NCBI GenBank assembly: GCA_947245585.1
Contig: CAMXPV010000021.1
Span: forward strand, 1-64,000
From: an uncultured Lachnospiraceae bacterium
GTDB lineage: Bacteria; Bacillota; Clostridia; Lachnospirales; Lachnospiraceae
Direction of reading: 5' to 3'
Length of the DNA: 64,000 nt
Made by a program: the position numbers and the translations under genes. Below are positions 1 through 64,000 of the stretch, piece by piece (position 1 is the first letter of the stretch; each line of letters starts with the position of its first letter). The notes beneath the pieces are model-generated. The model searched no databases. It was not told where the DNA came from and worked only from the letters and a program-made list of their open reading frames with translations.

Positions 1-43
1 AAAAAAGAACCTCTGCTGTGCTGCTGCATAACAGGGGTTCTTT
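1..43 (-). terminator. Intrinsic terminator for the mutS2/two-component operon
   Basis: Bases 4-15 pair with 32-43 (12 bp with one G-U) around a 16-base loop. On the minus strand the stem is followed by six T, the form of a Rho-independent terminator. It lies about 260 bases beyond the kinase stop codon at 305, so the minus-strand transcript would cross the trmL remnant in antisense before ending here. Confidence 0.6.
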
Positions 44-45
44 GA

Positions 46-300
46 CAGTCTGAACGCCTCTATACGGAGGCGTCTTTTGGAAACGATGACTATATTATGT
101 TTGGCAAAGAGAGCGCCGGCATCCCGGAAGAGCTTCTGGTGGAACATGAGGAGACCTGCGTCAGGATTCCCATGCTTACAAAGATACGGTCATTGAATCT
201 TTCCAATGCCGTTGCCGTGGTGCTATATGAAGCCCTGCGGCAGAATCAATTTGCAGGAATGCAGCGGGAAGGGGAGCTGCACCGGCTTAATTGGAATTAA
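46..300 (+). pseudogene. trmL: 3' fragment of trmL, tRNA (cytidine/uridine-34 2'-O) methyltransferase
   Basis: The reading frame gives the C-terminal half of a SPOUT methyltransferase of the TrmL/CspR type: a YTEASFG stretch, then MFGKESAGIPEELL, RIPMLTKIRSLNLSNAVA and YEALRQNQF, which form the family's knotted SAM-binding region. TrmL modifies the wobble base of tRNA-Leu. The similarity begins near base 52. An in-frame TGA stands at 43-45, and the bases before it form a terminator hairpin rather than the middle of the enzyme. An ATG at 97 could in principle start a 67-residue peptide, but it lacks the N-terminal half. I read this as a decayed, 5'-lost gene; because the window starts at base 1, a longer upstream part cannot be excluded. 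Confidence 0.6.
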
Positions 301-304
301 GTGG

Positions 305-1729
305 TCAGTCATCATCTTCCACTGCCGATTTTGGCAGGGAGAAGATAAACTCAGTTCCCACGCCCTCGGTGCTGATTACGTTGATATTTTCCCCGTGGGC
401 CTGTATGATTTCTTTTGTGATGGACAGGCCGAGGCCTGTTCCTTTCTTATCTTTTCCTCTGGAGAGATCAGACTTGTAGAATCGATCCCAGATCAGTTTC
501 AGGTCGTCTTTAGGTATGCCGATTCCGGCATCTTTTACACTGACAAACACTTTATTATGTTTTTCCGTTGTCTCTATTTTAATCAGAGAATCGTGGTGGC
601 TGAACTTGATGGCATTGTCCAGTAGATTGTAAAGAACCTGTTGGATTTTGTCCATATCGGCGACCACATACATTTCGTCGCCTGTAAGCACCAACTCAAT
701 GCCGATTGTTTTTTGACGGCAGGTGCCCTCAAAGGAGGCGGCAACATTGCGGATCACGGCATTGATTTCGAAGTCTGCCTTATTCAAAATGATTCCCTTG
801 GTATTCAAGTTATTGAGCGTGAGGAGGCTGTTGGTCAGTTTTGTAAGACGCTCTGTCTCGTTTAAGACAATATTTAAATATTTTTCATAGGCGTCCGGGG
901 CAATGGTGCCGTCCAACATGGCTTTCAGATACCCTTCAATGGATGTCAGGGGGGAGCGGAAGTCGTGGGAGACATTGGCCACAAATTTTTTCTGGTCGTC
1001 CTCTGAGCGGGCGATCTCGCTTGCCATGTAGGAGAGGGTGGCCGCCAGATAACCCATTTCGTCCTCGCTTTCCACACTGAACTCGTAGTGCATGTTGCCG
1101 CTTGCGTACTGCTCGGTCGCCTCCGTAATTTTGCGCAGAGGAATATAGACCATTTCCGTGAAAAAAATCAGAATGATCAGGGACAGTAAAAAGAGAATAA
1201 GCAGCATAATGTAGGAGATATTTAAAAGTTGGTCTGTCTCGGCCTGAATCGTGTCAAGAGCCGCATGAATTACCACATACCCTTTCACTTTATAATTGGA
1301 GGTAATGGGGGCGAATACACTCAGCATTTCTCTGTCAAAGGTTTGAAAAAAATCGCCCACAGTGTAGTAGGAACCGGCGGTAATGGTTGGATCAAAATTC
1401 TCTACTACATTTTCATTTTCCACATCCACCGGGGCGGAAGAGTCCAAAACCATGCGGCCGGAAGGATTGATGATCCAGATGGTGGCGTTCAGATAGGTGT
1501 CCAGAGCGTCCAACTGCGTTTTTACGGTCTCCAAAGAGGCCTCCGTATTGTAGAGGTCGGTAGCGTAAGTGTTTGCAATGAGGGTTGCCTCCCGGTAGAG
1601 AGAATCCGCCTTCTCTTTCGTGAGATGGTTTATGGTCATGTCAGACACAAAGGTGGCTACTACCACGAAGCCGAACAGCGCAAAAATAATATAGGCCAGT
1701 ATTAATTTCAGGTACAGCGTTTTTCTCAT
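305..1729 (-). CDS. Sensor histidine kinase, OmpR-partner (WalK/PhoR-like)
   Basis: This is a 474-residue membrane sensor kinase. Residues about 8-28 and 172-195 are membrane segments enclosing an extracytoplasmic sensor domain of about 140 residues. A HAMP linker follows (about 192-245), then a HisKA domain with phosphoacceptor His255 in NVSHDFRSPL, and a HATPase domain with the N box near 367-376, DAGIGIP at 400-406 and GTGLGLSI at 430-437. All catalytic motifs are intact. Its ATG overlaps the stop of the regulator gene by four bases, so the pair is translationally coupled and should phosphorylate together. The signal is not evident from sequence. The gene ends in an acidic EDDD tail. Confidence 0.93.
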   Translation of the reverse strand: MRKTLYLKLILAYIIFALFGFVVVATFVSDMTINHLTKEKADSLYREATLIANTYATDLYNTEASLETVKTQLDALDTYLNATIWIINPSGRMVLDSSAPVDVENENVVENFDPTITAGSYYTVGDFFQTFDREMLSVFAPITSNYKVKGYVVIHAALDTIQAETDQLLNISYIMLLILFLLSLIILIFFTEMVYIPLRKITEATEQYASGNMHYEFSVESEDEMGYLAATLSYMASEIARSEDDQKKFVANVSHDFRSPLTSIEGYLKAMLDGTIAPDAYEKYLNIVLNETERLTKLTNSLLTLNNLNTKGIILNKADFEINAVIRNVAASFEGTCRQKTIGIELVLTGDEMYVVADMDKIQQVLYNLLDNAIKFSHHDSLIKIETTEKHNKVFVSVKDAGIGIPKDDLKLIWDRFYKSDLSRGKDKKGTGLGLSITKEIIQAHGENINVISTEGVGTEFIFSLPKSAVEDDD

Positions 1730-2430
1730 AATGTTTTCGTCTCAAATTTGTAGCCGACGCCCCAGATGGTTGCGATGCGCCAACTCTCATGGTCGTTAAT
1801 TTTTTCGCGGAGCCGCTTGACGTGCACGTCCACCGTGCGGCTGTCGCCGATGTATTCATAGCCCCAAATCTGATCCAGAAGCTGTTCCCTGGAAAAGACA
1901 TGGTTGGGCGAGGAGGCCAGAAAATAGAGAAGCTCCAGTTCCTTTGGAGGCATTTCAATGGTCCTGCCCATATAGATCACAGAGTAGTTTGTCTGATTGA
2001 TAATCAGATCGGGATACTCCACACTCTTAATGTCGGAGTTTTTTGATTCCGCCACTGCCGGTTTATAGCGGCGGAGCACCGCCTTGACGCGGGCCACCAA
2101 CTCCTTTGAGTCAAAAGGTTTCTCCATGTAATCGTCTGCGCCCAATTCTAAGCCCAACACTTTGTCAAAAACCTCGCCCTTGGCGGAGAGCATAATAATG
2201 GGCAGGGTGGATTTCGAGCGCACTTCCCGGCAGACCTGATAACCGTCGATTCCCGGAAGCATTAAATCCAGGAGCATCAGATTGGGCTCAAAGCTGTCCA
2301 CCGCCGCGAGGGCGGATTCCCCATCACCTGCAATCATAGTCTCAAAGCATTCTTTCGTCAGATAGAGGGAGATGAGTTCCGCAATATTGTTGTCGTCGTC
2401 TACAATTAAGATTTTTTGTTTGTTTACCAT
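1726..2430 (-). CDS. OmpR/PhoB-family response regulator
   Basis: A 234-residue DNA-binding response regulator. The receiver domain (about 1-120) has the acidic pocket DDD at 11-13, phosphoacceptor Asp55 in LLDLMLPGIDG and the conserved Lys in EKPF. A winged-helix Trans_reg_C domain follows (about 140-232), with the SRTVDVHVKRLREKI recognition helix. It overlaps the kinase gene by four bases and starts 29 bases after the mutS2 stop, behind an AAGGAGG ribosome binding site, so the three genes are probably one operon. The target genes are not visible. Confidence 0.95.
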   Translation of the reverse strand: MVNKQKILIVDDDNNIAELISLYLTKECFETMIAGDGESALAAVDSFEPNLMLLDLMLPGIDGYQVCREVRSKSTLPIIMLSAKGEVFDKVLGLELGADDYMEKPFDSKELVARVKAVLRRYKPAVAESKNSDIKSVEYPDLIINQTNYSVIYMGRTIEMPPKELELLYFLASSPNHVFSREQLLDQIWGYEYIGDSRTVDVHVKRLREKINDHESWRIATIWGVGYKFETKTL

Positions 2431-2459
2431 GATAGCCTCCTTATCAGAGCAGTTACACG

Positions 2460-4832
2460 CTAATCTTTAAATTCCGCAATGGTAACGCCGGCATCGCCTT
2501 CCCCGAATTCTCCCAAACGAAAATTCTTTACGGTTTTGTTTTTGCGCAGATAATTTTGTACCGCTTTTCGCAGCGCGCCCGTTCCTTTGCCGTGGACAAT
2601 GCGTACACTCGGAAGATGGGCCAGGTAGGCATCGTCCAAATATTTATCCAATTCTGAGAGCGCCTCGTCCACGGTCTTGCCGAGAAGATTAATTTCCGTG
2701 GAGACGGAGTAAGACTTGGACATTTTGAGCCTGCCGGAGGAGCTTCTCTGCATTTTATCGGTGCGCACTGTCTCTTCTTCCAGTAAAACAAGGTCGTTTA
2801 GGGAAACCTGAGAGCGGATGATACCGCACTGTACAAAGAGTCTCCCGTTTTTATCGGGAAGGGAACTGACGGTTCCTTTTAATCCCATGGAGACAACCTT
2901 TACGCTGTCGCCCAGTCTGATCTGGTTTGGCTTTAACGTCTTATGGGCAGGAGCGTTGGACTTGAGAGATAATTTTTCATTTTTCTCGGAGATTTTTTCG
3001 CTCACCTTGCGGCGGGATTTTTCCAAATCTTTTATGGAAGTATTTCCGGCCTTCTGGAAGGTGCGAATGGTTTCGTCAGCCAGTTCCTTTGCACTTTGCA
3101 GGATTTCGCGGGCTTCTTCGTTGGCCTCTCTTATGATGCGGTCGCGGGACTGGTCTATCTTTTCCTGCTTGGATTCAAGACGTTCCTTTAGGGTTTGCAC
3201 TTCCAGCTTGTAGGCTTCAATCTCCGCCTGCTCCTTCTCAATGGTAATACGGCTGTTTTCCAGATTGGCCAACAGATCTTCAAAACTTTCCTTGTCCTGC
3301 GTAATATGTTTCCTGGCATCCTCAATGATATAGTCCGGCAGCCCCAGCCTTGCGGAAATAGAAAAGGCGTTGCTCTTGCCGGGTATGCCAATCAAAAGAC
3401 GGTAGGTGGGGCGCAGAGTTTCCACATCAAATTCGCAGCAGGCATTTTCCACAAACGGCGTGGAGAGGGCATAAACTTTCAACTCGCTGTAGTGGGTGGT
3501 TGCCATGGTGCGGATGCCCCTGCCATGCAGGTGATCCAAAACGGAGATTGCCAGCGCTGCGCCCTCGGTAGGGTCTGTTCCCGCGCCCAACTCATCAAAC
3601 AGACAGAGGGAATCCGTGTCTGCCTCCCGCAAAATGGATACGATGCTGGTCATGTGGGAGGAGAACGTGGAGAGGCTCTGCTCAATGCTCTGCTCGTCTC
3701 CAATGTCCGCATAGATTTCCCGGAAGATGGAGAGCTGAGAACGGTCCATGGCAGGAATATGAAGTCCTGCCTGTCCCATCAGGGACAAAAGCCCGGCTGT
3801 CTTTAATGCCACCGTTTTTCCACCCGTGTTGGGACCGGTGATGATGAGCAGATCAAAATCAATACCGAGTAAGATATCTACGGGCACCACCTGCTTTTTA
3901 TCAATGAGGGGATGGCGTCCTTTGCGGATATGGATTTGATGATCCGTATTGAAAAGGGGCATGGAAGCGTTCTGTTCCATGGCGAGGGACGCTTTGGCAA
4001 AGATAAAATCCAGATTGGTCATGGCTTCCTGATTTGCGGCCAGTTCACGGATGTAATCTGTCGCCTGTGCACTTAAGGAGGCCAGAACCGCTTCGATTTC
4101 TTCCTTTTCCCGGATGGATAATTCTTTTAACTCGTTGTTCAGATTGACCACCGCTGCAGGTTCAATAAAAAAAGTGGAGCCGGTGGAGGACTGGTCGTGC
4201 ACCATACCCGGCACCTGGCTTTTGTATTCCGATTTCACGGGAATGCAGTAGCGGTTGTCGCGCATGGTTACCACGGCATCCTGTAGGTAGGTGCGCAGAG
4301 AGCCGTTGATCATGGAGTTTAGCTGGGAATGGATTCTGTCGTTGGTAATGGCCATGCTGCGGCGAACATGTTTTAACGCGGGACTCGCGTCGTCGGCAAT
4401 TTCATCCTCAGACAGAATACATCTGTTAATTTCGCCTGCAAGGGGCGTAAGCGGTTCAAGCATGTCAAACCAGACATCCAGAGAATCGCCGGGAATATCG
4501 TCCCGTTCCCTGCGGCCATAGGCTTTGACACGGTTTACATTCTCAAGGAAAGAGGCAATGCGCAGAAGCTCAGCAATAGACAAAATGCTTCCCACTTCCA
4601 GAGATTTCAAGCTCATGCCAAGGTCTTTGTTACTGCCAAAGGAGGTGGAACCCTTGGCGAAAAGACGGCCAAGGGCATCTGCAGTCTGTGTCTGCGCTGC
4701 CTGAATCTCATTTAGATCCGTCATGGGAAGCAGCGCGGCAGCCAGTCTTTTGCCCGGTTCGGAGGTGGCTTTCTCTGTCAGCTGTGCAATTATTTTATGA
4801 TATTCTAAAACCCGTAATACTTTGTCGTTCAT
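2460..4832 (-). CDS. mutS2: MutS2, ribosome-collision/recombination ATPase with Smr domain
   Basis: A 790-residue MutS2, the usual length. It lacks the mismatch-recognition domains of MutS and starts directly with the core/clamp helices. The Walker A motif GPNTGGKT is at 333-340, the Walker B and signature region with DELGAGTDPTEG follows, and then the THYSEL switch. A long charged coiled coil (about 510-640) leads to a KOW-like segment and a C-terminal Smr endonuclease domain (about 710-790) with the HGKGTGALR motif. In Bacillus, MutS2 binds collided ribosomes and in other bacteria it limits recombination. The TfoX, Fpg and RlmD genes elsewhere in the window are not linked to it. It is the first gene of the minus-strand operon with the two-component pair, an unusual partnership with no obvious functional reason. 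Confidence 0.97.
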   Translation of the reverse strand: MNDKVLRVLEYHKIIAQLTEKATSEPGKRLAAALLPMTDLNEIQAAQTQTADALGRLFAKGSTSFGSNKDLGMSLKSLEVGSILSIAELLRIASFLENVNRVKAYGRRERDDIPGDSLDVWFDMLEPLTPLAGEINRCILSEDEIADDASPALKHVRRSMAITNDRIHSQLNSMINGSLRTYLQDAVVTMRDNRYCIPVKSEYKSQVPGMVHDQSSTGSTFFIEPAAVVNLNNELKELSIREKEEIEAVLASLSAQATDYIRELAANQEAMTNLDFIFAKASLAMEQNASMPLFNTDHQIHIRKGRHPLIDKKQVVPVDILLGIDFDLLIITGPNTGGKTVALKTAGLLSLMGQAGLHIPAMDRSQLSIFREIYADIGDEQSIEQSLSTFSSHMTSIVSILREADTDSLCLFDELGAGTDPTEGAALAISVLDHLHGRGIRTMATTHYSELKVYALSTPFVENACCEFDVETLRPTYRLLIGIPGKSNAFSISARLGLPDYIIEDARKHITQDKESFEDLLANLENSRITIEKEQAEIEAYKLEVQTLKERLESKQEKIDQSRDRIIREANEEAREILQSAKELADETIRTFQKAGNTSIKDLEKSRRKVSEKISEKNEKLSLKSNAPAHKTLKPNQIRLGDSVKVVSMGLKGTVSSLPDKNGRLFVQCGIIRSQVSLNDLVLLEEETVRTDKMQRSSSGRLKMSKSYSVSTEINLLGKTVDEALSELDKYLDDAYLAHLPSVRIVHGKGTGALRKAVQNYLRKNKTVKNFRLGEFGEGDAGVTIAEFKD

Positions 4833-5043
4833 AGATGTCCTTTCTTATATATAAAATCACATTTATCTTACCATAAAAGCCAGGTAATTACTATGAAAGT
4901 TTTCCCGGTTTTAAGATCAAACGTTACTTATTATGTGTAAGATGAGCGAGGATTTACAAAAAAGGACGAGCGTCCTATAATAAAATTATTATTCCGAAAG
5001 ATCTGGAAGAAGGAATGGAAGTGCAGAGGAGGTAAATGCGGAT

Positions 5044-5838
5044 ATGAAGAATTATTCGGAAGATGAAAGCAGGCAGTATCATATTCAAGTGGCGCAGGGG
5101 GAGGTGGGCCGGTATGTAATTATGCCAGGCGATCCGAAAAGATGCGTAAAGATTGCGCAATATTTTGACAATCCGGTTTTGATCGCCGATAATAGAGAAT
5201 ATATTACCTATACCGGAACGCTAAATGGCGTTAAGGTGAGCGTGACATCCACGGGAATCGGCGGTCCTTCGGCTTCGATCGCGATGGAAGAGCTGTATCG
5301 GTGCGGTGCAGATACCTTCGTCCGCATTGGGACCTGCGGCGGGATGCAGACTGAGGTGAAAAGCGGCGATGTGGTGATTGCCACGGGGGCTGTCCGTATG
5401 GAGGGAACAAGCAGGGAATATGCGCCCATCGAATTTCCCGCGGTGGCTGATCTTACCGTGACAAACGCTTTGGTGGAGGCGGCGGGTAAAAAAGGGTATC
5501 CTTTCCACACAGGTGTGGTGCAGTGTAAGGATTCCTTTTACGGACAGCACGAGCCGGAGGTGAAACCGGTCAGTTATGAATTACTCAATAAATGGGAGGC
5601 GTGGAAACGGTTGGGATGTCTTGCGTCCGAGATGGAGTCGGCGGCATTGTTTGTCGTGGCAAGTGCGCTCCATGTGAGAGTGGGTTCCTGCTTTTTGGTG
5701 GTGGCGAATCAGGAGAGGGAAAAACTCGGAATGGAAAATCCTGTGGTGCATGATACGGATATGGCGATTCAGGTGGCCGTGGAGGCGATACGGGAATTGA
5801 TTGAAAAAGATGCCGAAAAGGAGAAGAAAAATGGATAA
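5044..5838 (+). CDS. udp: Uridine phosphorylase
   Basis: A 264-residue PNP/UDP-family nucleoside phosphorylase. The phosphate-binding GDP is at 29-31, RIGTCGG at 94-100 and the ribose-contacting SEMESAAL region at about 195-202. It splits uridine (and probably deoxyuridine) with phosphate to give uracil and (deoxy)ribose-1-phosphate in the cytoplasm. The ribosome binding site is GAGGAGGT at 5026-5033; an earlier ATG at 5036 is out of frame. It opens a tight operon with deoC, cdd and deoB, which supports a nucleoside-catabolic role. The 211 bases before it contain no gene and no promoter I can assign with confidence. Confidence 0.93.
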
Positions 5839-6496
5839 GAGTGAAGTGTTAAAACATGTGGATCACACGCTGCTGTTGCAGCCGTCAACATGGGAGGAGA
5901 TCAGACAGATCTGTGACGATGCCATGAAGTATCAGACCGCATCTGTCTGTATTCCGCCCTGCTATGTGAAGCAGGCCCATGAATATATGGGAGAGCGGAT
6001 GGCAGTTTGTACGGTGATCGGATTTCCAAACGGCAATATGACCACCGCGGCCAAGGAGTTTGAGACGAAGGATGCGATCGCAAACGGTGCGTCCGAAATC
6101 GACATGGTGATCAATATCGGATGGGTGAAAGATAATAGATACGATCTGGTGGAGGAAGAGATTCGCACCTTGAAGGCGGCATGCGGTGAAAGAATCTTAA
6201 AGGTTATCATCGAAACCTGCCTGCTCACGGACGAGGAGAAAATCAAAATGTGTCAGGTCGTGACGGAGGCGGGGGCGGATTATATTAAAACATCTACCGG
6301 ATTTTCCACCGGCGGCGCTACCTTTGCAGATGTGGAGCTGTTTGCAAAACATGTGGGACCGCAGGTGAAGATCAAGGCGGCGGGCGGTATTTCTTCCATG
6401 GCGGATGCAGAGAAGTTTCTTGCGCTTGGAGCGGACCGTCTGGGTACAAGCCGGATCGTAAAGATCATTAAGAACGAAGAAGCGACGGGATATTAA
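5831..6496 (+). CDS. deoC: Deoxyribose-phosphate aldolase
   Basis: A class I aldolase that splits 2-deoxyribose-5-phosphate into glyceraldehyde-3-phosphate and acetaldehyde. With the start at 5831 it is 221 residues, the family length. Key residues are Asp91 (EIDMVINIG), Schiff-base Lys153 (YIKTSTGF) and proton-relay Lys182 (VKIKAAGG). An in-frame ATG at 5801 exists but lies inside udp and has no ribosome binding site, while AAGGAG at 5818-5823 fits 5831. The gene overlaps udp by eight bases. It acts after the phosphopentomutase encoded two genes downstream. Confidence 0.96.
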
Positions 6497-6519
6497 GCCT
6501 TCAAGGACAGGGGAGAACG

Positions 6520-6939
6520 ATGGATAGAGAATTGGTACAAAAAATGATAGATCTGGCGACAGAGCAGTTAGCGCATTCTTATACACCCTATTCCCATTTC
6601 AAGGTGGGCGCAGCGCTTCTCACAAGAGAGGGAAAGCTCTACACGGGCTGTAATATTGAGAACGCGGCATATACACCCACAAACTGCGCGGAGCGTACCG
6701 CTTTTTTCAAGGCTGTCAGCGAGGGAGAACGGGAGTTTCGGGCGATCTGCATTGTGGGAGGCAAAGATGGTATCCTGACAGATTATACGGCTCCTTGCGG
6801 CGTGTGCAGACAGGTGATGATGGAGTTTTGCAATCCGGAAACTTTTCAGATAATTTTAGCTGTGAGCAGGGAGCAATATGAAATCTTTACTTTAAAGGAA
6901 ATGCAGCCCCTGGGTTTTGGACCAGACAATTTGGCATAA
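6520..6939 (+). CDS. cdd: Cytidine deaminase
   Basis: A 139-residue tetrameric-type zinc cytidine deaminase. It has the catalytic Cys56-Ala57-Glu58 (NCAERTA) and the zinc-binding PCGVC at 92-96, with the substrate loop NIENAAYTP before them. It converts cytidine and deoxycytidine to uridine and deoxyuridine, the substrates of the uridine phosphorylase at the head of the operon. It lies 23 bases after deoC and 15 bases before deoB. Confidence 0.97.
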   Translation: MDRELVQKMIDLATEQLAHSYTPYSHFKVGAALLTREGKLYTGCNIENAAYTPTNCAERTAFFKAVSEGEREFRAICIVGGKDGILTDYTAPCGVCRQVMMEFCNPETFQIILAVSREQYEIFTLKEMQPLGFGPDNLA

Positions 6940-6954
6940 TAGAAAGGCAGGAAT

Positions 6955-8145
6955 ATGGAGAAATATAAAAGAGTTTTTGTAATCGTTCTCGACTCGCTCG
7001 GGATTGGTGCGATGCCGGATTCCGAAAAATTTGGAGATAAGGGTGTGGACACGTTTGGTCACATTTTGGAACAAATGGGAAGCCTTGCGATACCAAATCT
7101 CAAAAAATTGGGTTTGCTTAATCTTCATTGTGCAGGCAATATGAGGGCGGAGGAAAATCCCGTAGGGCGTTATATGCGGTTGGGGGAGGCGAGTAACGGC
7201 AAGGACACCATGACCGGACACTGGGAAATGATGGGAATCAAGACCGAGAAGCCTTTTCAGACGTTTACGGACACCGGATTTCCGCCGGAATTGATTGCGG
7301 AGCTTGAGAGACGCTGTGGGAAGAAAGTGATCGGAAATAAGAGCGCCAGCGGTACGGAGATTATCGAGGAGTTAGGGGAGGAGGAGATCAACACCGGCGC
7401 TATGATCGTGTATACGTCGGCCGATTCCGTATTGCAGATTTGCGGCAACGAGGAAACCTTTGATCTGAAAAATCTGTATCGCTGCTGCGAGATTGCGCGT
7501 GATATTACCATGAAGGATGAGTGGAAAGTCGGCCGTGTCATTGCAAGACCTTACGTGGGGAAAAAGAAAGGCGAATTTAAACGGACCAGCAATCGCCATG
7601 ATTATGCTTTAAAACCGCCTATGCCGACAGTTTTAAACGCGCTTAAGGACGGCGGGCTTGATGTGATCGGCGTTGGAAAGATCAACGATATTTTCTGCGG
7701 CGAAGGTATCACGAAGACGTACCACTCGGACAGTTCCGTGCACGGAATGGAGCAGACCATAGAAATCTGCAGGGAGGATTTTCACGGGCTTTGTTTTGTC
7801 AATCTGGTGGATTTCGATGCGCTGTGGGGACACCGCAGAAATGTGGAAGGATATGGACGGGAGATAGAAAAATTTGATAAAAATCTGGGTGTTCTGCTGC
7901 AGGAATTGAGGGAAGACGATCTCCTGATTCTGACGGCGGATCACGGGAACGATCCGACCTACAGCGGAACCGATCACACGAGAGAATATGTGCCGTTTTT
8001 GTCTTATACAAAGAAGATGGAAAAGGGAGGCGCTTTGGAAAACAGGGAAACCTTTGCGGTCATCGGGGCTTCTGTGGCAAAAAACTTTGGCGTGCCGATG
8101 CCGGAAGGAACGATAGGGGAGTCGATTTTACACGAATTAGACTGA
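6955..8145 (+). CDS. deoB: Phosphopentomutase
   Basis: A 396-residue alkaline-phosphatase-superfamily mutase that interconverts (deoxy)ribose-1-phosphate and -5-phosphate using two Mn2+ ions. The N-terminal metal site [11 protein letters not shown] is at 13-23. Thr85 in KDTMTGHWE is at the position of the phosphorylated threonine of the family. The second metal cluster is [18 protein letters not shown] near residues 322-339. It completes the pathway from uridine or deoxyuridine to ribose-5-phosphate or the DeoC substrate. Length and motifs are complete. Confidence 0.97.
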
Positions 8146-8183
8146 GACGAATGCCGGAAGACAGGAAAGAGGAGTAAATGCGT

Positions 8184-9566
8184 ATGGCCGAATCGGACAA
8201 AGAACAAAATCAAATACAAGGGGATCCTGTGAAGGAGCAGGCGCAGTACACGCCTTCCGTACAGCCGGAGTTCATGCGGGAAAAAATCAAACAAAAACCG
8301 GTCAATAAGAAGAAGCTCCTGCGAAGAACAGTGATCACGGCGGTGATGGCGGTGGTATTTGGGTTGGTGGCTTGTGTGACTTTTTTGATATTGGAGCCGA
8401 TGATCAGCAATCGCCTTTATCCCGAGGAAGAGCCGGCAGAGATTGAGTTTCCGGAGGAGACCCTGACGGAGGAGATGAAGCCGGAAGATATGTTGGTCAA
8501 TGAGGAGGACGTGGAAGAAGCGATTGAAGCCGAGGAGACGGAACTGGTGGATGAGCAGATCGAGGAGCAGTTAGAGGAGATTCTCTCTAAGGTAGAGTTT
8601 CATTTGGAAGACTATCAGATGCTCTATGACGAGATGCGGGCATTGACAGTAGAGAAGGGCCGTGCTGTTGTTACGGTGGCGGGCGTCACTTCCGATGTGG
8701 ACTGGTTTAATAATATTTATGAGAATGTGGCTTCGGCTTCCGGTGTAATCGTAGCGAACAATGGAAAAGCAATTCTGATTCTTGTCAGCGCGGGAAATTT
8801 AAACGGCGCGGACAGTATCGAGGTAACTTTTTGTGATCAGACACAGGTGGAAGCGGAGCTTGTGCAGAAAGATGAGAATACCGGACTTGCTATTTTATCG
8901 GTTCCTCTTTCCTCGATTGGGGAGAAAACGATGGAGGTGATAGACATTGCAGAATTGGGCAGTTCCAATAGTTCCAATTTGTTGGGGACACCTGTGATAG
9001 CGTTGGGAAGCCCGCTGGGAACCGGCGGATCCATCAGCTACGGTATGGTGACCTCCACGGGAACGATCATTGATCTGCCGGATGCGGCCTATAAACGCAT
9101 CGCAACGGATATCTACGGAAGCCGCAACGCTACAGGTGTTTTGATAAACTTGAAGGGTATGGTGATCGGCATTATAGATAATGTCAATACGGGGAATGAC
9201 ATGAGCAATCTTCTGACAGCCTATGGCGTTACGGAGCTCAAGAGTACCATTGAGCAGATGTCTAACGATAAGGAGCGGGCGTATCTGGGTGTACACGGGG
9301 CGGACGTACCGAAGGAGGCCATTGAGGATACGCAGATTGACACCCCTGCGGGAACCTATATCCGAGAGATTGAGATTGATTCTCCGGCTATGGAGGCCGG
9401 TATTCAGAGCGGTGATGTGGTCACCAGAGTGGGCAATACGGAGATAACGACGTACAATGAACTTCTGGGCATTTTAAAGTCGTCGCAGCCGGGAGATGTG
9501 CTGACGGTTACGTTGACGAGACAGGGGCGGGAAATGAGCGTGGATGTGACGCTTGGAAGTTGGTAG
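8184..9566 (+). CDS. Membrane-anchored HtrA-like PDZ protein lacking the catalytic triad
   Basis: The protein has about 460 residues: a short cytoplasmic N-terminus rich in Lys/Gln, one membrane segment (about 49-70), a very acidic linker (about 80-138), a trypsin-fold domain of the S1C/HtrA type (about 155-360) and a C-terminal PDZ domain (about 363-458). The fold is recognisable from ASGVIVANNGKAILI, the GSPLGTGGSISYGMVTSTG strand and the VLINLKGMVIGI strand. The usual NNHVV, DLAVL and GNSGG motifs read LVSAG, TGLAIL and RNATG, so His, Asp and Ser all appear lost. It is probably an inactive protease serving as a binding or scaffold protein outside the membrane. ATG 8178 is possible, but the GAGGAG site at 8169-8174 fits 8184 better. 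Confidence 0.8.
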   Translation: MAESDKEQNQIQGDPVKEQAQYTPSVQPEFMREKIKQKPVNKKKLLRRTVITAVMAVVFGLVACVTFLILEPMISNRLYPEEEPAEIEFPEETLTEEMKPEDMLVNEEDVEEAIEAEETELVDEQIEEQLEEILSKVEFHLEDYQMLYDEMRALTVEKGRAVVTVAGVTSDVDWFNNIYENVASASGVIVANNGKAILILVSAGNLNGADSIEVTFCDQTQVEAELVQKDENTGLAILSVPLSSIGEKTMEVIDIAELGSSNSSNLLGTPVIALGSPLGTGGSISYGMVTSTGTIIDLPDAAYKRIATDIYGSRNATGVLINLKGMVIGIIDNVNTGNDMSNLLTAYGVTELKSTIEQMSNDKERAYLGVHGADVPKEAIEDTQIDTPAGTYIREIEIDSPAMEAGIQSGDVVTRVGNTEITTYNELLGILKSSQPGDVLTVTLTRQGREMSVDVTLGSW

Positions 9567-9584
9567 AAAGCGATGGAGGGAAAA

Positions 9585-10529
9585 ATGAAGTATATCAAAG
9601 ATTACAAAGAAGGCGACAGATTATCGGATATCTATTTTTGTAAGCATAAACAATCGGCGGTTACGAAAAACGGCAAACCCTATGACAATGTGATCCTGCA
9701 GGATAAAACGGGTACGGTAGATGCGAAAATCTGGGATCCCAATAATGCGGGGATTGAAGATTTTGACAGTATGGATTACATAGAGGTATACGGTGACGTG
9801 ACTAGCTTCCAGGGTGCGCTGCAGGTTAATGTTAAGCGGGTGCGTAAGTGCAGGGAGGGAGAGTACGATCCGGCAGAATATCTTCCTGTCAGCAAGTTTA
9901 AGACGGCGGATATGATGCAGGAGCTTCTGGACTTTGCCGCAAGCGTTAAAAATCCCTGTCTGCATGAATTGTTGGAAGCGTTTTTTGTGAAGGATGAAGC
10001 GTTTGTCAAAGCCTTCCGGCAATCCTCTGCAGCCAAGACGGTGCACCATGGATTTGTGGGCGGCTTGTTACAGCATACGTTGGCGGTTACAAGACTCTGT
10101 GATTATTTCTGTACACAATATCCGATTTTAAACAGGGATCTGCTTTTAACCGCGGCGATCTGTCATGATATTGGTAAGACGAGGGAGTTGTCCCTGTTTC
10201 CGCAGAATGATTATACGGACGACGGACAGTTCCTTGGACATATTGTGATCGGAAGCGAGATGATAGGGGAGAAGATCCGGGCCATAGATGGGTTTCCGGC
10301 GCTTTTGGCCAATGAGTTGAAACACTGCATTCTCTCCCATCATGGGGAGTTTGAGTTTGGCTCGCCCAAAAAGCCTGCGATTGTGGAGGCGGTAGCTTTA
10401 AATTTTGCGGATAATATGGATGCCAAGATGGAAACCTTTGCGGAAATACTGGAAAGCAGTACCGAGACAGGATGGCTTGGTTATAACAGGCTGTTTGAAT
10501 CCAATTTGAGGGGCACGAAGGTCGATTAG
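9585..10529 (+). CDS. YhaM-like 3'-5' exoribonuclease (OB fold plus HD domain)
   Basis: The protein has 314 residues. An OB-fold nucleic-acid-binding domain (about 12-90; the LQDKTGTVDAKIWD strand is typical) is followed by an HD hydrolase domain (about 145-295) with metal ligands in HHGFVGGLLQHTL and the His194-Asp195 pair of ICHDIGKTREL. B. subtilis YhaM trims RNA and single-stranded DNA from the 3' end, and this protein has the same length and order. The start at 9585 is chosen because GGAGGG at 9575-9580 sits five bases ahead; an in-frame ATG at 9573 overlaps that site. It lies between the PDZ protein and rlmD with small gaps, so all three may extend the nucleoside operon. Confidence 0.88.
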   Translation: MKYIKDYKEGDRLSDIYFCKHKQSAVTKNGKPYDNVILQDKTGTVDAKIWDPNNAGIEDFDSMDYIEVYGDVTSFQGALQVNVKRVRKCREGEYDPAEYLPVSKFKTADMMQELLDFAASVKNPCLHELLEAFFVKDEAFVKAFRQSSAAKTVHHGFVGGLLQHTLAVTRLCDYFCTQYPILNRDLLLTAAICHDIGKTRELSLFPQNDYTDDGQFLGHIVIGSEMIGEKIRAIDGFPALLANELKHCILSHHGEFEFGSPKKPAIVEAVALNFADNMDAKMETFAEILESSTETGWLGYNRLFESNLRGTKVD

Positions 10530-10560
10530 TGTGAAGAGAACTAACAGGACAAGGTGATTT

Positions 10561-12072
10561 ATGGAGAGGGAAAGCTTTAAAAAGAATGATATTGTGACAG
10601 TCACGATAGAAGATATCGGAAACGACGGCGAAGGCATCGGTAAGGCGGACGGTTACACGCTGTTTGTGAAAGATGCCGTCATTGGTGATATGGTGGAAGC
10701 ACGGATTACCAAGTGCAAGAAAAACTATGGCTATGCGAGAGTAGAGAAGGTGGTGACACCTTCTCCTTTTCGTGTGAATCCCAGGTGTGCGTTTCACAGG
10801 CAATGCGGCGGCTGTCAGATTCAGGCCATGCAGTATGAGAGACAGCTTGTCTACAAGCAGGACAAGGTGCGGGAGAATCTTCTGCGGATCGGCGGGTTTT
10901 CCCCTGAAAAAATAGATGCAGTTATGGAACCGATTGTGGGGATGGAGGAGCCGTGGCATTATCGAAACAAGGCGCAGTTTCCCATCGGATATGACAGAGA
11001 AGGTAATCTGATTGCAGGGTTTTACGCCGGCAGAACCCATACGATCATTGCAAATACCGACTGCCTCCTCGGCCCTGTGGAAAATAAGATCATTCTGGAG
11101 GCCGTTCTTTCCTATATGCGGGAGAATCGGGTGAGCGCTTACCGGGAGGCCGAGGGAGAGGGACTGGTGCGCCACGTGCTGATCCGCACAGGATTTTACT
11201 CCGGGGAAATTATGGTTTGTCTGGTGATTAACGGGAAGAAATTGCCGGCAGAGAAAAAGTTGGTAGAGAGGTTGTCGGGATTGCGGTTTAAGGAAAAAAG
11301 GATCGCCAGCATTTCTGTCAGCGTCAATACGGAAAAAACGAATGTGATTATGGGCGGGGAAATACGGGTACTCTGGGGGAATGGGTGGATTGAAGACAGC
11401 CTTCGGGTGTTGAATGCGGCGGATTTTGGGGTGGCTGAAAACGCAGGCAGCGAGCGCGCGGAAAGGGAAGAAAAAGTTACGTTTCGGATTTCTCCCCTGT
11501 CTTTTTATCAGGTGAATCCTCGACAGACGGAAAGGCTGTATAGTCTTGCACTGGAGTATGCGGAGCTGACAGGAAAGGAGACTGTCTGTGATCTTTATTG
11601 CGGGATAGGGACGATATCGCTCTTTATGGCAAAGCGGGCGGGGAAAGTTTACGGTGTGGAGGTAATTTTGCAGGCCATAGAGGATGCCAGAGAAAATGCA
11701 AGAAGAAATCAAATTACAAATGCAGAATTTTATGTGGGAAAAGCGGAGGAGGTATTGCCGCAGCTCTACCAGAAAGAGGGGATTCATCCGGATGTGATTG
11801 TGGTTGACCCGCCCCGCAAGGGCTGTGACGAAATATGTCTGGAAACCATGATCGCGATGCGGCCGAAGCGGATTGTCTATGTAAGCTGTGATCCGGCGAC
11901 GCTGGCGAGAGATTTAAAGATACTTTGTCAGGGTGGGTATGAGATCAGGAGAGTGCGGGCTGTGGATCAGTTTGGGCATACGGGGCATGTAGAATGCGCC
12001 TGTCAGTTGGTGAGGAAAAGGGTAAATTATCGGGAGGAAGAGATAGAGGAGTGTGGGTGTATTTATGGGTAG
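10561..12072 (+). CDS. rlmD: 23S rRNA (uracil-5-)-methyltransferase, RlmD/RumA family
   Basis: A 503-residue enzyme with an N-terminal TRAM domain (about 5-65), a [4Fe-4S] cysteine set (Cys76, Cys82, Cys85, Cys168) and a C-terminal SAM methyltransferase domain containing CDLYCGIGTISL, VDPPRKGCDE and the catalytic-cysteine motif YVSCDPATLARDL. It methylates C5 of uridine in 23S rRNA (U1939 or U747 type; which cannot be told from sequence). A 20-residue tail beyond the usual end carries two further cysteines. It is the last gene of the run that starts at udp. No terminator was recognised after it. Confidence 0.94.
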   Translation: MERESFKKNDIVTVTIEDIGNDGEGIGKADGYTLFVKDAVIGDMVEARITKCKKNYGYARVEKVVTPSPFRVNPRCAFHRQCGGCQIQAMQYERQLVYKQDKVRENLLRIGGFSPEKIDAVMEPIVGMEEPWHYRNKAQFPIGYDREGNLIAGFYAGRTHTIIANTDCLLGPVENKIILEAVLSYMRENRVSAYREAEGEGLVRHVLIRTGFYSGEIMVCLVINGKKLPAEKKLVERLSGLRFKEKRIASISVSVNTEKTNVIMGGEIRVLWGNGWIEDSLRVLNAADFGVAENAGSERAEREEKVTFRISPLSFYQVNPRQTERLYSLALEYAELTGKETVCDLYCGIGTISLFMAKRAGKVYGVEVILQAIEDARENARRNQITNAEFYVGKAEEVLPQLYQKEGIHPDVIVVDPPRKGCDEICLETMIAMRPKRIVYVSCDPATLARDLKILCQGGYEIRRVRAVDQFGHTGHVECACQLVRKRVNYREEEIEECGCIYG

Positions 12073-12259
12073 AGGTATTTGAAATGAAAATTTAGGATAT
12101 ATCAATTTTTTTGTGGAACACGAGAAAATGAAAGTAATCATAGTGGCAAATCAAACGGAAATAGGCAGGAATATGATGATGAGCTGCTAATGATAACATG
12201 TGAGCCAGAGACAATTTGTATTTAGGGATTTTTTGGTTGGCTTAGGGGGTATAATTCAG

Positions 12260-12288
12260 TTGTTTTAAAGACGAAGCTAAGATATAAT
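12260..12288 (+). promoter_or_regulatory. Sigma-A-type promoter for the PD-(D/E)XK gene
   Basis: TTGTTT at 12260-12265, a 17-base spacer, and TATAAT at 12283-12288. It stands about 60 bases before the GTG start at 12350, in an otherwise empty 277-base gap after rlmD. Confidence 0.65.
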
Positions 12289-12349
12289 ATAAACGTGGTC
12301 GGATACCTTTTTGTTGATGACTATATTCTATACAAAGAGGAGGAAGACC

Positions 12350-13306
12350 GTGGATACAGAATTAAAAAATGCGGTAAAAGCGACAGATACGAAAGCACAG
12401 TATGATGCTAGTGCAAAACGCCTGTTAGGACAGAAGAGCATTCTGGCACATATATTGGTAAAGACGGTAGATGAATTTAGAGGAATGAATCCCAAAGAAG
12501 TGGTATCCTATATTGAGGGACAGCCTTATATCAGTACAGTACCAGTAGAGCCGGGACTTACCAACATCAGCAGTGAGAAAGACGGTCAGCGGCTTGTTGG
12601 TTTCAATTCTGAAAATGAGGAACTGAATGAAGGATTGGTTAGATTTGACATTGTTTTTTATGTTCGGATGAAAGACGGATTGTCACAGATCATTATTAAT
12701 GTGGAGGCACAGAAAGATGATCCAAAGGGTTATCAGATATTGAACAGGGCAATCTTTTATGTGAGCCGATTAATTTCCTCGCAGAAAGAAAGAGATTTTG
12801 AAAATTCCAACTATGATGACATAAAGCGTGTTTATTCGATATGGGTATGTATGAATATGGAAGAAAATACTATGAATCATATTCATCTTACGAATGATAA
12901 TGTGCTTGGAGCTTACGAGTGGAAGGGAAAACTGGATCTGTTGAACATTGTAATGATCGGGTTAGCGGAGGAACTTCCGGGGCATGATGAAAGATATGAA
13001 CTGCACCGTCTGCTAGGAGCATTGCTATCGAAAGAACTTACTATAGATGAGAAACTAAACATAATCGGAAAAGAATACGATATTCCTATTGAGGAGAGTT
13101 TTAGAAAGGATGTGAGTGTTATGTGTAATTTGAGTCAGGGCATTGAGGATAAAGGGATTGCAATTGGAAAGGCGGCGGCTGAAGCGGAGATAATTATAAC
13201 AATGTATAATAATGGCTTTATGGCAGAGCAGATAGCGTCTGCTATTAATAAGGGTATAGAAGAGGTAGAAGCTATTATTGAGGGGAAAGAATTGGAATTT
13301 GTGTAA
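12350..13306 (+). CDS. Rpn/PD-(D/E)XK nuclease family transposase-like protein
   Basis: A protein of 318 residues of the large clostridial family annotated as PD-(D/E)XK nuclease family transposase, related to Rpn recombination-promoting nucleases. The N-terminal AQYDASAKRLLGQKSILAHIL block and the nuclease core with VRFDIVFYV and IIINVEAQKD (Asp and Glu-x-Gln in place of the classical ExK) are intact. The C-terminus has the usual MCNLSQGIEDKG segment and a helical tail. The GTG at 12350 is chosen because AGAGGAGG (12337-12344) is just upstream; an in-frame ATG at 12311 has no such site. Mobility in trans or nuclease activity is possible, but no terminal repeats were seen around it. Confidence 0.82.
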   Translation: MDTELKNAVKATDTKAQYDASAKRLLGQKSILAHILVKTVDEFRGMNPKEVVSYIEGQPYISTVPVEPGLTNISSEKDGQRLVGFNSENEELNEGLVRFDIVFYVRMKDGLSQIIINVEAQKDDPKGYQILNRAIFYVSRLISSQKERDFENSNYDDIKRVYSIWVCMNMEENTMNHIHLTNDNVLGAYEWKGKLDLLNIVMIGLAEELPGHDERYELHRLLGALLSKELTIDEKLNIIGKEYDIPIEESFRKDVSVMCNLSQGIEDKGIAIGKAAAEAEIIITMYNNGFMAEQIASAINKGIEEVEAIIEGKELEFV

Positions 13307-13332
13307 TTAGAAATGAAGACAGTGTTAGATGG

Positions 13333-13366
13333 GCCTCTGAGTTATCAAAAATTTGGAGGCTTTTTT
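13333..13366 (+). terminator. Intrinsic terminator after the PD-(D/E)XK gene
   Basis: GCCTC (13333-13337) pairs with GAGGC (13356-13360), followed by six T. The stem is short (5 bp) and the loop is long, so it is a modest terminator. Confidence 0.55.
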
Positions 13367-13705
13367 AATATAGAAATATTCAAATCCTATTATTAAAATT
13401 GTTGATAGGGATTGAAGAATTATTTACATGGAGAGCAATATAATAATCTGAGGTACAAGTATGAATAATGAATTTTACAAACCAAGTTATTTATACCAAT
13501 ATACACAGACAATATGCGCAGCCATCTTATACATATTCCGTAGCAGCGATTGAGTTGATAGTTAATGAAATATAACATAACTCAGCACATATTGTTGACA
13601 TTTTGAAAAAAAGGAAAAATAAGCTAACCCCAGGGGCAAAGGAATTCTTGGTATACACTTTGGGTTATTGTTATAAAGATTATAGAATTTCTTGCAATAC
13701 TAAAG
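13367..13705 (+). other. A+T-rich stretch without an intact gene; possible decayed coding remnant
   Basis: No open gene covers this stretch. One frame from about 13494 to the TAA at 13722-13724 reads like protein, with segments such as VAAIELIVNEI and LTPGAKEFLVYTLGY, but it has an in-frame TAA near 13575 and no recognisable start. I cannot name the family. It could be a decayed gene or chance. Confidence 0.25.
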
Positions 13706-13750
13706 ATGACAGATATAATTAAGAATTTAATAGTCGAAAGGACAATACAT

Positions 13751-16138
13751 ATGCCAAAAGTTTTATATCAGAATAAGAGACAAACCTGCCTCATCGGTAT
13801 AGCTGCACTTACTTTGCTGCTCGCAGCCTGCGGCGCGCCGTCAGGCGGAGCGGAAGAACCGCAAAGCGCTGAAACGAAGGAAGAGCCGCAAAGCCCTGAA
13901 ACAGGGGAAGAGCCACAAAGCCCTGAAACAACGGAAACGCCGAAAGAATGGCCCGAGAAGCATGACAGCTGCGAGGTGCAGGAACTTGGCGGGTATCTGT
14001 ATGAGTATATTCCTGTAAGCCCCTATGCCGGCGCGGAAATCACGATAACGGATTATGAAGGGGAGCGGTTGGATACCGATTGGGATGAGCCGTCGGCTTT
14101 CCGGTTTGCGGGAGAGGCGGATGTGACATGGCGGTTTTACAATTCTCTTGTGGAGATGGAGACGGGGTTAAACGAGGCGGCTGTGCAGGAAACGGATGAC
14201 AGTGAGCTTCATTTTCTGTACTATACCTTTCCCTTGACAGAGGATGACCACGCCCTCGATCTGTACCACACTCTGAAAGCAAAATTTGACACCGAAGAGC
14301 ATCCGCTGTCGGTATGGAGTGGGGATAATGGGAAGCTGTTTCACTTTATGCAGGAAACGCAGGGGGAGATTTATTTGAACAGCCGGAGCTCCAGGATCAA
14401 TCTTTATGTGAAGGATCGGACGGCATATGGCCTTACCCTGATGAACGCGTCGTCGGAGGGCGATGACGAAACGTTGGAATATATATTTAATGATCTTTTT
14501 CAGCGCTACGGTGACAAAGGGGGCGGTTGGGGATTAGATGAAGAAAACCTCTACTGGGTCGATCATGAGGAGAGGGTGACCGAACTGGAGGATCCAAAGC
14601 GCAGTTTTCGGGAAGTTCGTGGAATTGATGAGAATTGGGTGTCTGTTGGACAAGAAGGGATTATAAGCTATTTTGGCCTGCTTGTGGAGGCTGATTACGA
14701 GCTGCCGCTTACGGAGGACGGCAGAATACTTTCCCTGCATTTTTCGCTTGCGGAGGATGATGAGGAAGAGGCGGATTTTGTTTCTGATTATATAGAGGAT
14801 TTCAGGAAGGATTACTTTACTTCCATTGCCAGTTCTCTGACGGAAAGCGAAGAAGAAGTTTCCGTAGATGAGGAAGAAACATCTGAGGGGGAAGAGGATA
14901 CGGAACCTCGCTATTATCTCCTGAATGGCTATTGTATGGACGAACCTTATGACATGACCGTGACGGATATGGAAACCGGTGAAGTGCTGCAGGAGCGCAG
15001 TCTGTCTCTGAGCATTGAGCTGCTGGACACGATCACCTATCCGGACTTAAACGGCGATGGGTACGCGGATATGCGGGTTGGCACGCCGGTTCATGCGAAC
15101 GGCGCAAAGGCGGAGGAGGAATATTATTCGCCGCCCTTGTATTTGCTCTGGGATCCGCAGACAGAGGAGTTTGTGCGCAAGACGGAAAAAGAGGTGGAAA
15201 ACAGCAGGCAGGCGGTGGCAAACGGCTTAACGGAGGAAGAGCAGGAGGAAAAGACCAAACGGGAAAGAAGAGATCCATTTGCGCCGGTTCAGGAGCTGCC
15301 GGATTGGGCCGAACCGGAAGATTTTATCAGACTTACGGGCGACGAGCTATGGAAATACGAAGTGCAGGAAGGCGACAGCCTCTGGCGTATCAGCGAACGT
15401 TTTTATGGAACCGGATATGAGTGGACGACGATTGTGCGCTCTGAGGATGCGCCGAAGGACCCGAATTATCTCCTGGTAGGAGAGACGGTATTTGTGCCAG
15501 AGTTTTTCTATATTCGCAAAGATCCGTCTTCCCTGGGCGGTCTGCGTTCCGAGGGGAGTTTTCAAATTGAACAGCCATTTGGGTTTGCTTATTATTTTCT
15601 GAATGGCGATCTGACTTATGTGCCTTGGGAGGAGGAAAACCAGATTCACAGTCTGCCGGTAACGAACCCCGTGGAGCAAAATCCGTTTCATGAACCGGAG
15701 GATTGGGAGGCGTTTCAGGAGGAGGTGATACGGTGTAGCGAAGAACTATGCCCGGGGAGAGTGTCGAACCTTACTTTTGAAAAGTCGCATATGGAGGATG
15801 GCTGTGACTTGTATGGGTACGCCTTTGAGTATGATACAGGGGAAGAAATCATAGAGTATGTGGATTTCTTTAAGTTTGGCAAAGCCAATATGGTGGAAGT
15901 GATCGGCGTGCGCGAGAAGGAGCCGAACACGGTATTGGTAAATACCGTCCGCTATGTAGCGGCTAGCTTCACCGATTATGGTGGTGAGCCGGGCATGGGT
16001 TGGGGTGACGGTGCAACCCCTAATGTGGGCGCGCAGTTATGGGAGTATCCTTATCTTCACAATCTGTTTGAGGCGGCGAGAGAGCAATTTGATAATCCCA
16101 GTGATTCCGCAGAAAAATCGGCTTCGGAAAGTTCGTAG
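13751..16138 (+). CDS. Large LysM-domain lipoprotein of unknown function
   Basis: A protein of 795 residues. The signal peptide ends in lipobox LLLAAC with Cys27. A Pro/Glu/Thr/Ser linker follows with three near-identical repeats of the type EPQSPETGE. Then comes a long acidic region without a family I can name, including an FG-GAP-like DLNGDGYADMRVG motif near residue 440 that is usual in calcium-binding or integrin-like repeats. A LysM domain lies at about 535-585 (YEVQEGDSLWRISERFYG to GETVFVP), predicted to bind peptidoglycan. The rest is a C-terminal domain of about 200 residues. ATG 13751 is preferred to 13706 because AAAGG lies upstream and the signal peptide then starts normally. It is anchored on the outer face of the membrane and probably contacts the wall. 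Confidence 0.75.
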   Translation: MPKVLYQNKRQTCLIGIAALTLLLAACGAPSGGAEEPQSAETKEEPQSPETGEEPQSPETTETPKEWPEKHDSCEVQELGGYLYEYIPVSPYAGAEITITDYEGERLDTDWDEPSAFRFAGEADVTWRFYNSLVEMETGLNEAAVQETDDSELHFLYYTFPLTEDDHALDLYHTLKAKFDTEEHPLSVWSGDNGKLFHFMQETQGEIYLNSRSSRINLYVKDRTAYGLTLMNASSEGDDETLEYIFNDLFQRYGDKGGGWGLDEENLYWVDHEERVTELEDPKRSFREVRGIDENWVSVGQEGIISYFGLLVEADYELPLTEDGRILSLHFSLAEDDEEEADFVSDYIEDFRKDYFTSIASSLTESEEEVSVDEEETSEGEEDTEPRYYLLNGYCMDEPYDMTVTDMETGEVLQERSLSLSIELLDTITYPDLNGDGYADMRVGTPVHANGAKAEEEYYSPPLYLLWDPQTEEFVRKTEKEVENSRQAVANGLTEEEQEEKTKRERRDPFAPVQELPDWAEPEDFIRLTGDELWKYEVQEGDSLWRISERFYGTGYEWTTIVRSEDAPKDPNYLLVGETVFVPEFFYIRKDPSSLGGLRSEGSFQIEQPFGFAYYFLNGDLTYVPWEEENQIHSLPVTNPVEQNPFHEPEDWEAFQEEVIRCSEELCPGRVSNLTFEKSHMEDGCDLYGYAFEYDTGEEIIEYVDFFKFGKANMVEVIGVREKEPNTVLVNTVRYVAASFTDYGGEPGMGWGDGATPNVGAQLWEYPYLHNLFEAAREQFDNPSDSAEKSASESS

Positions 16139-16171
16139 TTTGGATTATAAAATGAGTGTCGGAGGCATTGT

Positions 16172-16993
16172 GTGACGATGATATACTTAAACACTTTTTT
16201 GTTTTCCGGGGAGACGGTGAAAAATCCTAATATTTATCCATATCATGTATTTGCTAAAAAGAGCGAAAGGCTGTTGCTTTTTGCTCCGATTACTATTTTA
16301 TATGGAAATAATGCTTCCGGAAAGTCTACAATGCTAAATATTATGGCCAATAAATTAAAATTGGAAGGACAGGAATATGCAACCAATAATCAATATGGGA
16401 ATACTGCCTATTTTATGAATTTTGTAGGAGAATGTGAGTTTGCGTTGGGGGAAGATGAAGAGGGAAAAAAGATAGCACATCTTCCTTTACAGAGCAGATA
16501 TATTAAGAGCGAAGATATTCTGTATGAAATCAAGAAAATTCAACAGGAAAAGATTTTAGGTGAAGGTTATATTTACGAGCATGTCAGAAGAGGGCTTTCA
16601 AGGGAAGAGGTAGAAAAGTTAAGGGATTCCTATCAGATGAATCGACAGTTAGAGATTATCAAATTTGCGCAGGAAAAGTATTCAAACGGAGAAACCACAC
16701 TGCAAATGCTAGATGATTATATTGAGCCGGATGCGCTGTATCTCTTGGATGAACCGGAGGTTTCCTTATCGCCGCAGAATCAGACGATATTGGCGGAGAA
16801 ATTAAATAGTATGGCAAGATTCCTGGGGTGTCAGTTTATCATATCAACGCATTCGCCGTTTATGTTGGGGACGCTGAATGGAAAGATATATAATATAGAT
16901 ACGGAAGATTTAGAGGTGGTAAACTGGACGGAGCTTGAAAATGTAAGATATTTTTATGATTTTTTCAAGAAGCATAAAAAGGAGTTTCAGTAA
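16172..16993 (+). CDS. Stand-alone AAA/ABC-like ATPase
   Basis: A 273-residue ATPase of the AAA_15/AAA_21 (SMC/ABC-like) type. Walker A YGNNASGKST is at 44-53, Walker B ALYLLDEPEVSLSP is near 188-201 and the ISTHSPFML switch histidine follows. It has no nuclease, TOPRIM or transmembrane domain, and at this length most of the region between the two Walker motifs is short. The GTG at 16172 is six bases after GGAGG (16161-16165); the ATG at 16178 is also possible. Such ATPases occur alone in many Firmicutes and also in phage-defence pairs. No partner nuclease lies beside it, so I do not assign a defence role. Codon use is A+T-richer than in the neighbours. Confidence 0.75.
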   Translation: MTMIYLNTFLFSGETVKNPNIYPYHVFAKKSERLLLFAPITILYGNNASGKSTMLNIMANKLKLEGQEYATNNQYGNTAYFMNFVGECEFALGEDEEGKKIAHLPLQSRYIKSEDILYEIKKIQQEKILGEGYIYEHVRRGLSREEVEKLRDSYQMNRQLEIIKFAQEKYSNGETTLQMLDDYIEPDALYLLDEPEVSLSPQNQTILAEKLNSMARFLGCQFIISTHSPFMLGTLNGKIYNIDTEDLEVVNWTELENVRYFYDFFKKHKKEFQ

Positions 16994-17017
16994 AATAAGT
17001 AGAATGGAGGACACCAA

Positions 17018-17662
17018 ATGAATTTAACGAACATAACCGTTAACACCCAGAGCAGCATTCGCATCGAAGGTTCGAAGATACTGTACTTCGACCCATATTT
17101 GATTCAAACCGCCAGTCATGATGCGGACATTATATTTATTACGCATGAGCATTATGATCATTTTGATCCGAAGTCTATCAAAATGATCAGCAAGGAAGGA
17201 ACGCTCCTGATCGCGCCGGAATCGATGAAAAAGAAGACGCTTTCTGAGTCCGGAATCACGGCGGGACAATGTCTGTTTATGAATCCCGAAGAGAGAAACG
17301 AAGCGGGCGGCTTGACAGTGGAGACGATTCCCGCTTACAATAAGTTGAAACCCTTTCACACAAAAGGAAAGAAATGGCAGGGGTATATTGTGACAATGGA
17401 CGATCTGCGTTATTATGTGTCCGGTGACACGGATGTAAATGAGGATATCAGAAAAGTACAGTGTGATATTGCGCTGATTCCCATCGGCGGGTTTTATACG
17501 ATGGATTGGAAGCAGGCGGCGGAATATACGGCGCAGATGAAACCGAAGGCGGTAGTTCCCACGCATTACGGCAGTATTGTAGGGGAAAAGACGGATGGGG
17601 CGGATTTTAAGAAGGCGTTGCAGCAGATGGATAGCAGTATTGAGGTGGCGTTGAAGTTATAA
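17018..17662 (+). CDS. Metallo-beta-lactamase-fold hydrolase, UlaG-like
   Basis: A 214-residue metal-dependent hydrolase with the zinc motif HEHYDH at 43-48, a D-x-DV aspartate in YYVSGDTDVNED and a late histidine in PTHYGS. The family (UlaG/YtkL type) includes lactonases and phosphodiesterases, and the substrate cannot be read from sequence. It starts 25 bases after the ATPase gene behind AATGGAGGA and is probably co-transcribed with it. Confidence 0.85.
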   Translation: MNLTNITVNTQSSIRIEGSKILYFDPYLIQTASHDADIIFITHEHYDHFDPKSIKMISKEGTLLIAPESMKKKTLSESGITAGQCLFMNPEERNEAGGLTVETIPAYNKLKPFHTKGKKWQGYIVTMDDLRYYVSGDTDVNEDIRKVQCDIALIPIGGFYTMDWKQAAEYTAQMKPKAVVPTHYGSIVGEKTDGADFKKALQQMDSSIEVALKL

Positions 17663-17708
17663 ACCCCACCGTCGATACAAAATTAACAAATTTAGGTCGA
17701 AAAAAGTA

Positions 17709-17717
17709 TGGTATAAT
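17709..17717 (+). promoter_or_regulatory. Extended -10 promoter before the leader and response-regulator fragment
   Basis: TGG-TATAAT forms an extended -10 element; no good -35 box is present. It starts a leader of about 250 bases that holds a short ORF and a large hairpin before the regulator gene. Together with those features it accounts for the 313-base gap 17663-17975. Confidence 0.5.
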
Positions 17718-17803
17718 CAAATCGGTATATCATACTTTTTGTGTTTTAAAGATAAAAGATTACAGAAAAAATAAGTAGAGAATCCACGAAAGGAGTTGAC
17801 TGA

Positions 17804-17998
17804 ATGAGCAGAAAAGCTGCCCTCAAACAGGCAAGGGGGGGTAAAATATGCTCTTTTTCTGATGTCCTGCTGAGAATAGAAAGCGGTTGTCTTATGGAAT
17901 ACCTATTCGATAAGACAGCCGCTTTCTGTTTTTATGAAGGAATATTAAAGGAATTTTTCAAAAGGAGTGAAACCTATGAGGATTGCTGTCTGCGATGA
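17804..17998 (+). CDS. Possible leader peptide ORF running through the terminator hairpin
   Basis: A 64-codon ORF with a good ribosome binding site (AAAGGAG about eight bases ahead of its ATG). It resembles no protein I know. It runs straight through the 18-bp hairpin at 17878-17927 and overlaps the start of the response regulator. Ribosomes translating it would unfold the hairpin, so it may act in attenuation. It may instead be a chance frame. Confidence 0.35.
   Translation: MSRKAALKQARGGKICSFSDVLLRIESGCLMEYLFDKTAAFCFYEGILKEFFKRSETYEDCCLR
17878..17932 (+). terminator. Strong hairpin/terminator in the leader
   Basis: Bases 17878-17895 pair with 17910-17927 (18 bp, one G-U), with a 14-base loop, followed by G and five T. 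It sits between the promoter at 17709 and the regulator start at 17976, so it would stop most transcripts unless it is antagonised. Confidence 0.8.
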
Positions 17999-18536
17999 CA
18001 ACAGACAGGATGCCTGCGCGATCCGTGATCTTCTGGAAGGGCAGAAAGTAAAATTGTATAGCGATGCCGAAAGCCTGCTTGTGGATGTCAGGCAGGGCGG
18101 CCTGCATTACGACCTGTACCTGTTGGACATTCTTATGGAAAACTCCATGAGCGGGCTGGAACTGGCACAGGAACTCAGAGCCGTGGATGAGGCGGCAGTC
18201 CTGTGTTTCGTGTCTACAAGCGACGATTTTTACAGGGAGGCATACGACCTGTACGCGATACAGTACCTGATAAAACCCGTAAACAGGGAAGTAATGCAGC
18301 GGCTGCTTGACAAGGTAGAGCGGATCTTCATAAAAAAAGTGGAGAAAACGCTCCCGTATTCATGGCGGCGGGCATCGGGCGTTATTCCCTACGGGAAAAT
18401 TTTGTATATCAGCAGCAGGGAACATGTGCTTTCCATCTTGCAAAAAAATACAGAATATAAAAAATCCGATGCTCCCAGAATGGAATACATCGGATTTTAT
18501 TATGTTACATATCTTCTGGCAGAAGTTCGATCATAA
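17976..18536 (+). pseudogene. LytTR-family response regulator truncated in its DNA-binding domain
   Basis: The receiver domain is complete (about 1-118): DD at 7-8, phosphoacceptor Asp51 in LYLLDILM and the KPV lysine. The LytTR DNA-binding domain begins as usual (ASGVIPYGKILYISSREHVLSI) but after about residue 153 (base 18436) the frame passes into unrelated sequence, including the terminator of the opposing remnant, and stops at 18536. A normal LytTR domain needs about 75 more residues. The regulator should therefore not bind DNA in the usual way. No kinase gene is nearby. ATG 17976 fits AAAGGAG at 17961-17967. Confidence 0.75.
18459..18500 (-). terminator. Terminator of the minus-strand PD-(D/E)XK remnant
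   Basis: ATAAAAAATCCGATG (left) and CATCGGATTTTAT (right) form an A/T-flanked hairpin just past the minus-strand stop at 18505. The truncated regulator frame reads through it. Confidence 0.65.
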
Positions 18537-18945
18537 GCTGCATCTGAAAGTCTTTGTCCGTAGCAGCACGTTTTAAGTCGTCAAATCTGTTCAGATTGAT
18601 CAGAATAGAGTTGAGAGTATTGATGCGGGTTTCACCTTCGATTCTGCCTTCGATTCTGCCCTCGTTACGAATTTTTTCCATTATTTCACACATAACCTGT
18701 TGTCCCTCCTCTGTCTCTTTGTACCGGCGCTTACTGCCGGAGGTGACGGGAAATTTGCTGTTATATGCAGCATCCTCGACAAATACTTCCATCAGTTCCG
18801 ATATTTCGGAACCGTCCTTTACTTTGGCGTTGACGTAAACTTCTTCAGACCCATTATCGACAACTTTCCCTGTTTCCCTTATGACACGATCCACATGGTA
18901 TAGGGAGCCTACGACATCAAAGAGTTGCCGTTTTATGCCTTTTAG
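18505..18945 (-). pseudogene. C-terminal remnant of a PD-(D/E)XK (Rpn-like) transposase-family gene
   Basis: The frame encodes the C-terminal third of the family: LYHVDRVIRETGK, EEVYVNAKVKDGSEIS, then a KETEEGQQVMCEIMEKIRNEG block and a degenerate GRIEGRIEGE repeat before the end. The nuclease core is missing. The frame is open back to a TAG at 18946-18948, with no suitable start; the ATG at 18894 lies inside conserved sequence. It is a 5'-deleted copy, from a different subfamily than the intact protein at 12350. Confidence 0.7.
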
Positions 18946-18972
18946 CTATCTAATATCATTTAATATAGGTAT

Positions 18973-19002
18973 TAGACATTTTAACTTTCTGTAGATTATA
19001 AT
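18973..19002 (+). promoter_or_regulatory. Promoter of the exported flavodoxin cluster
   Basis: TAGACA at 18973-18978, an 18-base spacer, and TATAAT at 18997-19002. The predicted start of transcription falls on the hairpin at 19005-19026. Confidence 0.6.
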
Positions 19003-19004
19003 GT

Positions 19005-19033
19005 AGGTGTCCTGAAAAGGGCACCTGTTTTTT
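19005..19033 (+). terminator. Hairpin plus T-run placed at the transcription start
   Basis: AGGTGTCC (19005-19012) pairs with GGGCACCT (19019-19026) and is followed by GTTTTTT. It has terminator form but begins only two bases after the -10 box, so it may instead be a 5'-end stabilising hairpin, an operator or an attenuator. Confidence 0.5.
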
Positions 19034-19068
19034 CGGAAAAATGACTAATAACCGGGGAGGAAATGAAG

Positions 19069-20616
19069 ATGAAATCGGGCCGAAAAGCGAAGATCATAAC
19101 ATTAATGGTAACGATTGTCTGCCTGGCAGCGGTTGGAACGGGCATTTATTTTCTGAACGGGGAGCGGTCAGGCCAAAAGAATCCGCCGCAGGATAAACCG
19201 GCAGAGATTCCTAATGCGGATTCGGCGGGGGATGCCGTTGAGATGCCCGTTGAAGAACCGGACGAAGATAACGAAAGAAAGGCGGAAGAAAGTGTGGAAG
19301 CGGGGACAGTAGATGATCATTTTGTTTTGTTGAAGGGCGGTTCCTTTGTTATGGGCAGTCCCGCAGAGGAACGACAGCGGCAGGAGGATGAAACGCAGCA
19401 TAACGTGACGGTGGGCAGCTTTTATATGGCCCCCTGTGAGGTAACACAGGAAGAGTATGAAGCGGTCATGGGAGAAAATCCTAGTTTTTTTGATGGAGAG
19501 AATCTTCCGGTAGAAAATGTGACATGGTATGACGCCATTGCATATTGCAATCGGTTGAGTGAGAACCGCGGTCTGACACCAGTCTATGCGGTGGAAGACA
19601 ATGTGGTAAGTTGGGATCGGGGCGCAAACGGCTATCGGCTTCCGACCGAGGCTGAATGGGAATATGCCGCCCGTGGAGGAACGGACACCATTTATCATTT
19701 CGGGAATCAGGTGCACAGCGATTATGCAAATTTTGAGGGCAGTTATCCGTATCTGATTGAAGAAAACTATGTGTCGCACAAAAATCCGGAGGTTGTTACG
19801 AGCCAAAACCGCGGGACAACGATTGCGGTGAATGAACTTGCGCCGAATGCTTTTGGTTTATATCATATGCATGGAAATGTGGCGGAGTGGTGCTTCGATT
19901 ATTATGGGGAATATGATGTGGCAAATAGTGTGAATCCAACAGGGGCGGGCAACGGTTCTCTGCGTGTCAACCGTGGCGGCAGCTACAATGACTTTGGAAA
20001 GCATCTGCGCAGTGCTTACCGCAGTGCCGCGAATCCTTTTGACGCAGACCAGAATCTGGGATTTCGTATCTGTCGCAATGCGGAAGTGACGGACGAAGTG
20101 GTGACGACAACATATTCATTGGATATTACGATTCCTGAGAATCCGAAAATCCTGATTGCATACTTCTCCTATTCCGGCAATACAAAAAACGCGGCGGAAA
20201 TCATCCGGGAAAAAACGGGAGCGGATCTGTTTGAGATTACGATGGAGAATCCCTATAATGGTAATATCTATGATGTATCACAGTATGATCTGATGAATGA
20301 AATCCACCCGGCGCTTTCCTCCCATGTGGAGAATATGGGGCAGTATGATGTGATCCTGTTAGGCTATCCTACATGGTGGGCAACCATGCCGATGCCGGTG
20401 TACTCGTTCCTCGAGGAATATGATTTTAGCGGAAAGACGATCGTTTCTTTCAGCTCTCACGGCGGCACGATGTTTGGAGACAGCGTTTCTGATCTCTCTA
20501 AAATGGTTCCGAACGCCTATGTGGGTGTTGGCTTTGAGTTCAATTATTCCGGCGGCAGCGGGCTTTCCGATGAGATTTCTCAGTGGCTTGCGGCAAGCGG
20601 TATTCGGGAGCAATAA
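19069..20616 (+). CDS. Membrane-anchored fusion of an FGE/SUMF1-like domain and a flavodoxin
   Basis: A protein of 515 residues: a signal-anchor helix (about 8-28), an acidic linker (about 32-82), an FGE-sulfatase/SUMF1-fold domain (about 86-343; GGSFVMGSP, YRLPTEAEWEYAARGG, HGNVAEWC, RVNRGGSY, GFRICR) and a C-terminal flavodoxin (about 360-515) with the FMN-phosphate loop SYSGNTKN and YPTWWATMPMP. The SUMF1 core lacks the active-site cysteines of true formylglycine-generating enzymes (NRGGSYNDFG where they have Cys), so it is more likely a binding domain. Both domains should face outward. GGGGAGG at 19054-19060 places the start at 19069 rather than at ATG 19063. The next gene begins two bases after the stop. 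Confidence 0.85.
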   Translation: MKSGRKAKIITLMVTIVCLAAVGTGIYFLNGERSGQKNPPQDKPAEIPNADSAGDAVEMPVEEPDEDNERKAEESVEAGTVDDHFVLLKGGSFVMGSPAEERQRQEDETQHNVTVGSFYMAPCEVTQEEYEAVMGENPSFFDGENLPVENVTWYDAIAYCNRLSENRGLTPVYAVEDNVVSWDRGANGYRLPTEAEWEYAARGGTDTIYHFGNQVHSDYANFEGSYPYLIEENYVSHKNPEVVTSQNRGTTIAVNELAPNAFGLYHMHGNVAEWCFDYYGEYDVANSVNPTGAGNGSLRVNRGGSYNDFGKHLRSAYRSAANPFDADQNLGFRICRNAEVTDEVVTTTYSLDITIPENPKILIAYFSYSGNTKNAAEIIREKTGADLFEITMENPYNGNIYDVSQYDLMNEIHPALSSHVENMGQYDVILLGYPTWWATMPMPVYSFLEEYDFSGKTIVSFSSHGGTMFGDSVSDLSKMVPNAYVGVGFEFNYSGGSGLSDEISQWLAASGIREQ

Positions 20617-20618
20617 CG

Positions 20619-21278
20619 ATGAAAAGATATGGCAAGATATTGACGGATATCGTAATGCTCGTTCTGTTCCTGTACCTGATGCGTTATCATCCGGGTATGG
20701 GACTGCGGCTCCATGCGATATTGGGCATTGTATTATTTGTACTGTTTATTCTGCACCATTTCCTGAACAGGAAGTGGTATGCAGTCCTGTTCAAAGGGCA
20801 GTATCGCTTCCACAGGATATTGCTGACGGTTTTTGATTTTCTGCTGCTTTTTGCAATGTTGGCGATGATGGTCAGTTCCTTTATGATCTCCGGACTGGCC
20901 TTTCCGATTTCTTTTTTACCGGTGGCTTTTTACTGGCGGGACATCCATGTGATGTCCACAGCATGGGGATTTATGCTGATGGCGTTTCATCTGGGACTGC
21001 ATTTGCATGGCTTTCTCTCAAAAATAGAGTCCAAAATGGGGGAAACGATTTTTGGATATGTCGTTTACTTATTGGAGCTGTTGGTATTGGGAGGCGGAAT
21101 ATATGGGTTTTTGCAAAGCGGTTTATGGAGTGATATGCGGATGATACCGCAGAGCCTGCCGCCGCTTCCTGATTTGCTTTTTTATGTGGAATATATGGGA
21201 ATTATCGGAGGCATGGGCGTGGCGGTACATGGTTTACTAGGGGCAGTTCAAAAAAGAAAAATTGTTATAAAAAATTGA
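20619..21278 (+). CDS. DUF4405-like integral membrane protein, possible heme-b carrier
   Basis: A protein of 220 residues with about six hydrophobic helices. Histidines lie within or at the ends of helices (LHAILGIVLF, LHHFLNRKWY, DIHVMSTAW, MAFHLGLHLHGF), the pattern of cytochrome-b-like DUF4405 proteins that bind heme. Its placement two bases after one exported flavodoxin gene and 43 bases before another suggests that it passes electrons across the membrane to them. That role is inferred; heme binding is not shown. The start at 20619 is supported by GGGAG at 20606-20610; a longer frame from 20583 lies inside the previous gene. Confidence 0.7.
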   Translation: MKRYGKILTDIVMLVLFLYLMRYHPGMGLRLHAILGIVLFVLFILHHFLNRKWYAVLFKGQYRFHRILLTVFDFLLLFAMLAMMVSSFMISGLAFPISFLPVAFYWRDIHVMSTAWGFMLMAFHLGLHLHGFLSKIESKMGETIFGYVVYLLELLVLGGGIYGFLQSGLWSDMRMIPQSLPPLPDLLFYVEYMGIIGGMGVAVHGLLGAVQKRKIVIKN

Positions 21279-21321
21279 AAGAGGCGCAGAACGCTTCGGA
21301 ATGGAGGAAAGGAGGAAGTAT

Positions 21322-22416
21322 ATGAAAAGATTAGCGGTAAGTATGTTTGTAATGGGAATGCTGATGTTTCAGACAGCCTGCGGGAGCCAGTCTACAGGAG
21401 AAGAGTCGGCAAAAGCAGCCGTGGAAAGTGTCGAAAACGCAGCCGAGACGGAAACGAATATCGGAGAGGAAATACAAGTGGCAGAAAATGCGGAAACGGA
21501 AGAAAAAGATGCAGATACGGAGGATATGACAATGAAGATTACGGCAGGAGACACAACGTTTACGGCAGCGCTTGCAGAAAATTCTTCTGCGGAGGCATTG
21601 AAGGAGCTGCTTGCAGGGGGGCCGTTGACCATTCAAATGAGTGATTATGCAAGCATGGAGAAGGTAGGGCCAGTTGGAACAGACCTTCCGAGAAATGATG
21701 AGCAGATTGATGCGGATGCGGGAGATATCATTCTCTATCAGGGAAATTCTCTGGTGATTTACTATGGCACAAACTCCTGGAATTTTACCAGAATCGGTAA
21801 GATTCAGGATGTGACAAAGGAGGAACTTTTAGAGGCATTTGGAGATGGCGATGTGACGGTTACCTTTTCGCTGGGATCGGAAGAAAGTGGTATAATAAAG
21901 GAGGCGGATGAAACAGAGGCAAAGACAAAGGCGTTGGTCGTTTATTTTTCGGCTACGGGAAACACAGAGGCAGTTGCGGAGACATTGGCCGGATTACAGG
22001 ATGCCGATTTATACGAAATTGTGCCGGAACAGCCTTATACGGACGAAGATCTGAATTACAGAGACAACGCCACCCGCGCGACGGTCAAGCAGAATGACCC
22101 GGAGGCCCGTCCTGCCATACAGGGCAGTATACCGGATTTTGAGCAGTATGGGGTCGTCTATGTGGGCTTTCCGATCTGGTGGAGTGATATGCCGCGAATT
22201 TTGTATACATTTTTTGATACCTATGATTTCAGTGGAAAGACGATCGCGCCGTTTTGTACTAGCGGCGGCAGCGGGCTTTCGGGAACACCGGAGACGATTG
22301 CCGAGTTGGAAGCGGACGCGGTGGAGCTTGACGGTCTTCACATCAGCGGTTCCTCAGTAAGCAACGCAGAAAAGAGTGTGTCAGAGTGGCTCGATGAGAT
22401 TGGAATGGCTAAATAG
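21322..22416 (+). CDS. Exported lipoprotein: cyclophilin-like domain fused to flavodoxin
   Basis: A protein of 364 residues. The signal peptide has a lipoprotein-type Cys20 (FQTAC), though the residue at -3 is unusual. An acidic linker follows, then a cyclophilin-like beta-barrel (about 72-190; DIILYQGNSLVIYYG) and a Flavodoxin_4 domain (about 205-364) with the FMN-phosphate loop FSATGNTEAV, GFPIWWSDMPR and CTSGGSGLSG. Many cytoplasmic proteins carry these two domains together, but here the N-terminus sends them outside. AAGGAGGA at 21309-21316 selects the ATG at 21322 over 21301. It probably forms one operon with the genes on either side. Confidence 0.85.
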   Translation: MKRLAVSMFVMGMLMFQTACGSQSTGEESAKAAVESVENAAETETNIGEEIQVAENAETEEKDADTEDMTMKITAGDTTFTAALAENSSAEALKELLAGGPLTIQMSDYASMEKVGPVGTDLPRNDEQIDADAGDIILYQGNSLVIYYGTNSWNFTRIGKIQDVTKEELLEAFGDGDVTVTFSLGSEESGIIKEADETEAKTKALVVYFSATGNTEAVAETLAGLQDADLYEIVPEQPYTDEDLNYRDNATRATVKQNDPEARPAIQGSIPDFEQYGVVYVGFPIWWSDMPRILYTFFDTYDFSGKTIAPFCTSGGSGLSGTPETIAELEADAVELDGLHISGSSVSNAEKSVSEWLDEIGMAK

Positions 22417-22426
22417 GAGGCAGCAT

Positions 22427-23464
22427 ATGAAATATACGACGTTAGGGAACTCGGATTTGAACGTATCCCGTATCTGTATGGGGTGCATGGGGTTTGGCGA
22501 TGCGGGGAACGGACAGCATTCGTGGACGCTTGACGAGGAGCATTCCCGCGAGATCATCCGGCATGGACTGGAGCTTGGCGTTAATTTTTTTGACACGGCA
22601 ATCGGTTATCAGAGCGGCACAAGCGAACAGTATGTGGGGAGAGCATTGCGGGATTTTGCGAAACGTGGCGAGGCGGTTGTGGCGACAAAATTTCTGCCCC
22701 GCACACAGGACGATATCGCGGCGGGAATTACAGGGCAGCAGCATATTGAGCGCATGATAAATAAGAGCCTTGAAAATCTCGGCATGAATTATGTGGATTT
22801 ATATATTTATCATATGTGGGATTATCAGACACCGCTTTATGATATTATGGAAGGGTTAAATAATATCGTTAAGGCGGGAAAAACAAGATATATCGGCATT
22901 TCCAACTGCTTTGCATGGCAGCTTGCAAAGGCGAACGCATTGGCGGAAAAAGAAGGCTTTGCAAAGTTTATCTCCGTTCAGGGGCATTATAACCTGATTT
23001 TCCGGGAGGAGGAGCGGGAGATGGTAAAGCTGTGTGAGCAAGACCACATTGCCATGACACCCTACAGCGCACTGGCAGGGGGACGATTGTCAAAAGCTCC
23101 CGGAGAAACTTCAAAGCGTCTGGAGGAGGATAGCTATGCGAAAGGTAAGTATGATGCGACTGCGGCTCAGGACGGTGCGATCATCGGGCGCGTAATGGAG
23201 TTGGCAAAAAAACACGGCGTATCCATGACGGAAATCTCCCTTGCATGGCTTTTGTCAAAAGTAACGGCCCCGGTAGTTGGGGCGACGAAACTGCATCATA
23301 TGGAAGGGGCGGCCAAAGCGGTGGATCTCGTGCTCACGGAGGAAGAAAGCGCATATTTGGAAGAACCCTATGTTCCCCATGCACTCGTGGGCGTTATGGC
23401 GCAAAATACCGCAGCGGCATCAAAAGAAAGACATGTTTGGTCAACGGGAAACCAAAAAATATAG
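22427..23464 (+). CDS. Aldo/keto reductase
   Basis: A 345-residue NADPH-dependent oxidoreductase of the AKR/YhdN-like (tas) group. The (beta/alpha)8 catalytic tetrad is visible: Asp in FFDTAIGY, Tyr in the same motif, Lys in ATKFLP and His in YIYHMWD. It lies 10 bases after the flavodoxin lipoprotein behind TAGGAGG (22414-22420). It has no signal peptide, so it is cytoplasmic. The substrate is unknown. In related Clostridia such reductases are found beside flavodoxin and CMD genes in loci switched on by electrophiles. Confidence 0.9.
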   Translation: MKYTTLGNSDLNVSRICMGCMGFGDAGNGQHSWTLDEEHSREIIRHGLELGVNFFDTAIGYQSGTSEQYVGRALRDFAKRGEAVVATKFLPRTQDDIAAGITGQQHIERMINKSLENLGMNYVDLYIYHMWDYQTPLYDIMEGLNNIVKAGKTRYIGISNCFAWQLAKANALAEKEGFAKFISVQGHYNLIFREEEREMVKLCEQDHIAMTPYSALAGGRLSKAPGETSKRLEEDSYAKGKYDATAAQDGAIIGRVMELAKKHGVSMTEISLAWLLSKVTAPVVGATKLHHMEGAAKAVDLVLTEEESAYLEEPYVPHALVGVMAQNTAAASKERHVWSTGNQKI

Positions 23465-23500
23465 GCAAGAAATAAATGGAAAGATAAGGAGGAAAACAGG

Positions 23501-23827
23501 ATGGTAAAACAGACAGCAGGCAGGGATCAGCTTGGGGAATTTGCTCCGAAATTCGCACAGTTAAACGACGATGTGTTATTTGGAGAGGTATGGAGCAGGG
23601 AAGAAAAACTTTCTTTAAGGGACCGCTCCCTTGTAACGGTGGTATCGCTGATGGCGCAGGGACTGGTGGACTCTTCCTTTCAGTATCATTTGATGAGCGC
23701 AAAAAATAACGGAATTACCAAAGAGGAAATTGCGGAAATTTTAACCCACGCGGCATTTTACGCCGGATGGCCGAAAGCATGGGCGGCTTTTAAGATGGCG
23801 AAAGAGGTGTGGACGGAGGAGGGATAA
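23501..23827 (+). CDS. Carboxymuconolactone decarboxylase (CMD) family protein
   Basis: A 108-residue alpha-helical CMD-fold protein with the typical EVWSREEKLSLRDRSLVTV and ITKEEIAEILTHAAFYAGWPKAW motifs. It lacks the CxxC of AhpD-type peroxidase partners, so the activity is uncertain. It shares the operon with the aldo-keto reductase (36-base gap) and abuts the AraC gene. Confidence 0.88.
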   Translation: MVKQTAGRDQLGEFAPKFAQLNDDVLFGEVWSREEKLSLRDRSLVTVVSLMAQGLVDSSFQYHLMSAKNNGITKEEIAEILTHAAFYAGWPKAWAAFKMAKEVWTEEG

Positions 23828-24688
23828 ATGTATTGCCCAATAACAGCAACGCCTTTTCAAAGAGACCGTTATTATACGGAGATAGTTCCCTGTAAGGAAC
23901 TGCGGCCTTACATCAGATGCTATTGGGGGACGGAAGAGGCGCGTATCCGAGAGCAAAAGAAACCTGTGTCAAAGCTTGTAATTCCGGACACCTGCGCAGA
24001 TATTATTTATAACATAGATGATACGGCGCATACTGTGTCAGGGGGATTTTGCGGCATTAATGATCACAGTTTTTATGCTATTGAAGGGAAAAATGCCGAA
24101 CATGCAACGGCGACGTTTGCCATTCGGTTTTATGCGTGGAGCGCGTATGCGTTTGGTGAAGATACCTTGCGGTTTACCTTGAACGGATATTTTAGGGTGG
24201 GGTTCTTTTTCGAATGGTTGGACAGAATACTTCGTCCAAAATTACTGGAGCTGAAAACCCTGCAGGAAAAAGCGGCTTTTGTGGAGGAACTGCTGCTTAA
24301 AAGATTGGCTGACAGAAGAGAAAATAAGACGATTGACAGGGTGATCCCGTATATGATAGCGAACAGGGGCGCTTTGGAAATATCCGATTTGGCAAAGGAA
24401 TTTTTTGTAAGCACAAGGCAGTTGGAGCGTTTATTTCATGAGTATATTGGCCTTACGCCAAAGAAGCTCAGCAATTTAATACGGTATCAGCTTTTATGGA
24501 GGGATATCGTATGTGAAAAGGATTTTAACATTTTAAACGGCGTTCACAAATACGGATATGTGGATCAGGCCCATTTACAACGCGAATTTAAAAGGTATCA
24601 TTCCATGGATATCCAGAGCGCGAAAATCTTGGCGTTAAAAAATGTCGGAAATATACAAGACACTTTACCGCAGCCCATGGTAAAATGA
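23828..24688 (+). CDS. AraC-family transcriptional regulator
   Basis: A protein of 286 residues. The N-terminal cupin-like/DUF6597 sensing domain (about 1-170) is followed by two HTH motifs (about 185-285), including ISDLAKEFFVSTRQLERLF and YVDQAHLQREFKRY. It starts on the base after the CMD stop codon, so it is translated with the cluster and is a likely local regulator of the flavodoxin/AKR/CMD genes. The inducer is unknown. Confidence 0.88.
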   Translation: MYCPITATPFQRDRYYTEIVPCKELRPYIRCYWGTEEARIREQKKPVSKLVIPDTCADIIYNIDDTAHTVSGGFCGINDHSFYAIEGKNAEHATATFAIRFYAWSAYAFGEDTLRFTLNGYFRVGFFFEWLDRILRPKLLELKTLQEKAAFVEELLLKRLADRRENKTIDRVIPYMIANRGALEISDLAKEFFVSTRQLERLFHEYIGLTPKKLSNLIRYQLLWRDIVCEKDFNILNGVHKYGYVDQAHLQREFKRYHSMDIQSAKILALKNVGNIQDTLPQPMVK

Positions 24689-24726
24689 TTTCAAATTTTC
24701 TAAAGAAGGAAAGGAATGAGAAATCG

Positions 24727-25485
24727 ATGAAATACGGGTGTACACTGATTGCGGTGCGCGATATGGAAAAGTCGCTGCAATTTTATAAGGATTTGTTTGG
24801 GCAGGAAGTTGTTTTGGATTTGGGCGAAAATAAAACGCTGACCTGTGGGCTGGGACTTCAGAAGGATTTCGATCAGCTAGCAGGCTTTGCGGCGGATACC
24901 ATGAAGTTCCGTTCCAATACTATGGAATTATATTTTGAGACAGAGGATTTTGATGGATTTATGAGCCTGTTGGATACATATCCGCAGGTGGAAAGGCTTC
25001 ACGAGCCGAAAACATATCCATGGCTCCAAAGGGGAATCCATATTTTTGATCCGGACGGGCATCTGATAGAGGTTTCCGAAAGTATGTATTCCGTTGCCTG
25101 TAAGCAGTTTGCGGAAGGCAGGGACATTGAAGAAACCTCCGCATTGATTATGCATCCGACAGATTTGGTTGGGTCATGGTATGAAAAATATCAGGCGGAC
25201 AGACAGGCGCTTTTCAGCGTATGTGGCACAGATTGCAGCGCGTGCTATTGCTTTGGGAAAATGTGTAACGGCTGTAATGCCAGTGAGGGAAAGGTATTTC
25301 ATGTGCCGGAGGGCAAAGCCCGCCCGATTTACGACTGCGTGAGAAACACGAAAAGTATGCATAACTGCGGACAGTGCGGCGAGGTTCCGTGCAAAATCTG
25401 GCTTGCGACCAGAGACCCGAAATATTCTGATGAGGAATTTAAGGAAAATGTGGCGATGAGAGTGCAGGCATTGCGGAAGGAGTAG
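24727..25485 (+). CDS. Fusion of a VOC (glyoxalase) domain and a cysteine-rich DUF3795 domain
   Basis: A protein of 252 residues. Residues 1-120 are a single VOC domain (YGCTLIAVRDMEKSLQFYKD start, DPDGHLIEVSES end). Residues about 160-250 form a DUF3795-like zinc- or iron-binding module with many cysteines (CGTDCSACYC, CNGCNA, NCGQCGEVPCKIW). The two are usually separate genes. The first in-frame ATG is 24685, overlapping the AraC stop, but the VOC domain begins at 24727, where AAGGAAAGGA is nearby. Function unknown; possibly metal-linked detoxification or sensing. Confidence 0.75.
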   Translation: MKYGCTLIAVRDMEKSLQFYKDLFGQEVVLDLGENKTLTCGLGLQKDFDQLAGFAADTMKFRSNTMELYFETEDFDGFMSLLDTYPQVERLHEPKTYPWLQRGIHIFDPDGHLIEVSESMYSVACKQFAEGRDIEETSALIMHPTDLVGSWYEKYQADRQALFSVCGTDCSACYCFGKMCNGCNASEGKVFHVPEGKARPIYDCVRNTKSMHNCGQCGEVPCKIWLATRDPKYSDEEFKENVAMRVQALRKE

Positions 25486-25492
25486 GGCGGTT

Positions 25493-25810
25493 ATGGCGAA
25501 CAACAAAGAACTTGTATCGTATATCATGGATCAGTTATCCGACTTGGGGGAGATCCGAAATATTCCCATGATGGGAGGATATATTTTTTATTACAGAGAG
25601 CGGATATTTGGCGGAATCTATGGCAGCGGTTTTCTTGTAAAAATAACGGAGACAAGTAAAAGGTACATGCCGGACAGTGTGCCGGAACCTCCATACGAGG
25701 GGGCGAAGCCAATGTTACCTGTAACGATTTTGGAAGATCGGGAGGCGCTGCAGGCGATGGTGGAAGAAATGTATCCGGAACTGCCGGAGAGGAAACCGAA
25801 AAAGAAATAA
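25493..25810 (+). CDS. TfoX N-terminal domain protein
   Basis: A 105-residue protein with only the TfoX N-terminal domain (MMGGYIFYYRERIFGGIYG and YMPDSVPEPPYEGAKPM). In gamma-proteobacteria TfoX controls competence, but the short Firmicutes versions have no known role. It starts seven bases after the previous stop and is followed at once by a terminator, so it closes the operon. Confidence 0.85.
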   Translation: MANNKELVSYIMDQLSDLGEIRNIPMMGGYIFYYRERIFGGIYGSGFLVKITETSKRYMPDSVPEPPYEGAKPMLPVTILEDREALQAMVEEMYPELPERKPKKK

Positions 25811-25822
25811 GACAAAATGAAG

Positions 25823-25856
25823 TGGAAGTGCGACAGGCACTTCCATTTGTATTTGA
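25823..25856 (+). terminator. Intrinsic terminator closing the redox cluster
   Basis: TGGAAGTGC (25823-25831) pairs perfectly with GCACTTCCA (25837-25845), followed by a T-rich tract. It partly overlaps the -35 box of the next promoter. Confidence 0.8.
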
Positions 25857-25881
25857 GAGTTACGATAAACCATGCTATAAT
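25853..25881 (+). promoter_or_regulatory. Promoter of the TPR-like gene
   Basis: TTGAGA at 25853-25858, a 17-base spacer with TGC before the -10 box, and TATAAT at 25876-25881. It is about 50 bases ahead of the ATG at 25933. Confidence 0.75.
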
Positions 25882-25932
25882 ACCTTATAAATTAAATCAG
25901 TAGAGAAAAGCAATCATGTAGAGGGGAGAAAA

Positions 25933-26823
25933 ATGAGTCGGGAAACAGAAAAAGTATTTAGAGAAATGCATAAGGCTATCGAAGGGAAAGAATTTGAGAA
26001 TGAGGAACAGGTAAATAAATTCATGGATGAATTTGTTCAAAATTTTAATAAGGGCTTGAAAGAAAATAAAAAGGCGGATTCGTATGACTATCTTAAAATG
26101 GCTGAAGACGCTGTTACGGTTGAGGAAACAATAAAGTATGCAAAGAAAGCTTTGAAGTTGGATCCATATTGTCTGGATGCAGAATATTTAATTGCACAGT
26201 CTGAGGCGGAGAGTATAGATGCTTTAATAATAAAACTGGAAAAAATAATTCGCAAGGGAGAAGAACAATTAGCAACAAGGGGGATCAGCATGGAAGAGGA
26301 TGCCGGAAGCTTTTATGGGCTTTGGGAGACAAGGCCTTACATGCGTATTCGAAAGGGTTATTTAGAACTGTTATTAGAAATGGGAAGATTTCGCATGGCA
26401 GTAGGCGAGGCGGAAGAATTGCTGCGTTTGTCTGAAAATGATAATTTGGGAGTGCGATTTTCCTTAATGGCGCTTTATTGCTATTTTGAAGATGAAAAGA
26501 ATGCGCTGAATCTTCTCGGTAGATATGAGGAGGAAAGTTCATTTATGCTGCTTCCTCTGATAGCATTATATTATAAGATGGGGAATGTCAAGAAGATGCG
26601 AAAGTACATAAAAAAATTGCAAAACAGGAATCCTGATTTGCAGAGCGCTATGGAGATGATGATGGATGCCGATCAGGAAGAGACTCTCTTGGACATTGCA
26701 AATTCGGAAATGTACAGACCCTTTTCCGGGGAAGAATTTATTCTTGCTTTTACTGAGGGCTCCTATTTGTATATGCCGATGAGATATTTTCTGGCAAAGC
26801 TTTATGAAGAAATTGCCTTATAA
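25933..26823 (+). CDS. TPR-like helical protein of unknown function
   Basis: A 296-residue, all-helical soluble protein. Segments such as VEETIKYAKKALKLDPYCLDA and the RPYMRIRKGYLELLLEMGRF region look like tetratricopeptide repeats of the ST7/SEC-associated type found in short clostridial proteins. It has no signal peptide or catalytic motif. The ribosome binding site is GAGGGGAG. Its last 20 bases overlap the start of a Fic-like scrap. The role is unknown; TPR proteins usually bind partners. Confidence 0.7.
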   Translation: MSRETEKVFREMHKAIEGKEFENEEQVNKFMDEFVQNFNKGLKENKKADSYDYLKMAEDAVTVEETIKYAKKALKLDPYCLDAEYLIAQSEAESIDALIIKLEKIIRKGEEQLATRGISMEEDAGSFYGLWETRPYMRIRKGYLELLLEMGRFRMAVGEAEELLRLSENDNLGVRFSLMALYCYFEDEKNALNLLGRYEEESSFMLLPLIALYYKMGNVKKMRKYIKKLQNRNPDLQSAMEMMMDADQEETLLDIANSEMYRPFSGEEFILAFTEGSYLYMPMRYFLAKLYEEIAL

Positions 26824-26890
26824 AGCTGATGAAACAACTTTTGAAGTGGAATATACCCATAATTCTACAGCTATTGAGGGAAATAAATAA
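26804..26890 (+). pseudogene. N-terminal scrap of a Fic/DOC-family gene
   Basis: A 28-codon frame starting MKKLPYKADETT and reaching EVEYTHNSTAIEGN, the N-terminal motif of Fic-domain proteins, then TAA. Nothing of the Fic catalytic HxFx(D/E)GNGR region follows; a terminator comes 20 bases later. I read it as the remnant of a deleted Fic gene. Confidence 0.55.
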
Positions 26891-26909
26891 AGGTTGAAGA
26901 ATCCATACG

Positions 26910-26946
26910 CACCCAGTTTACATTCGTGTAAATTGGGTGTTTTTTT
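26910..26946 (+). terminator. Strong intrinsic terminator
   Basis: CACCCAGTTTACA (26910-26922) pairs with TGTAAATTGGGTG (26927-26939) around a TTCG tetraloop and is followed by seven T. Confidence 0.9.
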
Positions 26947-27075
26947 GTGCACGATTGCACAGAAATTATTTCTGAAAATTATAGATAGGTATGCAATATA
27001 GATATTTGCTATTTTTATTATTTGTAAATAAAATAAACATAGCAGAAATAATATGCAGCGCGGGAGGATGCAGAT

Positions 27076-28452
27076 ATGGATGATCTGATACAGAAAGAAA
27101 ATAGTATGGGAACTCAAAAAATGAGCAGATTGATTCTGTTTACAGGGATACCTTTAATGCTGAGCCTGTTCATCAATTCCATGTATAATTTTGTCGATTC
27201 CATGTTTATTTCGCGTGTTTCTGAGGACGCGTTGACAGCGCTTTCCCTGGCGGCACCGGTGCAGATGCTAGTATCCGCTTTAGGGCTTGGCAATGCGGTC
27301 GGGTTGAATGCCGTCATTTCCAGAGCGTTGGGGAAAAAGTCTCCAGAGGAGGTCCGCAGGGCGGCGGATGCGTCTATCTTTATTGCCCTGTGTTCCTGGG
27401 TGATGATTGCGGTCATGTGTTTCCTGTTCGTAGATGGTTACTTTGCATGGCAGTCTGGCGGAAATGAAATTATTGCAGAGTACGGAAGACAATATCTGAC
27501 AGTGTGTATGCTGTTTTCCTTTGGACAGATGGGTCAGTGGGTATTTGACCGTTTTGTCATTGCAAGCGGACGATCGGGACTGTTTTTGTTTACGTTGTCG
27601 GCGGCATCCATTACCAATTTGATTCTTGATCCCGTTTTTATCTTTGGATGGTTCGGACTGCCGAGATTGGAGACGTTGGGCGCGGCAATTGCCACAGTGA
27701 TCGGGCAGATTGTAGGAATGGGAGCGGGCATTTTCATTAATCGTCGATGGAACAAAGAGATTCCTTTTGGATTTACGGTTCATCCGAATATGCAGAGTGT
27801 GGCAACAATCCTAAAAGTTGGTATTCCTTCCACGTTGGTACAGATATTGACTTCTTTTGTAGGGATACTGATGAATTCGGTTTTACTGTGTTTCTCTACT
27901 ACCGCTGTGGCGGTATATGGAATCTGTACCCGCATTTACGGAACCTGTACGGTGGGTACGCATGGAATTAATAATGGGCTGATTCCGGTGGTCGCCTATA
28001 ATTATGGGGCGGCGGACAGGAAAAGGATTCGCGATGCGATCAAGTGGGCGGTTGTGTATGGCGCGTTGTTTTATGTTCCGTTTTTTGCTGTTTTAGAGAC
28101 GGCGCCTGCATCGATACTCCGGATTTTTGACGCTTCTCCTTATATGCTTGAGATTGGAATTCCTGCGCTTCGGATTATGGCTTTGTCATGGTTTTTGGCT
28201 GTGCCGGGACTTGTGATGGCAGCGGGACTGCAGGGACTTTCAATGGGAATGGCCAGTATGATTGTCACGATGACGAGACAGGCGGTTTTGCCATTGGTGT
28301 TTGCGGAGATTTTGCAAAATTTTGGGAATCTGGCTCTGATTTGGACTGCTTTTATTTTGGCGGAGCTGTCAGGCATTCCGCTAGCGATGCTAGTTTGGAA
28401 GAAAGGTTTTTCACAAATAGAAGGAGGTAAGGAAAATTGCGTATCTGGATGA
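27076..28452 (+). CDS. MATE-family multidrug/metabolite exporter
   Basis: A 458-residue membrane protein with twelve predicted helices in two homologous halves of the MATE fold (N-half with NSMYNFVDSMFISRVS, C-half with GICTRIYGTCTVGTHGINNG). Members export cationic drugs or metabolites using Na+ or H+ gradients; the substrate cannot be read. The ribosome binding site is GGGAGGATG. The end overlaps a strong AAGGAGG site that may once have served the GNAT remnant downstream. Confidence 0.93.
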   Translation: MDDLIQKENSMGTQKMSRLILFTGIPLMLSLFINSMYNFVDSMFISRVSEDALTALSLAAPVQMLVSALGLGNAVGLNAVISRALGKKSPEEVRRAADASIFIALCSWVMIAVMCFLFVDGYFAWQSGGNEIIAEYGRQYLTVCMLFSFGQMGQWVFDRFVIASGRSGLFLFTLSAASITNLILDPVFIFGWFGLPRLETLGAAIATVIGQIVGMGAGIFINRRWNKEIPFGFTVHPNMQSVATILKVGIPSTLVQILTSFVGILMNSVLLCFSTTAVAVYGICTRIYGTCTVGTHGINNGLIPVVAYNYGAADRKRIRDAIKWAVVYGALFYVPFFAVLETAPASILRIFDASPYMLEIGIPALRIMALSWFLAVPGLVMAAGLQGLSMGMASMIVTMTRQAVLPLVFAEILQNFGNLALIWTAFILAELSGIPLAMLVWKKGFSQIEGGKENCVSG

Positions 28453-28454
28453 GG

Positions 28455-28614
28455 TTCTTGGCGAAACACGGGGATCGCCGGGTTTTGCTATGACAAAGTA
28501 TATATTATGGGCGGCGAGATTGGATTATATGAAAAATATGGGTTCGTAAATAAGTCTATCTTTGTTTTGGACAAAAAATGTCGATTTTTACTTTTCTACA
28601 GAGAAAATATATAA
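28455..28614 (+). pseudogene. C-terminal remnant of a GNAT acetyltransferase gene
   Basis: One frame reads GIAGFCYDKVYIMGGEIGLYEKYGFVNKS in spirit (shown here only as motifs IYIMGGE-like and LYEKYGF), the last beta-alpha-beta of GNAT acetyltransferases, then TAA at 28612-28614. The acetyl-CoA binding first half is absent and no start fits. It probably followed the MATE gene in an operon before decay. Confidence 0.5.
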
Positions 28615-28615
28615 T
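28587..28615 (+). promoter_or_regulatory. Promoter for the DUF1016 gene
   Basis: TTTACT at 28587-28592, a 17-base spacer and TATAAT at 28610-28615, about 70 bases before the TTG start at 28686. The palindrome at 28650 lies between them. Confidence 0.5.
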
Positions 28616-28649
28616 AAAATGTGTAAGAGATTGGAAAGGCTGATGAATT

Positions 28650-28670
28650 TCTCGCACCAACGGTGCGAGA
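28650..28670. repeat. Palindrome copy 1 (5' leader of the DUF1016 gene)
   Basis: CTCGCACC-AAC-GGTGCGAG with one further T-A pair outside. It is placed just before the GGAGGA ribosome binding site (28674-28679). The same 8-bp arms recur inside the gene at 28977-28995. It is not followed by a T-run, so it is not a terminator. Confidence 0.85.
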
Positions 28671-28685
28671 TTTGGAGGAACGGAT

Positions 28686-29711
28686 TTGAAGGAGATAGAA
28701 GTTTCAGGTTATGAGCCATTTGTGGAAGAAATCAAAGATTTGATACATAAAAAGCAGTATCAGGTTTTGAAACTCATAAATTCAGAAACCATTAATTTAT
28801 ATTGGGAAATTGGCGAAGAAATCCATCGGCAACAGGAAGAAAACTGATGGGGAAAGTCCATTGTTCAGGTGTTGTCAAAAGAATTGCAGAAGGAATTTCC
28901 GGGGGCAAAAGGATATTCTGCGGCAAATCTTTGGAGAATGCGAAATTTTTATTTAAGTTATTGTGATTCTGAAAAACTCGCACCACTGGTGCGAGAAATT
29001 AGCTGGAGCAATAATGTTGTCATCATGGAAAAGTGTAAAGATAATTTGCAAAGAGAGTTTTATATTCAGATGACAAAACGTTATGGATGGACAAAACGTA
29101 TTTTGACAAATTTTATTGAAGCACAGACCTATGAAAAATATCTGTCCAATCAGACGAATTTTGATATGACGTTACCAAAGGAACGTAAAGTTCAAGCCAA
29201 ATTGGCAGTCAAAGATGAATACACATTTGATTTTGCAGAACTTTCACCAGAGTATTCCGAGCATGAGTTGGAAATGCAGTTAGTAAATAATGTCAGAGCT
29301 TTTCTGATAGAAATGGGAGGGGATTTTACATTTATTGGAAACCAATATCATTTGGTAGTTGGAAGTAGGGATATCTATATCGACCTTTTACTTTTTCATA
29401 GAAGATTGAGAAGTTTGATAGCAATAGAGTTAAAGATAGGAGAGTTTGAGGCAGAGTATGCAGGTAAAATGCAGTTGTATTTGACTGCGTTGGATGAACA
29501 GGTAAAATTACCGGACGAGAATCCTTCAATTGGTATTATTATCTGTAAGAGTAAAGATAAGACTTTTGTAGAATATGCCTTGAAACAATCCAATGTGCCG
29601 ATTGGGGTGGCAACCTATCAGTTAAGTAAGTCATTGCCGGAAGGGATGCGGGAGATGTTGCCAGAACCGGAGGAGATTGCGAGGAGGTTTAGGATATTTG
29701 AGGAAAAGTAA
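28686..29711 (+). pseudogene. DUF1016/YhcG-type PD-(D/E)XK nuclease gene with a nonsense codon
   Basis: Reading from the TTG at 28686 (GGAGGA six bases ahead) gives a DUF1016 N-terminal domain (INLYWEIGEEIHRQQEEN), then TGA at 28845-28847, then in the same frame WGKSIVQVLSKELQKEFP and the rest of the protein. Related proteins have Gly (GGA) at that place, so one G-to-T change explains the stop. The C-terminal nuclease is complete (RDIYIDLLLFHRRLRSLIAIELKIG: Asp and Glu-x-Lys). A GTG at 28869 could start a 280-residue protein with the nuclease but without the N-terminal domain, so some activity may remain. Confidence 0.8.
28977..28995. repeat. Palindrome copy 2 (inside the DUF1016 gene)
   Basis: CTCGCACC-ACT-GGTGCGAG, with the same arms as copy 1 and a different 3-base loop. 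Here it encodes the Leu-Ala-Pro-Leu-Val-Arg-Glu segment of the protein. Confidence 0.85.
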
Positions 29712-29784
29712 TATAGTTTCTACAAAAGTTTTTAAACAAATGTGTGTGGAAGGATATATACTAGTGAACTTACCGAAGCTTGGT

Positions 29785-30672
29785 TTATAACTTGCCGATA
29801 GTTGTCTCCAAACGGTTTAAAAACAGTTTTGCGGCCTTAGAAAAAACCTGATACTTCTTTGTAAAAAGATACACATCAGAAGTCAGTGTTGGGGATAGCG
29901 GGCGGAATGTCAGGGGGTGGCTGCCGGCAGTGTTAATCAATTCGTCGATACACAGGGCATAGCCGATCCCGGCTTCCACCATAAGTCCTGCGTTATAAAT
30001 CAGGTTGTAGGTGGAAACAATATGCGGTTTCACCATGGCATTTGCAAAATAGGTTTTCATGCGCCCGCTGTTGGTGCTCTGGTTGGACATGATGAGCGGG
30101 AGATCAGCGAGATCTGAAAATGAGAGTTCCTTTTTATCGGCAAGAGGAGAGTCTTTGCGCATAAGGACGCCCCACGCTTCATGCAGGGGAAGCTTTCGGC
30201 AATCATAGCGGGGACTGATTTCCGGTTCCAGTAAAAAGCCCATATCCAAAAGGCCTTTGTCGAGACGTTCGATAATGGCATCGGCATTGCTGCTGAAAAA
30301 ATGAAACTGGATATCCGGATATTCTTCCTGTATGGAGCGGATGATCTGCATAATGGAAAAAGTGGAACGATACTCGCCGCAGCCGATATAGACATCTCCG
30401 GAGATATTTTCCTCATTTTCCCGGAAGGCGCTTTCGGTCTTATCCATCAGGGATATGATTTCCTGAGCGCGTCCCCGAAGAAAAGTGCCCTCTTCCGTCA
30501 GTGTAATTTTTTTCTTGCCGCGTACCAAAAGCTGTTTGCCAAGATTTTCCTCCAAATCCATCATCTGTTTGGACAGCGTGGGTTGGGAAATGTGGAGATA
30601 TTCTGCGGCCTTTGTAAAGCTTTGTTCTTCGGCGACAGCGAGAAAATATTGCAGCAGGCGGGTTTCGATCAT
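29785..30672 (-). CDS. LysR-family transcriptional regulator
   Basis: A 295-residue LysR regulator. The winged HTH is at 1-62 (FTKAAEYLHISQPTLSKQM) and a periplasmic-binding-fold effector domain is at about 90-290. The length is normal. It begins 15 bases after the ktrA stop on the same strand, so it is probably transcribed with ktrB and ktrA. LysR genes usually control a divergent neighbour; here the divergent partner is not obvious, and regulation of K+ uptake would be an inference. Confidence 0.92.
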   Translation of the reverse strand: MIETRLLQYFLAVAEEQSFTKAAEYLHISQPTLSKQMMDLEENLGKQLLVRGKKKITLTEEGTFLRGRAQEIISLMDKTESAFRENEENISGDVYIGCGEYRSTFSIMQIIRSIQEEYPDIQFHFFSSNADAIIERLDKGLLDMGFLLEPEISPRYDCRKLPLHEAWGVLMRKDSPLADKKELSFSDLADLPLIMSNQSTNSGRMKTYFANAMVKPHIVSTYNLIYNAGLMVEAGIGYALCIDELINTAGSHPLTFRPLSPTLTSDVYLFTKKYQVFSKAAKLFLNRLETTIGKL

Positions 30673-30687
30673 AGGATGCTCCTTTTA

Positions 30688-31335
30688 CTATAGTTTCCTG
30701 AGTCTCGACGGATTTGCGATCACGATCAGCTTCATACTTCGGCTTAGAGGCTTTTCGGGATCGATATCCGTGTCTACGTTCCCGTCATGAACGATGGCCA
30801 CAACGTTTATGGAATATTTTTTCCGCAAATTTAATTCTAGCAGCGACTTTCCATCCCACTCCGGCCGGACTTCCAGTTCGATCATGGAGACATCGGTCGA
30901 GAGATCCATAATGTCCACAAAACCGGAGCTTAAGAGATTCTTGGCAAGCCGGATGCCGGATTCGCTTTCCGGAAAAACAACCCGATCCGCGCCCACTTTG
31001 TTCAAAATTTTACAGTCCATGTCTGTGGCGCATTTGGCGATAACGGTTTTTACGCCGATTTCCTTACAGAGCATGGTTGCCATGACGCTGGCCTCCAGAC
31101 TGCTGGCCATGGCGATGATCACAACGTCGATATTGGCGATGCCAAGCTGCCTGATGACTTCCGGATCTGTGATATCCGCGCATTTACAGTAGGGGATTTC
31201 CGCGATGGCGTCGTTGACGAGTTCCTCGTCCGAATCGACGGCAAGCACTTCTGCGCCGTTTCTGACAAGTTCTTTGGCCACGGCCTTTCCGTACCTGCCG
31301 AGTCCAAATACCGCATAAGATTGATGGATGCCCAT
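30688..31335 (-). CDS. ktrA: KtrA/TrkA-type K+ uptake regulatory subunit (RCK)
   Basis: A 215-residue cytoplasmic gating protein with an RCK_N Rossmann domain (GLGRYGKAVAKELVRNG near 12-28, acidic ADSD-type loop binding NAD/ATP) and an RCK_C domain (about 135-215). It forms a ring on the KtrB channel and opens it with ATP. It follows ktrB at 21 bases behind GGAGGAA. Length and motifs match KtrA/KtrC. Confidence 0.93.
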   Translation of the reverse strand: MGIHQSYAVFGLGRYGKAVAKELVRNGAEVLAVDSDEELVNDAIAEIPYCKCADITDPEVIRQLGIANIDVVIIAMASSLEASVMATMLCKEIGVKTVIAKCATDMDCKILNKVGADRVVFPESESGIRLAKNLLSSGFVDIMDLSTDVSMIELEVRPEWDGKSLLELNLRKKYSINVVAIVHDGNVDTDIDPEKPLSRSMKLIVIANPSRLRKL

Positions 31336-31356
31336 AATTTTTCCTCCTGAAGATTC

Positions 31357-32718
31357 CTAACCTACGCTGATTTCTTCCGTAGGATTTTTGATAATGTTTT
31401 TAACCTCTTTTTTGGTGTTAAGCGCGATCATAAGGGAAATGGGGCCAACTCTACCGAGATACATGGTTATAATAATAATGATTTTGCCCCAGAAATTTAA
31501 AGTGGAGGTCAGGCTTCTTGTCAGGCCCACGGTGGCTGCCGCGCTGACGGTTTCATAGGCGATGTCAAGGGCATCAGCGTCCGTGACGGCTGACAGGAGA
31601 AGCGTCGAAGTGCATAAAATAATGAAAGCCATGCTCACCACTGCGACGGCTTTGCTGACAGCCTGTTTTGAAATGGTTCGATGGAAAAGCTCCGCCTCTG
31701 CATTACTTTTCATGGTGGCGAATGCGGAGACAATTAAAATGGCAAACGTCACAGTTTTCACACCGCCTGCCGTTCCCACCGGTGATCCGCCGATAAACAT
31801 GAGGAGCAGGGAAACAAGCGCGGAAGCGTTGGTTAGATTTTCCTGCGGAATGGTTGCGAAGCCGGCAGTTCTTGTGGTTACCGATTGAAAAAGCGACGCC
31901 AACAGCTTATCAGAGAAAGCAAAACTGCCTATGGTCATAGGATTGTTGTATTCAAAGACGAGCAGAGTCATTGTGCCGGTGAGCATGAGAATACCGGTCA
32001 TGGAAAGAGCAATTTTGCTGTGGAGCGTCAGGTTGGAAAAGCACTTTATTCCCTGGCGTTTCATGTGCTTGAGAACTTTCATGATATCCCACCACACGAT
32101 ATAGCCGATGCCGCCCAGTACAATCAGCAGAATGGTGACGATATTGATCAGGGGGTTATGGACGTAGGCATACAGACTGCTTTCCGAAATAATGTCCATA
32201 CCTGCGTTGCAGAAGGCAGATACGGCATTAAATACGGATATCCAGATGCCTCTTGGGCCAAATTCAGGAATAAAGACAATCATATAAAGAAGCGCGCCGA
32301 TACCTTCCACGACAAATGTACCCCAAAGCACCTTACGAATAAATTTCACCATGCCTGACAGGGTATTCAGGTTAAAAGCATCCTGAATTAACATTCTGTC
32401 CCTGATACCGATTCTGCGGTGCAGGCTGATCATCAGCCCGGACATAATGGTGACCACGCCCAGTCCGCCGATCTGAATCAAAAAGAGAATCACAATCTGG
32501 CCAAAAAGACTCCATGTGGAGAAGGTGGGGACTGTTACAAGTCCCGTCACACAGATGGAAGTGGTTGCCGTAAAGAGTGCGTCTATATAAGGCACAGCCT
32601 GTCCGTCTGCGGAACTTCCCGGCAGAGCAAGCAGAACGCTTCCCACCAGGATGGCAAGCAGAAAGCTCAACATAATAGTCTGTGTTGTGGACAGGTCAAT
32701 TTTAATCTTTTTTTTCAT
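31357..32718 (-). CDS. ktrB: KtrB/TrkH-type K+ transporter membrane subunit
   Basis: A 453-residue member of the K+-channel-like superfamily (Ktr/Trk/HKT) with four M1-P-M2 units. The pore glycines are visible: TSICVTGL, SAFCNAGMD, TRTAGFATI and AAATVGLT. Each holds the single filter glycine typical of KtrB. It transports K+ (Na+-dependent in Bacillus) with ktrA. The minus-strand ribosome binding site is AGGGG. Confidence 0.94.
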   Translation of the reverse strand: MKKKIKIDLSTTQTIMLSFLLAILVGSVLLALPGSSADGQAVPYIDALFTATTSICVTGLVTVPTFSTWSLFGQIVILFLIQIGGLGVVTIMSGLMISLHRRIGIRDRMLIQDAFNLNTLSGMVKFIRKVLWGTFVVEGIGALLYMIVFIPEFGPRGIWISVFNAVSAFCNAGMDIISESSLYAYVHNPLINIVTILLIVLGGIGYIVWWDIMKVLKHMKRQGIKCFSNLTLHSKIALSMTGILMLTGTMTLLVFEYNNPMTIGSFAFSDKLLASLFQSVTTRTAGFATIPQENLTNASALVSLLLMFIGGSPVGTAGGVKTVTFAILIVSAFATMKSNAEAELFHRTISKQAVSKAVAVVSMAFIILCTSTLLLSAVTDADALDIAYETVSAAATVGLTRSLTSTLNFWGKIIIIITMYLGRVGPISLMIALNTKKEVKNIIKNPTEEISVG

Positions 32719-32840
32719 GAAAAGCCCCTTTTTGTATCAGAAAAGTCCCAATACAAGTATAGTGTACGGGAAAGAATTTCGTTTGTAAAGAACGGCTTTG
32801 TACAAAATTATAGGAATGTATAAACTTATCCCATATATAA

Positions 32841-32869
32841 TTGACAAATTTATGTCAGAATGCTATATT
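32841..32869 (+). promoter_or_regulatory. Promoter with overlapping inverted repeat, MMPL operon
   Basis: TTGACA at 32841-32846, a 17-base spacer with TGC and TATATT at 32864-32869. TGACA (32842-32846) and TGTCA (32853-32857) form an inverted repeat over the -35 box, a likely operator site. The ATG is at 32900. Confidence 0.8.
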
Positions 32870-32899
32870 TCCTCTTGAATAGAGAGGAGTTGTTTCCAA

Positions 32900-35422
32900 A
32901 TGGAAAAGGAACAAACTGAAAAAAAAGGCGGAAATCAGGCGATGATCAAAATCTGCGGCTTCATTGTGGATAAGAGAAACCTGTTTTTTTTATTGTTTGG
33001 TATTTTGATTATCTTTTCCGCTGTGTCGAGAAACTGGGTCAATGTGGAAAATTCCATGTCCCATTATCTTCCGGACTCTACGGAGACGAAACAGGGTCTG
33101 GACTTGATGGAACAGGAGTTTATTACATATGGCACTTGTAATGTGATGGTCGCCAACGTGTCCTATGAACAGGCGGTGTCCATTGAGCGGAATCTGGATT
33201 TTATGCCAGGTATTTTTCAGGTTGAGTTTGTGGATGAGGATGATCTGGAAAATCAGGATGAGCATTATTATAACGGGTCCGCTTACTATAACATCACCTT
33301 TGACTATGATGAGAAGGATGAGCAGTGTCTTGAAGTGTTGGACCGGGTCAAGCAGGAACTGGATGGTTACGACTATTATCTGTCCACAACGCTTGGCGAT
33401 ATCGAGGCAGAACTGATTGCAAATGAGATGAACGTCATTGTTGTGTTGGTGGCGATCGTGGTTGTGACGGTTCTCTTTCTCACCTCTCAGGCTTATGCGG
33501 AAGTGCCGGTGCTTTTGATTACCTTTGTGGCGGCGGCTATTCTACAGATGGGAACTAACTTTATATTCGGAACCATCTCTTTTGTGTCCAATTCGGTGAC
33601 CGTGGTGTTGCAGCTTGCGCTCTCGGTGGATTACGCGATTATTCTTCTGAATAGATATAAAGAGGAACACGCCAATCTGGAAGCCAGAGAGGCGATTATC
33701 GTTGCCCTCAGTAAGGCGATTCCGGAGATCTGCGGTAGTTCTTTAACTACCATCGGCGGTTTGATTGCCATGGGCTTTATGCAGTACAAGATGGGGCCGG
33801 ATTTGTCCGTGTGTCTGATCAAATCGATCTTTTTGGCGCTAGGGTCGGTATTTTTGCTGATGCCCGGCGTGATTATGTTGTTTTCCAATCTGATGGACCG
33901 CACGAAGCACAAGAACTTTATACCGGATATTCCTTTTGTCGGGAAGTTTGACTATGCGACGAGATTTATCGTTGCACCGCTTTTTGTGCTTGTTATTGTG
34001 GGAGCGTACACGGTTTCCAGTAAATGCCCCTATGTGTTCGGTGATTCGACGATCACGCCGCCGATTCAGAACAGTGTTCAGAAAACGGAGGAGATGCAGA
34101 CAGAGAACTTTGGTTCAAGTAATATGGTAGCACTGATTGTACCGGCGGGGGATTATGAGAGCGAGGCAAAACTTTTGGAGGAATTGGAGGCGTGTCCTGA
34201 GGTGGATTACGCGATGGGTCTTGCCAATATAGAGGCGATGGACGGTTATTGCCTGACGGACAAATTGACACCGAGGCAGTTTTCGGAGTTAATTGACCTG
34301 GATTATGAAGTGGCGGAGTTGGTGTACGCAGCTTACGCCGTAAATGATGAAGATTATGCGAAAGTGGTTAATGGTCTTCCTGAATATAAGGTGTCGCTGA
34401 TTGATATGTTTATGTTCGTTCACGATGAAGTGGATGAAGGTTACGTCACTTTGGAGGATGATTTACAGGATACACTGGACGATGCGTTTGATTCCATGAA
34501 TTTTGCCAAGAATCAGCTTCAGGGAGAAAATTACAGCCGTATGTTGGTTTACCTGACGCTTCCCGAGGAGAGTGAGGAGACCTTTGCCTTTATTGACAGG
34601 ATGCATGAGATCGCAGGGAAATATTTTGATGGCAGGATTTTAGTCTGCGGCGAGTCGGTGAGCCAGTATGATCTGCAAAAGACGTTCGGCCGGGATAATC
34701 TGGTGAATAACGTGGTATCCATTCTGGCCGTGTTGGTGGTGCTTTTGTTCACCTTTAAGTCGGCGGGTATGCCGGTGCTGCTGATTGCGGTGATTCAGGG
34801 CTGCATCTGGCTTAACTTTTCTTTCCCGGCGCTGCAGCATGACAATATTTTCTTTATGTCCTATTTGATTGTCAGCTCCATACAGATGGGCGCAAACATT
34901 GACTATGCCATTGTCATAGCGGGTCGTTATATGGAGCTTCGTGAGACAAACGGCAGGAGGCAGTCCATCATCGATTCCATGAACCAGGCCTTCCCGACGA
35001 TTATCACATCGGGAACCATGATGGTAGTGGCGGGCTTTCTGATTGGTAAACTGACTTCCAATGCGGCGATCTTCGGCATTGGAAAATGTCTGGGGAGAGG
35101 CACGTCGATTTCCATCTTTGTGACCATGTTTGTCTTGCCACAGATTTTGCTGGTGGGCGATAAGATCATAGAGAAGACGGCCTTTGTGATGAATATGCCG
35201 ATCCGCACAAAGAACGTGACGGGTCTTATGAGAGTGGACGGACTGGTGCGCGGCAGAATCGACGGCGTTGTGACCGGTACTATGAGCGCCATTGTCAGAG
35301 GTAACGTGAGCGCTTATGTGGAGGCCGGCGATGTGACGGAGCTTTCGGAGGAAGAATATAAGCAGTTGACAGCATCTGTGTCCGAGGAGATTAAGAGCAG
35401 GGAGGTGGCAGATCATGAGTAA
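32900..35422 (+). CDS. RND-superfamily exporter of the MMPL/HAE3 type
   Basis: An 840-residue membrane protein. TM1 is at about 27-46, an outer loop at 48-175, five clustered helices at about 178-330, TM7 near 350, a second outer loop (about 370-605) and five more helices (about 610-765). Both bundles have sterol-sensing/MMPL motifs (ALSVDYAIILLNRYKEE and GANIDYAIVIAGRYMEL with the proton-relay Asp-Tyr). This is the usual 12-helix HAE3/MMPL plan; such exporters move lipids, glycolipids or hydrophobic molecules. A hydrophilic C-terminal tail of about 65 residues has GNVSAYVEAGDV-like Val/Arg repeats. It overlaps the next gene by eight bases, so the two products probably act together. Confidence 0.93.
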   Translation: MEKEQTEKKGGNQAMIKICGFIVDKRNLFFLLFGILIIFSAVSRNWVNVENSMSHYLPDSTETKQGLDLMEQEFITYGTCNVMVANVSYEQAVSIERNLDFMPGIFQVEFVDEDDLENQDEHYYNGSAYYNITFDYDEKDEQCLEVLDRVKQELDGYDYYLSTTLGDIEAELIANEMNVIVVLVAIVVVTVLFLTSQAYAEVPVLLITFVAAAILQMGTNFIFGTISFVSNSVTVVLQLALSVDYAIILLNRYKEEHANLEAREAIIVALSKAIPEICGSSLTTIGGLIAMGFMQYKMGPDLSVCLIKSIFLALGSVFLLMPGVIMLFSNLMDRTKHKNFIPDIPFVGKFDYATRFIVAPLFVLVIVGAYTVSSKCPYVFGDSTITPPIQNSVQKTEEMQTENFGSSNMVALIVPAGDYESEAKLLEELEACPEVDYAMGLANIEAMDGYCLTDKLTPRQFSELIDLDYEVAELVYAAYAVNDEDYAKVVNGLPEYKVSLIDMFMFVHDEVDEGYVTLEDDLQDTLDDAFDSMNFAKNQLQGENYSRMLVYLTLPEESEETFAFIDRMHEIAGKYFDGRILVCGESVSQYDLQKTFGRDNLVNNVVSILAVLVVLLFTFKSAGMPVLLIAVIQGCIWLNFSFPALQHDNIFFMSYLIVSSIQMGANIDYAIVIAGRYMELRETNGRRQSIIDSMNQAFPTIITSGTMMVVAGFLIGKLTSNAAIFGIGKCLGRGTSISIFVTMFVLPQILLVGDKIIEKTAFVMNMPIRTKNVTGLMRVDGLVRGRIDGVVTGTMSAIVRGNVSAYVEAGDVTELSEEEYKQLTASVSEEIKSREVADHE

Positions 35423-38400
35423 AAGAAAAGTGACGGCCCTGTTGCTTTCTATGGCAGTGATTGCGAATGCCTTTCCGGCAGCAACGGTTTTAGCCGTGGA
35501 GGAAGAACCACAGGCAGAGGCGGAGGAGGAAGAAGTCACCAGTGTGGAGGATGCCAACGAAGTGATTGATTCCTATCAGGATGAGGAAATCGAGTGGGAG
35601 ACCGTTTATATCAGGAATGCAGAGGATTTCAAGAAATTTTCGCAGGACTGTTGGTTAGACACCTGGTCACAGAATAAGAAGGTTTATCTGACAGAGGATA
35701 TCAGTCTGTCGGGAGAGAACTTTGTTTCCATACCTACTTTTGGCGGATATTTTGACGGACAGGGCCATACAATCAGCGGGTTTATGGTGCACAAGCCGAT
35801 TTCCTATGTGGGATTGTTTAACTATACCCAGAAGTCGGCGGTAATTGCCAATCTGCGGGTGGAGGGATCCGTCAGACCCACCGGAAACCAGATGGTGGTG
35901 GGCGGTATTGTAGGAGACAACAGCGGGATTCTTTTAAACTGTATTTTCGATGGCACGGTGGAAGGCAGCGATTATGTGGGCGGTATCACCGGCTACAATG
36001 AGATCAGCGGCGTGCTGATGGACAGCGAGGCCATCGGAGAGGTCACGGGAGCGCACTATACGGGCGGTATCGCCGGCGACAATGTGGGTAATATTGTAGG
36101 CTGCCTGAATAAGTCGGATGTCAATATTTCCAACGAGGATACGGCGAAATCACTGGAAGACATTAATCTGGAGCAGTATACGACGGGAATTTTAAATTCT
36201 TTTGACAAGGAAGAAGACGAGAAGGGCGCTAAGCTCTCCACTACGGACAATACGGTGGATTCAGGCGGTATTGCCGGGCGTTCCACCGGAATCATACAAA
36301 ACTGCGTGAACGAGGGAACCATCGGCTACGAGCATGTGGGCTACAATACGGGCGGTATCGTCGGGAGACAGTCGGGGTATGTATACGCCTGCGCAAACAA
36401 GGGAAGAGTATACGGCCGTAAAGATGTGGGCGGTATCGTTGGACAGGCGGAGCCCTACATAGCAATCGACTTGTCGGAGGATATTGTGCTGCAGCTTTCA
36501 GAGCACATCGATACCATGCACGATCAGATTGACAAGATGCTGGACGATGCGGGGGATCGGTCCGATGTGATTTCCAACAGACTTTCCGTGATCCGCGGGT
36601 TTGCGGATAAGGCGATTGACGATACCCACGTACTGGCGGACAGAACCATAGACTGGACGGACAGCATGATGGATTCCGTCAATGAGGCGGTGAACCGCTT
36701 CGACTATGTACTTGACGAGACGGCGAAGGACGACGGCGTGATCGACCACATGACAGACGCGGCATCGGATGTGAAGGATACGGCGAAAGAACTGGAAGAT
36801 ATGGTGCAGGCCATGGATATTTACCAGTACATGTCGGCGGATGAGCAGGTGTTGTACAATGATGCCAGGGCGGCCATTGAGAACGGGGGTAAGGAGCACG
36901 CCAGATATGCTGCTGAGGGCACAGAAGCCTATGAACATTATTATATCGCCAAAAAGATAAATGACGGCAGCGATATGATGAACAACTTTGAAAGCGATCT
37001 GGAGCCTGTGGGCGCTTCAAGACCCGGTGCGAATGATGACTTTAACGATGTACTCGATGATGGCAGCGCTTATCTGCAGATTACCGGTTGGGTACATAAT
37101 TCTGACGGCCAGAGCTTTCCCCTTTCAGACGGAAGTGAAAGGGCGGCGGCGGATCAGGAAGTGCAAAGCTGGGTGGCCGAGCAGATGGCCGGCAATGCGT
37201 CGGCGATTGCAGAACAGGCAAGTGACTATGCGGACAATAAATATAGAACAGAGCATGGCGTAGACTATAAAACGGATATGAAGGATCAGTTGGAGCTCAT
37301 GACGGACATTGCGTCCCGCCACACCGCCGAGATGACGGAGGAGGCGAGAGAGGAATTGGGCGATGCCGTCGATTCTGCGAAGGATGCCGCAGGCAATCTG
37401 GAAGATGCAGGCGAAGGTACAAAAAATATCCTAAAGACTTTGAACGAAAAGGAGGACATTACCTTCCCGAGACTGGGCGATGACTATCATTCCACCACGG
37501 GAAGCCTGAACTCCAATTTAAAGAATATCTCTGAGAATATGGGATATCTGAATGACGAGATGGCTTCTTCCGGGGATGTGATTGGGGACGATCTGTCGGA
37601 TATCAACGATGAGTTCAGCGAGATTATGCGGCTGTATACGGACGCTATGGACGGCGTACTGGATATGGATTACTCTAATATCTATGAAGATGAATCGGAG
37701 GAGAACGCGGAGGAGAGTATAGATTCCACTGTTGCCGACTGCATCAATAACGGCAGGGTGGAAGCGGATTTGAATGTGTCCGGTATTGCCGGCACCATGG
37801 CAATTGAGTACGATTTTGACTTGGAGAGCGATATAACAGGTATTGATGATGCCAGGGCAAATTCCACTTTCCTGACGAAATGCGTGCTCCGGCAGAACAT
37901 AAATCAGGCCAATGTTACGGCGCAGAAGAGTTACGCAGGTGGTGTCTGCGGCCTGCAGGAAATGGGTATGGTGCTTCGCTGTGAGAACTACGGCAGGATT
38001 GAGAGCACGTCGGGCGATTATGTGGGCGGCATTGCAGGACAGTCCCTGTCCCATATCAAGAGCAGTTATGCGAAGTGTACCGTTTCAGGCGGAGAGTACG
38101 TGGCCGGTATTGTGGGACATGGACACGGAATACAAAACTGCTGCGCGATGATCAAGGTGAAGGAGGCTGACGCTTTCTCCGGTGCGATTGCGGGTAAGAT
38201 TACGGACAATGCGGAGATTGCGGATAACTTTTTCGTCTCGGATGAGATTGCCGGCATCGACCGGATCAGTTACAGCGGCAAGGCGGAGCCCGTAAGTTAC
38301 AGGACACTTTTGGAGACGGAGGGGATTCCCACCAGATTCCAAAACATGAAGATTACCTTTTACGCGGATGACGAGGAGGTTGGGACGGCAGAGTGTCCCT

Positions 38401-39053
38401 TCGGCGGCAGTGTCGCACTGGACAAATATCCGACCATTCCTGCCAAGGAAGGTTTCTATGCAGACTGGGATAACAAGGAGCTTGTGGATGTTCGGGTTGA
38501 CGAGGATGTGACGGTTGAATATGTGCGGTATCTGACCACATTGGCAGGGAGTTGGATGCGGGAGAATAACCAGTCCTCTCTTCTTGTGGACGGCATGTTC
38601 GCGCAGGAGGATGAAATCACGGTTGAGAAGTTGGGAACGGTTGACGTGCAGGTGAGCCTGTCCGGCGAGGAGGAGCCGGAGGAATTGACGGAGTGTTGGC
38701 AGATTACAATTCCTGACGACGGCGCGGTATCCCATCAGATTCGTTATCAGGCGCCTCAGGGAGAGACAGAGGGCGTGGAGATTTATGTACAGGATGGCAA
38801 TGGTTGGCAAAAGGCGGAGACGGAGCTTATGGGAATCTATCACCTGTTCCCGGCGGAAGGAAACAGCGTGAAGATTGCGGTCAGCGTGACACAGAAGAGC
38901 CTTATGGATTACCTTGTTTATATCGTGGCAGGCGGTGTTGTGGCTCTGCTTCTGGTGATTGCGCTCATTGTGCATAAGAAGAAAAAGAAGTCTGCCGTTA
39001 AAGTGGAATCCGAGGAGGAAAGTGAGAACGGTGTGAAAGCGGCGGAGAAATAG
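35415..39053 (+). CDS. Large cell-surface GLUG-repeat protein paired with the MMPL exporter
   Basis: A 1212-residue secreted, membrane-anchored protein: signal peptide (about 1-27), an acidic linker, a beta-solenoid with six GLUG-type repeats (about 160-345; core GGIVG/GGIAG), a long acidic helical/coiled-coil region (about 350-780), four more GLUG repeats (about 790-905; GGIAGQSL, AGIVGHGHG), beta-rich domains (about 950-1165) and a C-terminal helix (MDYLVYIVAGGVVALLLVI) before a Lys-rich cytoplasmic tail. The helical region interrupts a solenoid. GLUG repeats are common in adhesins and IgA-binding proteins. The overlap with the exporter gene suggests that this protein is its outer partner or client. 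GGGAGGTGG is the ribosome binding site. Confidence 0.8.
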   Translation: MSKRKVTALLLSMAVIANAFPAATVLAVEEEPQAEAEEEEVTSVEDANEVIDSYQDEEIEWETVYIRNAEDFKKFSQDCWLDTWSQNKKVYLTEDISLSGENFVSIPTFGGYFDGQGHTISGFMVHKPISYVGLFNYTQKSAVIANLRVEGSVRPTGNQMVVGGIVGDNSGILLNCIFDGTVEGSDYVGGITGYNEISGVLMDSEAIGEVTGAHYTGGIAGDNVGNIVGCLNKSDVNISNEDTAKSLEDINLEQYTTGILNSFDKEEDEKGAKLSTTDNTVDSGGIAGRSTGIIQNCVNEGTIGYEHVGYNTGGIVGRQSGYVYACANKGRVYGRKDVGGIVGQAEPYIAIDLSEDIVLQLSEHIDTMHDQIDKMLDDAGDRSDVISNRLSVIRGFADKAIDDTHVLADRTIDWTDSMMDSVNEAVNRFDYVLDETAKDDGVIDHMTDAASDVKDTAKELEDMVQAMDIYQYMSADEQVLYNDARAAIENGGKEHARYAAEGTEAYEHYYIAKKINDGSDMMNNFESDLEPVGASRPGANDDFNDVLDDGSAYLQITGWVHNSDGQSFPLSDGSERAAADQEVQSWVAEQMAGNASAIAEQASDYADNKYRTEHGVDYKTDMKDQLELMTDIASRHTAEMTEEAREELGDAVDSAKDAAGNLEDAGEGTKNILKTLNEKEDITFPRLGDDYHSTTGSLNSNLKNISENMGYLNDEMASSGDVIGDDLSDINDEFSEIMRLYTDAMDGVLDMDYSNIYEDESEENAEESIDSTVADCINNGRVEADLNVSGIAGTMAIEYDFDLESDITGIDDARANSTFLTKCVLRQNINQANVTAQKSYAGGVCGLQEMGMVLRCENYGRIESTSGDYVGGIAGQSLSHIKSSYAKCTVSGGEYVAGIVGHGHGIQNCCAMIKVKEADAFSGAIAGKITDNAEIADNFFVSDEIAGIDRISYSGKAEPVSYRTLLETEGIPTRFQNMKITFYADDEEVGTAECPFGGSVALDKYPTIPAKEGFYADWDNKELVDVRVDEDVTVEYVRYLTTLAGSWMRENNQSSLLVDGMFAQEDEITVEKLGTVDVQVSLSGEEEPEELTECWQITIPDDGAVSHQIRYQAPQGETEGVEIYVQDGNGWQKAETELMGIYHLFPAEGNSVKIAVSVTQKSLMDYLVYIVAGGVVALLLVIALIVHKKKKKSAVKVESEEESENGVKAAEK

Positions 39054-39077
39054 AAAGCCGGGATAAATGGGGAACAA

Positions 39078-39116
39078 AAAAAGCGGGTGCACAGAGAAAT
39101 CTGTACGCCCGCTTTT
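39078..39116. terminator. Bidirectional terminator between MMPL/GLUG and the antiporter operon
   Basis: AAAAGCGGG and CCCGCTTTT, with inner ACAG/CTGT pairing, and A- and T-runs on both sides. It lies between the convergent genes ending at 39053 and 39132. Confidence 0.9.
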
Positions 39117-39131
39117 GACTTTCGGAAAACA

Positions 39132-41282
39132 TTACCATCCGAACACATCTTTGATAAACAGATAGGCCACCGTCAAAATCAATCCCACGCAGAAGAGCAG
39201 CAGTCCGAAAGACATGCTTCTGGCGATCATCGTAGAGTTTTCCTGATACTCCTCGTAAAGCAGAGCCAACTTGTGCTCGTAGTCCTGCTTGCGGGGCGCT
39301 TTTCTGTGTACGGTAACATTGCCAAGCGTCTCAAAGAAAGTGGCGGTGCAGGCGGCCAGATGGGTCAGGGCGTTACCCTCAGGACGCTCATGGGGCAGCT
39401 TATCGTCGCGGTAAATGGTTTTTCTGAGAATCACGACGAAAGTGTCCACAAGGCTATCAAGGAAACGGCAGATCATACCGAAGGTGAAGGGCAGAATCCG
39501 CAGCAGCAGGGGCCTGTAAAGGATATTTTCCAGATCCATCCAGGCAGGCATCCGGTTTATATAAATTTTCTGTACAGTTTTGCCACCGTGGCCGCTTTCT
39601 TTCCTCATTAAGAAGGGACGCGTGATAAAGCCATAAATTAACGCGCCAAAGACAAGGGAGATACAGGCACCCCGGATATTTTCGAGAGAAAAATATGCAG
39701 CCTTTTCTGCGGCCCCCATGCGCAGAAAGCGCTGTCCCATATCGGCAATGCCATCCATCACAATGCCCGGAAGAAAGCCCATGATTGGCAGCAGGGCGGC
39801 GCTTAAGGTGAGAGCGAAAGCGCTTGTGCGGCTCATGTATCTGCCCTGTAAGTCGTCATATTTTTTCTGCACCGTATCGTCGCTATTTTTTTCCAGGAAA
39901 AGGCAGACATAAAGTTTGGTCATGTAGGCGATAGTGAGACCGCCGCTCAACAGGAAAATCCACTCGATTGCACGCATAAAGGAGGTGCCGAAAAAGGCAG
40001 GGATAACGTTCGCGTTAATCAGGAAGATATATTCTACGATACTCTCATGCAGCAGCGTTTTACTGATATAGCCGTTAAACAGCGGAATGCCGCCGATACC
40101 GAGCGCGCCCATAAGAAAAATGAAGTGCAGCAGTGGTTTTTTCCGGCCAAAACCGCGGATTTCGTTCAGATTCAGTTTGTGTACATTCATGAAGACAACA
40201 CCTGCCGCCATGAAAAGCGCCAATTTGATTAGGGAGTGGTTTACCATGTGCAGAAGACTGCCGCGCAGTGCAATGGCATTTTCCTCGCCGAGAAGCCCGG
40301 ACATGCCCACACCCACCAGAATAAAGCCGATCTGGGAGACAGAGGAGCAGGCAAGGGTCCGCTTTAAGTCAATGGAAAGCAAAGCTAACAGCGCGCCGAT
40401 TACCATGGTGAAGACACCCAGAATCAGAATCAGGCCGCCCCATGCTGCGTTTTGGAAAAAAAGATCGACAGTTAAAATCAAAATGCCGTACATACCTGCC
40501 TTGGTCAGGATTCCGGAGAGCAGGGCCGATGCCGGAGCAGGAGCTACCGGATGGGCTTTTGGCAGCCAGATATGGAGCGGGAATGCGCCCGCCTTGGCTC
40601 CGAAGCCAAACAGGAGACAGAGTCCTGCCGCCCAGATCTGCCCGCTGTTTTTACCCTGACAGAGAGACATATCCGCAAGTTCCGAGAAGAAGAGGGTGCC
40701 TGCCGCATCGTAGAGCAGGAAAATACCCATCAGCATCACCAGACCGCCGAGGACGGCCACAGTCAGGTAAGTTGCGCCGGCCCGCAGGGACTCCGGCTTT
40801 TCGTCGTGCACCACCCACACATAGGAAGTAAACGACATCATCTCAAAGAAGAGGAAGGTCGTGTAAAAGTCTGCGGAGAAGAACACGCCCTCCGTAGCGC
40901 CGAGGGTCAGCAGCAGAAACAGATAATAGCGGTTTCTGTTGCGGTAGTGCCCGAAATATTCTTTGGAAAAGAGGGTAGTCATAAACCACATAAAGGCGGC
41001 CACAGTCCCGTAAAGTGTCCGGAAGCCGTCTATGGTAAAGTGCATGTGGATACCTAAATCAGCTTTGCCTGCAAGAGAAGAGAAAGGCGCGATCAGGGTG
41101 TTCTGCGCTGCATTGCCCTGTGTTTGCAGACAGAGAAAGGCGCATAACAGGAAGGTAACACCTGTTATAATATTGGCAAAAATATTCCGGCCTTCCTTGT
41201 GTCGTCGTCCGATACCGTAGCTTATCAAGGCGGCGCCCATTGGCAGAAAAATAATACTGGTGATAAGTAATGTAAGATTCAT
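39132..41282 (-). CDS. NuoL/MrpA-type antiporter subunit
   Basis: A 716-residue proton-conducting membrane protein of the complex I NuoL / hydrogenase-4 HyfB type, with about 15 or more helices. Proton_antipo_M motifs include GAFPLHIWLPKAHPVAPAPASALL and the Lys- and His-containing helices. The C-terminal extension (about 500-716) is longer than in NuoM/N and holds a soluble helical stretch and a last membrane segment. It is the last gene of the operon. It would couple ion movement to the other antiporter subunits. Confidence 0.9.
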   Translation of the reverse strand: MNLTLLITSIIFLPMGAALISYGIGRRHKEGRNIFANIITGVTFLLCAFLCLQTQGNAAQNTLIAPFSSLAGKADLGIHMHFTIDGFRTLYGTVAAFMWFMTTLFSKEYFGHYRNRNRYYLFLLLTLGATEGVFFSADFYTTFLFFEMMSFTSYVWVVHDEKPESLRAGATYLTVAVLGGLVMLMGIFLLYDAAGTLFFSELADMSLCQGKNSGQIWAAGLCLLFGFGAKAGAFPLHIWLPKAHPVAPAPASALLSGILTKAGMYGILILTVDLFFQNAAWGGLILILGVFTMVIGALLALLSIDLKRTLACSSVSQIGFILVGVGMSGLLGEENAIALRGSLLHMVNHSLIKLALFMAAGVVFMNVHKLNLNEIRGFGRKKPLLHFIFLMGALGIGGIPLFNGYISKTLLHESIVEYIFLINANVIPAFFGTSFMRAIEWIFLLSGGLTIAYMTKLYVCLFLEKNSDDTVQKKYDDLQGRYMSRTSAFALTLSAALLPIMGFLPGIVMDGIADMGQRFLRMGAAEKAAYFSLENIRGACISLVFGALIYGFITRPFLMRKESGHGGKTVQKIYINRMPAWMDLENILYRPLLLRILPFTFGMICRFLDSLVDTFVVILRKTIYRDDKLPHERPEGNALTHLAACTATFFETLGNVTVHRKAPRKQDYEHKLALLYEEYQENSTMIARSMSFGLLLFCVGLILTVAYLFIKDVFGW

Positions 41283-41303
41283 GATACGTTCCCTTATCCT
41301 TTC

Positions 41304-42767
41304 CTATTCGGTTCCGTTTGCCACACACATGAAAAAGTCTACAATCGGTTGGGAATACAGGCCGAAGCCAATGATACAAACAGTAAATACAAACAGCGGC
41401 AGCAGCATCTTCCAGTTGGGGTCTTTGACATCAGCGATGGCGCTATAGTCGAAATCCTTTCCCGGAAAGAAGGCGCGCACCACGATGGTGAGCATGTAAA
41501 TGGCCGTTAGGAGAGCCGAAACCAGAAGACAGCCTATGCCGCCCCAGGCTAACGGATTTGCGCTTTCCACCGCAGCCTCGGCCAGATTCCATTTACTGAC
41601 AAACCCGGCCAGTCCCGGAACGCCCATGAGGGCAAAAGCGGAAACGGTAAAAATTCCAAAAGTACAAGGCATTTTGTAGCCAAATCCATTCAGTTCGTGT
41701 ACATAGTGGCGGTCCGTCTGGTGCATAATTGCGCCCGCACAGAAGAAAGAGCAGATCTTCATGACGGCGTGAAACACCAGATGGGTCAGCGCGCCAACCA
41801 GTCCAAGCGGCGTCATGATGACGGCACCGAAGAGGATGTAGGACAGGTTGCTTATGGTGGAGTATGCCAACCGCCGTTTGATGTGGGTCTCCTTCACTGC
41901 CCGGCTGCAGCCATAGACAATGGTAAACATGACTACCACCATCACCACGGTCTGCGCCCAGGTGCCCCGCAGAAAATCCGTGCCGAAGCTGTAATAGGTG
42001 AGCCGCAGAATGGCGAACGCGCCGGCCTTCACCACAGCTACCGCATGGAGCAGGGCAGTGACGGGTGTGGGAGCCACACCGGCCTGCGGAAGCCAGGAGT
42101 TAAAAGGACAGACGGCCGCTTTCACGCCGAAGCCCATAAAAGCCATGACATAGATTAACAGCAGTACATTGGTATGTCCTGCGATCTTGGCGGGGTCAAA
42201 CACGCCCCCCAGAATAAAGTCCGTTGTGGTTCCGTAGACGATCACCATGATCAGGCCTATGAAAGCGAAAGCCGCGCCGCCGAGCGAATAGTACAGATAT
42301 TTGCGGCTGGCCAGAACCGCTTCGCGGGTCAGCGTGTGCATGACAAGAGGTACGGTAACCAGTGTCAGCAGCTCATAAAAGAAATACATGGTAAGTAAAT
42401 TGGCAGCAAAGGCGATACCGAGCGTCACGCCGTAGGTCAGCGTATAAAACAGGAAAAAGACGTTCTCGTTTTTTTCCTTCGTCATATACTCAAAGGCATA
42501 GAGCGTTGCAAAAGGCCAAAGAAAGGAGACAAGGCCGGCAAATACCATACTCATGCCATCCACCCGGAAGCTGATATTCAAATTGCCTGTAAAATGCGCC
42601 AACAGGAAGGTGCTGTCCGAATGATGCAGGAGAAGATACCATACAAGAATGCTGTTGGCCAAAACCGCTGTCTCTAAGAAAACTTCTTTCTGCCATCTTT
42701 TCCGGAAGGGGATGACAGGCACTAACATTCCCACAATAAAAGGAATTATAATTACTGAAATAATCAT
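41304..42767 (-). CDS. NuoM/MrpD-type antiporter subunit
   Basis: A 487-residue membrane protein with about 14 helices. The Proton_antipo_M core has PFNSWLPQAGVAPTPVTALLHAVAVVKAG, nearest to MrpD and NuoL. Of two possible starts, ATG 42767 sits behind GGGAGGTGG; the TTG further up is less likely. It begins one base before the next upstream gene's stop. It is one of four paralogues here. Confidence 0.9.
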   Translation of the reverse strand: MIISVIIIPFIVGMLVPVIPFRKRWQKEVFLETAVLANSILVWYLLLHHSDSTFLLAHFTGNLNISFRVDGMSMVFAGLVSFLWPFATLYAFEYMTKEKNENVFFLFYTLTYGVTLGIAFAANLLTMYFFYELLTLVTVPLVMHTLTREAVLASRKYLYYSLGGAAFAFIGLIMVIVYGTTTDFILGGVFDPAKIAGHTNVLLLIYVMAFMGFGVKAAVCPFNSWLPQAGVAPTPVTALLHAVAVVKAGAFAILRLTYYSFGTDFLRGTWAQTVVMVVVMFTIVYGCSRAVKETHIKRRLAYSTISNLSYILFGAVIMTPLGLVGALTHLVFHAVMKICSFFCAGAIMHQTDRHYVHELNGFGYKMPCTFGIFTVSAFALMGVPGLAGFVSKWNLAEAAVESANPLAWGGIGCLLVSALLTAIYMLTIVVRAFFPGKDFDYSAIADVKDPNWKMLLPLFVFTVCIIGFGLYSQPIVDFFMCVANGTE

Positions 42768-42768
42768 G

Positions 42769-44253
42769 CTACCACCTCCCAATCATTTCCAATAAGTTAA
42801 AAATGGCGTTTGGAAACAAACCCAATAAAACTGACAGCGCTGTCAAAATTACAATCGGTACGGTCATCAGTCGGCCAGGTTCTATCTTTTTCAGCTTGCT
42901 GTAATCGTAATCCGCACCGGGGAAAAACCCTTGAATGGTTATCGGCAGTAAATATCCCGCAGTGAGCAGGGCGCTGATTAAAAGAATGATCGGGCCGAGC
43001 ACGCCGAGAACAGGAATGCCGCTGTCTAACGAACTGATGGCCAGATGCCATTTACTCACAAAGCCGCCCGTAGGGGGAATACCGATCAGTCCAAGGGAAG
43101 CAATCGTAAAACACCACATGGTAAGAGGCATTTCCTTACCGATACCTCGCATTTCCTCCACCCGCGTTTTTCCCGTTTTATAAATAATTGCACCGGCGCA
43201 GAGAAAGAGCACCGCTTTCACAAAACCGTGAGCCAGTATATGAAGCAGACTGCCGGTAAAGGCTTCTTTGTTCATCACGGCAAGACCGAAGAGAATGTAG
43301 GAAAGCTGACTGACTGTGGAGTAAGCCAGTCTCTTTTTCAAAACCGGTTCCCGGTAGGCAAGAAGCGATCCCATAAAAACCGTGATCAGCGTCAGGCAGA
43401 GCCAGGCGGTCTGCATCCATGTGCCCGCGAGAAAATCCGGGGCATCAAACAGATTGATGACGCGGATAATGCCGAGTACACCCGCCTTGACAATCACCGC
43501 CGATAAGACAGCTGACGCGGGTGCGGGAGCAACCGGGTGAGCCGTTGGAAGCCATGCGTGCATGGGGAACATGCCCGCTTTTACACCGAAGCCGAGAATC
43601 ATGACGAAAGCCACAAATAAGAGGAAACCGCCATGTTCCGCTATGGCGGAGAAAAATAATGAGCTGTGGCCAAAGCGCAGCGTATGGGTATATTGACAGA
43701 GAAAGTAAATGCCGAACAATACCGCATACGCGCCGCAGAGTGAATAAAATAAATATTTTAATCCTGCCATGATCGCCTCTTTGGAGCCGTTATGCAGCAC
43801 GAGGGACATGGAGGACAGCGTCAAAAGTTCAAAGAACAAATAGAAGGTAATCAGGTTGCCTGCAAAACACAGGGCGTTCAGTACGCCAAACACCAACAGA
43901 TAAAAGCCGTAGTAACGGCTTTCCCGCTCTTCGTGCTTCATGTACTCGAAAGAGAAAAAGCCGGCGCAGAGAAAGATGATAACCGCCAACAGGGAAAAGA
44001 GCGCGCCTATGCCGTCAATCTCAAAATAAATCGACAGCGTCCTTGTCAGATGAAATAAGGTAAACGGCTCTTTTGCCGTAAACAGGCAAAGAACGACGAG
44101 CAGGGCTGTAATGATAAGAAAACACCCGGTCAGCGTAACCAACGTTTTTCTTTCGGCGGCCCTGGCTTCACCCGATAACGGTGTCCTGTAGCGGATCAAC
44201 AGAAACGCACCCGCCAAAATCGGGAAAAATACGGATAAAAGAATGAGATACAT
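42769..44253 (-). CDS. NuoM/NuoN-type antiporter subunit
   Basis: A 494-residue membrane protein with about 14 helices and the antiporter motif MFPMHAWLPTAHPVAPAPASAVLSA. The start at 44253 is chosen because GGAGGTGAGG is just upstream, while an earlier in-frame ATG at 44298 lacks a site and would overlap the stop of the neighbouring gene. It carries the conserved Lys of the proton channel helices. Confidence 0.9.
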   Translation of the reverse strand: MYLILLSVFFPILAGAFLLIRYRTPLSGEARAAERKTLVTLTGCFLIITALLVVLCLFTAKEPFTLFHLTRTLSIYFEIDGIGALFSLLAVIIFLCAGFFSFEYMKHEERESRYYGFYLLVFGVLNALCFAGNLITFYLFFELLTLSSMSLVLHNGSKEAIMAGLKYLFYSLCGAYAVLFGIYFLCQYTHTLRFGHSSLFFSAIAEHGGFLLFVAFVMILGFGVKAGMFPMHAWLPTAHPVAPAPASAVLSAVIVKAGVLGIIRVINLFDAPDFLAGTWMQTAWLCLTLITVFMGSLLAYREPVLKKRLAYSTVSQLSYILFGLAVMNKEAFTGSLLHILAHGFVKAVLFLCAGAIIYKTGKTRVEEMRGIGKEMPLTMWCFTIASLGLIGIPPTGGFVSKWHLAISSLDSGIPVLGVLGPIILLISALLTAGYLLPITIQGFFPGADYDYSKLKKIEPGRLMTVPIVILTALSVLLGLFPNAIFNLLEMIGRW

Positions 44254-44298
44254 GTCCTCACCTCCATGTAAATGATTCAATAAAATGCAGCAGTACAA

Positions 44299-45792
44299 TC
44301 AGGCGAACATGGCAAGCCCCTGCTCGATCATATCCACGATCGGTTGGGAGCTGACACCTAAAATGACATTTAACACAATAAAACATATAAGCACAATTCC
44401 ATAGCTTTTCATATCTTTAAAGGTAACGATGGAATAGCCTGATTCCCTGGCGGGTGTATAAATGCGGATCACTGTTTTCATAAAGTAGATTGCGTTTAAA
44501 ACCGTACTGATTCCTAACACAATCAGAGAGGCGAGCATTTTCCCCTCCACCTGCACGGCGGCCTGTGAAAACAAAAGCTTGCTGATAAAGCCGGAAAACA
44601 GGGGCACGCCCACCATGGACAGGGAACCTGCCATGAAAGCGGCTCCCGCCCATTTATTGCGGTAGGCTGCGCCGGTTAAATCGACAAATTTGCGGCTCCC
44701 GCCGGACACATCCGTGAGGCCGATGGCCGCGATAAAGAGCAGGGACTTGGTCGCCGCATGGGACAGGATATGGAAGATGCTGGCCACCATACCTGCCTGT
44801 GTGCCCATGCCAAATCCCATGTAAATATACCCGATCTGGGCCACCGAGGAGAAAGCGATCATCCGGCGGATATCATTTTCCCGGATGGCGCTTATGGAGC
44901 CGAAGATCATACCCATCAGGCCGAAGACAAACAACACGTCGATGATCCTTGTGCTGTTAAAGATATCAAAACCGATCACACGGTAAATGATCTTTATTAA
45001 CAAAAAGATGTACCCCTTAGACACCAGACTGGACAGGATCGCCGCGGAAGATGCCGTGGAATATCCGTAAGCGTCTGGCAGCCATGCGTGAAAGGGAAAC
45101 AGCGCGCTTTTAATACACAGACCTACGCACATCAGCGCCACGGAGACGATCAGCGGGATCTGGTATTCGCCGCTTGCCATAAGGAGGCTTACCGATTCTT
45201 TCATGTTGCTCATGAGAAGGTGGCCTGTCAGGTCGTACATAATACAGAGCCCGAAGAGCAGAAGGCCCGAACCCAAAAGGCTCATAATCATGTAGCGGAC
45301 GGCCGCCTCGATGGTGCGTCCTACCTGACGAATCATGATCAGGCCGCAGGCGGAGATGGTGTTGATCTCCACGAAGACATAGGCAGTAAACATATCGTTG
45401 GTGTAGACTAGCGCAAGCAGGGAGCTCAACAGGAGGTTCACCAAGATATAGTACAAATTATGTTTGCTTTCAACCACTTCGCCATAAAGCTTGTGTGCAC
45501 CGCCGGCCATGGACAGATACATGATGATACAGAAAAAGAGAGCCATGCCCGCTTCCAACACGCCGGCCCGGATCTCGTTACCCCAGGGGGCAGGGAAGTG
45601 TCCCATCCAGTAGACAAAAGATTCGCCGGTGGAGAGAAGATAGAGCAGCAGGATCAGGGACATTACGCCAACCGCGGCGATGACCACCCTGTTTACCACC
45701 TTTGCAGCTTTAGCGGGAAGCACGGAACAGATGGTGCCCGAAAAGAGGCTTATCAGGATGGAGAAAAAGGGGAAATTACAGATGAAATTCAT
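44299..45792 (-). CDS. MrpD/NuoN-type antiporter subunit
   Basis: A 497-residue membrane protein with about 14 helices and ALFPFHAWLPDAYGYSTASSAAILSSLVSKG, close to classical MrpD. Its ATG follows immediately after the stop of the MrpC gene, behind AAGGAGGG. It is likely the subunit that packs next to MrpC. Confidence 0.9.
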   Translation of the reverse strand: MNFICNFPFFSILISLFSGTICSVLPAKAAKVVNRVVIAAVGVMSLILLLYLLSTGESFVYWMGHFPAPWGNEIRAGVLEAGMALFFCIIMYLSMAGGAHKLYGEVVESKHNLYYILVNLLLSSLLALVYTNDMFTAYVFVEINTISACGLIMIRQVGRTIEAAVRYMIMSLLGSGLLLFGLCIMYDLTGHLLMSNMKESVSLLMASGEYQIPLIVSVALMCVGLCIKSALFPFHAWLPDAYGYSTASSAAILSSLVSKGYIFLLIKIIYRVIGFDIFNSTRIIDVLFVFGLMGMIFGSISAIRENDIRRMIAFSSVAQIGYIYMGFGMGTQAGMVASIFHILSHAATKSLLFIAAIGLTDVSGGSRKFVDLTGAAYRNKWAGAAFMAGSLSMVGVPLFSGFISKLLFSQAAVQVEGKMLASLIVLGISTVLNAIYFMKTVIRIYTPARESGYSIVTFKDMKSYGIVLICFIVLNVILGVSSQPIVDMIEQGLAMFA

Positions 45793-46167
45793 TTATTTTC
45801 CCTCCTTCTTTAACTGCGCGGAGATCTCGTCCAGATCCAATGTGTGATATCTGGTATAGAGGCGGATCGTCAAGGACAGCATAAGGGCAGTCACAGAGAC
45901 GGACACCACAATGCCAGTAAGCACCAGGCCGCTGGGAATCGGATTGATGTAGGCTTCCGTGCTGGTGACGCCGTTTACCACAATGGGCGCAACCCGTCCC
46001 GCAATATATCCTTTTTCCGCAAGAAAAAGGTAGATTGCGCTGTCCATAACATTGAGTCCGATGATTTTTTTGATTAAGTTGGTCTGCAAAAGCAGATTGG
46101 TAAAACCGATACAGAACAGGATCGCCGAGACGGCCTCCCCGTAGTTTGCAAGTAAATTTGGGCCCAT
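45793..46167 (-). CDS. mrpC: MrpC/NuoK-type subunit
   Basis: A 124-residue, three-helix membrane protein of the NuoK/MrpC/MnhC family. It has a NLIKKIIGLNVMDSAIYLFL helix and a loop with IPSGLVLTGIVVSVSVTAL containing the conserved small-residue helix. The start at 46167 is one base after the previous stop. It connects the antiporter subunits to the rest of the complex. Confidence 0.9.
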   Translation of the reverse strand: MGPNLLANYGEAVSAILFCIGFTNLLLQTNLIKKIIGLNVMDSAIYLFLAEKGYIAGRVAPIVVNGVTSTEAYINPIPSGLVLTGIVVSVSVTALMLSLTIRLYTRYHTLDLDEISAQLKKEGK

Positions 46168-46168
46168 C

Positions 46169-47128
46169 TTAAAAACCCCCTTTTCGGAACATGGCGTAAA
46201 AAGCGTAGATCGTACAGGCAACCACAAGACCCACCGCAATATTTAAGGGCAGAATCAATCCGCTTGACAGGATCGCGCCGGGCGTACCTTTGGGGATGAC
46301 ACTGTGGAGTTGGTTTGCGCCTGTGTAAAAGGAATAACTTTTTGCCAGACAGTAGAAGGAGAGGGAGAAAAAGCATATCCATTTGTAGGTCTTCTCCGTA
46401 AAAAACCGCTCCGTCTTCTGAAAGCCGAAGGCGTTCAGGTAGAGCACCAGTCCTGCCCCGATCACCGCGCCGCCGGAAAAACCGCCGCCCGGGCCTAAAT
46501 GGCCGTTTAAGATAATATAAATGCCGAATATGATAATAATGGGCACAAGGAAGGTTGCAGCTAACTGTAAAATGGCATCGTTTTTCGGTTCAAAGCGCCG
46601 GTCATTGACTTCCGCTTCATTTTTTTCCGTCTTATTCAGACGAAGCAGGATCAGTACGGTGATCGTTGCCACAAACAATACATGGGATTCGCCCAGTGTA
46701 TCAAATGCCCTGTAGTCTAAAATCATACCGGCGACGATGTTGACCGCACCCGTTTCCTCCAGACCGTTCTCGATGTAACGTCCGGCCACTTCGTTATTGA
46801 CAGGCCGTTCGACCGTCCCGATGGCGGGCAGCCAGGAAATCGTCACCAAAAGCAGGGCAATCAGAAACAAGCAAAAAAGAATGCTGGTTGCATGATAAAG
46901 TTTGCGGAAGAGCTTCATTTCCATGTTGCGTTCAGGGTCATAGACCTTGTCCAGAATAGCGTCGTGCTCCTTTTCGTGCCGCAGGGCCGCTTCCGGGTCG
47001 GGTACATATTCTTCCTGGGGCTGCATTTCCACCTCACCCAGATAGGGATCCTTCGCGCCGGAAAGCCATCTGAAAAAACGGAAAGCGAAGGTTTTTTGAT
47101 ATTCTGCAGCGGGTCTTTTTTTACTCAT
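46169..47128 (-). CDS. MbhE-MnhB fusion subunit (MrpB-type)
   Basis: A 319-residue membrane protein. An N-terminal soluble part is followed by an MbhE-like segment (NGLEETGAVNIVAGMILDYRAFDTLGE) and then an MnhB domain (GHLGPGGGFSGGAVIGAG). In classical Mrp these parts are the MrpA C-terminus and MrpB. Here they are fused with a charged, soluble N-terminus of about 85 residues that is not usual in the family. It overlaps the gene upstream by eight bases. Confidence 0.85.
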   Translation of the reverse strand: MSKKRPAAEYQKTFAFRFFRWLSGAKDPYLGEVEMQPQEEYVPDPEAALRHEKEHDAILDKVYDPERNMEMKLFRKLYHATSILFCLFLIALLLVTISWLPAIGTVERPVNNEVAGRYIENGLEETGAVNIVAGMILDYRAFDTLGESHVLFVATITVLILLRLNKTEKNEAEVNDRRFEPKNDAILQLAATFLVPIIIIFGIYIILNGHLGPGGGFSGGAVIGAGLVLYLNAFGFQKTERFFTEKTYKWICFFSLSFYCLAKSYSFYTGANQLHSVIPKGTPGAILSSGLILPLNIAVGLVVACTIYAFYAMFRKGGF

Positions 47129-47396
47129 CTTTTCCCTTCTCCTTTTCCTCCGGTTCCGATGCCTCGATGGCGTGGATTTTTTTAAGCGTTACAAAAAATA
47201 GGACACTGGTGATTCCTGCGCCGACAGCCGCCTCCGTGATCGCTAAATCAGGAGACTCCAGACAAATCCAGAGCATGGACATAACCAGACTGAAGGACAT
47301 GTAAATCAGGATTGCGTTTAAAAGATTCTTTGAAAAACTGACGGAAACTGCGCAGATAATCAAAAGCCCCATCAATATAATCTGAAAAGCTGTCAT
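47121..47396 (-). CDS. MbhD/DUF4040-type small subunit
   Basis: A 91-residue, three-helix membrane protein with the MbhD-like motif ESPDLAITEAAVGAGITSVLFF, which in MrpA is part of the C-terminal segment. The Glu residues of that helix are conserved in the ion path. It overlaps the MnhG gene by four bases (ATGA), with tight coupling. Confidence 0.88.
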   Translation of the reverse strand: MTAFQIILMGLLIICAVSVSFSKNLLNAILIYMSFSLVMSMLWICLESPDLAITEAAVGAGITSVLFFVTLKKIHAIEASEPEEKEKGKDE

Positions 47397-47815
47397 GACA
47401 GGCTGCCCTCCTTTTCTTTGGCAATTGCCGATTCTTCTTTGCTTTCCGCATTTCTTCTCTCGATAAGCTCCCGTTCCAGAACTTCTACATCCTCGTATAT
47501 CTCACAGTGTTTAGACAAATGTTCATTCGTGGCAGCCTCCAGTCTGGAGAGCACGTGGGAAGAGACGGGGGAAGCAAACCATAAAAAGACGATAATCAAA
47601 AACATTTTCAGGGTCGTAAAGTTCAGACCCGAAAAAATCATCAGGCCGATCAGGCAGGAACTGATTCCCAACGTGTCGCCCATGGCGGCGGCGTGCATTC
47701 TGTTCAATACATATTTAAAGTGAAAAACGCCAAACAGTTCTGTAAAAAAGATCACCATACCGATCACTAAAAAAACGCTTCCCACAAGCAGTCTGATCCA
47801 CTCAACCGCGTTCAT
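47393..47815 (-). CDS. mrpG: MrpG/MnhG subunit
   Basis: A 140-residue membrane protein of the MnhG/PhaG family with GVFHFKYVLNRMHAAAMGDTLG and three helices, then a hydrophilic tail of about 45 residues, longer than usual. The start 47815 is behind GGAGGAACTACGG and overlaps the MrpF stop by 14 bases. Confidence 0.9.
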   Translation of the reverse strand: MNAVEWIRLLVGSVFLVIGMVIFFTELFGVFHFKYVLNRMHAAAMGDTLGISSCLIGLMIFSGLNFTTLKMFLIIVFLWFASPVSSHVLSRLEAATNEHLSKHCEIYEDVEVLERELIERRNAESKEESAIAKEKEGSLS

Positions 47816-48134
47816 CCGTAGTTCCTCCTTCTCCGTTTTCGGGGCTGTGATGCTGCTCCTCATAAATACCGATATAAACCTTTGAAATCACCACCACGGC
47901 AAGAAAACTGATCATCGCGTAGATCAGGCAGATATCTACCAGATAGCCCTCTTTTAGCAGCGATGCCAGAATGGAAATCATGACCATGACCATGGTTCCC
48001 ATCATATTGACGGCCACCAACCGGTCAGCCACACGGGGGCCTTTCACGGCACGGATCAGACAAATCAGAAGCATGATGGAGAGCAGAATTAACAGTGCAA
48101 TAAAGAGTGGGTGATAGAGCGCTTCTTTTTCCAT
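47802..48134 (-). CDS. mrpF: MrpF/MnhF subunit
   Basis: A 110-residue, three-helix protein of the MnhF family, with the conserved KGPRVADRLVAVNMMG segment and DICLIYAMISFLAVVVISK. The C-terminal hydrophilic tail of about 20 residues is Glu/Gly-rich. It lies three bases after MrpE. Confidence 0.92.
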   Translation of the reverse strand: MEKEALYHPLFIALLILLSIMLLICLIRAVKGPRVADRLVAVNMMGTMVMVMISILASLLKEGYLVDICLIYAMISFLAVVVISKVYIGIYEEQHHSPENGEGGTTDERG

Positions 48135-48137
48135 GTT

Positions 48138-48599
48138 TTATTCCTCCTCCAATTTTCTTAAAAGGTCTACGAACACAGAGGAGGAAATGCCCTCCGCCAA
48201 TTCTTTGTCGAGACAGTGTACGGTATATTCATTGTCCGTCAGGGCCACTGTGATGGTGCCCGGCGTTAAAGTGATGGAATTGGCCAACATTACCCGTGCG
48301 AGGGTGGAATGGAGATCCGTCTTGAAGTGGACGATGGCGGGTTCCAATTCATATTCGGCCGAGTAAATCATTCGGAAGACCGCCAGATTGGCTTTTAAGA
48401 TTTCCCAGACTAAAGTCAGGATATATCGAATCAGGAGGGGTGACTTTTTGCATAAAAAAAGGTCGTACCGGGGGCTGTAATTAAAAAATTTACAGAAAAA
48501 CCAGTACATAACCCCTGCGATGACGACACCGAAAGCAGCAATTTCCACGGTGAGCTGCCCATTAAAAATAACCCAGATCAGAAAAAAAAGTACAAACAT
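48138..48599 (-). CDS. mrpE: MrpE/MnhE subunit
   Basis: A 153-residue MnhE-family protein: two N-terminal helices, then a soluble domain with ARVMLANSITLTPGTITV, the family signature. It is the first gene of the ten-gene operon. The order E-F-G-D'-B-C-D-D-D-A resembles the antiporter half of membrane-bound hydrogenase (Mbh) clusters rather than classical mrpABCDEFG. Confidence 0.92.
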   Translation of the reverse strand: MFVLFFLIWVIFNGQLTVEIAAFGVVIAGVMYWFFCKFFNYSPRYDLFLCKKSPLLIRYILTLVWEILKANLAVFRMIYSAEYELEPAIVHFKTDLHSTLARVMLANSITLTPGTITVALTDNEYTVHCLDKELAEGISSSVFVDLLRKLEEE

Positions 48600-48670
48600 T
48601 TCTTCTCTCCGTTCCTCTGAAATTCTTTTGCTTGTCTCTACTTATTAAAAAGGGTTTATATAACGTTGAT

Positions 48671-48699
48671 ATTATGTACCTAAAAGAGGGAAGTGTCAA
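48671..48699 (-). promoter_or_regulatory. Promoter of the antiporter operon
   Basis: On the minus strand TTGACA (48699-48694), 17 bases, CATAAT (48676-48671), about 70 bases before the mrpE ATG. It is back to back with the promoter at 48718. Confidence 0.75.
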
Positions 48700-48717
48700 G
48701 AGGGTTGAGCCATATTG

Positions 48718-48746
48718 TTGTGGCCGGCTTGTGGGGATGGTATAAT
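48718..48746 (+). promoter_or_regulatory. Promoter of the Hpt-like trio
   Basis: TTGTGG at 48718-48723, 17 bases and TATAAT at 48741-48746 with a TGG extended -10. The ATG of the lipoprotein is at 48791. The two promoters here are divergent with -35 boxes 18 bases apart, so a shared regulator could act on both. Confidence 0.7.
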
Positions 48747-48790
48747 GTATACGAAGCAGAATCGAACGTGCACTGCGGAAAAGAGGGAGT

Positions 48791-49795
48791 ATGAAAAAAC
48801 GTATGTTAAGGGCGGCGGCGTGTCTGTCAGCGGTATTGGTGATATTGTGCAGCTGTGGGGACGAACAGGCGCGGGAGGAATATCATCTGGAAGAGAACAA
48901 CAAACTGGTGATTTATACGTCCCACAAGGAGGAGATTTACGGCCCTATTGTGAAAGAATTTGAGGAGCGGACGGGCATCTGGGTGGAGGTAGTCACCGGA
49001 GGAACAAACGATCTGCTGGAGCGGATTGAGGAAGAAAACGGGAAAGATTCCGGGGATATTATGTTCGGTGGCGGTGTGGATAGTCTAAACGCGTATCAGG
49101 ATTATTTTGAACCCTACATCTGCAGTCAGAGCGACTGCCTGGATGATTCCTATGCGTCGGCGGATGGTGTGTACACAGTGTTTTCCAAGCTTCCCATTGT
49201 GATTGTCTACAACAAAAAACTGGTCATTTCGGCGGGTACGCCCCGCAGTTGGAAGGATTTGACCAACAGTCATTGGAAGGGTAATGTGGCGTTTGCCGAT
49301 CCGGACCGCTCGGGAAGCAGTTATACGGCGCTTTTGGCGATGATACAGATTCTTTCGGAGGATATGTCTAAGGAGGAAGTGATGGAGGCTTTTGTCATCA
49401 ATCTGGATGGAGATATTCTTTCCGGTTCCGGGGAGGTGCTGCAGGAGGTCACTGCCGGCAAGAAGCTGATCGGAATCACTCTTGAGGAGACTGTTTTAAA
49501 GGAGATAGATCAGAACGCCGATATCGGGATGATTTATCCAAGAGAGGGGACGGCATCTGTACCCGACGGGACGGCCCTCATTAAAAATGCGCCTCACAGG
49601 GAGAACGCGGAGCTGTTTATTGAATTTACAGTGAGCGAGGATGTGCAGAGACTTTTGGAGGATCATCTTTACCGAAGAAGTGTGCGCAAGGGCGCGGAAA
49701 ATGAAGAGATCAAAGAGATGCGCTATGACTTGGATTATTCGGAGCAATACCGGGAAGAAATATTGACGGAGTGGAGGGCGCTGACGGGACAGTGA
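48791..49795 (+). CDS. Solute-binding lipoprotein, HptA/AfuA-like sensor component
   Basis: A 334-residue lipoprotein of the Fe/hexose-phosphate periplasmic-binding fold. The signal peptide ends in ILCSC (Cys about 22). Two-lobe SBP motifs follow: KLVIYTSHKEEIYGPIVKEFEE, KLPIVIVYNKKLV and GMIYPREGTASVPDG. Its stop overlaps the kinase start by one base. In Staphylococcus HptA, HptS and HptR sit in this order and sense glucose-6-phosphate. Here it is inferred to be the sensing partner rather than the transport receptor, since another SBP gene (52648) precedes the permease. Confidence 0.85.
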   Translation: MKKRMLRAAACLSAVLVILCSCGDEQAREEYHLEENNKLVIYTSHKEEIYGPIVKEFEERTGIWVEVVTGGTNDLLERIEEENGKDSGDIMFGGGVDSLNAYQDYFEPYICSQSDCLDDSYASADGVYTVFSKLPIVIVYNKKLVISAGTPRSWKDLTNSHWKGNVAFADPDRSGSSYTALLAMIQILSEDMSKEEVMEAFVINLDGDILSGSGEVLQEVTAGKKLIGITLEETVLKEIDQNADIGMIYPREGTASVPDGTALIKNAPHRENAELFIEFTVSEDVQRLLEDHLYRRSVRKGAENEEIKEMRYDLDYSEQYREEILTEWRALTGQ

Positions 49796-51498
49796 TGAGA
49801 GCAGTCATAAGAAAATCTTTCAAAAGAGAATTGTTTTTGTGTTTTATTGTGGTGGCGTTGGTTCCGCTTGTGATTACGGGGTGCTTTCTGGTCAGTATTT
49901 TGAAGGCCAGGTTATCCCGGGATTATGAGGAAAAGACGCAGGAGCAGATGGTCAGTGTGGAGATGCGGATGACGGGTGTCTTCGATGAGATGGAACAGGT
50001 GGCCGACGAGATTATGGCGGATGCGGTGATTGTGGACGGCATTACCCAGACGGACAGTTGGTTGAAAAATAAAGCTTACAATAAACTATATGAGAAGACG
50101 CAGGATTTGCGGGAGGTCGCATGGTTTCATGTATATGACGCGCAGGGTAGATGCAGCCTTTCCACTTCTCCGCAGGCGGCTGCCGGAGAACTTCCGGCTT
50201 ATTGGGGAATATTGAAGGTGGCAAGAACCCACTCACAGGAGATGATTTTGCGCAAGGCATCGCGGGTGCGGCAGTCTTCCGACGGACTCTGCCTGCAAGG
50301 CGCACGCGCCATTTTGGATGAAGAGGATGAATGTCTGGGTTTTGTGGTAGTTGATATGACGGAAACTCATTTTGAGACTATTTTGTCGGGGGCCTATGAT
50401 GAGCAAAACGGGATTGCCGTGCTGGACAGCTTTTGGGAGGATGTGTACAGCACGAAGATGGCCAAGGAGGAAGCGCTGGCGCAGACGCTGCGAACCAGGC
50501 GGATGGCGGGAGAAGACCTGCGGCAGATAACAGACGGCATCACGTTCTTTATTGCGCCCATTGAGCAGACCGGGCTTTATCTCATATTGGGAAAGGAGCC
50601 GGTGTTCACGCAGGATGTGACCAATATGACAATCGGCGTGATGATGATTATGACGGTGTGTTCCCTGCTTTTGTGCATTGTGGCGGCCGGAATGATGAGT
50701 AATTATTTAACTTCCCCGGTGAAGAAACTTCTGCAGGCCATGGCGCGCGTGGAGGGCGGCGATCTGGACGTACAGATCAAGAGCAGCAGGAAGGATGAAT
50801 TCGGACAGCTTTCCGCCAGTTTTGATGGGATGACCAGACAAATCAAGGAGAATCTTGTTCTGCAGGTGAGACAGCAGAAGGAGCTAAACGACAGCAATAT
50901 CGCTATGATGCAGGCCCAGTTAAATCCCCACTTTCTGTATAATACGCTTGACACGATCAAGTGGGTGGCAAAAGCCCATCATGTATCGGAATTGGCCACG
51001 TTGGCTTCGGGGTTGGCGAAAATACTGCGTACCAGTATCTCGGAGGCACAGTTTATCAGCCTGTCGGAGGAGGTCAGTCTGGTGTGCGCCTATATGGACA
51101 TTCAGAAGATCCGTTTTGACGGTAATTTTTCCTACGATGTGGAACTTCCACTGGAGTTGGAGGAATGTATGGTGCCGAAGATGATTATCCAGCCCATTGT
51201 GGAAAACGCGATTATTCACGGTTTGAAGGAGCGGGAGCACGGCCATATTTTCTTAAATATCTATGAGGAACAGAAAACGCTCTACATTGAAGTGTATGAC
51301 GATGGCTGCGGAATGGATGAGAGCATTCTCGGTCTTTTGAGGGCGCGCAACAGAGAGGGACTAAAGGGGCATATTGGTTTTTACAATGTGGATACGATTA
51401 TTCGGCTGCACTACGGGACACAATATGGACTGTATGCGGAGAATCAGGCACAGGGAGGCGCGCGGGTGCAGATTACCCTGCCGGTTATTCAAAAGTGA
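49795..51498 (+). CDS. YesM/HptS-type sensor histidine kinase
   Basis: A 567-residue kinase. TM1 is at about 12-35, an extracytoplasmic double-Cache-like sensor domain at about 36-285, TM2 at about 288-308, HAMP at about 310-362, then the His_kinase domain with phospho-His in QLNPHFLYNTLDTIKW and HATPase with QPIVENAIIHG and GCGMDE. The ATG at 49795 shares its A with the TGA of the preceding gene. It should phosphorylate the AraC-type regulator encoded after a structured 144-base gap. Confidence 0.92.
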   Translation: MRAVIRKSFKRELFLCFIVVALVPLVITGCFLVSILKARLSRDYEEKTQEQMVSVEMRMTGVFDEMEQVADEIMADAVIVDGITQTDSWLKNKAYNKLYEKTQDLREVAWFHVYDAQGRCSLSTSPQAAAGELPAYWGILKVARTHSQEMILRKASRVRQSSDGLCLQGARAILDEEDECLGFVVVDMTETHFETILSGAYDEQNGIAVLDSFWEDVYSTKMAKEEALAQTLRTRRMAGEDLRQITDGITFFIAPIEQTGLYLILGKEPVFTQDVTNMTIGVMMIMTVCSLLLCIVAAGMMSNYLTSPVKKLLQAMARVEGGDLDVQIKSSRKDEFGQLSASFDGMTRQIKENLVLQVRQQKELNDSNIAMMQAQLNPHFLYNTLDTIKWVAKAHHVSELATLASGLAKILRTSISEAQFISLSEEVSLVCAYMDIQKIRFDGNFSYDVELPLELEECMVPKMIIQPIVENAIIHGLKEREHGHIFLNIYEEQKTLYIEVYDDGCGMDESILGLLRARNREGLKGHIGFYNVDTIIRLHYGTQYGLYAENQAQGGARVQITLPVIQK

Positions 51499-51602
51499 AA
51501 AGAAGTTCGGGACTTGCATTGTAAGTCCGGCTTATGCCATGGGACATTTCGCAAAGAACTTCTAAGTTTCACTTGAGAGAATGCCTAAATAGCGGCATTC
51601 TC
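51494..51602 (+). ncRNA. Structured intergenic RNA between kinase and regulator
   Basis: Bases 51494-51508 pair with 51556-51573 (15 bp with a 3-base bulge). They enclose a hairpin at 51510-51515/51523-51528 and a short GGC/GCC stem at 51529-51538. A separate 9-bp hairpin (51577-51585/51594-51602) follows. No T-run comes after it, so it is not a standard terminator. It may be a processing site, attenuator or binding element. It is not a riboswitch class I can name. Confidence 0.5.
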
Positions 51603-51642
51603 TGTGTGGATTTTGGATATTATCATGGAGAGGGAAGGAACG

Positions 51643-52440
51643 ATGTTTAAGATATTGGTGGTGGACGACGAGAGTCTTGTACGAAAAGGGATCGTGATGG
51701 AGACGGATTGGGCGGCGATGGACTGTATGGTGGTGGCGGAGGCTGCAAACGGGGAGGAAGGATTGGAGGCGGTACACAGATACCGTCCGGATCTGGTGAT
51801 CTGTGATATTCGCATGCCAAAGATGGACGGGATTGAGATGGTGACGGAGCTGCGGAATGAAGGCAATGAAACCTATGTGATATTTTTGACGGCCTATGAC
51901 GATTTTGCTTACGCCCAGAACGCTGTTAAGCTAGGGGCCTCGGATTATCTGCTGAAACCCTTTGAGGACGGGGAGCTAGAGGAGGCTGTTTTGCGGATAA
52001 AAAGGAAAGTGGAGGAGCGGCAGCAGCAGGGCGGCAGAGAGCACGGGGAGAATGTACTGGCCCATGCCTCCATTCAAAAAGGAGAGAAGAGCAAGTATGT
52101 GGCGGAAGCGATGACATATATTATGGAGCATTATGCGGATGCGGATATCGGTGTCAGAAAAATAGCGGAGTCTCTGGGGCTGAGCGAAGGCCATCTGAGC
52201 CATACCTTTAAGAAGGAGACAGAGTATACCATCAATGCTTACATTACCCGTTACCGTGTGCGTGTGGCCATGAAACTTTTGCAGAACTGCCGCTATAAAG
52301 TGTACGAGGTGGCGGAGATGGTGGGTTATAAAGATATCACTTATTTTTCCACGATCTTTAAAAAGATTGCGGGGGTGACTCCCTCAGAGTATCAGGACAG
52401 GGCCGGCAGTGAACCGGAGCAGGATGACTTCGGGATATAA
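51643..52440 (+). CDS. AraC-type response regulator (HptR/YesN-like)
   Basis: A 265-residue regulator: a receiver domain (1-120) with DDE at 9-11 and phosphoacceptor Asp54 in LVICDIRMPKMDG and KPF; a linker; and an AraC HTH domain (about 155-255; IGVRKIAESLGLSEGHLSHTF and VAEMVGYKDITYFSTIFKK). The start at 51643 follows AAGGAA; an upstream ATG at 51604 is less likely. It is expected to bind DNA upstream of the ABC importer genes that follow. Confidence 0.92.
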   Translation: MFKILVVDDESLVRKGIVMETDWAAMDCMVVAEAANGEEGLEAVHRYRPDLVICDIRMPKMDGIEMVTELRNEGNETYVIFLTAYDDFAYAQNAVKLGASDYLLKPFEDGELEEAVLRIKRKVEERQQQGGREHGENVLAHASIQKGEKSKYVAEAMTYIMEHYADADIGVRKIAESLGLSEGHLSHTFKKETEYTINAYITRYRVRVAMKLLQNCRYKVYEVAEMVGYKDITYFSTIFKKIAGVTPSEYQDRAGSEPEQDDFGI

Positions 52441-52494
52441 TGGAAAAATGCAAAATTGCACATATGACTGGAAAGATGATTGACTACTATATGT

Positions 52495-52533
52495 AAAAAA
52501 TGCCTCACAGAACATTCTGTAGAGGCATTTTTT
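52495..52533 (+). terminator. Terminator after the Hpt-like trio
   Basis: AAAAAATGCCTC pairs with GAGGCATTTTTT, with an inner CAGA/TCTG stem, and ends in T's. It separates the regulatory trio from the importer genes. Confidence 0.9.
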
Positions 52534-52647
52534 GTATATTTTCACAGAAATTTCAAAGAAATAACAGATATGTCCCGTGTTTCTTTTGTGCTTCTGTTTT
52601 TATAATAGTATCAAGAAACAAACAAACGGCAGACAAGGAGGATAGCT

Positions 52648-54120
52648 ATGAAAAAGAAAGCATTATCGTTATTGTTGGCAAGCTGCATGATCGCAGGGAC
52701 ATTGGCAGGCTGTGGAGGCGGCGGTGCAGCGCAGCAGGCACCGGCAGCAGAGCAGAACACAGATGCGCCGGTAGCAGGGACGGAGACGGCAGCGCCTGCG
52801 GCGGATGCAGGAGACGACAGCGCACCGGCAGCAGAGGCAGCGCCTGTAGACGAGGCAAATTTGACAGAGACACAGAAGATCATCCGTGAGGCGGAGGGCA
52901 TGTCCATGGAAGATCTTGCGAAGAAAGCGATTGAGGAGTCCAACGGGGCAACCTTCTACGGTGTGGGTAACTCCAGTCGTGGTAAGTCCGCTCTTCCGTT
53001 ATTCATTGAGTACTTACAGACCATCGATCCTTCCTACAACATGGAATTTGAGTGGCAGCAGCCCAAAAACAATAAAATATTTGAGCAGCTGACTGCAGAT
53101 TCCTTAAAAGATACCGGCACTTTTGCCATGACGCTGATTCAGGACGGTAACCAGATCGAGTCCAAGATGGTACAGACCGGCATTCTCGATACATACATTC
53201 CGAAGGAGTGGGCTGAGGCGAACGGCACCACACCCGATGCGGTGGACGGATTCCTGCCTTTGCAGACATTGAACAAAGTCTTCATGTATAACAATACCGG
53301 CAGCGTTACTTACCAGAACTGTTGGGATTTCGTGGGCGAGGGCGTGCACTCCCTGTACATGGATATTGATTCCGAGATCGTGGGCAAGAATTTCCTTTAT
53401 ATGCTGACAGAGGACAAATACGCGGCTTGGCTGAAGGAAGCTTTCAATGCGCTTGATGCCGACAAGCAGGCATATTTCCAGCCTACCATTCAGGAGATGG
53501 AGTCTGAGGCAGCTGACCTTGGCCTTGGTGCAGACGGCGCATACGCGTTGGCATGGATTAAGCTTTGGGTAGAGAGCTACAACGCGCAGACAGACGACGG
53601 CCCGATTTGTAATACACTGGTAACGGATTCCGCTACCGATCAGTCCGGTCTTCTGGTGTACTCCAAGCTTCGTTCCGTTGAGGAATCCGCAGGCGTGTCC
53701 GTGAATAACATCAATGTGGCGGCATATCAGGACGGCTATACGGGAATCGGCGGCTATGGCTACTGCCATTACCTGTTTGTGACAGAGAACAGTCCCCTTC
53801 CCTGGACAGCATGTGCGTTCATTGCATACATGACCTGCACAGAGGACGGTTTCAGCGCATGGGGCAAGGACATGGGCGGTTATTCCTCAAACCCTGAGGT
53901 TGCGGCGGCGACCGAGGCGACCTATGGCCACAGCAAGGGCGGTTACGACGAGGCAGGCACACTGCAGTTTGAGGCAAAGAATGACAGAGGCTATGACTGG
54001 TGGACCACAGACGGTGAACTGGTACTGGAAGATCCCGAATACTGCGCATCCGTTTCCTTCACGGTAGGAAGTTGGATTGAACTTCTGACCAAGTACAGCG
54101 AGGGTGAGGCAGCAGAGTAA
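52648..54120 (+). CDS. ABC importer substrate-binding lipoprotein
   Basis: A 490-residue lipoprotein. The signal peptide ends in LAGC, followed by a low-complexity Ala/Pro/Glu/Gln linker (about 25-72), then an SBP of type 2 (Fe/sugar-phosphate family; FEWQQPKNNKIFEQL, QSGLLVYSKLRSVEE, DRGYDWWTTDG). It is larger than most Afu/Fbp proteins (about 340). Expressed under its own promoter region (a TATAAT at 52601-52606 has no good -35). It delivers the ligand to the permease encoded next. The ligand (iron, hexose phosphate or another anion) cannot be told. Confidence 0.85.
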   Translation: MKKKALSLLLASCMIAGTLAGCGGGGAAQQAPAAEQNTDAPVAGTETAAPAADAGDDSAPAAEAAPVDEANLTETQKIIREAEGMSMEDLAKKAIEESNGATFYGVGNSSRGKSALPLFIEYLQTIDPSYNMEFEWQQPKNNKIFEQLTADSLKDTGTFAMTLIQDGNQIESKMVQTGILDTYIPKEWAEANGTTPDAVDGFLPLQTLNKVFMYNNTGSVTYQNCWDFVGEGVHSLYMDIDSEIVGKNFLYMLTEDKYAAWLKEAFNALDADKQAYFQPTIQEMESEAADLGLGADGAYALAWIKLWVESYNAQTDDGPICNTLVTDSATDQSGLLVYSKLRSVEESAGVSVNNINVAAYQDGYTGIGGYGYCHYLFVTENSPLPWTACAFIAYMTCTEDGFSAWGKDMGGYSSNPEVAAATEATYGHSKGGYDEAGTLQFEAKNDRGYDWWTTDGELVLEDPEYCASVSFTVGSWIELLTKYSEGEAAE

Positions 54121-54165
54121 AGACAAGACAGGAAAGTAAATGCAGTTTTTGAAGCGGTAAAATTC

Positions 54166-54197
54166 GGAAGTGGCATGTACTGTGCCACTTCCCTTTT
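54166..54197 (+). terminator. Attenuating terminator between binding protein and permease
   Basis: GGAAGTGGCA (54166-54175) pairs perfectly with TGCCACTTCC (54183-54192), then CTTTT. It would allow more binding protein than permease to be made from one promoter. Confidence 0.75.
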
Positions 54198-54247
54198 AAA
54201 ACAGAGAATAGATAGAAAGTAGGGCTTAAGGTTTTAAGGAGAAGCTT

Positions 54248-56071
54248 ATGGGAGAGAAAACAAAGACAAAATCCTCAGTGATTTATCTGAATAAAATTAA
54301 GACATATTTTTCAAAGCCCCAGAACATTATCCTGCTTCTGTTTGGCATCACAGCCACTTTTGGAACGGTGGCGCCGATTGTTGCCATTGTCAAAGATACC
54401 TTTAAGATTCATCCGGGTACCATTGATGCCCATTTGACAGGCAGGGCTACGGGCTATTCCACAGCAAACTATGTGGATCTGTTCACCAGCAGACTGGCGA
54501 AGAGCAATTTGTGGACACCGATGCTAAATACGGTGCTTCTGGCGGTTTTTACCTGTTTGATTTCGATTGTATTTGGCGGGTTATTTGCATTTTTGATCAC
54601 GAGAACAAATTTAAAGTTTAAAAAATATTTAAGTTCCATTTTTATTTTCCCGTACATCATGCCTCAGTGGACATTGGCGGTGGTTTGGCAGAATCTTTTT
54701 AACAGCAACGCGGTGACGGGAACTTCAAACGGCCTGCTCGTTTCCCTATTCGGGCTGACGGCGCCAAAGTGGTGGTGTATGGGGCTTCTGCCCTGTGCAG
54801 TGGTGTTGGGATTGCACTACGCACCCTTCGCCTACATCATGATTGGCGGCATTTTCCGGAATATGGATGCCAATCTGGAGGAGGCGGCGACCATTCTGGA
54901 TACGCCGAAGTGGAAGATCATGACCAGGGTGACGCTGCCCATGGTAAAACCGGCGATCCTCTCCACGATCCTTCTGGTGTTCGGAAGCGCCATGGGAAGC
55001 TATCCGGTACCTCATTATCTGGGGCTCACCACACTTTCCACAAAATACGTGTCCATGAACTCCAAGTATACGGGTGAGGCGAGTATTCTGGCCATCATTA
55101 TGATGATCTTCGGCATCATGATTCTGGGACTCAATCAGATGAGCTTAAAGAGCCGGAAGAGCTATACCACTGTGACCGGTAAGTCCGGCCAGATTTCCAA
55201 GATTAATCTGGGTAAGGTGGGAAAATATGCGATCGGTATCGTGCTGATCGTGGTAACATTCTTTACCAGTATTTTCCCGATTATCTCCTTTGCGATTGAG
55301 ACCTTCCTGCCCAATCCCGGAGATTACAGCTTCCTGTATACGGGAGATATGAACAACCTGACGACCAAGTGGTGGGTGACACGCGACAACAATGCGGGAG
55401 CATTGTACGGCCAGCCAGGTATCCTGTTCAACAAGACCATATGGCACGCCTTTGGCGGCACACTTTTGGTAGCCGTATGCTGTGCGTTGGTGGCAGGAAC
55501 CATCGGTACATTGATTGGTTACGCCGTATCGAAAAACAGAAGGAGCAAATGGGCAAACTACGTGAACAATATGGCATTCCTGCCGTATCTGATGCCCTCT
55601 TTGGCAGTGGGAGCAGCATTTTTCATCCTGTTCTCCAATGAAAAGATTAACCTCTTTAACACCTATGCGCTGCTGATTATAGCGGGTACGGTGAAGTATA
55701 TTCCTTTCGCCAGCAGGGCGGCCCTCAACTCCATGCTGCAGCTGTCGGGGGAGATTGAGGAGGCGGCAATTATTCAGGATCTTTCCTGGTTTAAGCGGAT
55801 GTTCCGGATCATCATTCCGATCCAGAAATCGTCCATCATCAGCGGTTACATGCTGCCGTTTATGACGTGCTTAAGAGAGCTGTCGCTGTTTTTGCTTCTC
55901 TGTACGCAGGGCTTTATTTTATCAACCACGTTGGATTACTTTGACGAGATGGGACTGTACGCGTTCTCAAGCGCTATTAACCTGATCCTGATCGTGGCGA
56001 TTCTGATCTTTAATACATTGGTGAATAAGATAACCGGCGCAAGCCTTGATGAAGGTATCGGCGGTAAGTAG
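54248..56071 (+). CDS. ABC importer permease, two fused membrane domains (FbpB/AfuB-like)
   Basis: A 607-residue permease with two BPD_transp_1 domains in one chain, about 12 helices. The EAA loops that meet the ATPase are at about 217-240 (EEAATILDTPKWKIMTRVTLP) and 520-545 (EEAAIIQDLSWFKRMFRIIIP). This fused layout is typical of Fbp/Afu/Sfu iron and hexose-phosphate importers. It begins with a Lys-rich cytoplasmic N-terminus. The ribosome binding site is AAGGAGAAG. Confidence 0.9.
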   Translation: MGEKTKTKSSVIYLNKIKTYFSKPQNIILLLFGITATFGTVAPIVAIVKDTFKIHPGTIDAHLTGRATGYSTANYVDLFTSRLAKSNLWTPMLNTVLLAVFTCLISIVFGGLFAFLITRTNLKFKKYLSSIFIFPYIMPQWTLAVVWQNLFNSNAVTGTSNGLLVSLFGLTAPKWWCMGLLPCAVVLGLHYAPFAYIMIGGIFRNMDANLEEAATILDTPKWKIMTRVTLPMVKPAILSTILLVFGSAMGSYPVPHYLGLTTLSTKYVSMNSKYTGEASILAIIMMIFGIMILGLNQMSLKSRKSYTTVTGKSGQISKINLGKVGKYAIGIVLIVVTFFTSIFPIISFAIETFLPNPGDYSFLYTGDMNNLTTKWWVTRDNNAGALYGQPGILFNKTIWHAFGGTLLVAVCCALVAGTIGTLIGYAVSKNRRSKWANYVNNMAFLPYLMPSLAVGAAFFILFSNEKINLFNTYALLIIAGTVKYIPFASRAALNSMLQLSGEIEEAAIIQDLSWFKRMFRIIIPIQKSSIISGYMLPFMTCLRELSLFLLLCTQGFILSTTLDYFDEMGLYAFSSAINLILIVAILIFNTLVNKITGASLDEGIGGK

Positions 56072-56087
56072 ATAAAGGAGGTTCAAC

Positions 56088-57734
56088 ATGCCGGAAATTA
56101 AATTGAGAGATGTGACAAAACGATGGGGAAAGTTTTACGCGGTGGATCATCTGGATCTGGATATCGCAGACAATTCCTTTATTACCCTGCTTGGACCGTC
56201 AGGCTGTGGTAAAACCACGACCCTTCGTATGATAGCGGGTCTGGAGACACCTACCAGCGGACAAATTACCATAGGGGACAGAGTGGTTTTTGACAGCGAG
56301 GCAGGTATCAATGTGCCGGCCAACAAACGTAAGGTAGGATTTCTGTTCCAAAATTATGCACTGTGGCCCAATATGACGGTGTACCAGAATATTTCCTTTG
56401 GCCTGAGCAACATTCATGAAGAAATGCCAACTTACGACCTGGAGGCCAAAAAACTGGATGCCAAAATAAAAGCGCTCAAAAATCCCAAAGAATTTATCAA
56501 ACTGATCGAGGAGTGCAAAGATAAAAACGGCAAGCCCGACATGGATAAGATTTATCTGAAACTGATTGACACCTACACGGTATCCATCTACACGGCGAAG
56601 GAGCTCTATGCGCTGAAAATCCATGAAGCTTCCGATGTGGAGAAGGCGGCAAAAGACGCGGTGGCGAAGATGGAGCAGGAGCTTAATGCGCTGCGGGAGT
56701 CCCACAAGAATAAGGGTGAGGAACTGGACAGCGATTTTGCTATCAGGCAGGGTGGCAAACTGGTAAAGAGCGTGAGGAAGCTGACCAAGGAGGAAGTGGA
56801 CCTCTCCGTGCGCCGGGTTTCCAGGATTGTAAAGATTGGTATGTTTATGGACAGATATCCGGCGGAGCTGTCCGGCGGCCAACAGCAGAGGGTGGCGATT
56901 GCCCGAACCCTTGCGCCCGAACCCCAGGTGCTTTTCATGGATGAGCCACTTTCCAATCTGGACGCGAAACTGCGTTTGGAGATGAGATACGAGTTACAGA
57001 GACTTCATTTGGAGACGGGGAGCACCTTCGTGTATGTGACCCATGACCAGATGGAAGCGATGACACTGGCGACAAAGATCTGTCTGATTAACAACGGCGT
57101 TTTGCAGCAGTACGACGCTCCGCTTGATGTGTACAACAGACCGAATAACCTGTTTGTGGCGGACTTCGTGGGTAATCCCTCCATCAACTTTGTGGAGGCC
57201 AGGGGAAAACAGACTGGCGATAGTTTGGAGCTGTCGGTGTTAGATGGCAGAAAGGCGGTCTTTACCCCCAATGAGCCGATTGATATGGAAAAATGGTTTG
57301 CCAAAAGAGACGCCGACGAAAAGGAAGCGGAGGCGGCCAGAAAGAAGATGCTTGAAGACAAAAAGGCGGTAGAGAAGGGTAACAAGGACGAGGTCTTCAA
57401 GTATCATATCAGCAAAGTGGACGAGAGCGACTACAGCGTGCAGGAGGAGCCGGTAATCACCAACGAGGATTTTGTCATCGGCATTCGGCCCGAATGTATC
57501 AAGGTGGACGCTGCCGGAGAGATGGAGGGCATTATCTTCGGCGCTATGCCTACGGGTATGGAATCCACGATCAAGGTTGCCGTGGGAGATTATCTTCTGA
57601 CCGGCGTGGTGTTCGGCAGTACCCTATACAAGATCGGGGAAAAAGAGCGGTTTAATATCAGCGGCAAGGATATCCTGCTCTTCGACAGAAAGTCCGGGAA
57701 ATGTATTACGGCGGGGTCGATTTCAGTTCAGTAG
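56088..57734 (+). CDS. ABC importer ATPase with large insertion before the signature motif
   Basis: A 548-residue ATPase, far longer than the usual 340-370. Walker A GPSGCGKT is at 36-43 and the Q loop at Gln88, normal so far. Then about 125 extra charged, helical residues (about 111-235, coiled-coil-like) separate the Q loop from the signature LSGGQQQ at 261-267. Walker B FMDEP is at 283-287 and the switch His at 319. The C-terminal regulatory (TOBE-type) part holds a second charged insertion (about 405-460). All catalytic motifs are kept, so it should be active. It lies 16 bases after the permease gene behind AAAGGAGG. Confidence 0.9.
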   Translation: MPEIKLRDVTKRWGKFYAVDHLDLDIADNSFITLLGPSGCGKTTTLRMIAGLETPTSGQITIGDRVVFDSEAGINVPANKRKVGFLFQNYALWPNMTVYQNISFGLSNIHEEMPTYDLEAKKLDAKIKALKNPKEFIKLIEECKDKNGKPDMDKIYLKLIDTYTVSIYTAKELYALKIHEASDVEKAAKDAVAKMEQELNALRESHKNKGEELDSDFAIRQGGKLVKSVRKLTKEEVDLSVRRVSRIVKIGMFMDRYPAELSGGQQQRVAIARTLAPEPQVLFMDEPLSNLDAKLRLEMRYELQRLHLETGSTFVYVTHDQMEAMTLATKICLINNGVLQQYDAPLDVYNRPNNLFVADFVGNPSINFVEARGKQTGDSLELSVLDGRKAVFTPNEPIDMEKWFAKRDADEKEAEAARKKMLEDKKAVEKGNKDEVFKYHISKVDESDYSVQEEPVITNEDFVIGIRPECIKVDAAGEMEGIIFGAMPTGMESTIKVAVGDYLLTGVVFGSTLYKIGEKERFNISGKDILLFDRKSGKCITAGSISVQ

Positions 57735-57766
57735 AGGATGCAAGGGGGAGATTTATAAAATACAAA

Positions 57767-57800
57767 AGGAGGTGCTGCGGAGGCGGCGCCTTCTTTTTTT
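57767..57800 (+). terminator. Terminator after the ABC importer
   Basis: A 12-bp stem with three G-U pairs (57767-57778/57783-57794) and GGAG loop, followed by seven T. Confidence 0.85.
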
Positions 57801-57860
57801 GGGGGAGGGGGGACAGGAGGAAATTTTGCTGTCTATGTAGTCTAATACCAACTTGCATTA

Positions 57861-57889
57861 TTGACAAACAGCATAAGATTTGCTACACT
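57861..57889 (+). promoter_or_regulatory. Promoter of the MarR/nitroreductase genes
   Basis: TTGACA at 57861-57866, 17 bases and TACACT at 57884-57889. Confidence 0.8.
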
Positions 57890-57896
57890 TACAACA

Positions 57897-57910
57897 GTCA
57901 ATAAATTGAC
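57897..57910 (+). promoter_or_regulatory. Likely MarR operator
   Basis: GTCAAT-AA-ATTGAC is a perfect inverted repeat just after the -10 box, where a repressor would block initiation. An ACAGT/ACTGT pair brackets a longer stretch around it, and another ATTGAC half site lies at 57920-57925. MarR proteins usually repress their own gene through such repeats. Confidence 0.65.
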
Positions 57911-57928
57911 GGTACTGTAATTGACTTT

Positions 57929-58408
57929 TTGGAGGTGGTTGATATAACAAAGGAAACCAAGAAGAACGCATATCTGTATTGCAAATTTCGGGATGAGCAG
58001 CTTGCATTGTATGATGAGTACGCTAAACGCCACGGAATGTTGATGAAAACACTGTTAGTAGTTAATGTTTTATTCTATGACGATTTCTATGGCAAAGGCG
58101 GCGTAACACAGACAGAGATTTGTCAGCGCACCTTTCAGTCTAAACAAACGGTCAATCTGATTATACGAAATCTTTTAAGTGAAGCATATGTAACGGTTGA
58201 AGAGCGAAAAGAAAATAAGCGGGAAAAATTAGTGCGGATAACTGAAGCGGGCAAAGCTTACTGTGAAAAAATTGTCCGCCACATCACATGGGCAGAAGAT
58301 ACGGCAATGTCTATGTTTACACAAGAGGAACAAAAACAGCTAATTGAACTTTCACGGACGTTTACAAAAAACTTAACAGAGCTAATCAATAAGGAAACGG
58401 AGCATTGA
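57929..58408 (+). CDS. MarR-family transcriptional regulator
   Basis: A protein of about 155-159 residues with a winged HTH (VTQTEICQRTFQSKQTVNLIIRNL, EERKENKREKLVRITEAG wing). The start is uncertain. TTG 57929 and GTG 57935 overlap the GGAGG site (57931-57935) itself, and the codon at good spacing is an ATA at 57944. Its stop is three bases before the nitroreductase ATG, so it most likely regulates that gene and itself. Confidence 0.85.
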   Translation: MEVVDITKETKKNAYLYCKFRDEQLALYDEYAKRHGMLMKTLLVVNVLFYDDFYGKGGVTQTEICQRTFQSKQTVNLIIRNLLSEAYVTVEERKENKREKLVRITEAGKAYCEKIVRHITWAEDTAMSMFTQEEQKQLIELSRTFTKNLTELINKETEH

Positions 58409-58411
58409 AAC

Positions 58412-59038
58412 ATGGAACTTTACGAAGCAATTAACAAGAGGAAAACTACAAGGGAATTTTTAGACACAGAAGTTGATTTCGAGGTCATTAAAAGAATTTT
58501 GGAAGCAGGAAACAAGGCTCCCACTTGGGATCATAACCGTAATTGGCAGTATATTGTTTTGAGAACCGATGAAGAAAAAGAATATGCCTTTTCCGAAGCC
58601 AAAGCGATTGCAGATAAATTCGATGCCGACAAGTATCTGAATATGCCCAGACCTTACCCGATTACATTGGGGCAAAAAATGTACGGCTATGCTATGCCTA
58701 AACAATATACTATGCTGAAAGACGCACCATATGTAATTATTCCTTTATTCAAATCAAAAGAGTTGAACAGCGAATATGTTTCCAAATTAAATCCTTTCGC
58801 TACTATTTGGTGTGTAATAGAAAATATCTTTTTAGCGGCAACGGCAGAAGGCTTATCGTGCTCAATGCGCATACCGCTGAATAAAGAACACGATATTGTC
58901 AAGAAAAAACTGAAAGTGCCACCGACCTATATGATACCAGTATTTATCGGTATTGGCTATGCAAATCCCGAAGAACCGCAATTAGAGCAATATAATCCCG
59001 ATATAGACAAACAAATCCGCTTTGGGAGATGGAAATGA
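58412..59038 (+). CDS. Nitroreductase-family flavoprotein
   Basis: A 208-residue FMN-dependent oxidoreductase. RKTTREF at 10-16 and the NKAPTWDHNRNWQYIV region bind FMN; the C-terminal GIGYANPEEP loop is typical. Such enzymes reduce nitro groups, quinones or flavins with NAD(P)H. Together with the MarR gene it forms a two-gene unit that probably responds to an aromatic or oxidising compound. Confidence 0.9.
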   Translation: MELYEAINKRKTTREFLDTEVDFEVIKRILEAGNKAPTWDHNRNWQYIVLRTDEEKEYAFSEAKAIADKFDADKYLNMPRPYPITLGQKMYGYAMPKQYTMLKDAPYVIIPLFKSKELNSEYVSKLNPFATIWCVIENIFLAATAEGLSCSMRIPLNKEHDIVKKKLKVPPTYMIPVFIGIGYANPEEPQLEQYNPDIDKQIRFGRWK

Positions 59039-59202
59039 TTATGTGACAAATGACGATAGTATGAGCAGACCTTTTTTTGCGCCGCTTGTGATTGTCAATT
59101 ATTTTTATCACAGCGAAATCAAAAAGTCAGCACGAAAGGGCGCAGTGCGTCCGGCGGACGCATGTTTTGCGTCAACCGGAGCGGAGCGTAGAAGTGAGAA
59201 TA

Positions 59203-60027
59203 ATGCCTGAATTACCTGAAATAGAAACAATCAAAAGTATAGTTGAGCCGCAGATACGGGGGCTTACGATTGAAAATGTGCTTGTCAATCGCCCAGAGGT
59301 TATTGCATATCCGACAGCAGATGAATTTTGTGAAGATGTGATAGGACAGGCAATCGGTTCTATGGCACGCAGAGGGAAATTTCTGATTATTAATTTGGGC
59401 AATAGAAACAAGATAATTCTGCACTTGCGAATGACGGGTTGTTTACTTGTTACTCCGTCCGATTATCAACTGGAAAAGCATACACATATCATTATGCAAT
59501 TAAGCAATGGAACGGAACTACGTTTTTCTGATACTCGTCGTTTCGGGCGGTTTTGGCTGATACGAAATGATCAAAAAGATACATACAGCGGTATTGAAAA
59601 GTTGGGATTAGAGCCACTGTCTGCCGAGTGCAACGCCGAATATCTACAATCCCGATTAAAGAAACGAAAAAAAGCAATCAAAGAGTGTCTGCTCGACCAA
59701 AGCGTGATTGTTGGAATAGGCAATATCTATTCTGATGAAATCCTGTATCGTGCAAGGATAAATCCCTCTTCCCCCGCAAATGGTCTGAGCATTAGCGAAT
59801 GGGAACGCCTTGCCTTTGAGATTGCCGACTGCTTACGTTACTTCATTGATAAAAATAGTATCTCTCAAGAGGATTACTTGATAACAAAAGGTCAGGACTA
59901 CCGCAATACTCCATTTCTGCAAGTGTATGGTCACGTCGACGAGCCTTGCCCGAATTGCGGAAATACATTGTGTCGTACTGTTATTGGTGGCAGAAGTAGC
60001 GTGTATTGTCCTGCTTGTCAGAAATAG
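59203..60027 (+). CDS. mutM: Formamidopyrimidine-DNA glycosylase (Fpg/MutM)
   Basis: A 274-residue base-excision enzyme. After Met removal Pro and Glu of MPELPEIET form the active site. A Lys in ARRGKFLI, the H2TH region GIGNIYSDEILYRARINP and a C-terminal zinc finger (CPNC ... CPAC) complete it. It removes oxidised purines such as 8-oxoguanine and nicks the strand. The ATG at 59203 is chosen because MPELP is the invariant N-terminus; an earlier frame from 59092 has no place in the fold. No clear ribosome binding site is present. A GC-rich hairpin (59146-59162) lies in the upstream gap. Confidence 0.95.
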   Translation: MPELPEIETIKSIVEPQIRGLTIENVLVNRPEVIAYPTADEFCEDVIGQAIGSMARRGKFLIINLGNRNKIILHLRMTGCLLVTPSDYQLEKHTHIIMQLSNGTELRFSDTRRFGRFWLIRNDQKDTYSGIEKLGLEPLSAECNAEYLQSRLKKRKKAIKECLLDQSVIVGIGNIYSDEILYRARINPSSPANGLSISEWERLAFEIADCLRYFIDKNSISQEDYLITKGQDYRNTPFLQVYGHVDEPCPNCGNTLCRTVIGGRSSVYCPACQK

Positions 60028-60167
60028 TGGACGAGCGTGCCGTGCAAATTATCCTGTTAAAAATGCAGGGCTATTCCACAAAAGAAATCCTATGGGAAAC
60101 AGAAAATTTTATCAACTTGTTTTGTGGACTTTTATCGGATAAAATAAAAACAGATTTTGTATGTTAG
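60027..60167 (+). CDS. Possible small ORF after mutM
   Basis: A GTG overlapping the TAG of mutM opens 46 codons (VDERAVQIILLKMQGYST start), with protein-like composition. I know no family for it. It may be a real small gene of this transferred block or a chance frame. Confidence 0.25.
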   Translation: MDERAVQIILLKMQGYSTKEILWETENFINLFCGLLSDKIKTDFVC

Positions 60168-60203
60168 TTGGCGGTGGTTTAACACAATGGAATGGAGGGC
60201 ATT

Positions 60204-61124
60204 ATGAAATATCTGGTAATTGGTGCGGGCGGCACAGGCGGCAGTATCGGCGCATATATGACAGAGGCAGGTAAGGATGTGACTCTGATTGCGCGGGGTG
60301 CGCATCTGAAAAAGATGCAGGAAGAGGGTCTTAAGATGGAGACCACGAAAAAGGGAAACTACACCGTGCATCCCGTAAAGGCCTCGGATATGGAGCATTA
60401 TGAGGAACAGCCGGACGTGATTTTTGTCTGCGTGAAGGGATATTCACTGGAGGAGACGATACCCTTTATTAAGCGGGTGGCAAAGGCTTCCACGGTTGTC
60501 ATTCCTATTTTAAATATCTACGGAACGGGCGGCAGAATGCAGGAGAAGCTTCCGGAGCTTCTGGTGACGGACGGCTGTATTTATATCGCCGCTGAAATTA
60601 AGGAGCCTGGAACGATTTGGCAAAATGGTGATATCTTCCGCGTGGTGTACGGCACAAGAAAGCAGGAAGAACTTCGCCCTGAACTATTCGAGGTGGCGAA
60701 AGACTTAAAGGAGAGCGGTATTGACGGTGTGTTGTCGGAGAATATTCAGAGGGATGCTTTGCAGAAGTTTGCCTATGTATCTCCTATGGCGGCCTGTGGT
60801 CTTTACTATCATGTCCTTGCGGGAGAAGTGCAGAAAACCGGGGAGCCGCGGGACACTTTTGTAAAACTGATGAAAGAGGTGGATGCGTTGGCGGTGGCGA
60901 TGGACGTGCCGTTTTTGGTGGATATTGTGACTACCAATTTGCAGATTTTAGATGGGCTGAATCCGACGGCAAGCACTTCTATGCAGAGGGATATCTATGC
61001 GGGGAAGGCATCCGAGATCGACGGGTTGATTTATGAGGTAGTACGAATGGGGAGACAATATGGCGTGCCTACACCCACTTATGAGATGGTGGAGAAAAAG
61101 GCAAGGGAGGATGGCTTGCAATGA
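60204..61124 (+). CDS. Ketopantoate reductase family protein (PanE/ApbA-like)
   Basis: A 306-residue NADPH-dependent reductase. An N-terminal Rossmann fold (YLVIGAGGTGGSIGAYM) is followed by a C-terminal helical ApbA_C domain (LQKFAYVSPMAACGLYYH, NPTASTSMQRDIYAGKASEIDGL). The S-x-x-D and K motifs of ketopantoate reductases are present, but paralogues act on other 2-oxo acids, and no pan genes are near, so the pathway is uncertain. The ATG at 60204 is behind GGAGGG. Confidence 0.85.
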   Translation: MKYLVIGAGGTGGSIGAYMTEAGKDVTLIARGAHLKKMQEEGLKMETTKKGNYTVHPVKASDMEHYEEQPDVIFVCVKGYSLEETIPFIKRVAKASTVVIPILNIYGTGGRMQEKLPELLVTDGCIYIAAEIKEPGTIWQNGDIFRVVYGTRKQEELRPELFEVAKDLKESGIDGVLSENIQRDALQKFAYVSPMAACGLYYHVLAGEVQKTGEPRDTFVKLMKEVDALAVAMDVPFLVDIVTTNLQILDGLNPTASTSMQRDIYAGKASEIDGLIYEVVRMGRQYGVPTPTYEMVEKKAREDGLQ

Positions 61125-61330
61125 GGAAATTTAAAGAGAAATATCTGGCGGGCGAGATTGCGTTTGAGGAGATCGACGATTACAGCCAGGAGTGGGGGTT
61201 CAGCGACACCACGGACACCCTGCGCGAGTATCTGGGATTAAATGCCGAGGAGGAGGACGCATGGGTGAGCGTGGGTGATGAGGCGCTGAAGGAGCTGCTG
61301 GAGCGACAGAAAGCAATACATTTCCGGTAG
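61121..61330 (+). CDS. Small acidic protein of unknown function
   Basis: 69 residues, starting ATG within the ATGA overlap with the reductase gene. The sequence has LREYLGLNAEEEDAWVSVGDEALKELL, a pattern seen in short proteins next to reductases in Clostridia, but I cannot name a family. It is acidic, without signal peptide. Translational coupling suggests it acts with the reductase. Its 3' end overlaps the frame of the toxin remnant. Confidence 0.65.
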   Translation: MRKFKEKYLAGEIAFEEIDDYSQEWGFSDTTDTLREYLGLNAEEEDAWVSVGDEALKELLERQKAIHFR

Positions 61331-61347
61331 TAAAAGGAACGGGCGGA

Positions 61348-61539
61348 TTGCGTAAAATGCGCTTTGCTCTTGAACATGAGGGGAAAAGCGGAGGGGTCAG
61401 AGTATGTTACGTGGATTTTGTAGTTGAAGAGGTTATTTATTTAATTACTGTGTATCCTAAGAGTGAAAAGGATAATTTGTCGCAAAAAGAGCGGAATGAG
61501 ATCAAAAAAATGATTGAGATATTGAAGTCAAGCTTATAA
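61348..61539 (+). pseudogene. Truncated RelE/HigB-like toxin
   Basis: A 63-residue frame from TTG 61348 (or ATG 61357) gives the C-terminal half of a RelE/HigB-type toxin: GGLRKMRFALEHEGKSGGVRVCYVDF and LITVYPKSEKDNLSQKER. The family is about 105-110 residues long. The in-frame codons before 61348 continue the homology briefly (FPVVKGTGG) but have no start and reach a TGA. The first half is missing, probably lost by a deletion that placed the 69-residue gene next to it. RNA cleavage activity is unlikely to be complete. Confidence 0.65.
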
Positions 61540-61552
61540 ATGGGGTGATAAA

Positions 61553-61879
61553 ATGAGTGATGTGTATGAAAGTATTATGACTGGTTTGAGCGAGGCAGTA
61601 GAGGATGCAAGGAGCGAAAAGAAAAAACTGAAAAGAAGAGTGGTAACAGTTACTCCTGTGAAGCAATACCAACCGGATGAGGTAAAAAAAATCAGAAATA
61701 CCGTTGGGATGTCTCAAAAAATATTTGCAAGTTATTTGGGGGTTTCGGATAAGACGGTTGAAGCATGGGAGTCTGGAACAAATCATCCGTCCGGTGCGGC
61801 CAGTCGGCTTCTTAATATGATGGAAATAAATGAAAATCTGATAGAGGAATTTCCGTTTGTAGTAGCAGATAGAAGCTGA
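61553..61879 (+). CDS. XRE-family antitoxin (HigA-like)
   Basis: A 108-residue protein with a C-terminal Cro/C1-type HTH (IRNTVGMSQKIFASYLGVSDKTVEAWESG). It is the usual partner downstream of RelE/HigB toxins of this group. It is complete, so an orphan antitoxin may have remained after the toxin lost its first half. It probably binds DNA upstream of the pair. Confidence 0.85.
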   Translation: MSDVYESIMTGLSEAVEDARSEKKKLKRRVVTVTPVKQYQPDEVKKIRNTVGMSQKIFASYLGVSDKTVEAWESGTNHPSGAASRLLNMMEINENLIEEFPFVVADRS

Positions 61880-61889
61880 AAAGTGTAAC

Positions 61890-61940
61890 GCCTGAAATGG
61901 GCCATGCTTATATAGATGAACCATTTCAGGCATTTCATTT
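61890..61940 (+). terminator. Intrinsic terminator after the antitoxin
   Basis: GCCTGAAATGG (61890-61900) pairs perfectly with CCATTTCAGGC (61921-61931), then ATTTCATTT. The 20-base loop is long. The arrangement also serves the convergent ABC genes weakly. Confidence 0.75.
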
Positions 61941-61971
61941 ATATACGTTTCCGTATGGACATATGCTGAGT

Positions 61972-62709
61972 TTAGTTAGCCGAAATCTCGTGCTTTCGCA
62001 GCCAAAGGATAGACAGCGCCGTGAAAATAAATACGTAGGTCAGTGAATTGACTAAGTGGGCGGACGCATCCAACGCCAGATTTGGATTGTTGGCCCGCAT
62101 TCCCATGCTGTAAAGTGAGTAGGGGTAGCGAAGTCCCATGCCCTTGTTGGTAACCAATAGCCCGAAAATACCGCCGGCCATGGCGATGCCGATGGGAATG
62201 GCAAAGGAGCGGATAATCAGGGACAAGAAGAGCTGCACACTGCAGATCGCCACTGCGCCGACTGTGCCAAAGAGAAACCAACTAACAGCTTCTTTGGGGA
62301 AAGGACTGTTCAGCCCTGAGAGCCGGCCGCAAATATAGTACAGGAAAAAAATCCATAGATTTCCTAATACGGTCATCCATACGGCATGCGTCAGCTTCCC
62401 GAAATACAAAGCGGAGAGCGGGATTGGAGAAGTCAAAAAGCTGTTCCAGTTGTGGCGGGTGTGCTCCAAACGCCATAAATAGGAGCAGTATGTGCCAATC
62501 AATGAGGGCATGAAGAAATAACATAAAAAGAGAGAATGCTGTGTCCACAGGCTGAGCCATTCACTTTTCAGGAGTTCAATGTTGTTCAAGTAGTTAAATG
62601 TGCCGAAGAAAGCGGATATCATGGGAAGTGCGATAAACGCCAACCATACGGGGCTTCTTCTCAGTTTGAGCCGTTCTGCATGGACGGCTTTTCCATAAGA
62701 GGTTTTCAT
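61972..62709 (-). CDS. ABC-2 permease, LanG-like
   Basis: A 245-residue membrane protein with six predicted helices of the lantibiotic-immunity permease type (ABC2_membrane_4): AERLKLRRSPVWLAF at the start, WRLEHTRHNWN after helix 2. It starts three bases before the stop of the next permease and belongs with the two genes to the right. The complex removes antimicrobial peptides or related compounds. Confidence 0.8.
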   Translation of the reverse strand: MKTSYGKAVHAERLKLRRSPVWLAFIALPMISAFFGTFNYLNNIELLKSEWLSLWTQHSLFLCYFFMPSLIGTYCSYLWRLEHTRHNWNSFLTSPIPLSALYFGKLTHAVWMTVLGNLWIFFLYYICGRLSGLNSPFPKEAVSWFLFGTVGAVAICSVQLFLSLIIRSFAIPIGIAMAGGIFGLLVTNKGMGLRYPYSLYSMGMRANNPNLALDASAHLVNSLTYVFIFTALSILWLRKHEISAN

Positions 62710-62712
62710 GTT

Positions 62713-63465
62713 TTATCCTTCCTTTCTGGTAAATAGAATTCTACCTGCGGTATAAAAGAGTACAATCCATACTGCAATCATACACAGGGCAAAAAGTTCA
62801 ACGGATGAAAAATCCCGATAATAATAGGTGACTATTCTGGTAGCCGGGTTCCAGTCCATCATCACAATGGCGGAGGAGAGAAAGCCGCCCCATGGTAGAA
62901 AGGAGTAGGTTTTCAGGTACATCAGAATTACGCCCAGCATAGAACCACACAAACCTACAACCAGGGGAATCATCTGGTTAAAAAACAGCAGGGACAGATC
63001 GAGCTGCAGCAGATAGAGCGAGAGGCAGCAGGCGGTCTGTAATACAAAAGAGAGCAGATAAGCTTTCAGGTCGGGATTGCCGACATAACCGTGACCATAT
63101 CCCAAAGCCAACAGGAAGAGGTAGTCGGCGACGGTCATAGCCAATATAAAAAGAAAACCGCAGAGGACTTTGGCGTGGTAGAGTGCGCCGGCAGTTCTCA
63201 AAGTTTTTAGCTGCTTATAAGTATTTCCCTTGTGCTCTATGTCTGCAAGGCGGGAGGCCAGAACGGATATGACAGTGGGCATCATAATGGCGCATAACAG
63301 GGGTTGGGTGTGGAGATTGTAAAGCCATCCCTGCAGAAGCTCCTTTTCACTGGGATTTTTGGAAGCCCAGAGGAGCCATGCGAACTGAATGCTCATCATG
63401 GCGCACATGGTCAGACCTATCTTTTTTCGTTTGATTTTTCGATATTCCATCTGTAAGGTAATCAT
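62713..63465 (-). CDS. ABC-2 permease, LanE-like
   Basis: A 250-residue membrane protein with six helices and the family start LQMEYRKIKRKKIGLTM and ADIEHKGNTYKQLKTL. ATG 63465 is chosen; upstream codons do not look like the family. It overlaps the ATPase gene by four bases. Confidence 0.8.
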   Translation of the reverse strand: MITLQMEYRKIKRKKIGLTMCAMMSIQFAWLLWASKNPSEKELLQGWLYNLHTQPLLCAIMMPTVISVLASRLADIEHKGNTYKQLKTLRTAGALYHAKVLCGFLFILAMTVADYLFLLALGYGHGYVGNPDLKAYLLSFVLQTACCLSLYLLQLDLSLLFFNQMIPLVVGLCGSMLGVILMYLKTYSFLPWGGFLSSAIVMMDWNPATRIVTYYYRDFSSVELFALCMIAVWIVLFYTAGRILFTRKEG

Positions 63466-64000
63466 AAGCTGCTCTCCTTTCCGGTCAGGGACAGGAAGAT
63501 ATCTTCCAGACTCTTCTCTCTTTTTTCGACACGGTACAGTGATATATTTTGTGAAACAAGCTGCCGACACAGATTGGCCACATAATTGTCGTCCACCAAG
63601 GGCAGTAAAAGGTAATCGTCCTCCTGTGTGGCGGTGATGCCGTCCTGGCGGAGCAGATCAAGGGCAATAGCTGTGTGGCTGACCCGAAGAGCAATCTGTT
63701 GTTTCGCATGGGAGTGGAGAGACTCCAATGTATTCTGATAGACTAATTCTCCTTTTCTGATAATACCTACATGGTCAGCCATCTGGTCAATTTCACTCAG
63801 CAGATGAGAGGACACGACTACGGTAATGCCGTATTCGGAGGGAAGGGAACAGATCAGCTCACGCATTTCCTGGATCCCGGCAGGGTCTAGGCCGTTTGTA
63901 GGTTCATCGAGAATTAAAAGCTTGGGAAAGCCGAGCAGGGCAGCGGCGAGGCCAAGACGCTGTTTCATGCCGAGGGAATAATGATTGACGAGCTTCTTAC
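63462..64000 (-). CDS. ABC ATPase, LanF/BcrA-like (5' end outside window)
   Basis: The visible part of about 179 codons has the signature YSLGMKQRLGLAAALLG, Walker B LLILDEPTNGLDP, the switch SSHLLSEI and a C-terminal helical region of the BcrA/LanF type. The reading frame is open to base 64000 so Walker A lies beyond the window. It would power the two permeases. No lantibiotic synthesis gene is visible in the window, so self-immunity cannot be judged. Confidence 0.9.
   Translation of the reverse strand, partial: KKLVNHYSLGMKQRLGLAAALLGFPKLLILDEPTNGLDPAGIQEMRELICSLPSEYGITVVVSSHLLSEIDQMADHVGIIRKGELVYQNTLESLHSHAKQQIALRVSHTAIALDLLRQDGITATQEDDYLLLPLVDDNYVANLCRQLVSQNISLYRVEKREKSLEDIFLSLTGKESSL

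Follow-up and report, generated by a model that had tools for sequence, protein, structure and literature searches.

In the 64,000-nucleotide stretch of uncultured Lachnospiraceae DNA analysed here (the window), three adjacent forward-strand genes encode two exported flavodoxins (P1 and P3) and, between them, a DUF4405 heme-b-type membrane protein (P2). We consider it fairly likely that the locus encodes a module for extracytoplasmic electron transfer that does without ApbE and belongs to the type combining a DUF4405 cytochrome with an extracytosolic flavodoxin. This reading is based on the domains, the phosphate loops, the lack of the flavinylation insertion, the invariant histidines, the linkage of the two families, their natural fusions and the surface modules of the relatives. 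The preliminary description took the system to be one not described before, which does not hold. In the part used here, Huang et al. 2024 (PMC11334425) already present DUF4405 as a heme b cytochrome that clusters with extracytosolic Flavodoxin_4, and in 2015 the domain had been assigned to the cytochrome b family (PMC5898192). The rest of its electron-transfer interpretation (exported flavodoxins, a heme-b-type protein, an operon and a conserved neighbourhood) is upheld, and what it did not show is that the flavodoxins are without the flavinylation insertion, recur in many relatives, and occur there joined with the cytochrome or with cell-surface modules.

Organization of the locus

Open reading frames and Pfam matches agree with the layout first proposed, with P1 (19069..20616, 515 aa), P2 (20619..21278, 219 aa) and P3 (21322..22416, 364 aa) separated by 2 and 43 bases. 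The start of P1 is likely the ATG at 19069, since the relative G331 lacks the in-frame ATG at 19063. Upstream lies a sigma-70-like promoter on the same strand (TAGACA-18-TATAAT, 18973..19002, 11/12 matches), also kept in G331. Directly 3' of it and ahead of P1, a terminator-like hairpin with a T-run (19003..19028, forward strand) is a possible attenuator; G331 keeps the hairpin, with a single A-to-G substitution in the 3' arm that leaves a G-U pair. A known RNA element was dropped as a candidate, as an Rfam search of 18400-23600 at gathering scores gave no match, the hairpin included. The promoter at 18973 was thus predicted correctly, but the operon is probably longer than the three genes, because an aldo/keto reductase (AKR; 22427..23464, forward, PF00248) begins 10 bases after P3 and is an operon member by spacing. 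The operon probably extends through it into a carboxymuconolactone decarboxylase (CMD) family protein (23501..23827, forward, PF02627) and a likely further member, an AraC-type regulator (23828..24688, forward, PF12833) for which G331 has a similar ORF in the corresponding position. No flavin exporter was seen in the operon, and the operon proteins scanned with Pfam gave no match to an FMN-bind family. Compared with G331, dN/dS was 0.085 for P1, 0.128 for P2 and 0.229 for P3.

P1 begins with a single hydrophobic helix according to our hydropathy script (residues 9-27, 19093..19149 forward, hydropathy 2.21, four K/R before the helix), in agreement with the signal anchor proposed earlier. It is followed by an FGE-sulfatase domain (residues 84-335, 19318..20073 forward, PF03781, 1.5e-48) and a Flavodoxin_4 domain (residues 360-507, 20146..20589 forward, PF12682, 1.2e-27, 96.7 bits against a curated cutoff of 24) with the phosphate loop YFSYSGNT. 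The cysteines of P1 are at positions 18, 123, 160, 275 and 335, and alignment to FGE folds showed no cysteine in the aligned C-terminal segment, where the active-site ones would fall, as had been noted for this SUMF1-fold domain; an active formylglycine enzyme was rejected because the two active-site cysteines are missing. Solved FGE folds matching P1 include the Treponema denticola variable protein 2y3c (the best match), PvdO (5hha) and PorK/GldK, which we take to be FGE-fold proteins and not formylglycine enzymes; compared by name only, none of them lists a flavodoxin, whereas P1 has one. The match to 2y3c hinted that P1 might be the variable protein belonging to a diversity-generating retroelement, but this was rejected: the C-terminal region, which varies in proteins like 2y3c, is conserved in an alignment of six homologs.

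In P3, a signal peptide with Cys20 precedes a Cyclophil_like2 domain (residues 73-183, 21538..21870 forward, PF18050, 3.3e-26), which is the cyclophilin-like barrel of the preliminary description, and a Flavodoxin_4 domain (residues 203-359, 21928..22398 forward, PF12682, 6e-47, 159.4 bits against the cutoff of 24) with the phosphate loop YFSATGNT. The lipobox is imperfect (FQTA-C, with Q at -3) and identical in G331, so export of P3 is a firmer statement than its being the lipoprotein suggested earlier. That lipobox, together with export calls made in the window and relatives by hydropathy and lipobox rules and not by a dedicated signal predictor, would fit signal regions that are non-functional and flavodoxins that stay in the cytoplasm, but we find this hardly conceivable given the anchors or lipoboxes in homologs, the further helix in the DUF4405 fusions, and the choline-binding and SLH modules in relatives.

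P2 matches DUF4405 in Pfam (PF14358, 1e-7, 32.8 bits against a cutoff of 26.7). His32, His46, His110 and His124 form two H-x13-H pairs and are invariant in all 67 aligned DUF4405 rows (from 68 loci, one being left out because its match was shorter than 110 residues), which bears out the heme-type histidines seen at first. Because there are two such pairs, P2 would hold two b hemes. We read six helices from seven hydropathy segments, two of which abut at 67-104 and are taken as one; Huang et al. 2024 (PMC11334425) likewise give six helices for the DUF4405 protein and measured heme b in a relative.

Flavodoxins without the flavinylation insertion

The published flavinylation insertion, which lies between strand 1 and helix 1, is absent from the flavodoxins of P1 and P3, and both are thus of the plain type. 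Their phosphate loops are intact, the motifs PTWW and PIWW also occur, and FMN binding is predicted. By the regular-expression patterns used, no ApbE-type motif occurs in P1, P2 or P3, and a profile search of the window genome found its sole ApbE match on another contig (C38), apart from the operon. It is therefore very unlikely that the locus belongs to the ApbE-dependent system already published, in which the flavodoxins carry covalent FMN, even though the same two families are clustered as in Huang et al. 2024 and the genome does have one ApbE; with neither insertion nor motif, and with apbE outside the cluster, this membership was dropped. Also against membership, the DUF4405 loci that have an apbE no more than 6 kb away number 5 of the 24 with an inserted flavodoxin versus 0 of 37 without one (Fisher p 0.007), or 4/22 versus 1/39 (p 0.05) if L071, a two-domain protein carrying both flavodoxin types, is counted as plain. 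In one genome (G194) 4.8 kb separate apbE from DUF4405, and another of the five copies (in G217) has internal stops.

Exported flavodoxins of the plain type are frequent among the sampled loci. With classes defined by our own regular expressions, read against the description of Huang et al., 111 exported proteins (a set that omits DUF4405-fused chains, truncated survey ORFs and ORFs without a signal by our own rule) comprised 77 plain, 28 inserted, one with both and five with neither. Plain proteins made up 39 of 72 in the family survey and 38 of 39 in the class set, which was picked by FGE. In a tree built from few columns, with long branches and unresolved forks, and used only for the clustering of types, the plain and inserted types clustered (4 changes).

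Flavodoxins are fused to FGE, cyclophilin-like, Big and Cu_amine_oxidN1 modules, several of which have a binding role or sit at the surface. Such fusions would suit exported flavodoxin domains that no longer hold FMN and act in binding or structure, as the Cys-less FGE folds may do. We regard this as improbable: the phosphate loop pattern is kept in 78 of the 111 proteins (the 77 plain ones and the one with both types), and of the exported proteins near DUF4405, 32 of 36 plain ones have a PxWW-type motif, although the pattern matches just 10 of 26 inserted ones (a classing that counts L071 as plain). The linkage to a heme protein and the low dN/dS of P1 speak against it as well. L071 is also the one match among the 36 to a wider ApbE-type motif pattern.

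Linkage to DUF4405 in relatives

The neighbourhood is conserved: all three genes occur in the same order in G331, and another locus (L103) has an FGE-flavodoxin followed by DUF4405. In 61 DUF4405 stretches (the window and the best-scoring 60 of 102 other match rows), a Flavodoxin_4 ORF was found within 3 kb in 48, being exported or membrane-fused in 44, while 13, some ending at contig ends, had no flavodoxin within that distance. In the genus sample, 17 of 24 DUF4405 matches had a flavodoxin match within 3 kb (hand count). Given the three Flavodoxin_4 matches in the 3.69 Mb of the window genome, linkage by chance would be roughly 0.005 per stretch, and at most about 0.015 where a genome has eight such matches.

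Single chains above the Pfam cutoffs combine DUF4405, FGE and Flavodoxin_4 in L058, L085 and L105, and DUF4405 and Flavodoxin_4 in L052 and L089. In L052, L058, L085 and L089 the hydropathy script found that the soluble part comes after a K/R-rich loop and one more helix, and it would therefore lie outside. Seven helices were picked ahead of it in L052 and six in the other three, where we infer that the script missed the helix with the second histidine pair. The ten closest FGE matches in a 299-genome family sample were all within 4 kb of, or fused to, DUF4405. Weaker matches were found in 14 family genomes: six fetched as unfused controls had none near DUF4405 and do not appear among the listed DUF4405 matches, one (G010) is a DUF4405+FGE chain (L067), and seven were not fetched. 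One of these seven (G264) has a DUF4405 match only 160 bases away from its short and weak FGE match. Of domains, the 111 exported proteins contain Flavodoxin_4 (111), FGE (22), Cu_amine_oxidN1 (17), Big_2 (2), SLH (1) and choline-binding (1).

Outside the family, DUF4405 was present in only 5 of 14 FGE-flavodoxin stretches, and 8 of the 14 genomes had no DUF4405 above the cutoff (seven had none and G622 a sub-cutoff match). A universal DUF4405 requirement for FGE-flavodoxins is thereby refuted, and some surface flavodoxins seem to get electrons otherwise. The exported flavodoxins could then be surface flavin-dependent reductases of quinones, nitro or azo compounds or others, supplied by diffusible reduced flavin or by several donors, with DUF4405 optional. 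The recurrent neighbours of exported flavodoxins, namely AKR, CMD, Fe-ADH, FMN_red and Flavin_Reduct, are cytosolic-type redox enzymes that would suit such a role, as would an exported CMD-CMD-Cu_amine_oxidN1-flavodoxin fusion in L232. We nevertheless hold it to be rather unlikely, as linkage to DUF4405 is strong and single-chain fusions occur within the window's own family.

Proposed electron route and comparison with known systems

In the ApbE-independent module that we favour, a cytoplasmic flavin or flavodoxin donor would supply electrons, which would cross the membrane outwards via the two putative b hemes of P2 and pass to the flavodoxin of P1, which its signal anchor would tether to the outer face of the membrane. 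From there they may proceed to the flavodoxin of P3 and an acceptor beyond it, both flavodoxins presumably binding FMN. The FGE-fold and cyclophilin-like domains may be binding or docking parts, and the AKR and CMD proteins may also have roles. Points against the module include a possible leak of FMN from a non-covalent exported flavodoxin, which is an argument of Huang et al. 2024 (PMC11334425) for flavinylation, the ApbE elsewhere in the genome, the 13 DUF4405 stretches with no flavodoxin close by, and the genomes in which DUF4405 is missing.

The occurrence of the arrangement in many relatives points to a route for electrons to the cell surface without covalent flavin. More tentatively, non-covalent surface flavodoxins in Clostridia may relay electrons across the cell wall independently of ApbE, fed by a cytochrome and flavodoxin that are fused or, as in the window, split, with up to three flavodoxin domains and FGE on an SLH-anchored chain. 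More than half of the sampled exported flavodoxins (in the family survey, and also with the FGE-selected set added) are without the flavinylation feature stressed by Huang et al., so either tight non-covalent FMN suffices outside the cell or the proteins take FMN from the surroundings. This widens the range of systems by which Clostridia might transfer electrons to the outside of the cell.

MsrQ and the PepSY-like proteins are heme-b membrane proteins that feed a partner outside the cytosol. They are compared with DUF4405 in PMC11334425; unlike theirs, the presumed partner of P2 is a flavodoxin without the flavinylation insertion. The locus resembles the Firmicutes clusters of Huang et al. 2024, as far as these are covered by the part of that source used here, in having a DUF4405 heme-b cytochrome beside extracytosolic Flavodoxin_4. 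In those clusters DUF4405 is found with apbE and flavinylated Flavodoxin_4, whereas the window operon has no apbE, its flavodoxins are without the insertion, one is fused to FGE, and relatives join flavodoxin and DUF4405 in a single chain. As in the flavinylation-based extracytosolic electron transfer outlined by Meheust et al. 2021 (PMC8238504), flavoproteins would carry electrons past the cytoplasmic membrane, but the flavin site in the window is predicted to be of the non-covalent type and the operon proteins scanned match no FMN-bind family. The closest solved flavodoxins to both window domains are 3klb, in which FMN is non-covalent according to PMC11334425, 4ici and 4j8p; these are chains of 159-171 residues, whereas the window flavodoxins are exported and fused to other domains.

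Organization and conservation of the operon

Open reading frame (ORF) calls placed the three genes where the preliminary description had them, all on the forward strand: P1 (19069-20616; 515 aa) combines an FGE-fold and a Flavodoxin_4 domain behind an N-terminal signal anchor, P2 (20619-21278; 219 aa) belongs to the DUF4405 family, and P3 (21322-22416; 364 aa) joins Cyclophil_like2 to Flavodoxin_4 after a signal peptide that contains Cys20 (domains from Pfam). The operon proposed for these three genes is probably longer, because the same strand continues, after gaps of 10, 36 and 0 bases, with genes for an aldo/keto reductase (AKR, 22427-23464), a carboxymuconolactone decarboxylase family protein (CMD, 23501-23827) and an AraC regulator (23828-24688). 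Conservation of gene order was seen in the congener G331, where the order is identical (its AraC-like ORF was identified from the N-terminal sequence rather than with a profile), and dN/dS against G331 was 0.085 for P1, 0.128 for P2, 0.229 for P3 and 0.054 for the AKR. Upstream, a promoter and directly after it a terminator-like hairpin with a T-run (18973-19028) are both kept in G331, the hairpin with one stem change that retains pairing as G-U; attenuation of the operon by this hairpin is possible. A 129-aa ORF on the minus strand (18505-18894) had no match in a Pfam scan, and since G331 carries a 282-aa minus-strand ORF upstream of the corresponding operon, it may be a remnant.

The predicted cytochrome and the linked flavodoxins

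The histidines of P2 show H-x13-H spacing twice, a pattern typical of b cytochromes with two hemes. In an alignment of the window, survey loci and relatives (67 DUF4405 rows; one of 68 loci was left out for too short a match), His32, His46, His110 and His124 were invariant and His128 was present in 66 rows. Loop charges suggest that both termini of P2 are inside. DUF4405 was assigned to the cytochrome b family in 2015 (PMC5898192), and six helices with four central histidines were described and heme b was measured in a DUF4405 protein from an Oscillospiraceae bacterium (Huang et al. 2024, PMC11334425). The finding itself is real and better supported than a first look at the sequence could make it, but its core falls within a published type of system. 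What appears new is the plain flavin site, together with the fusion to FGE, the joining of cytochrome and flavodoxin in a single chain, and surface proteins that carry several flavodoxins; for non-flavinylated surface flavodoxins and the two kinds of fusion, no account was found in the literature searched, in which subscription papers were sparse, or in passages of PMC11334425, PMC8238504 and PMC5898192.

According to Huang et al. (PMC11334425), the modified Ser/Thr of flavinylated Flavodoxin_4 proteins sits in an insertion that follows strand 1 and precedes helix 1, and extracytosolic members are contrasted with unflavinylated cytosolic ones. The inserted type was readily recognised in the sampled loci by a D-A-x-S/T-S/G-A-S-like motif ahead of the GNT segment, which on our reading of that description would be the flavinylation motif. 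Both window domains are plain, lacking the insertion, with phosphate loops intact (YFSYSGNT in P1, YFSATGNT in P3), and the flavin site of such plain flavodoxins is probably non-covalent. A pattern search found no ApbE-type motif in P1, P2 or P3, the genome has its sole ApbE match on a different contig, and no flavin exporter was seen among the operon genes scanned. After reassignment of one locus, five of the 24 stretches that contain an inserted flavodoxin had apbE within 6 kb of DUF4405, versus none of the 37 that lack one. In one lipoprotein (L071:439-1827), a plain flavodoxin motif stands beside an inserted one.

DUF4405 was matched in 73 of 299 sampled genomes of the family. Among 61 stretches (the window and the best-scoring 60 of 102 further match rows), a Flavodoxin_4 ORF lay within 3 kb of DUF4405 in 48 and an exported or membrane-fused flavodoxin in 44; flavodoxin was absent at this distance in 13, some of which lie at contig ends. 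These stretches held 36 exported plain and 26 exported inserted flavodoxins, two others and three partial domains, besides eight plain flavodoxins without a signal and a truncated one. A genus sample had DUF4405 in 18 of 41 genomes, and 17 of 24 matches had a flavodoxin match within 3 kb (manual count).

The two partners also occur as one chain: DUF4405, FGE and Flavodoxin_4 in L058, L085 and L105, and DUF4405 with Flavodoxin_4 in L052 and L089, all above Pfam cutoffs; by custom profiles L231 is similar, as is L213 with a partial flavodoxin. Hydropathy was examined by script in L058, L085, L052 and L089, and in each a K/R-rich loop leads into a helix immediately ahead of the soluble part. For L052 the script gave seven helices before that part and another, false one within the flavodoxin; it gave six in L058, L085 and L089, where we infer that it missed the helix bearing the second histidine pair. 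Because helix 6 would end in the cytoplasm, the added helix would place the fused flavodoxin outside the membrane, and the signal anchor of P1 looks like a split version of this helix.

Surface flavodoxins and the FGE fusion

P1 is 47-49% identical to five aligned homologs, which have a lipobox where P1 has its anchor. The FGE part was matched in 24 of 299 family genomes, and the ten closest matches (E at most 2.9e-82, own genome counted) are all fused to or within 4 kb of DUF4405, including G176, where a stop breaks the FGE gene and the DUF4405 match is only partial; six weaker, unfused matches that were fetched had no DUF4405 in their stretches. Relatives from the genome scan included L103, L104, L105, L106 and L110. 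In L103 (uncultured Lachnospiraceae), the FGE-flavodoxin is followed by DUF4405, a cupin gene, another exported flavodoxin and a gene for a cyclophilin-like protein that is split across two frames and showed no flavodoxin; L104 has an FGE-flavodoxin on a 7.4-kb contig without DUF4405, L105 is a single chain and L110, from a Solobacterium MAG, is broken. Among solved structures, the Treponema denticola variable protein 2y3c comes nearest by sequence to the FGE domain (19306-20094), with the formylglycine-generating enzymes ranking behind it.

Across the class, the FGE part (E at most 1e-40) was found in 16 of 391 genomes; the 15 apart from the window's own genome were fetched, and 14 of these have FGE and flavodoxin in one ORF (G626 has FGE alone). 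In these 14 genomes, all outside the family, DUF4405 was above cutoff in six, below it in one and unmatched in seven, and it was present in 5 of the 14 FGE-flavodoxin stretches. Surface flavodoxins therefore occur without the DUF4405 cytochrome, which counts against a simple story.

All 111 exported proteins (72 from the family survey, window included, and 39 from the class set) matched Flavodoxin_4 in Pfam. Their partner domains were FGE (22), Cu_amine_oxidN1 (17), Cyclophil_like2 (8), Big_2 (2) and, once each, SLH, CMD and choline-binding. By motif, the survey proteins were 39 plain, 28 inserted, one both and four neither; the class set was 38 plain and one neither, a share that is not a census since the set was chosen via the FGE domain. 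SLH and choline-binding modules anchor proteins to the cell wall. A 1048-aa surface protein (L236:4963-8109) combines three SLH stretches with one flavodoxin, an FGE domain and two further flavodoxins, in a genome (G366) where no DUF4405 match was found, and another (L054) joins a choline-binding repeat to a flavodoxin. These modules give the strongest sequence evidence for plain flavodoxins acting outside the cell. The protein of L232:3312-5465, in which a signal sequence precedes a pair of CMD stretches, a Cu_amine_oxidN1 domain and a flavodoxin, is possibly an enzyme fused with its own electron donor.

Neighbours that recur (Pfam scan on selected examples, alike ORFs at other loci assigned by eye) are LysR regulators, AKR, CMD, cupin, Fe-ADH, FMN_red, Flavin_Reduct and small signal-less flavodoxins; given these neighbours, the putative electron donor could plausibly be a protein such as a cytosolic flavodoxin or FMN_red. 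Close to surface flavodoxin clusters, including ones without DUF4405, there were also DUF362 proteins whose N-terminus is signal-like, and an ArsP_1 permease (L238:963-2450, L103:3243-4706, L241:296-1198).
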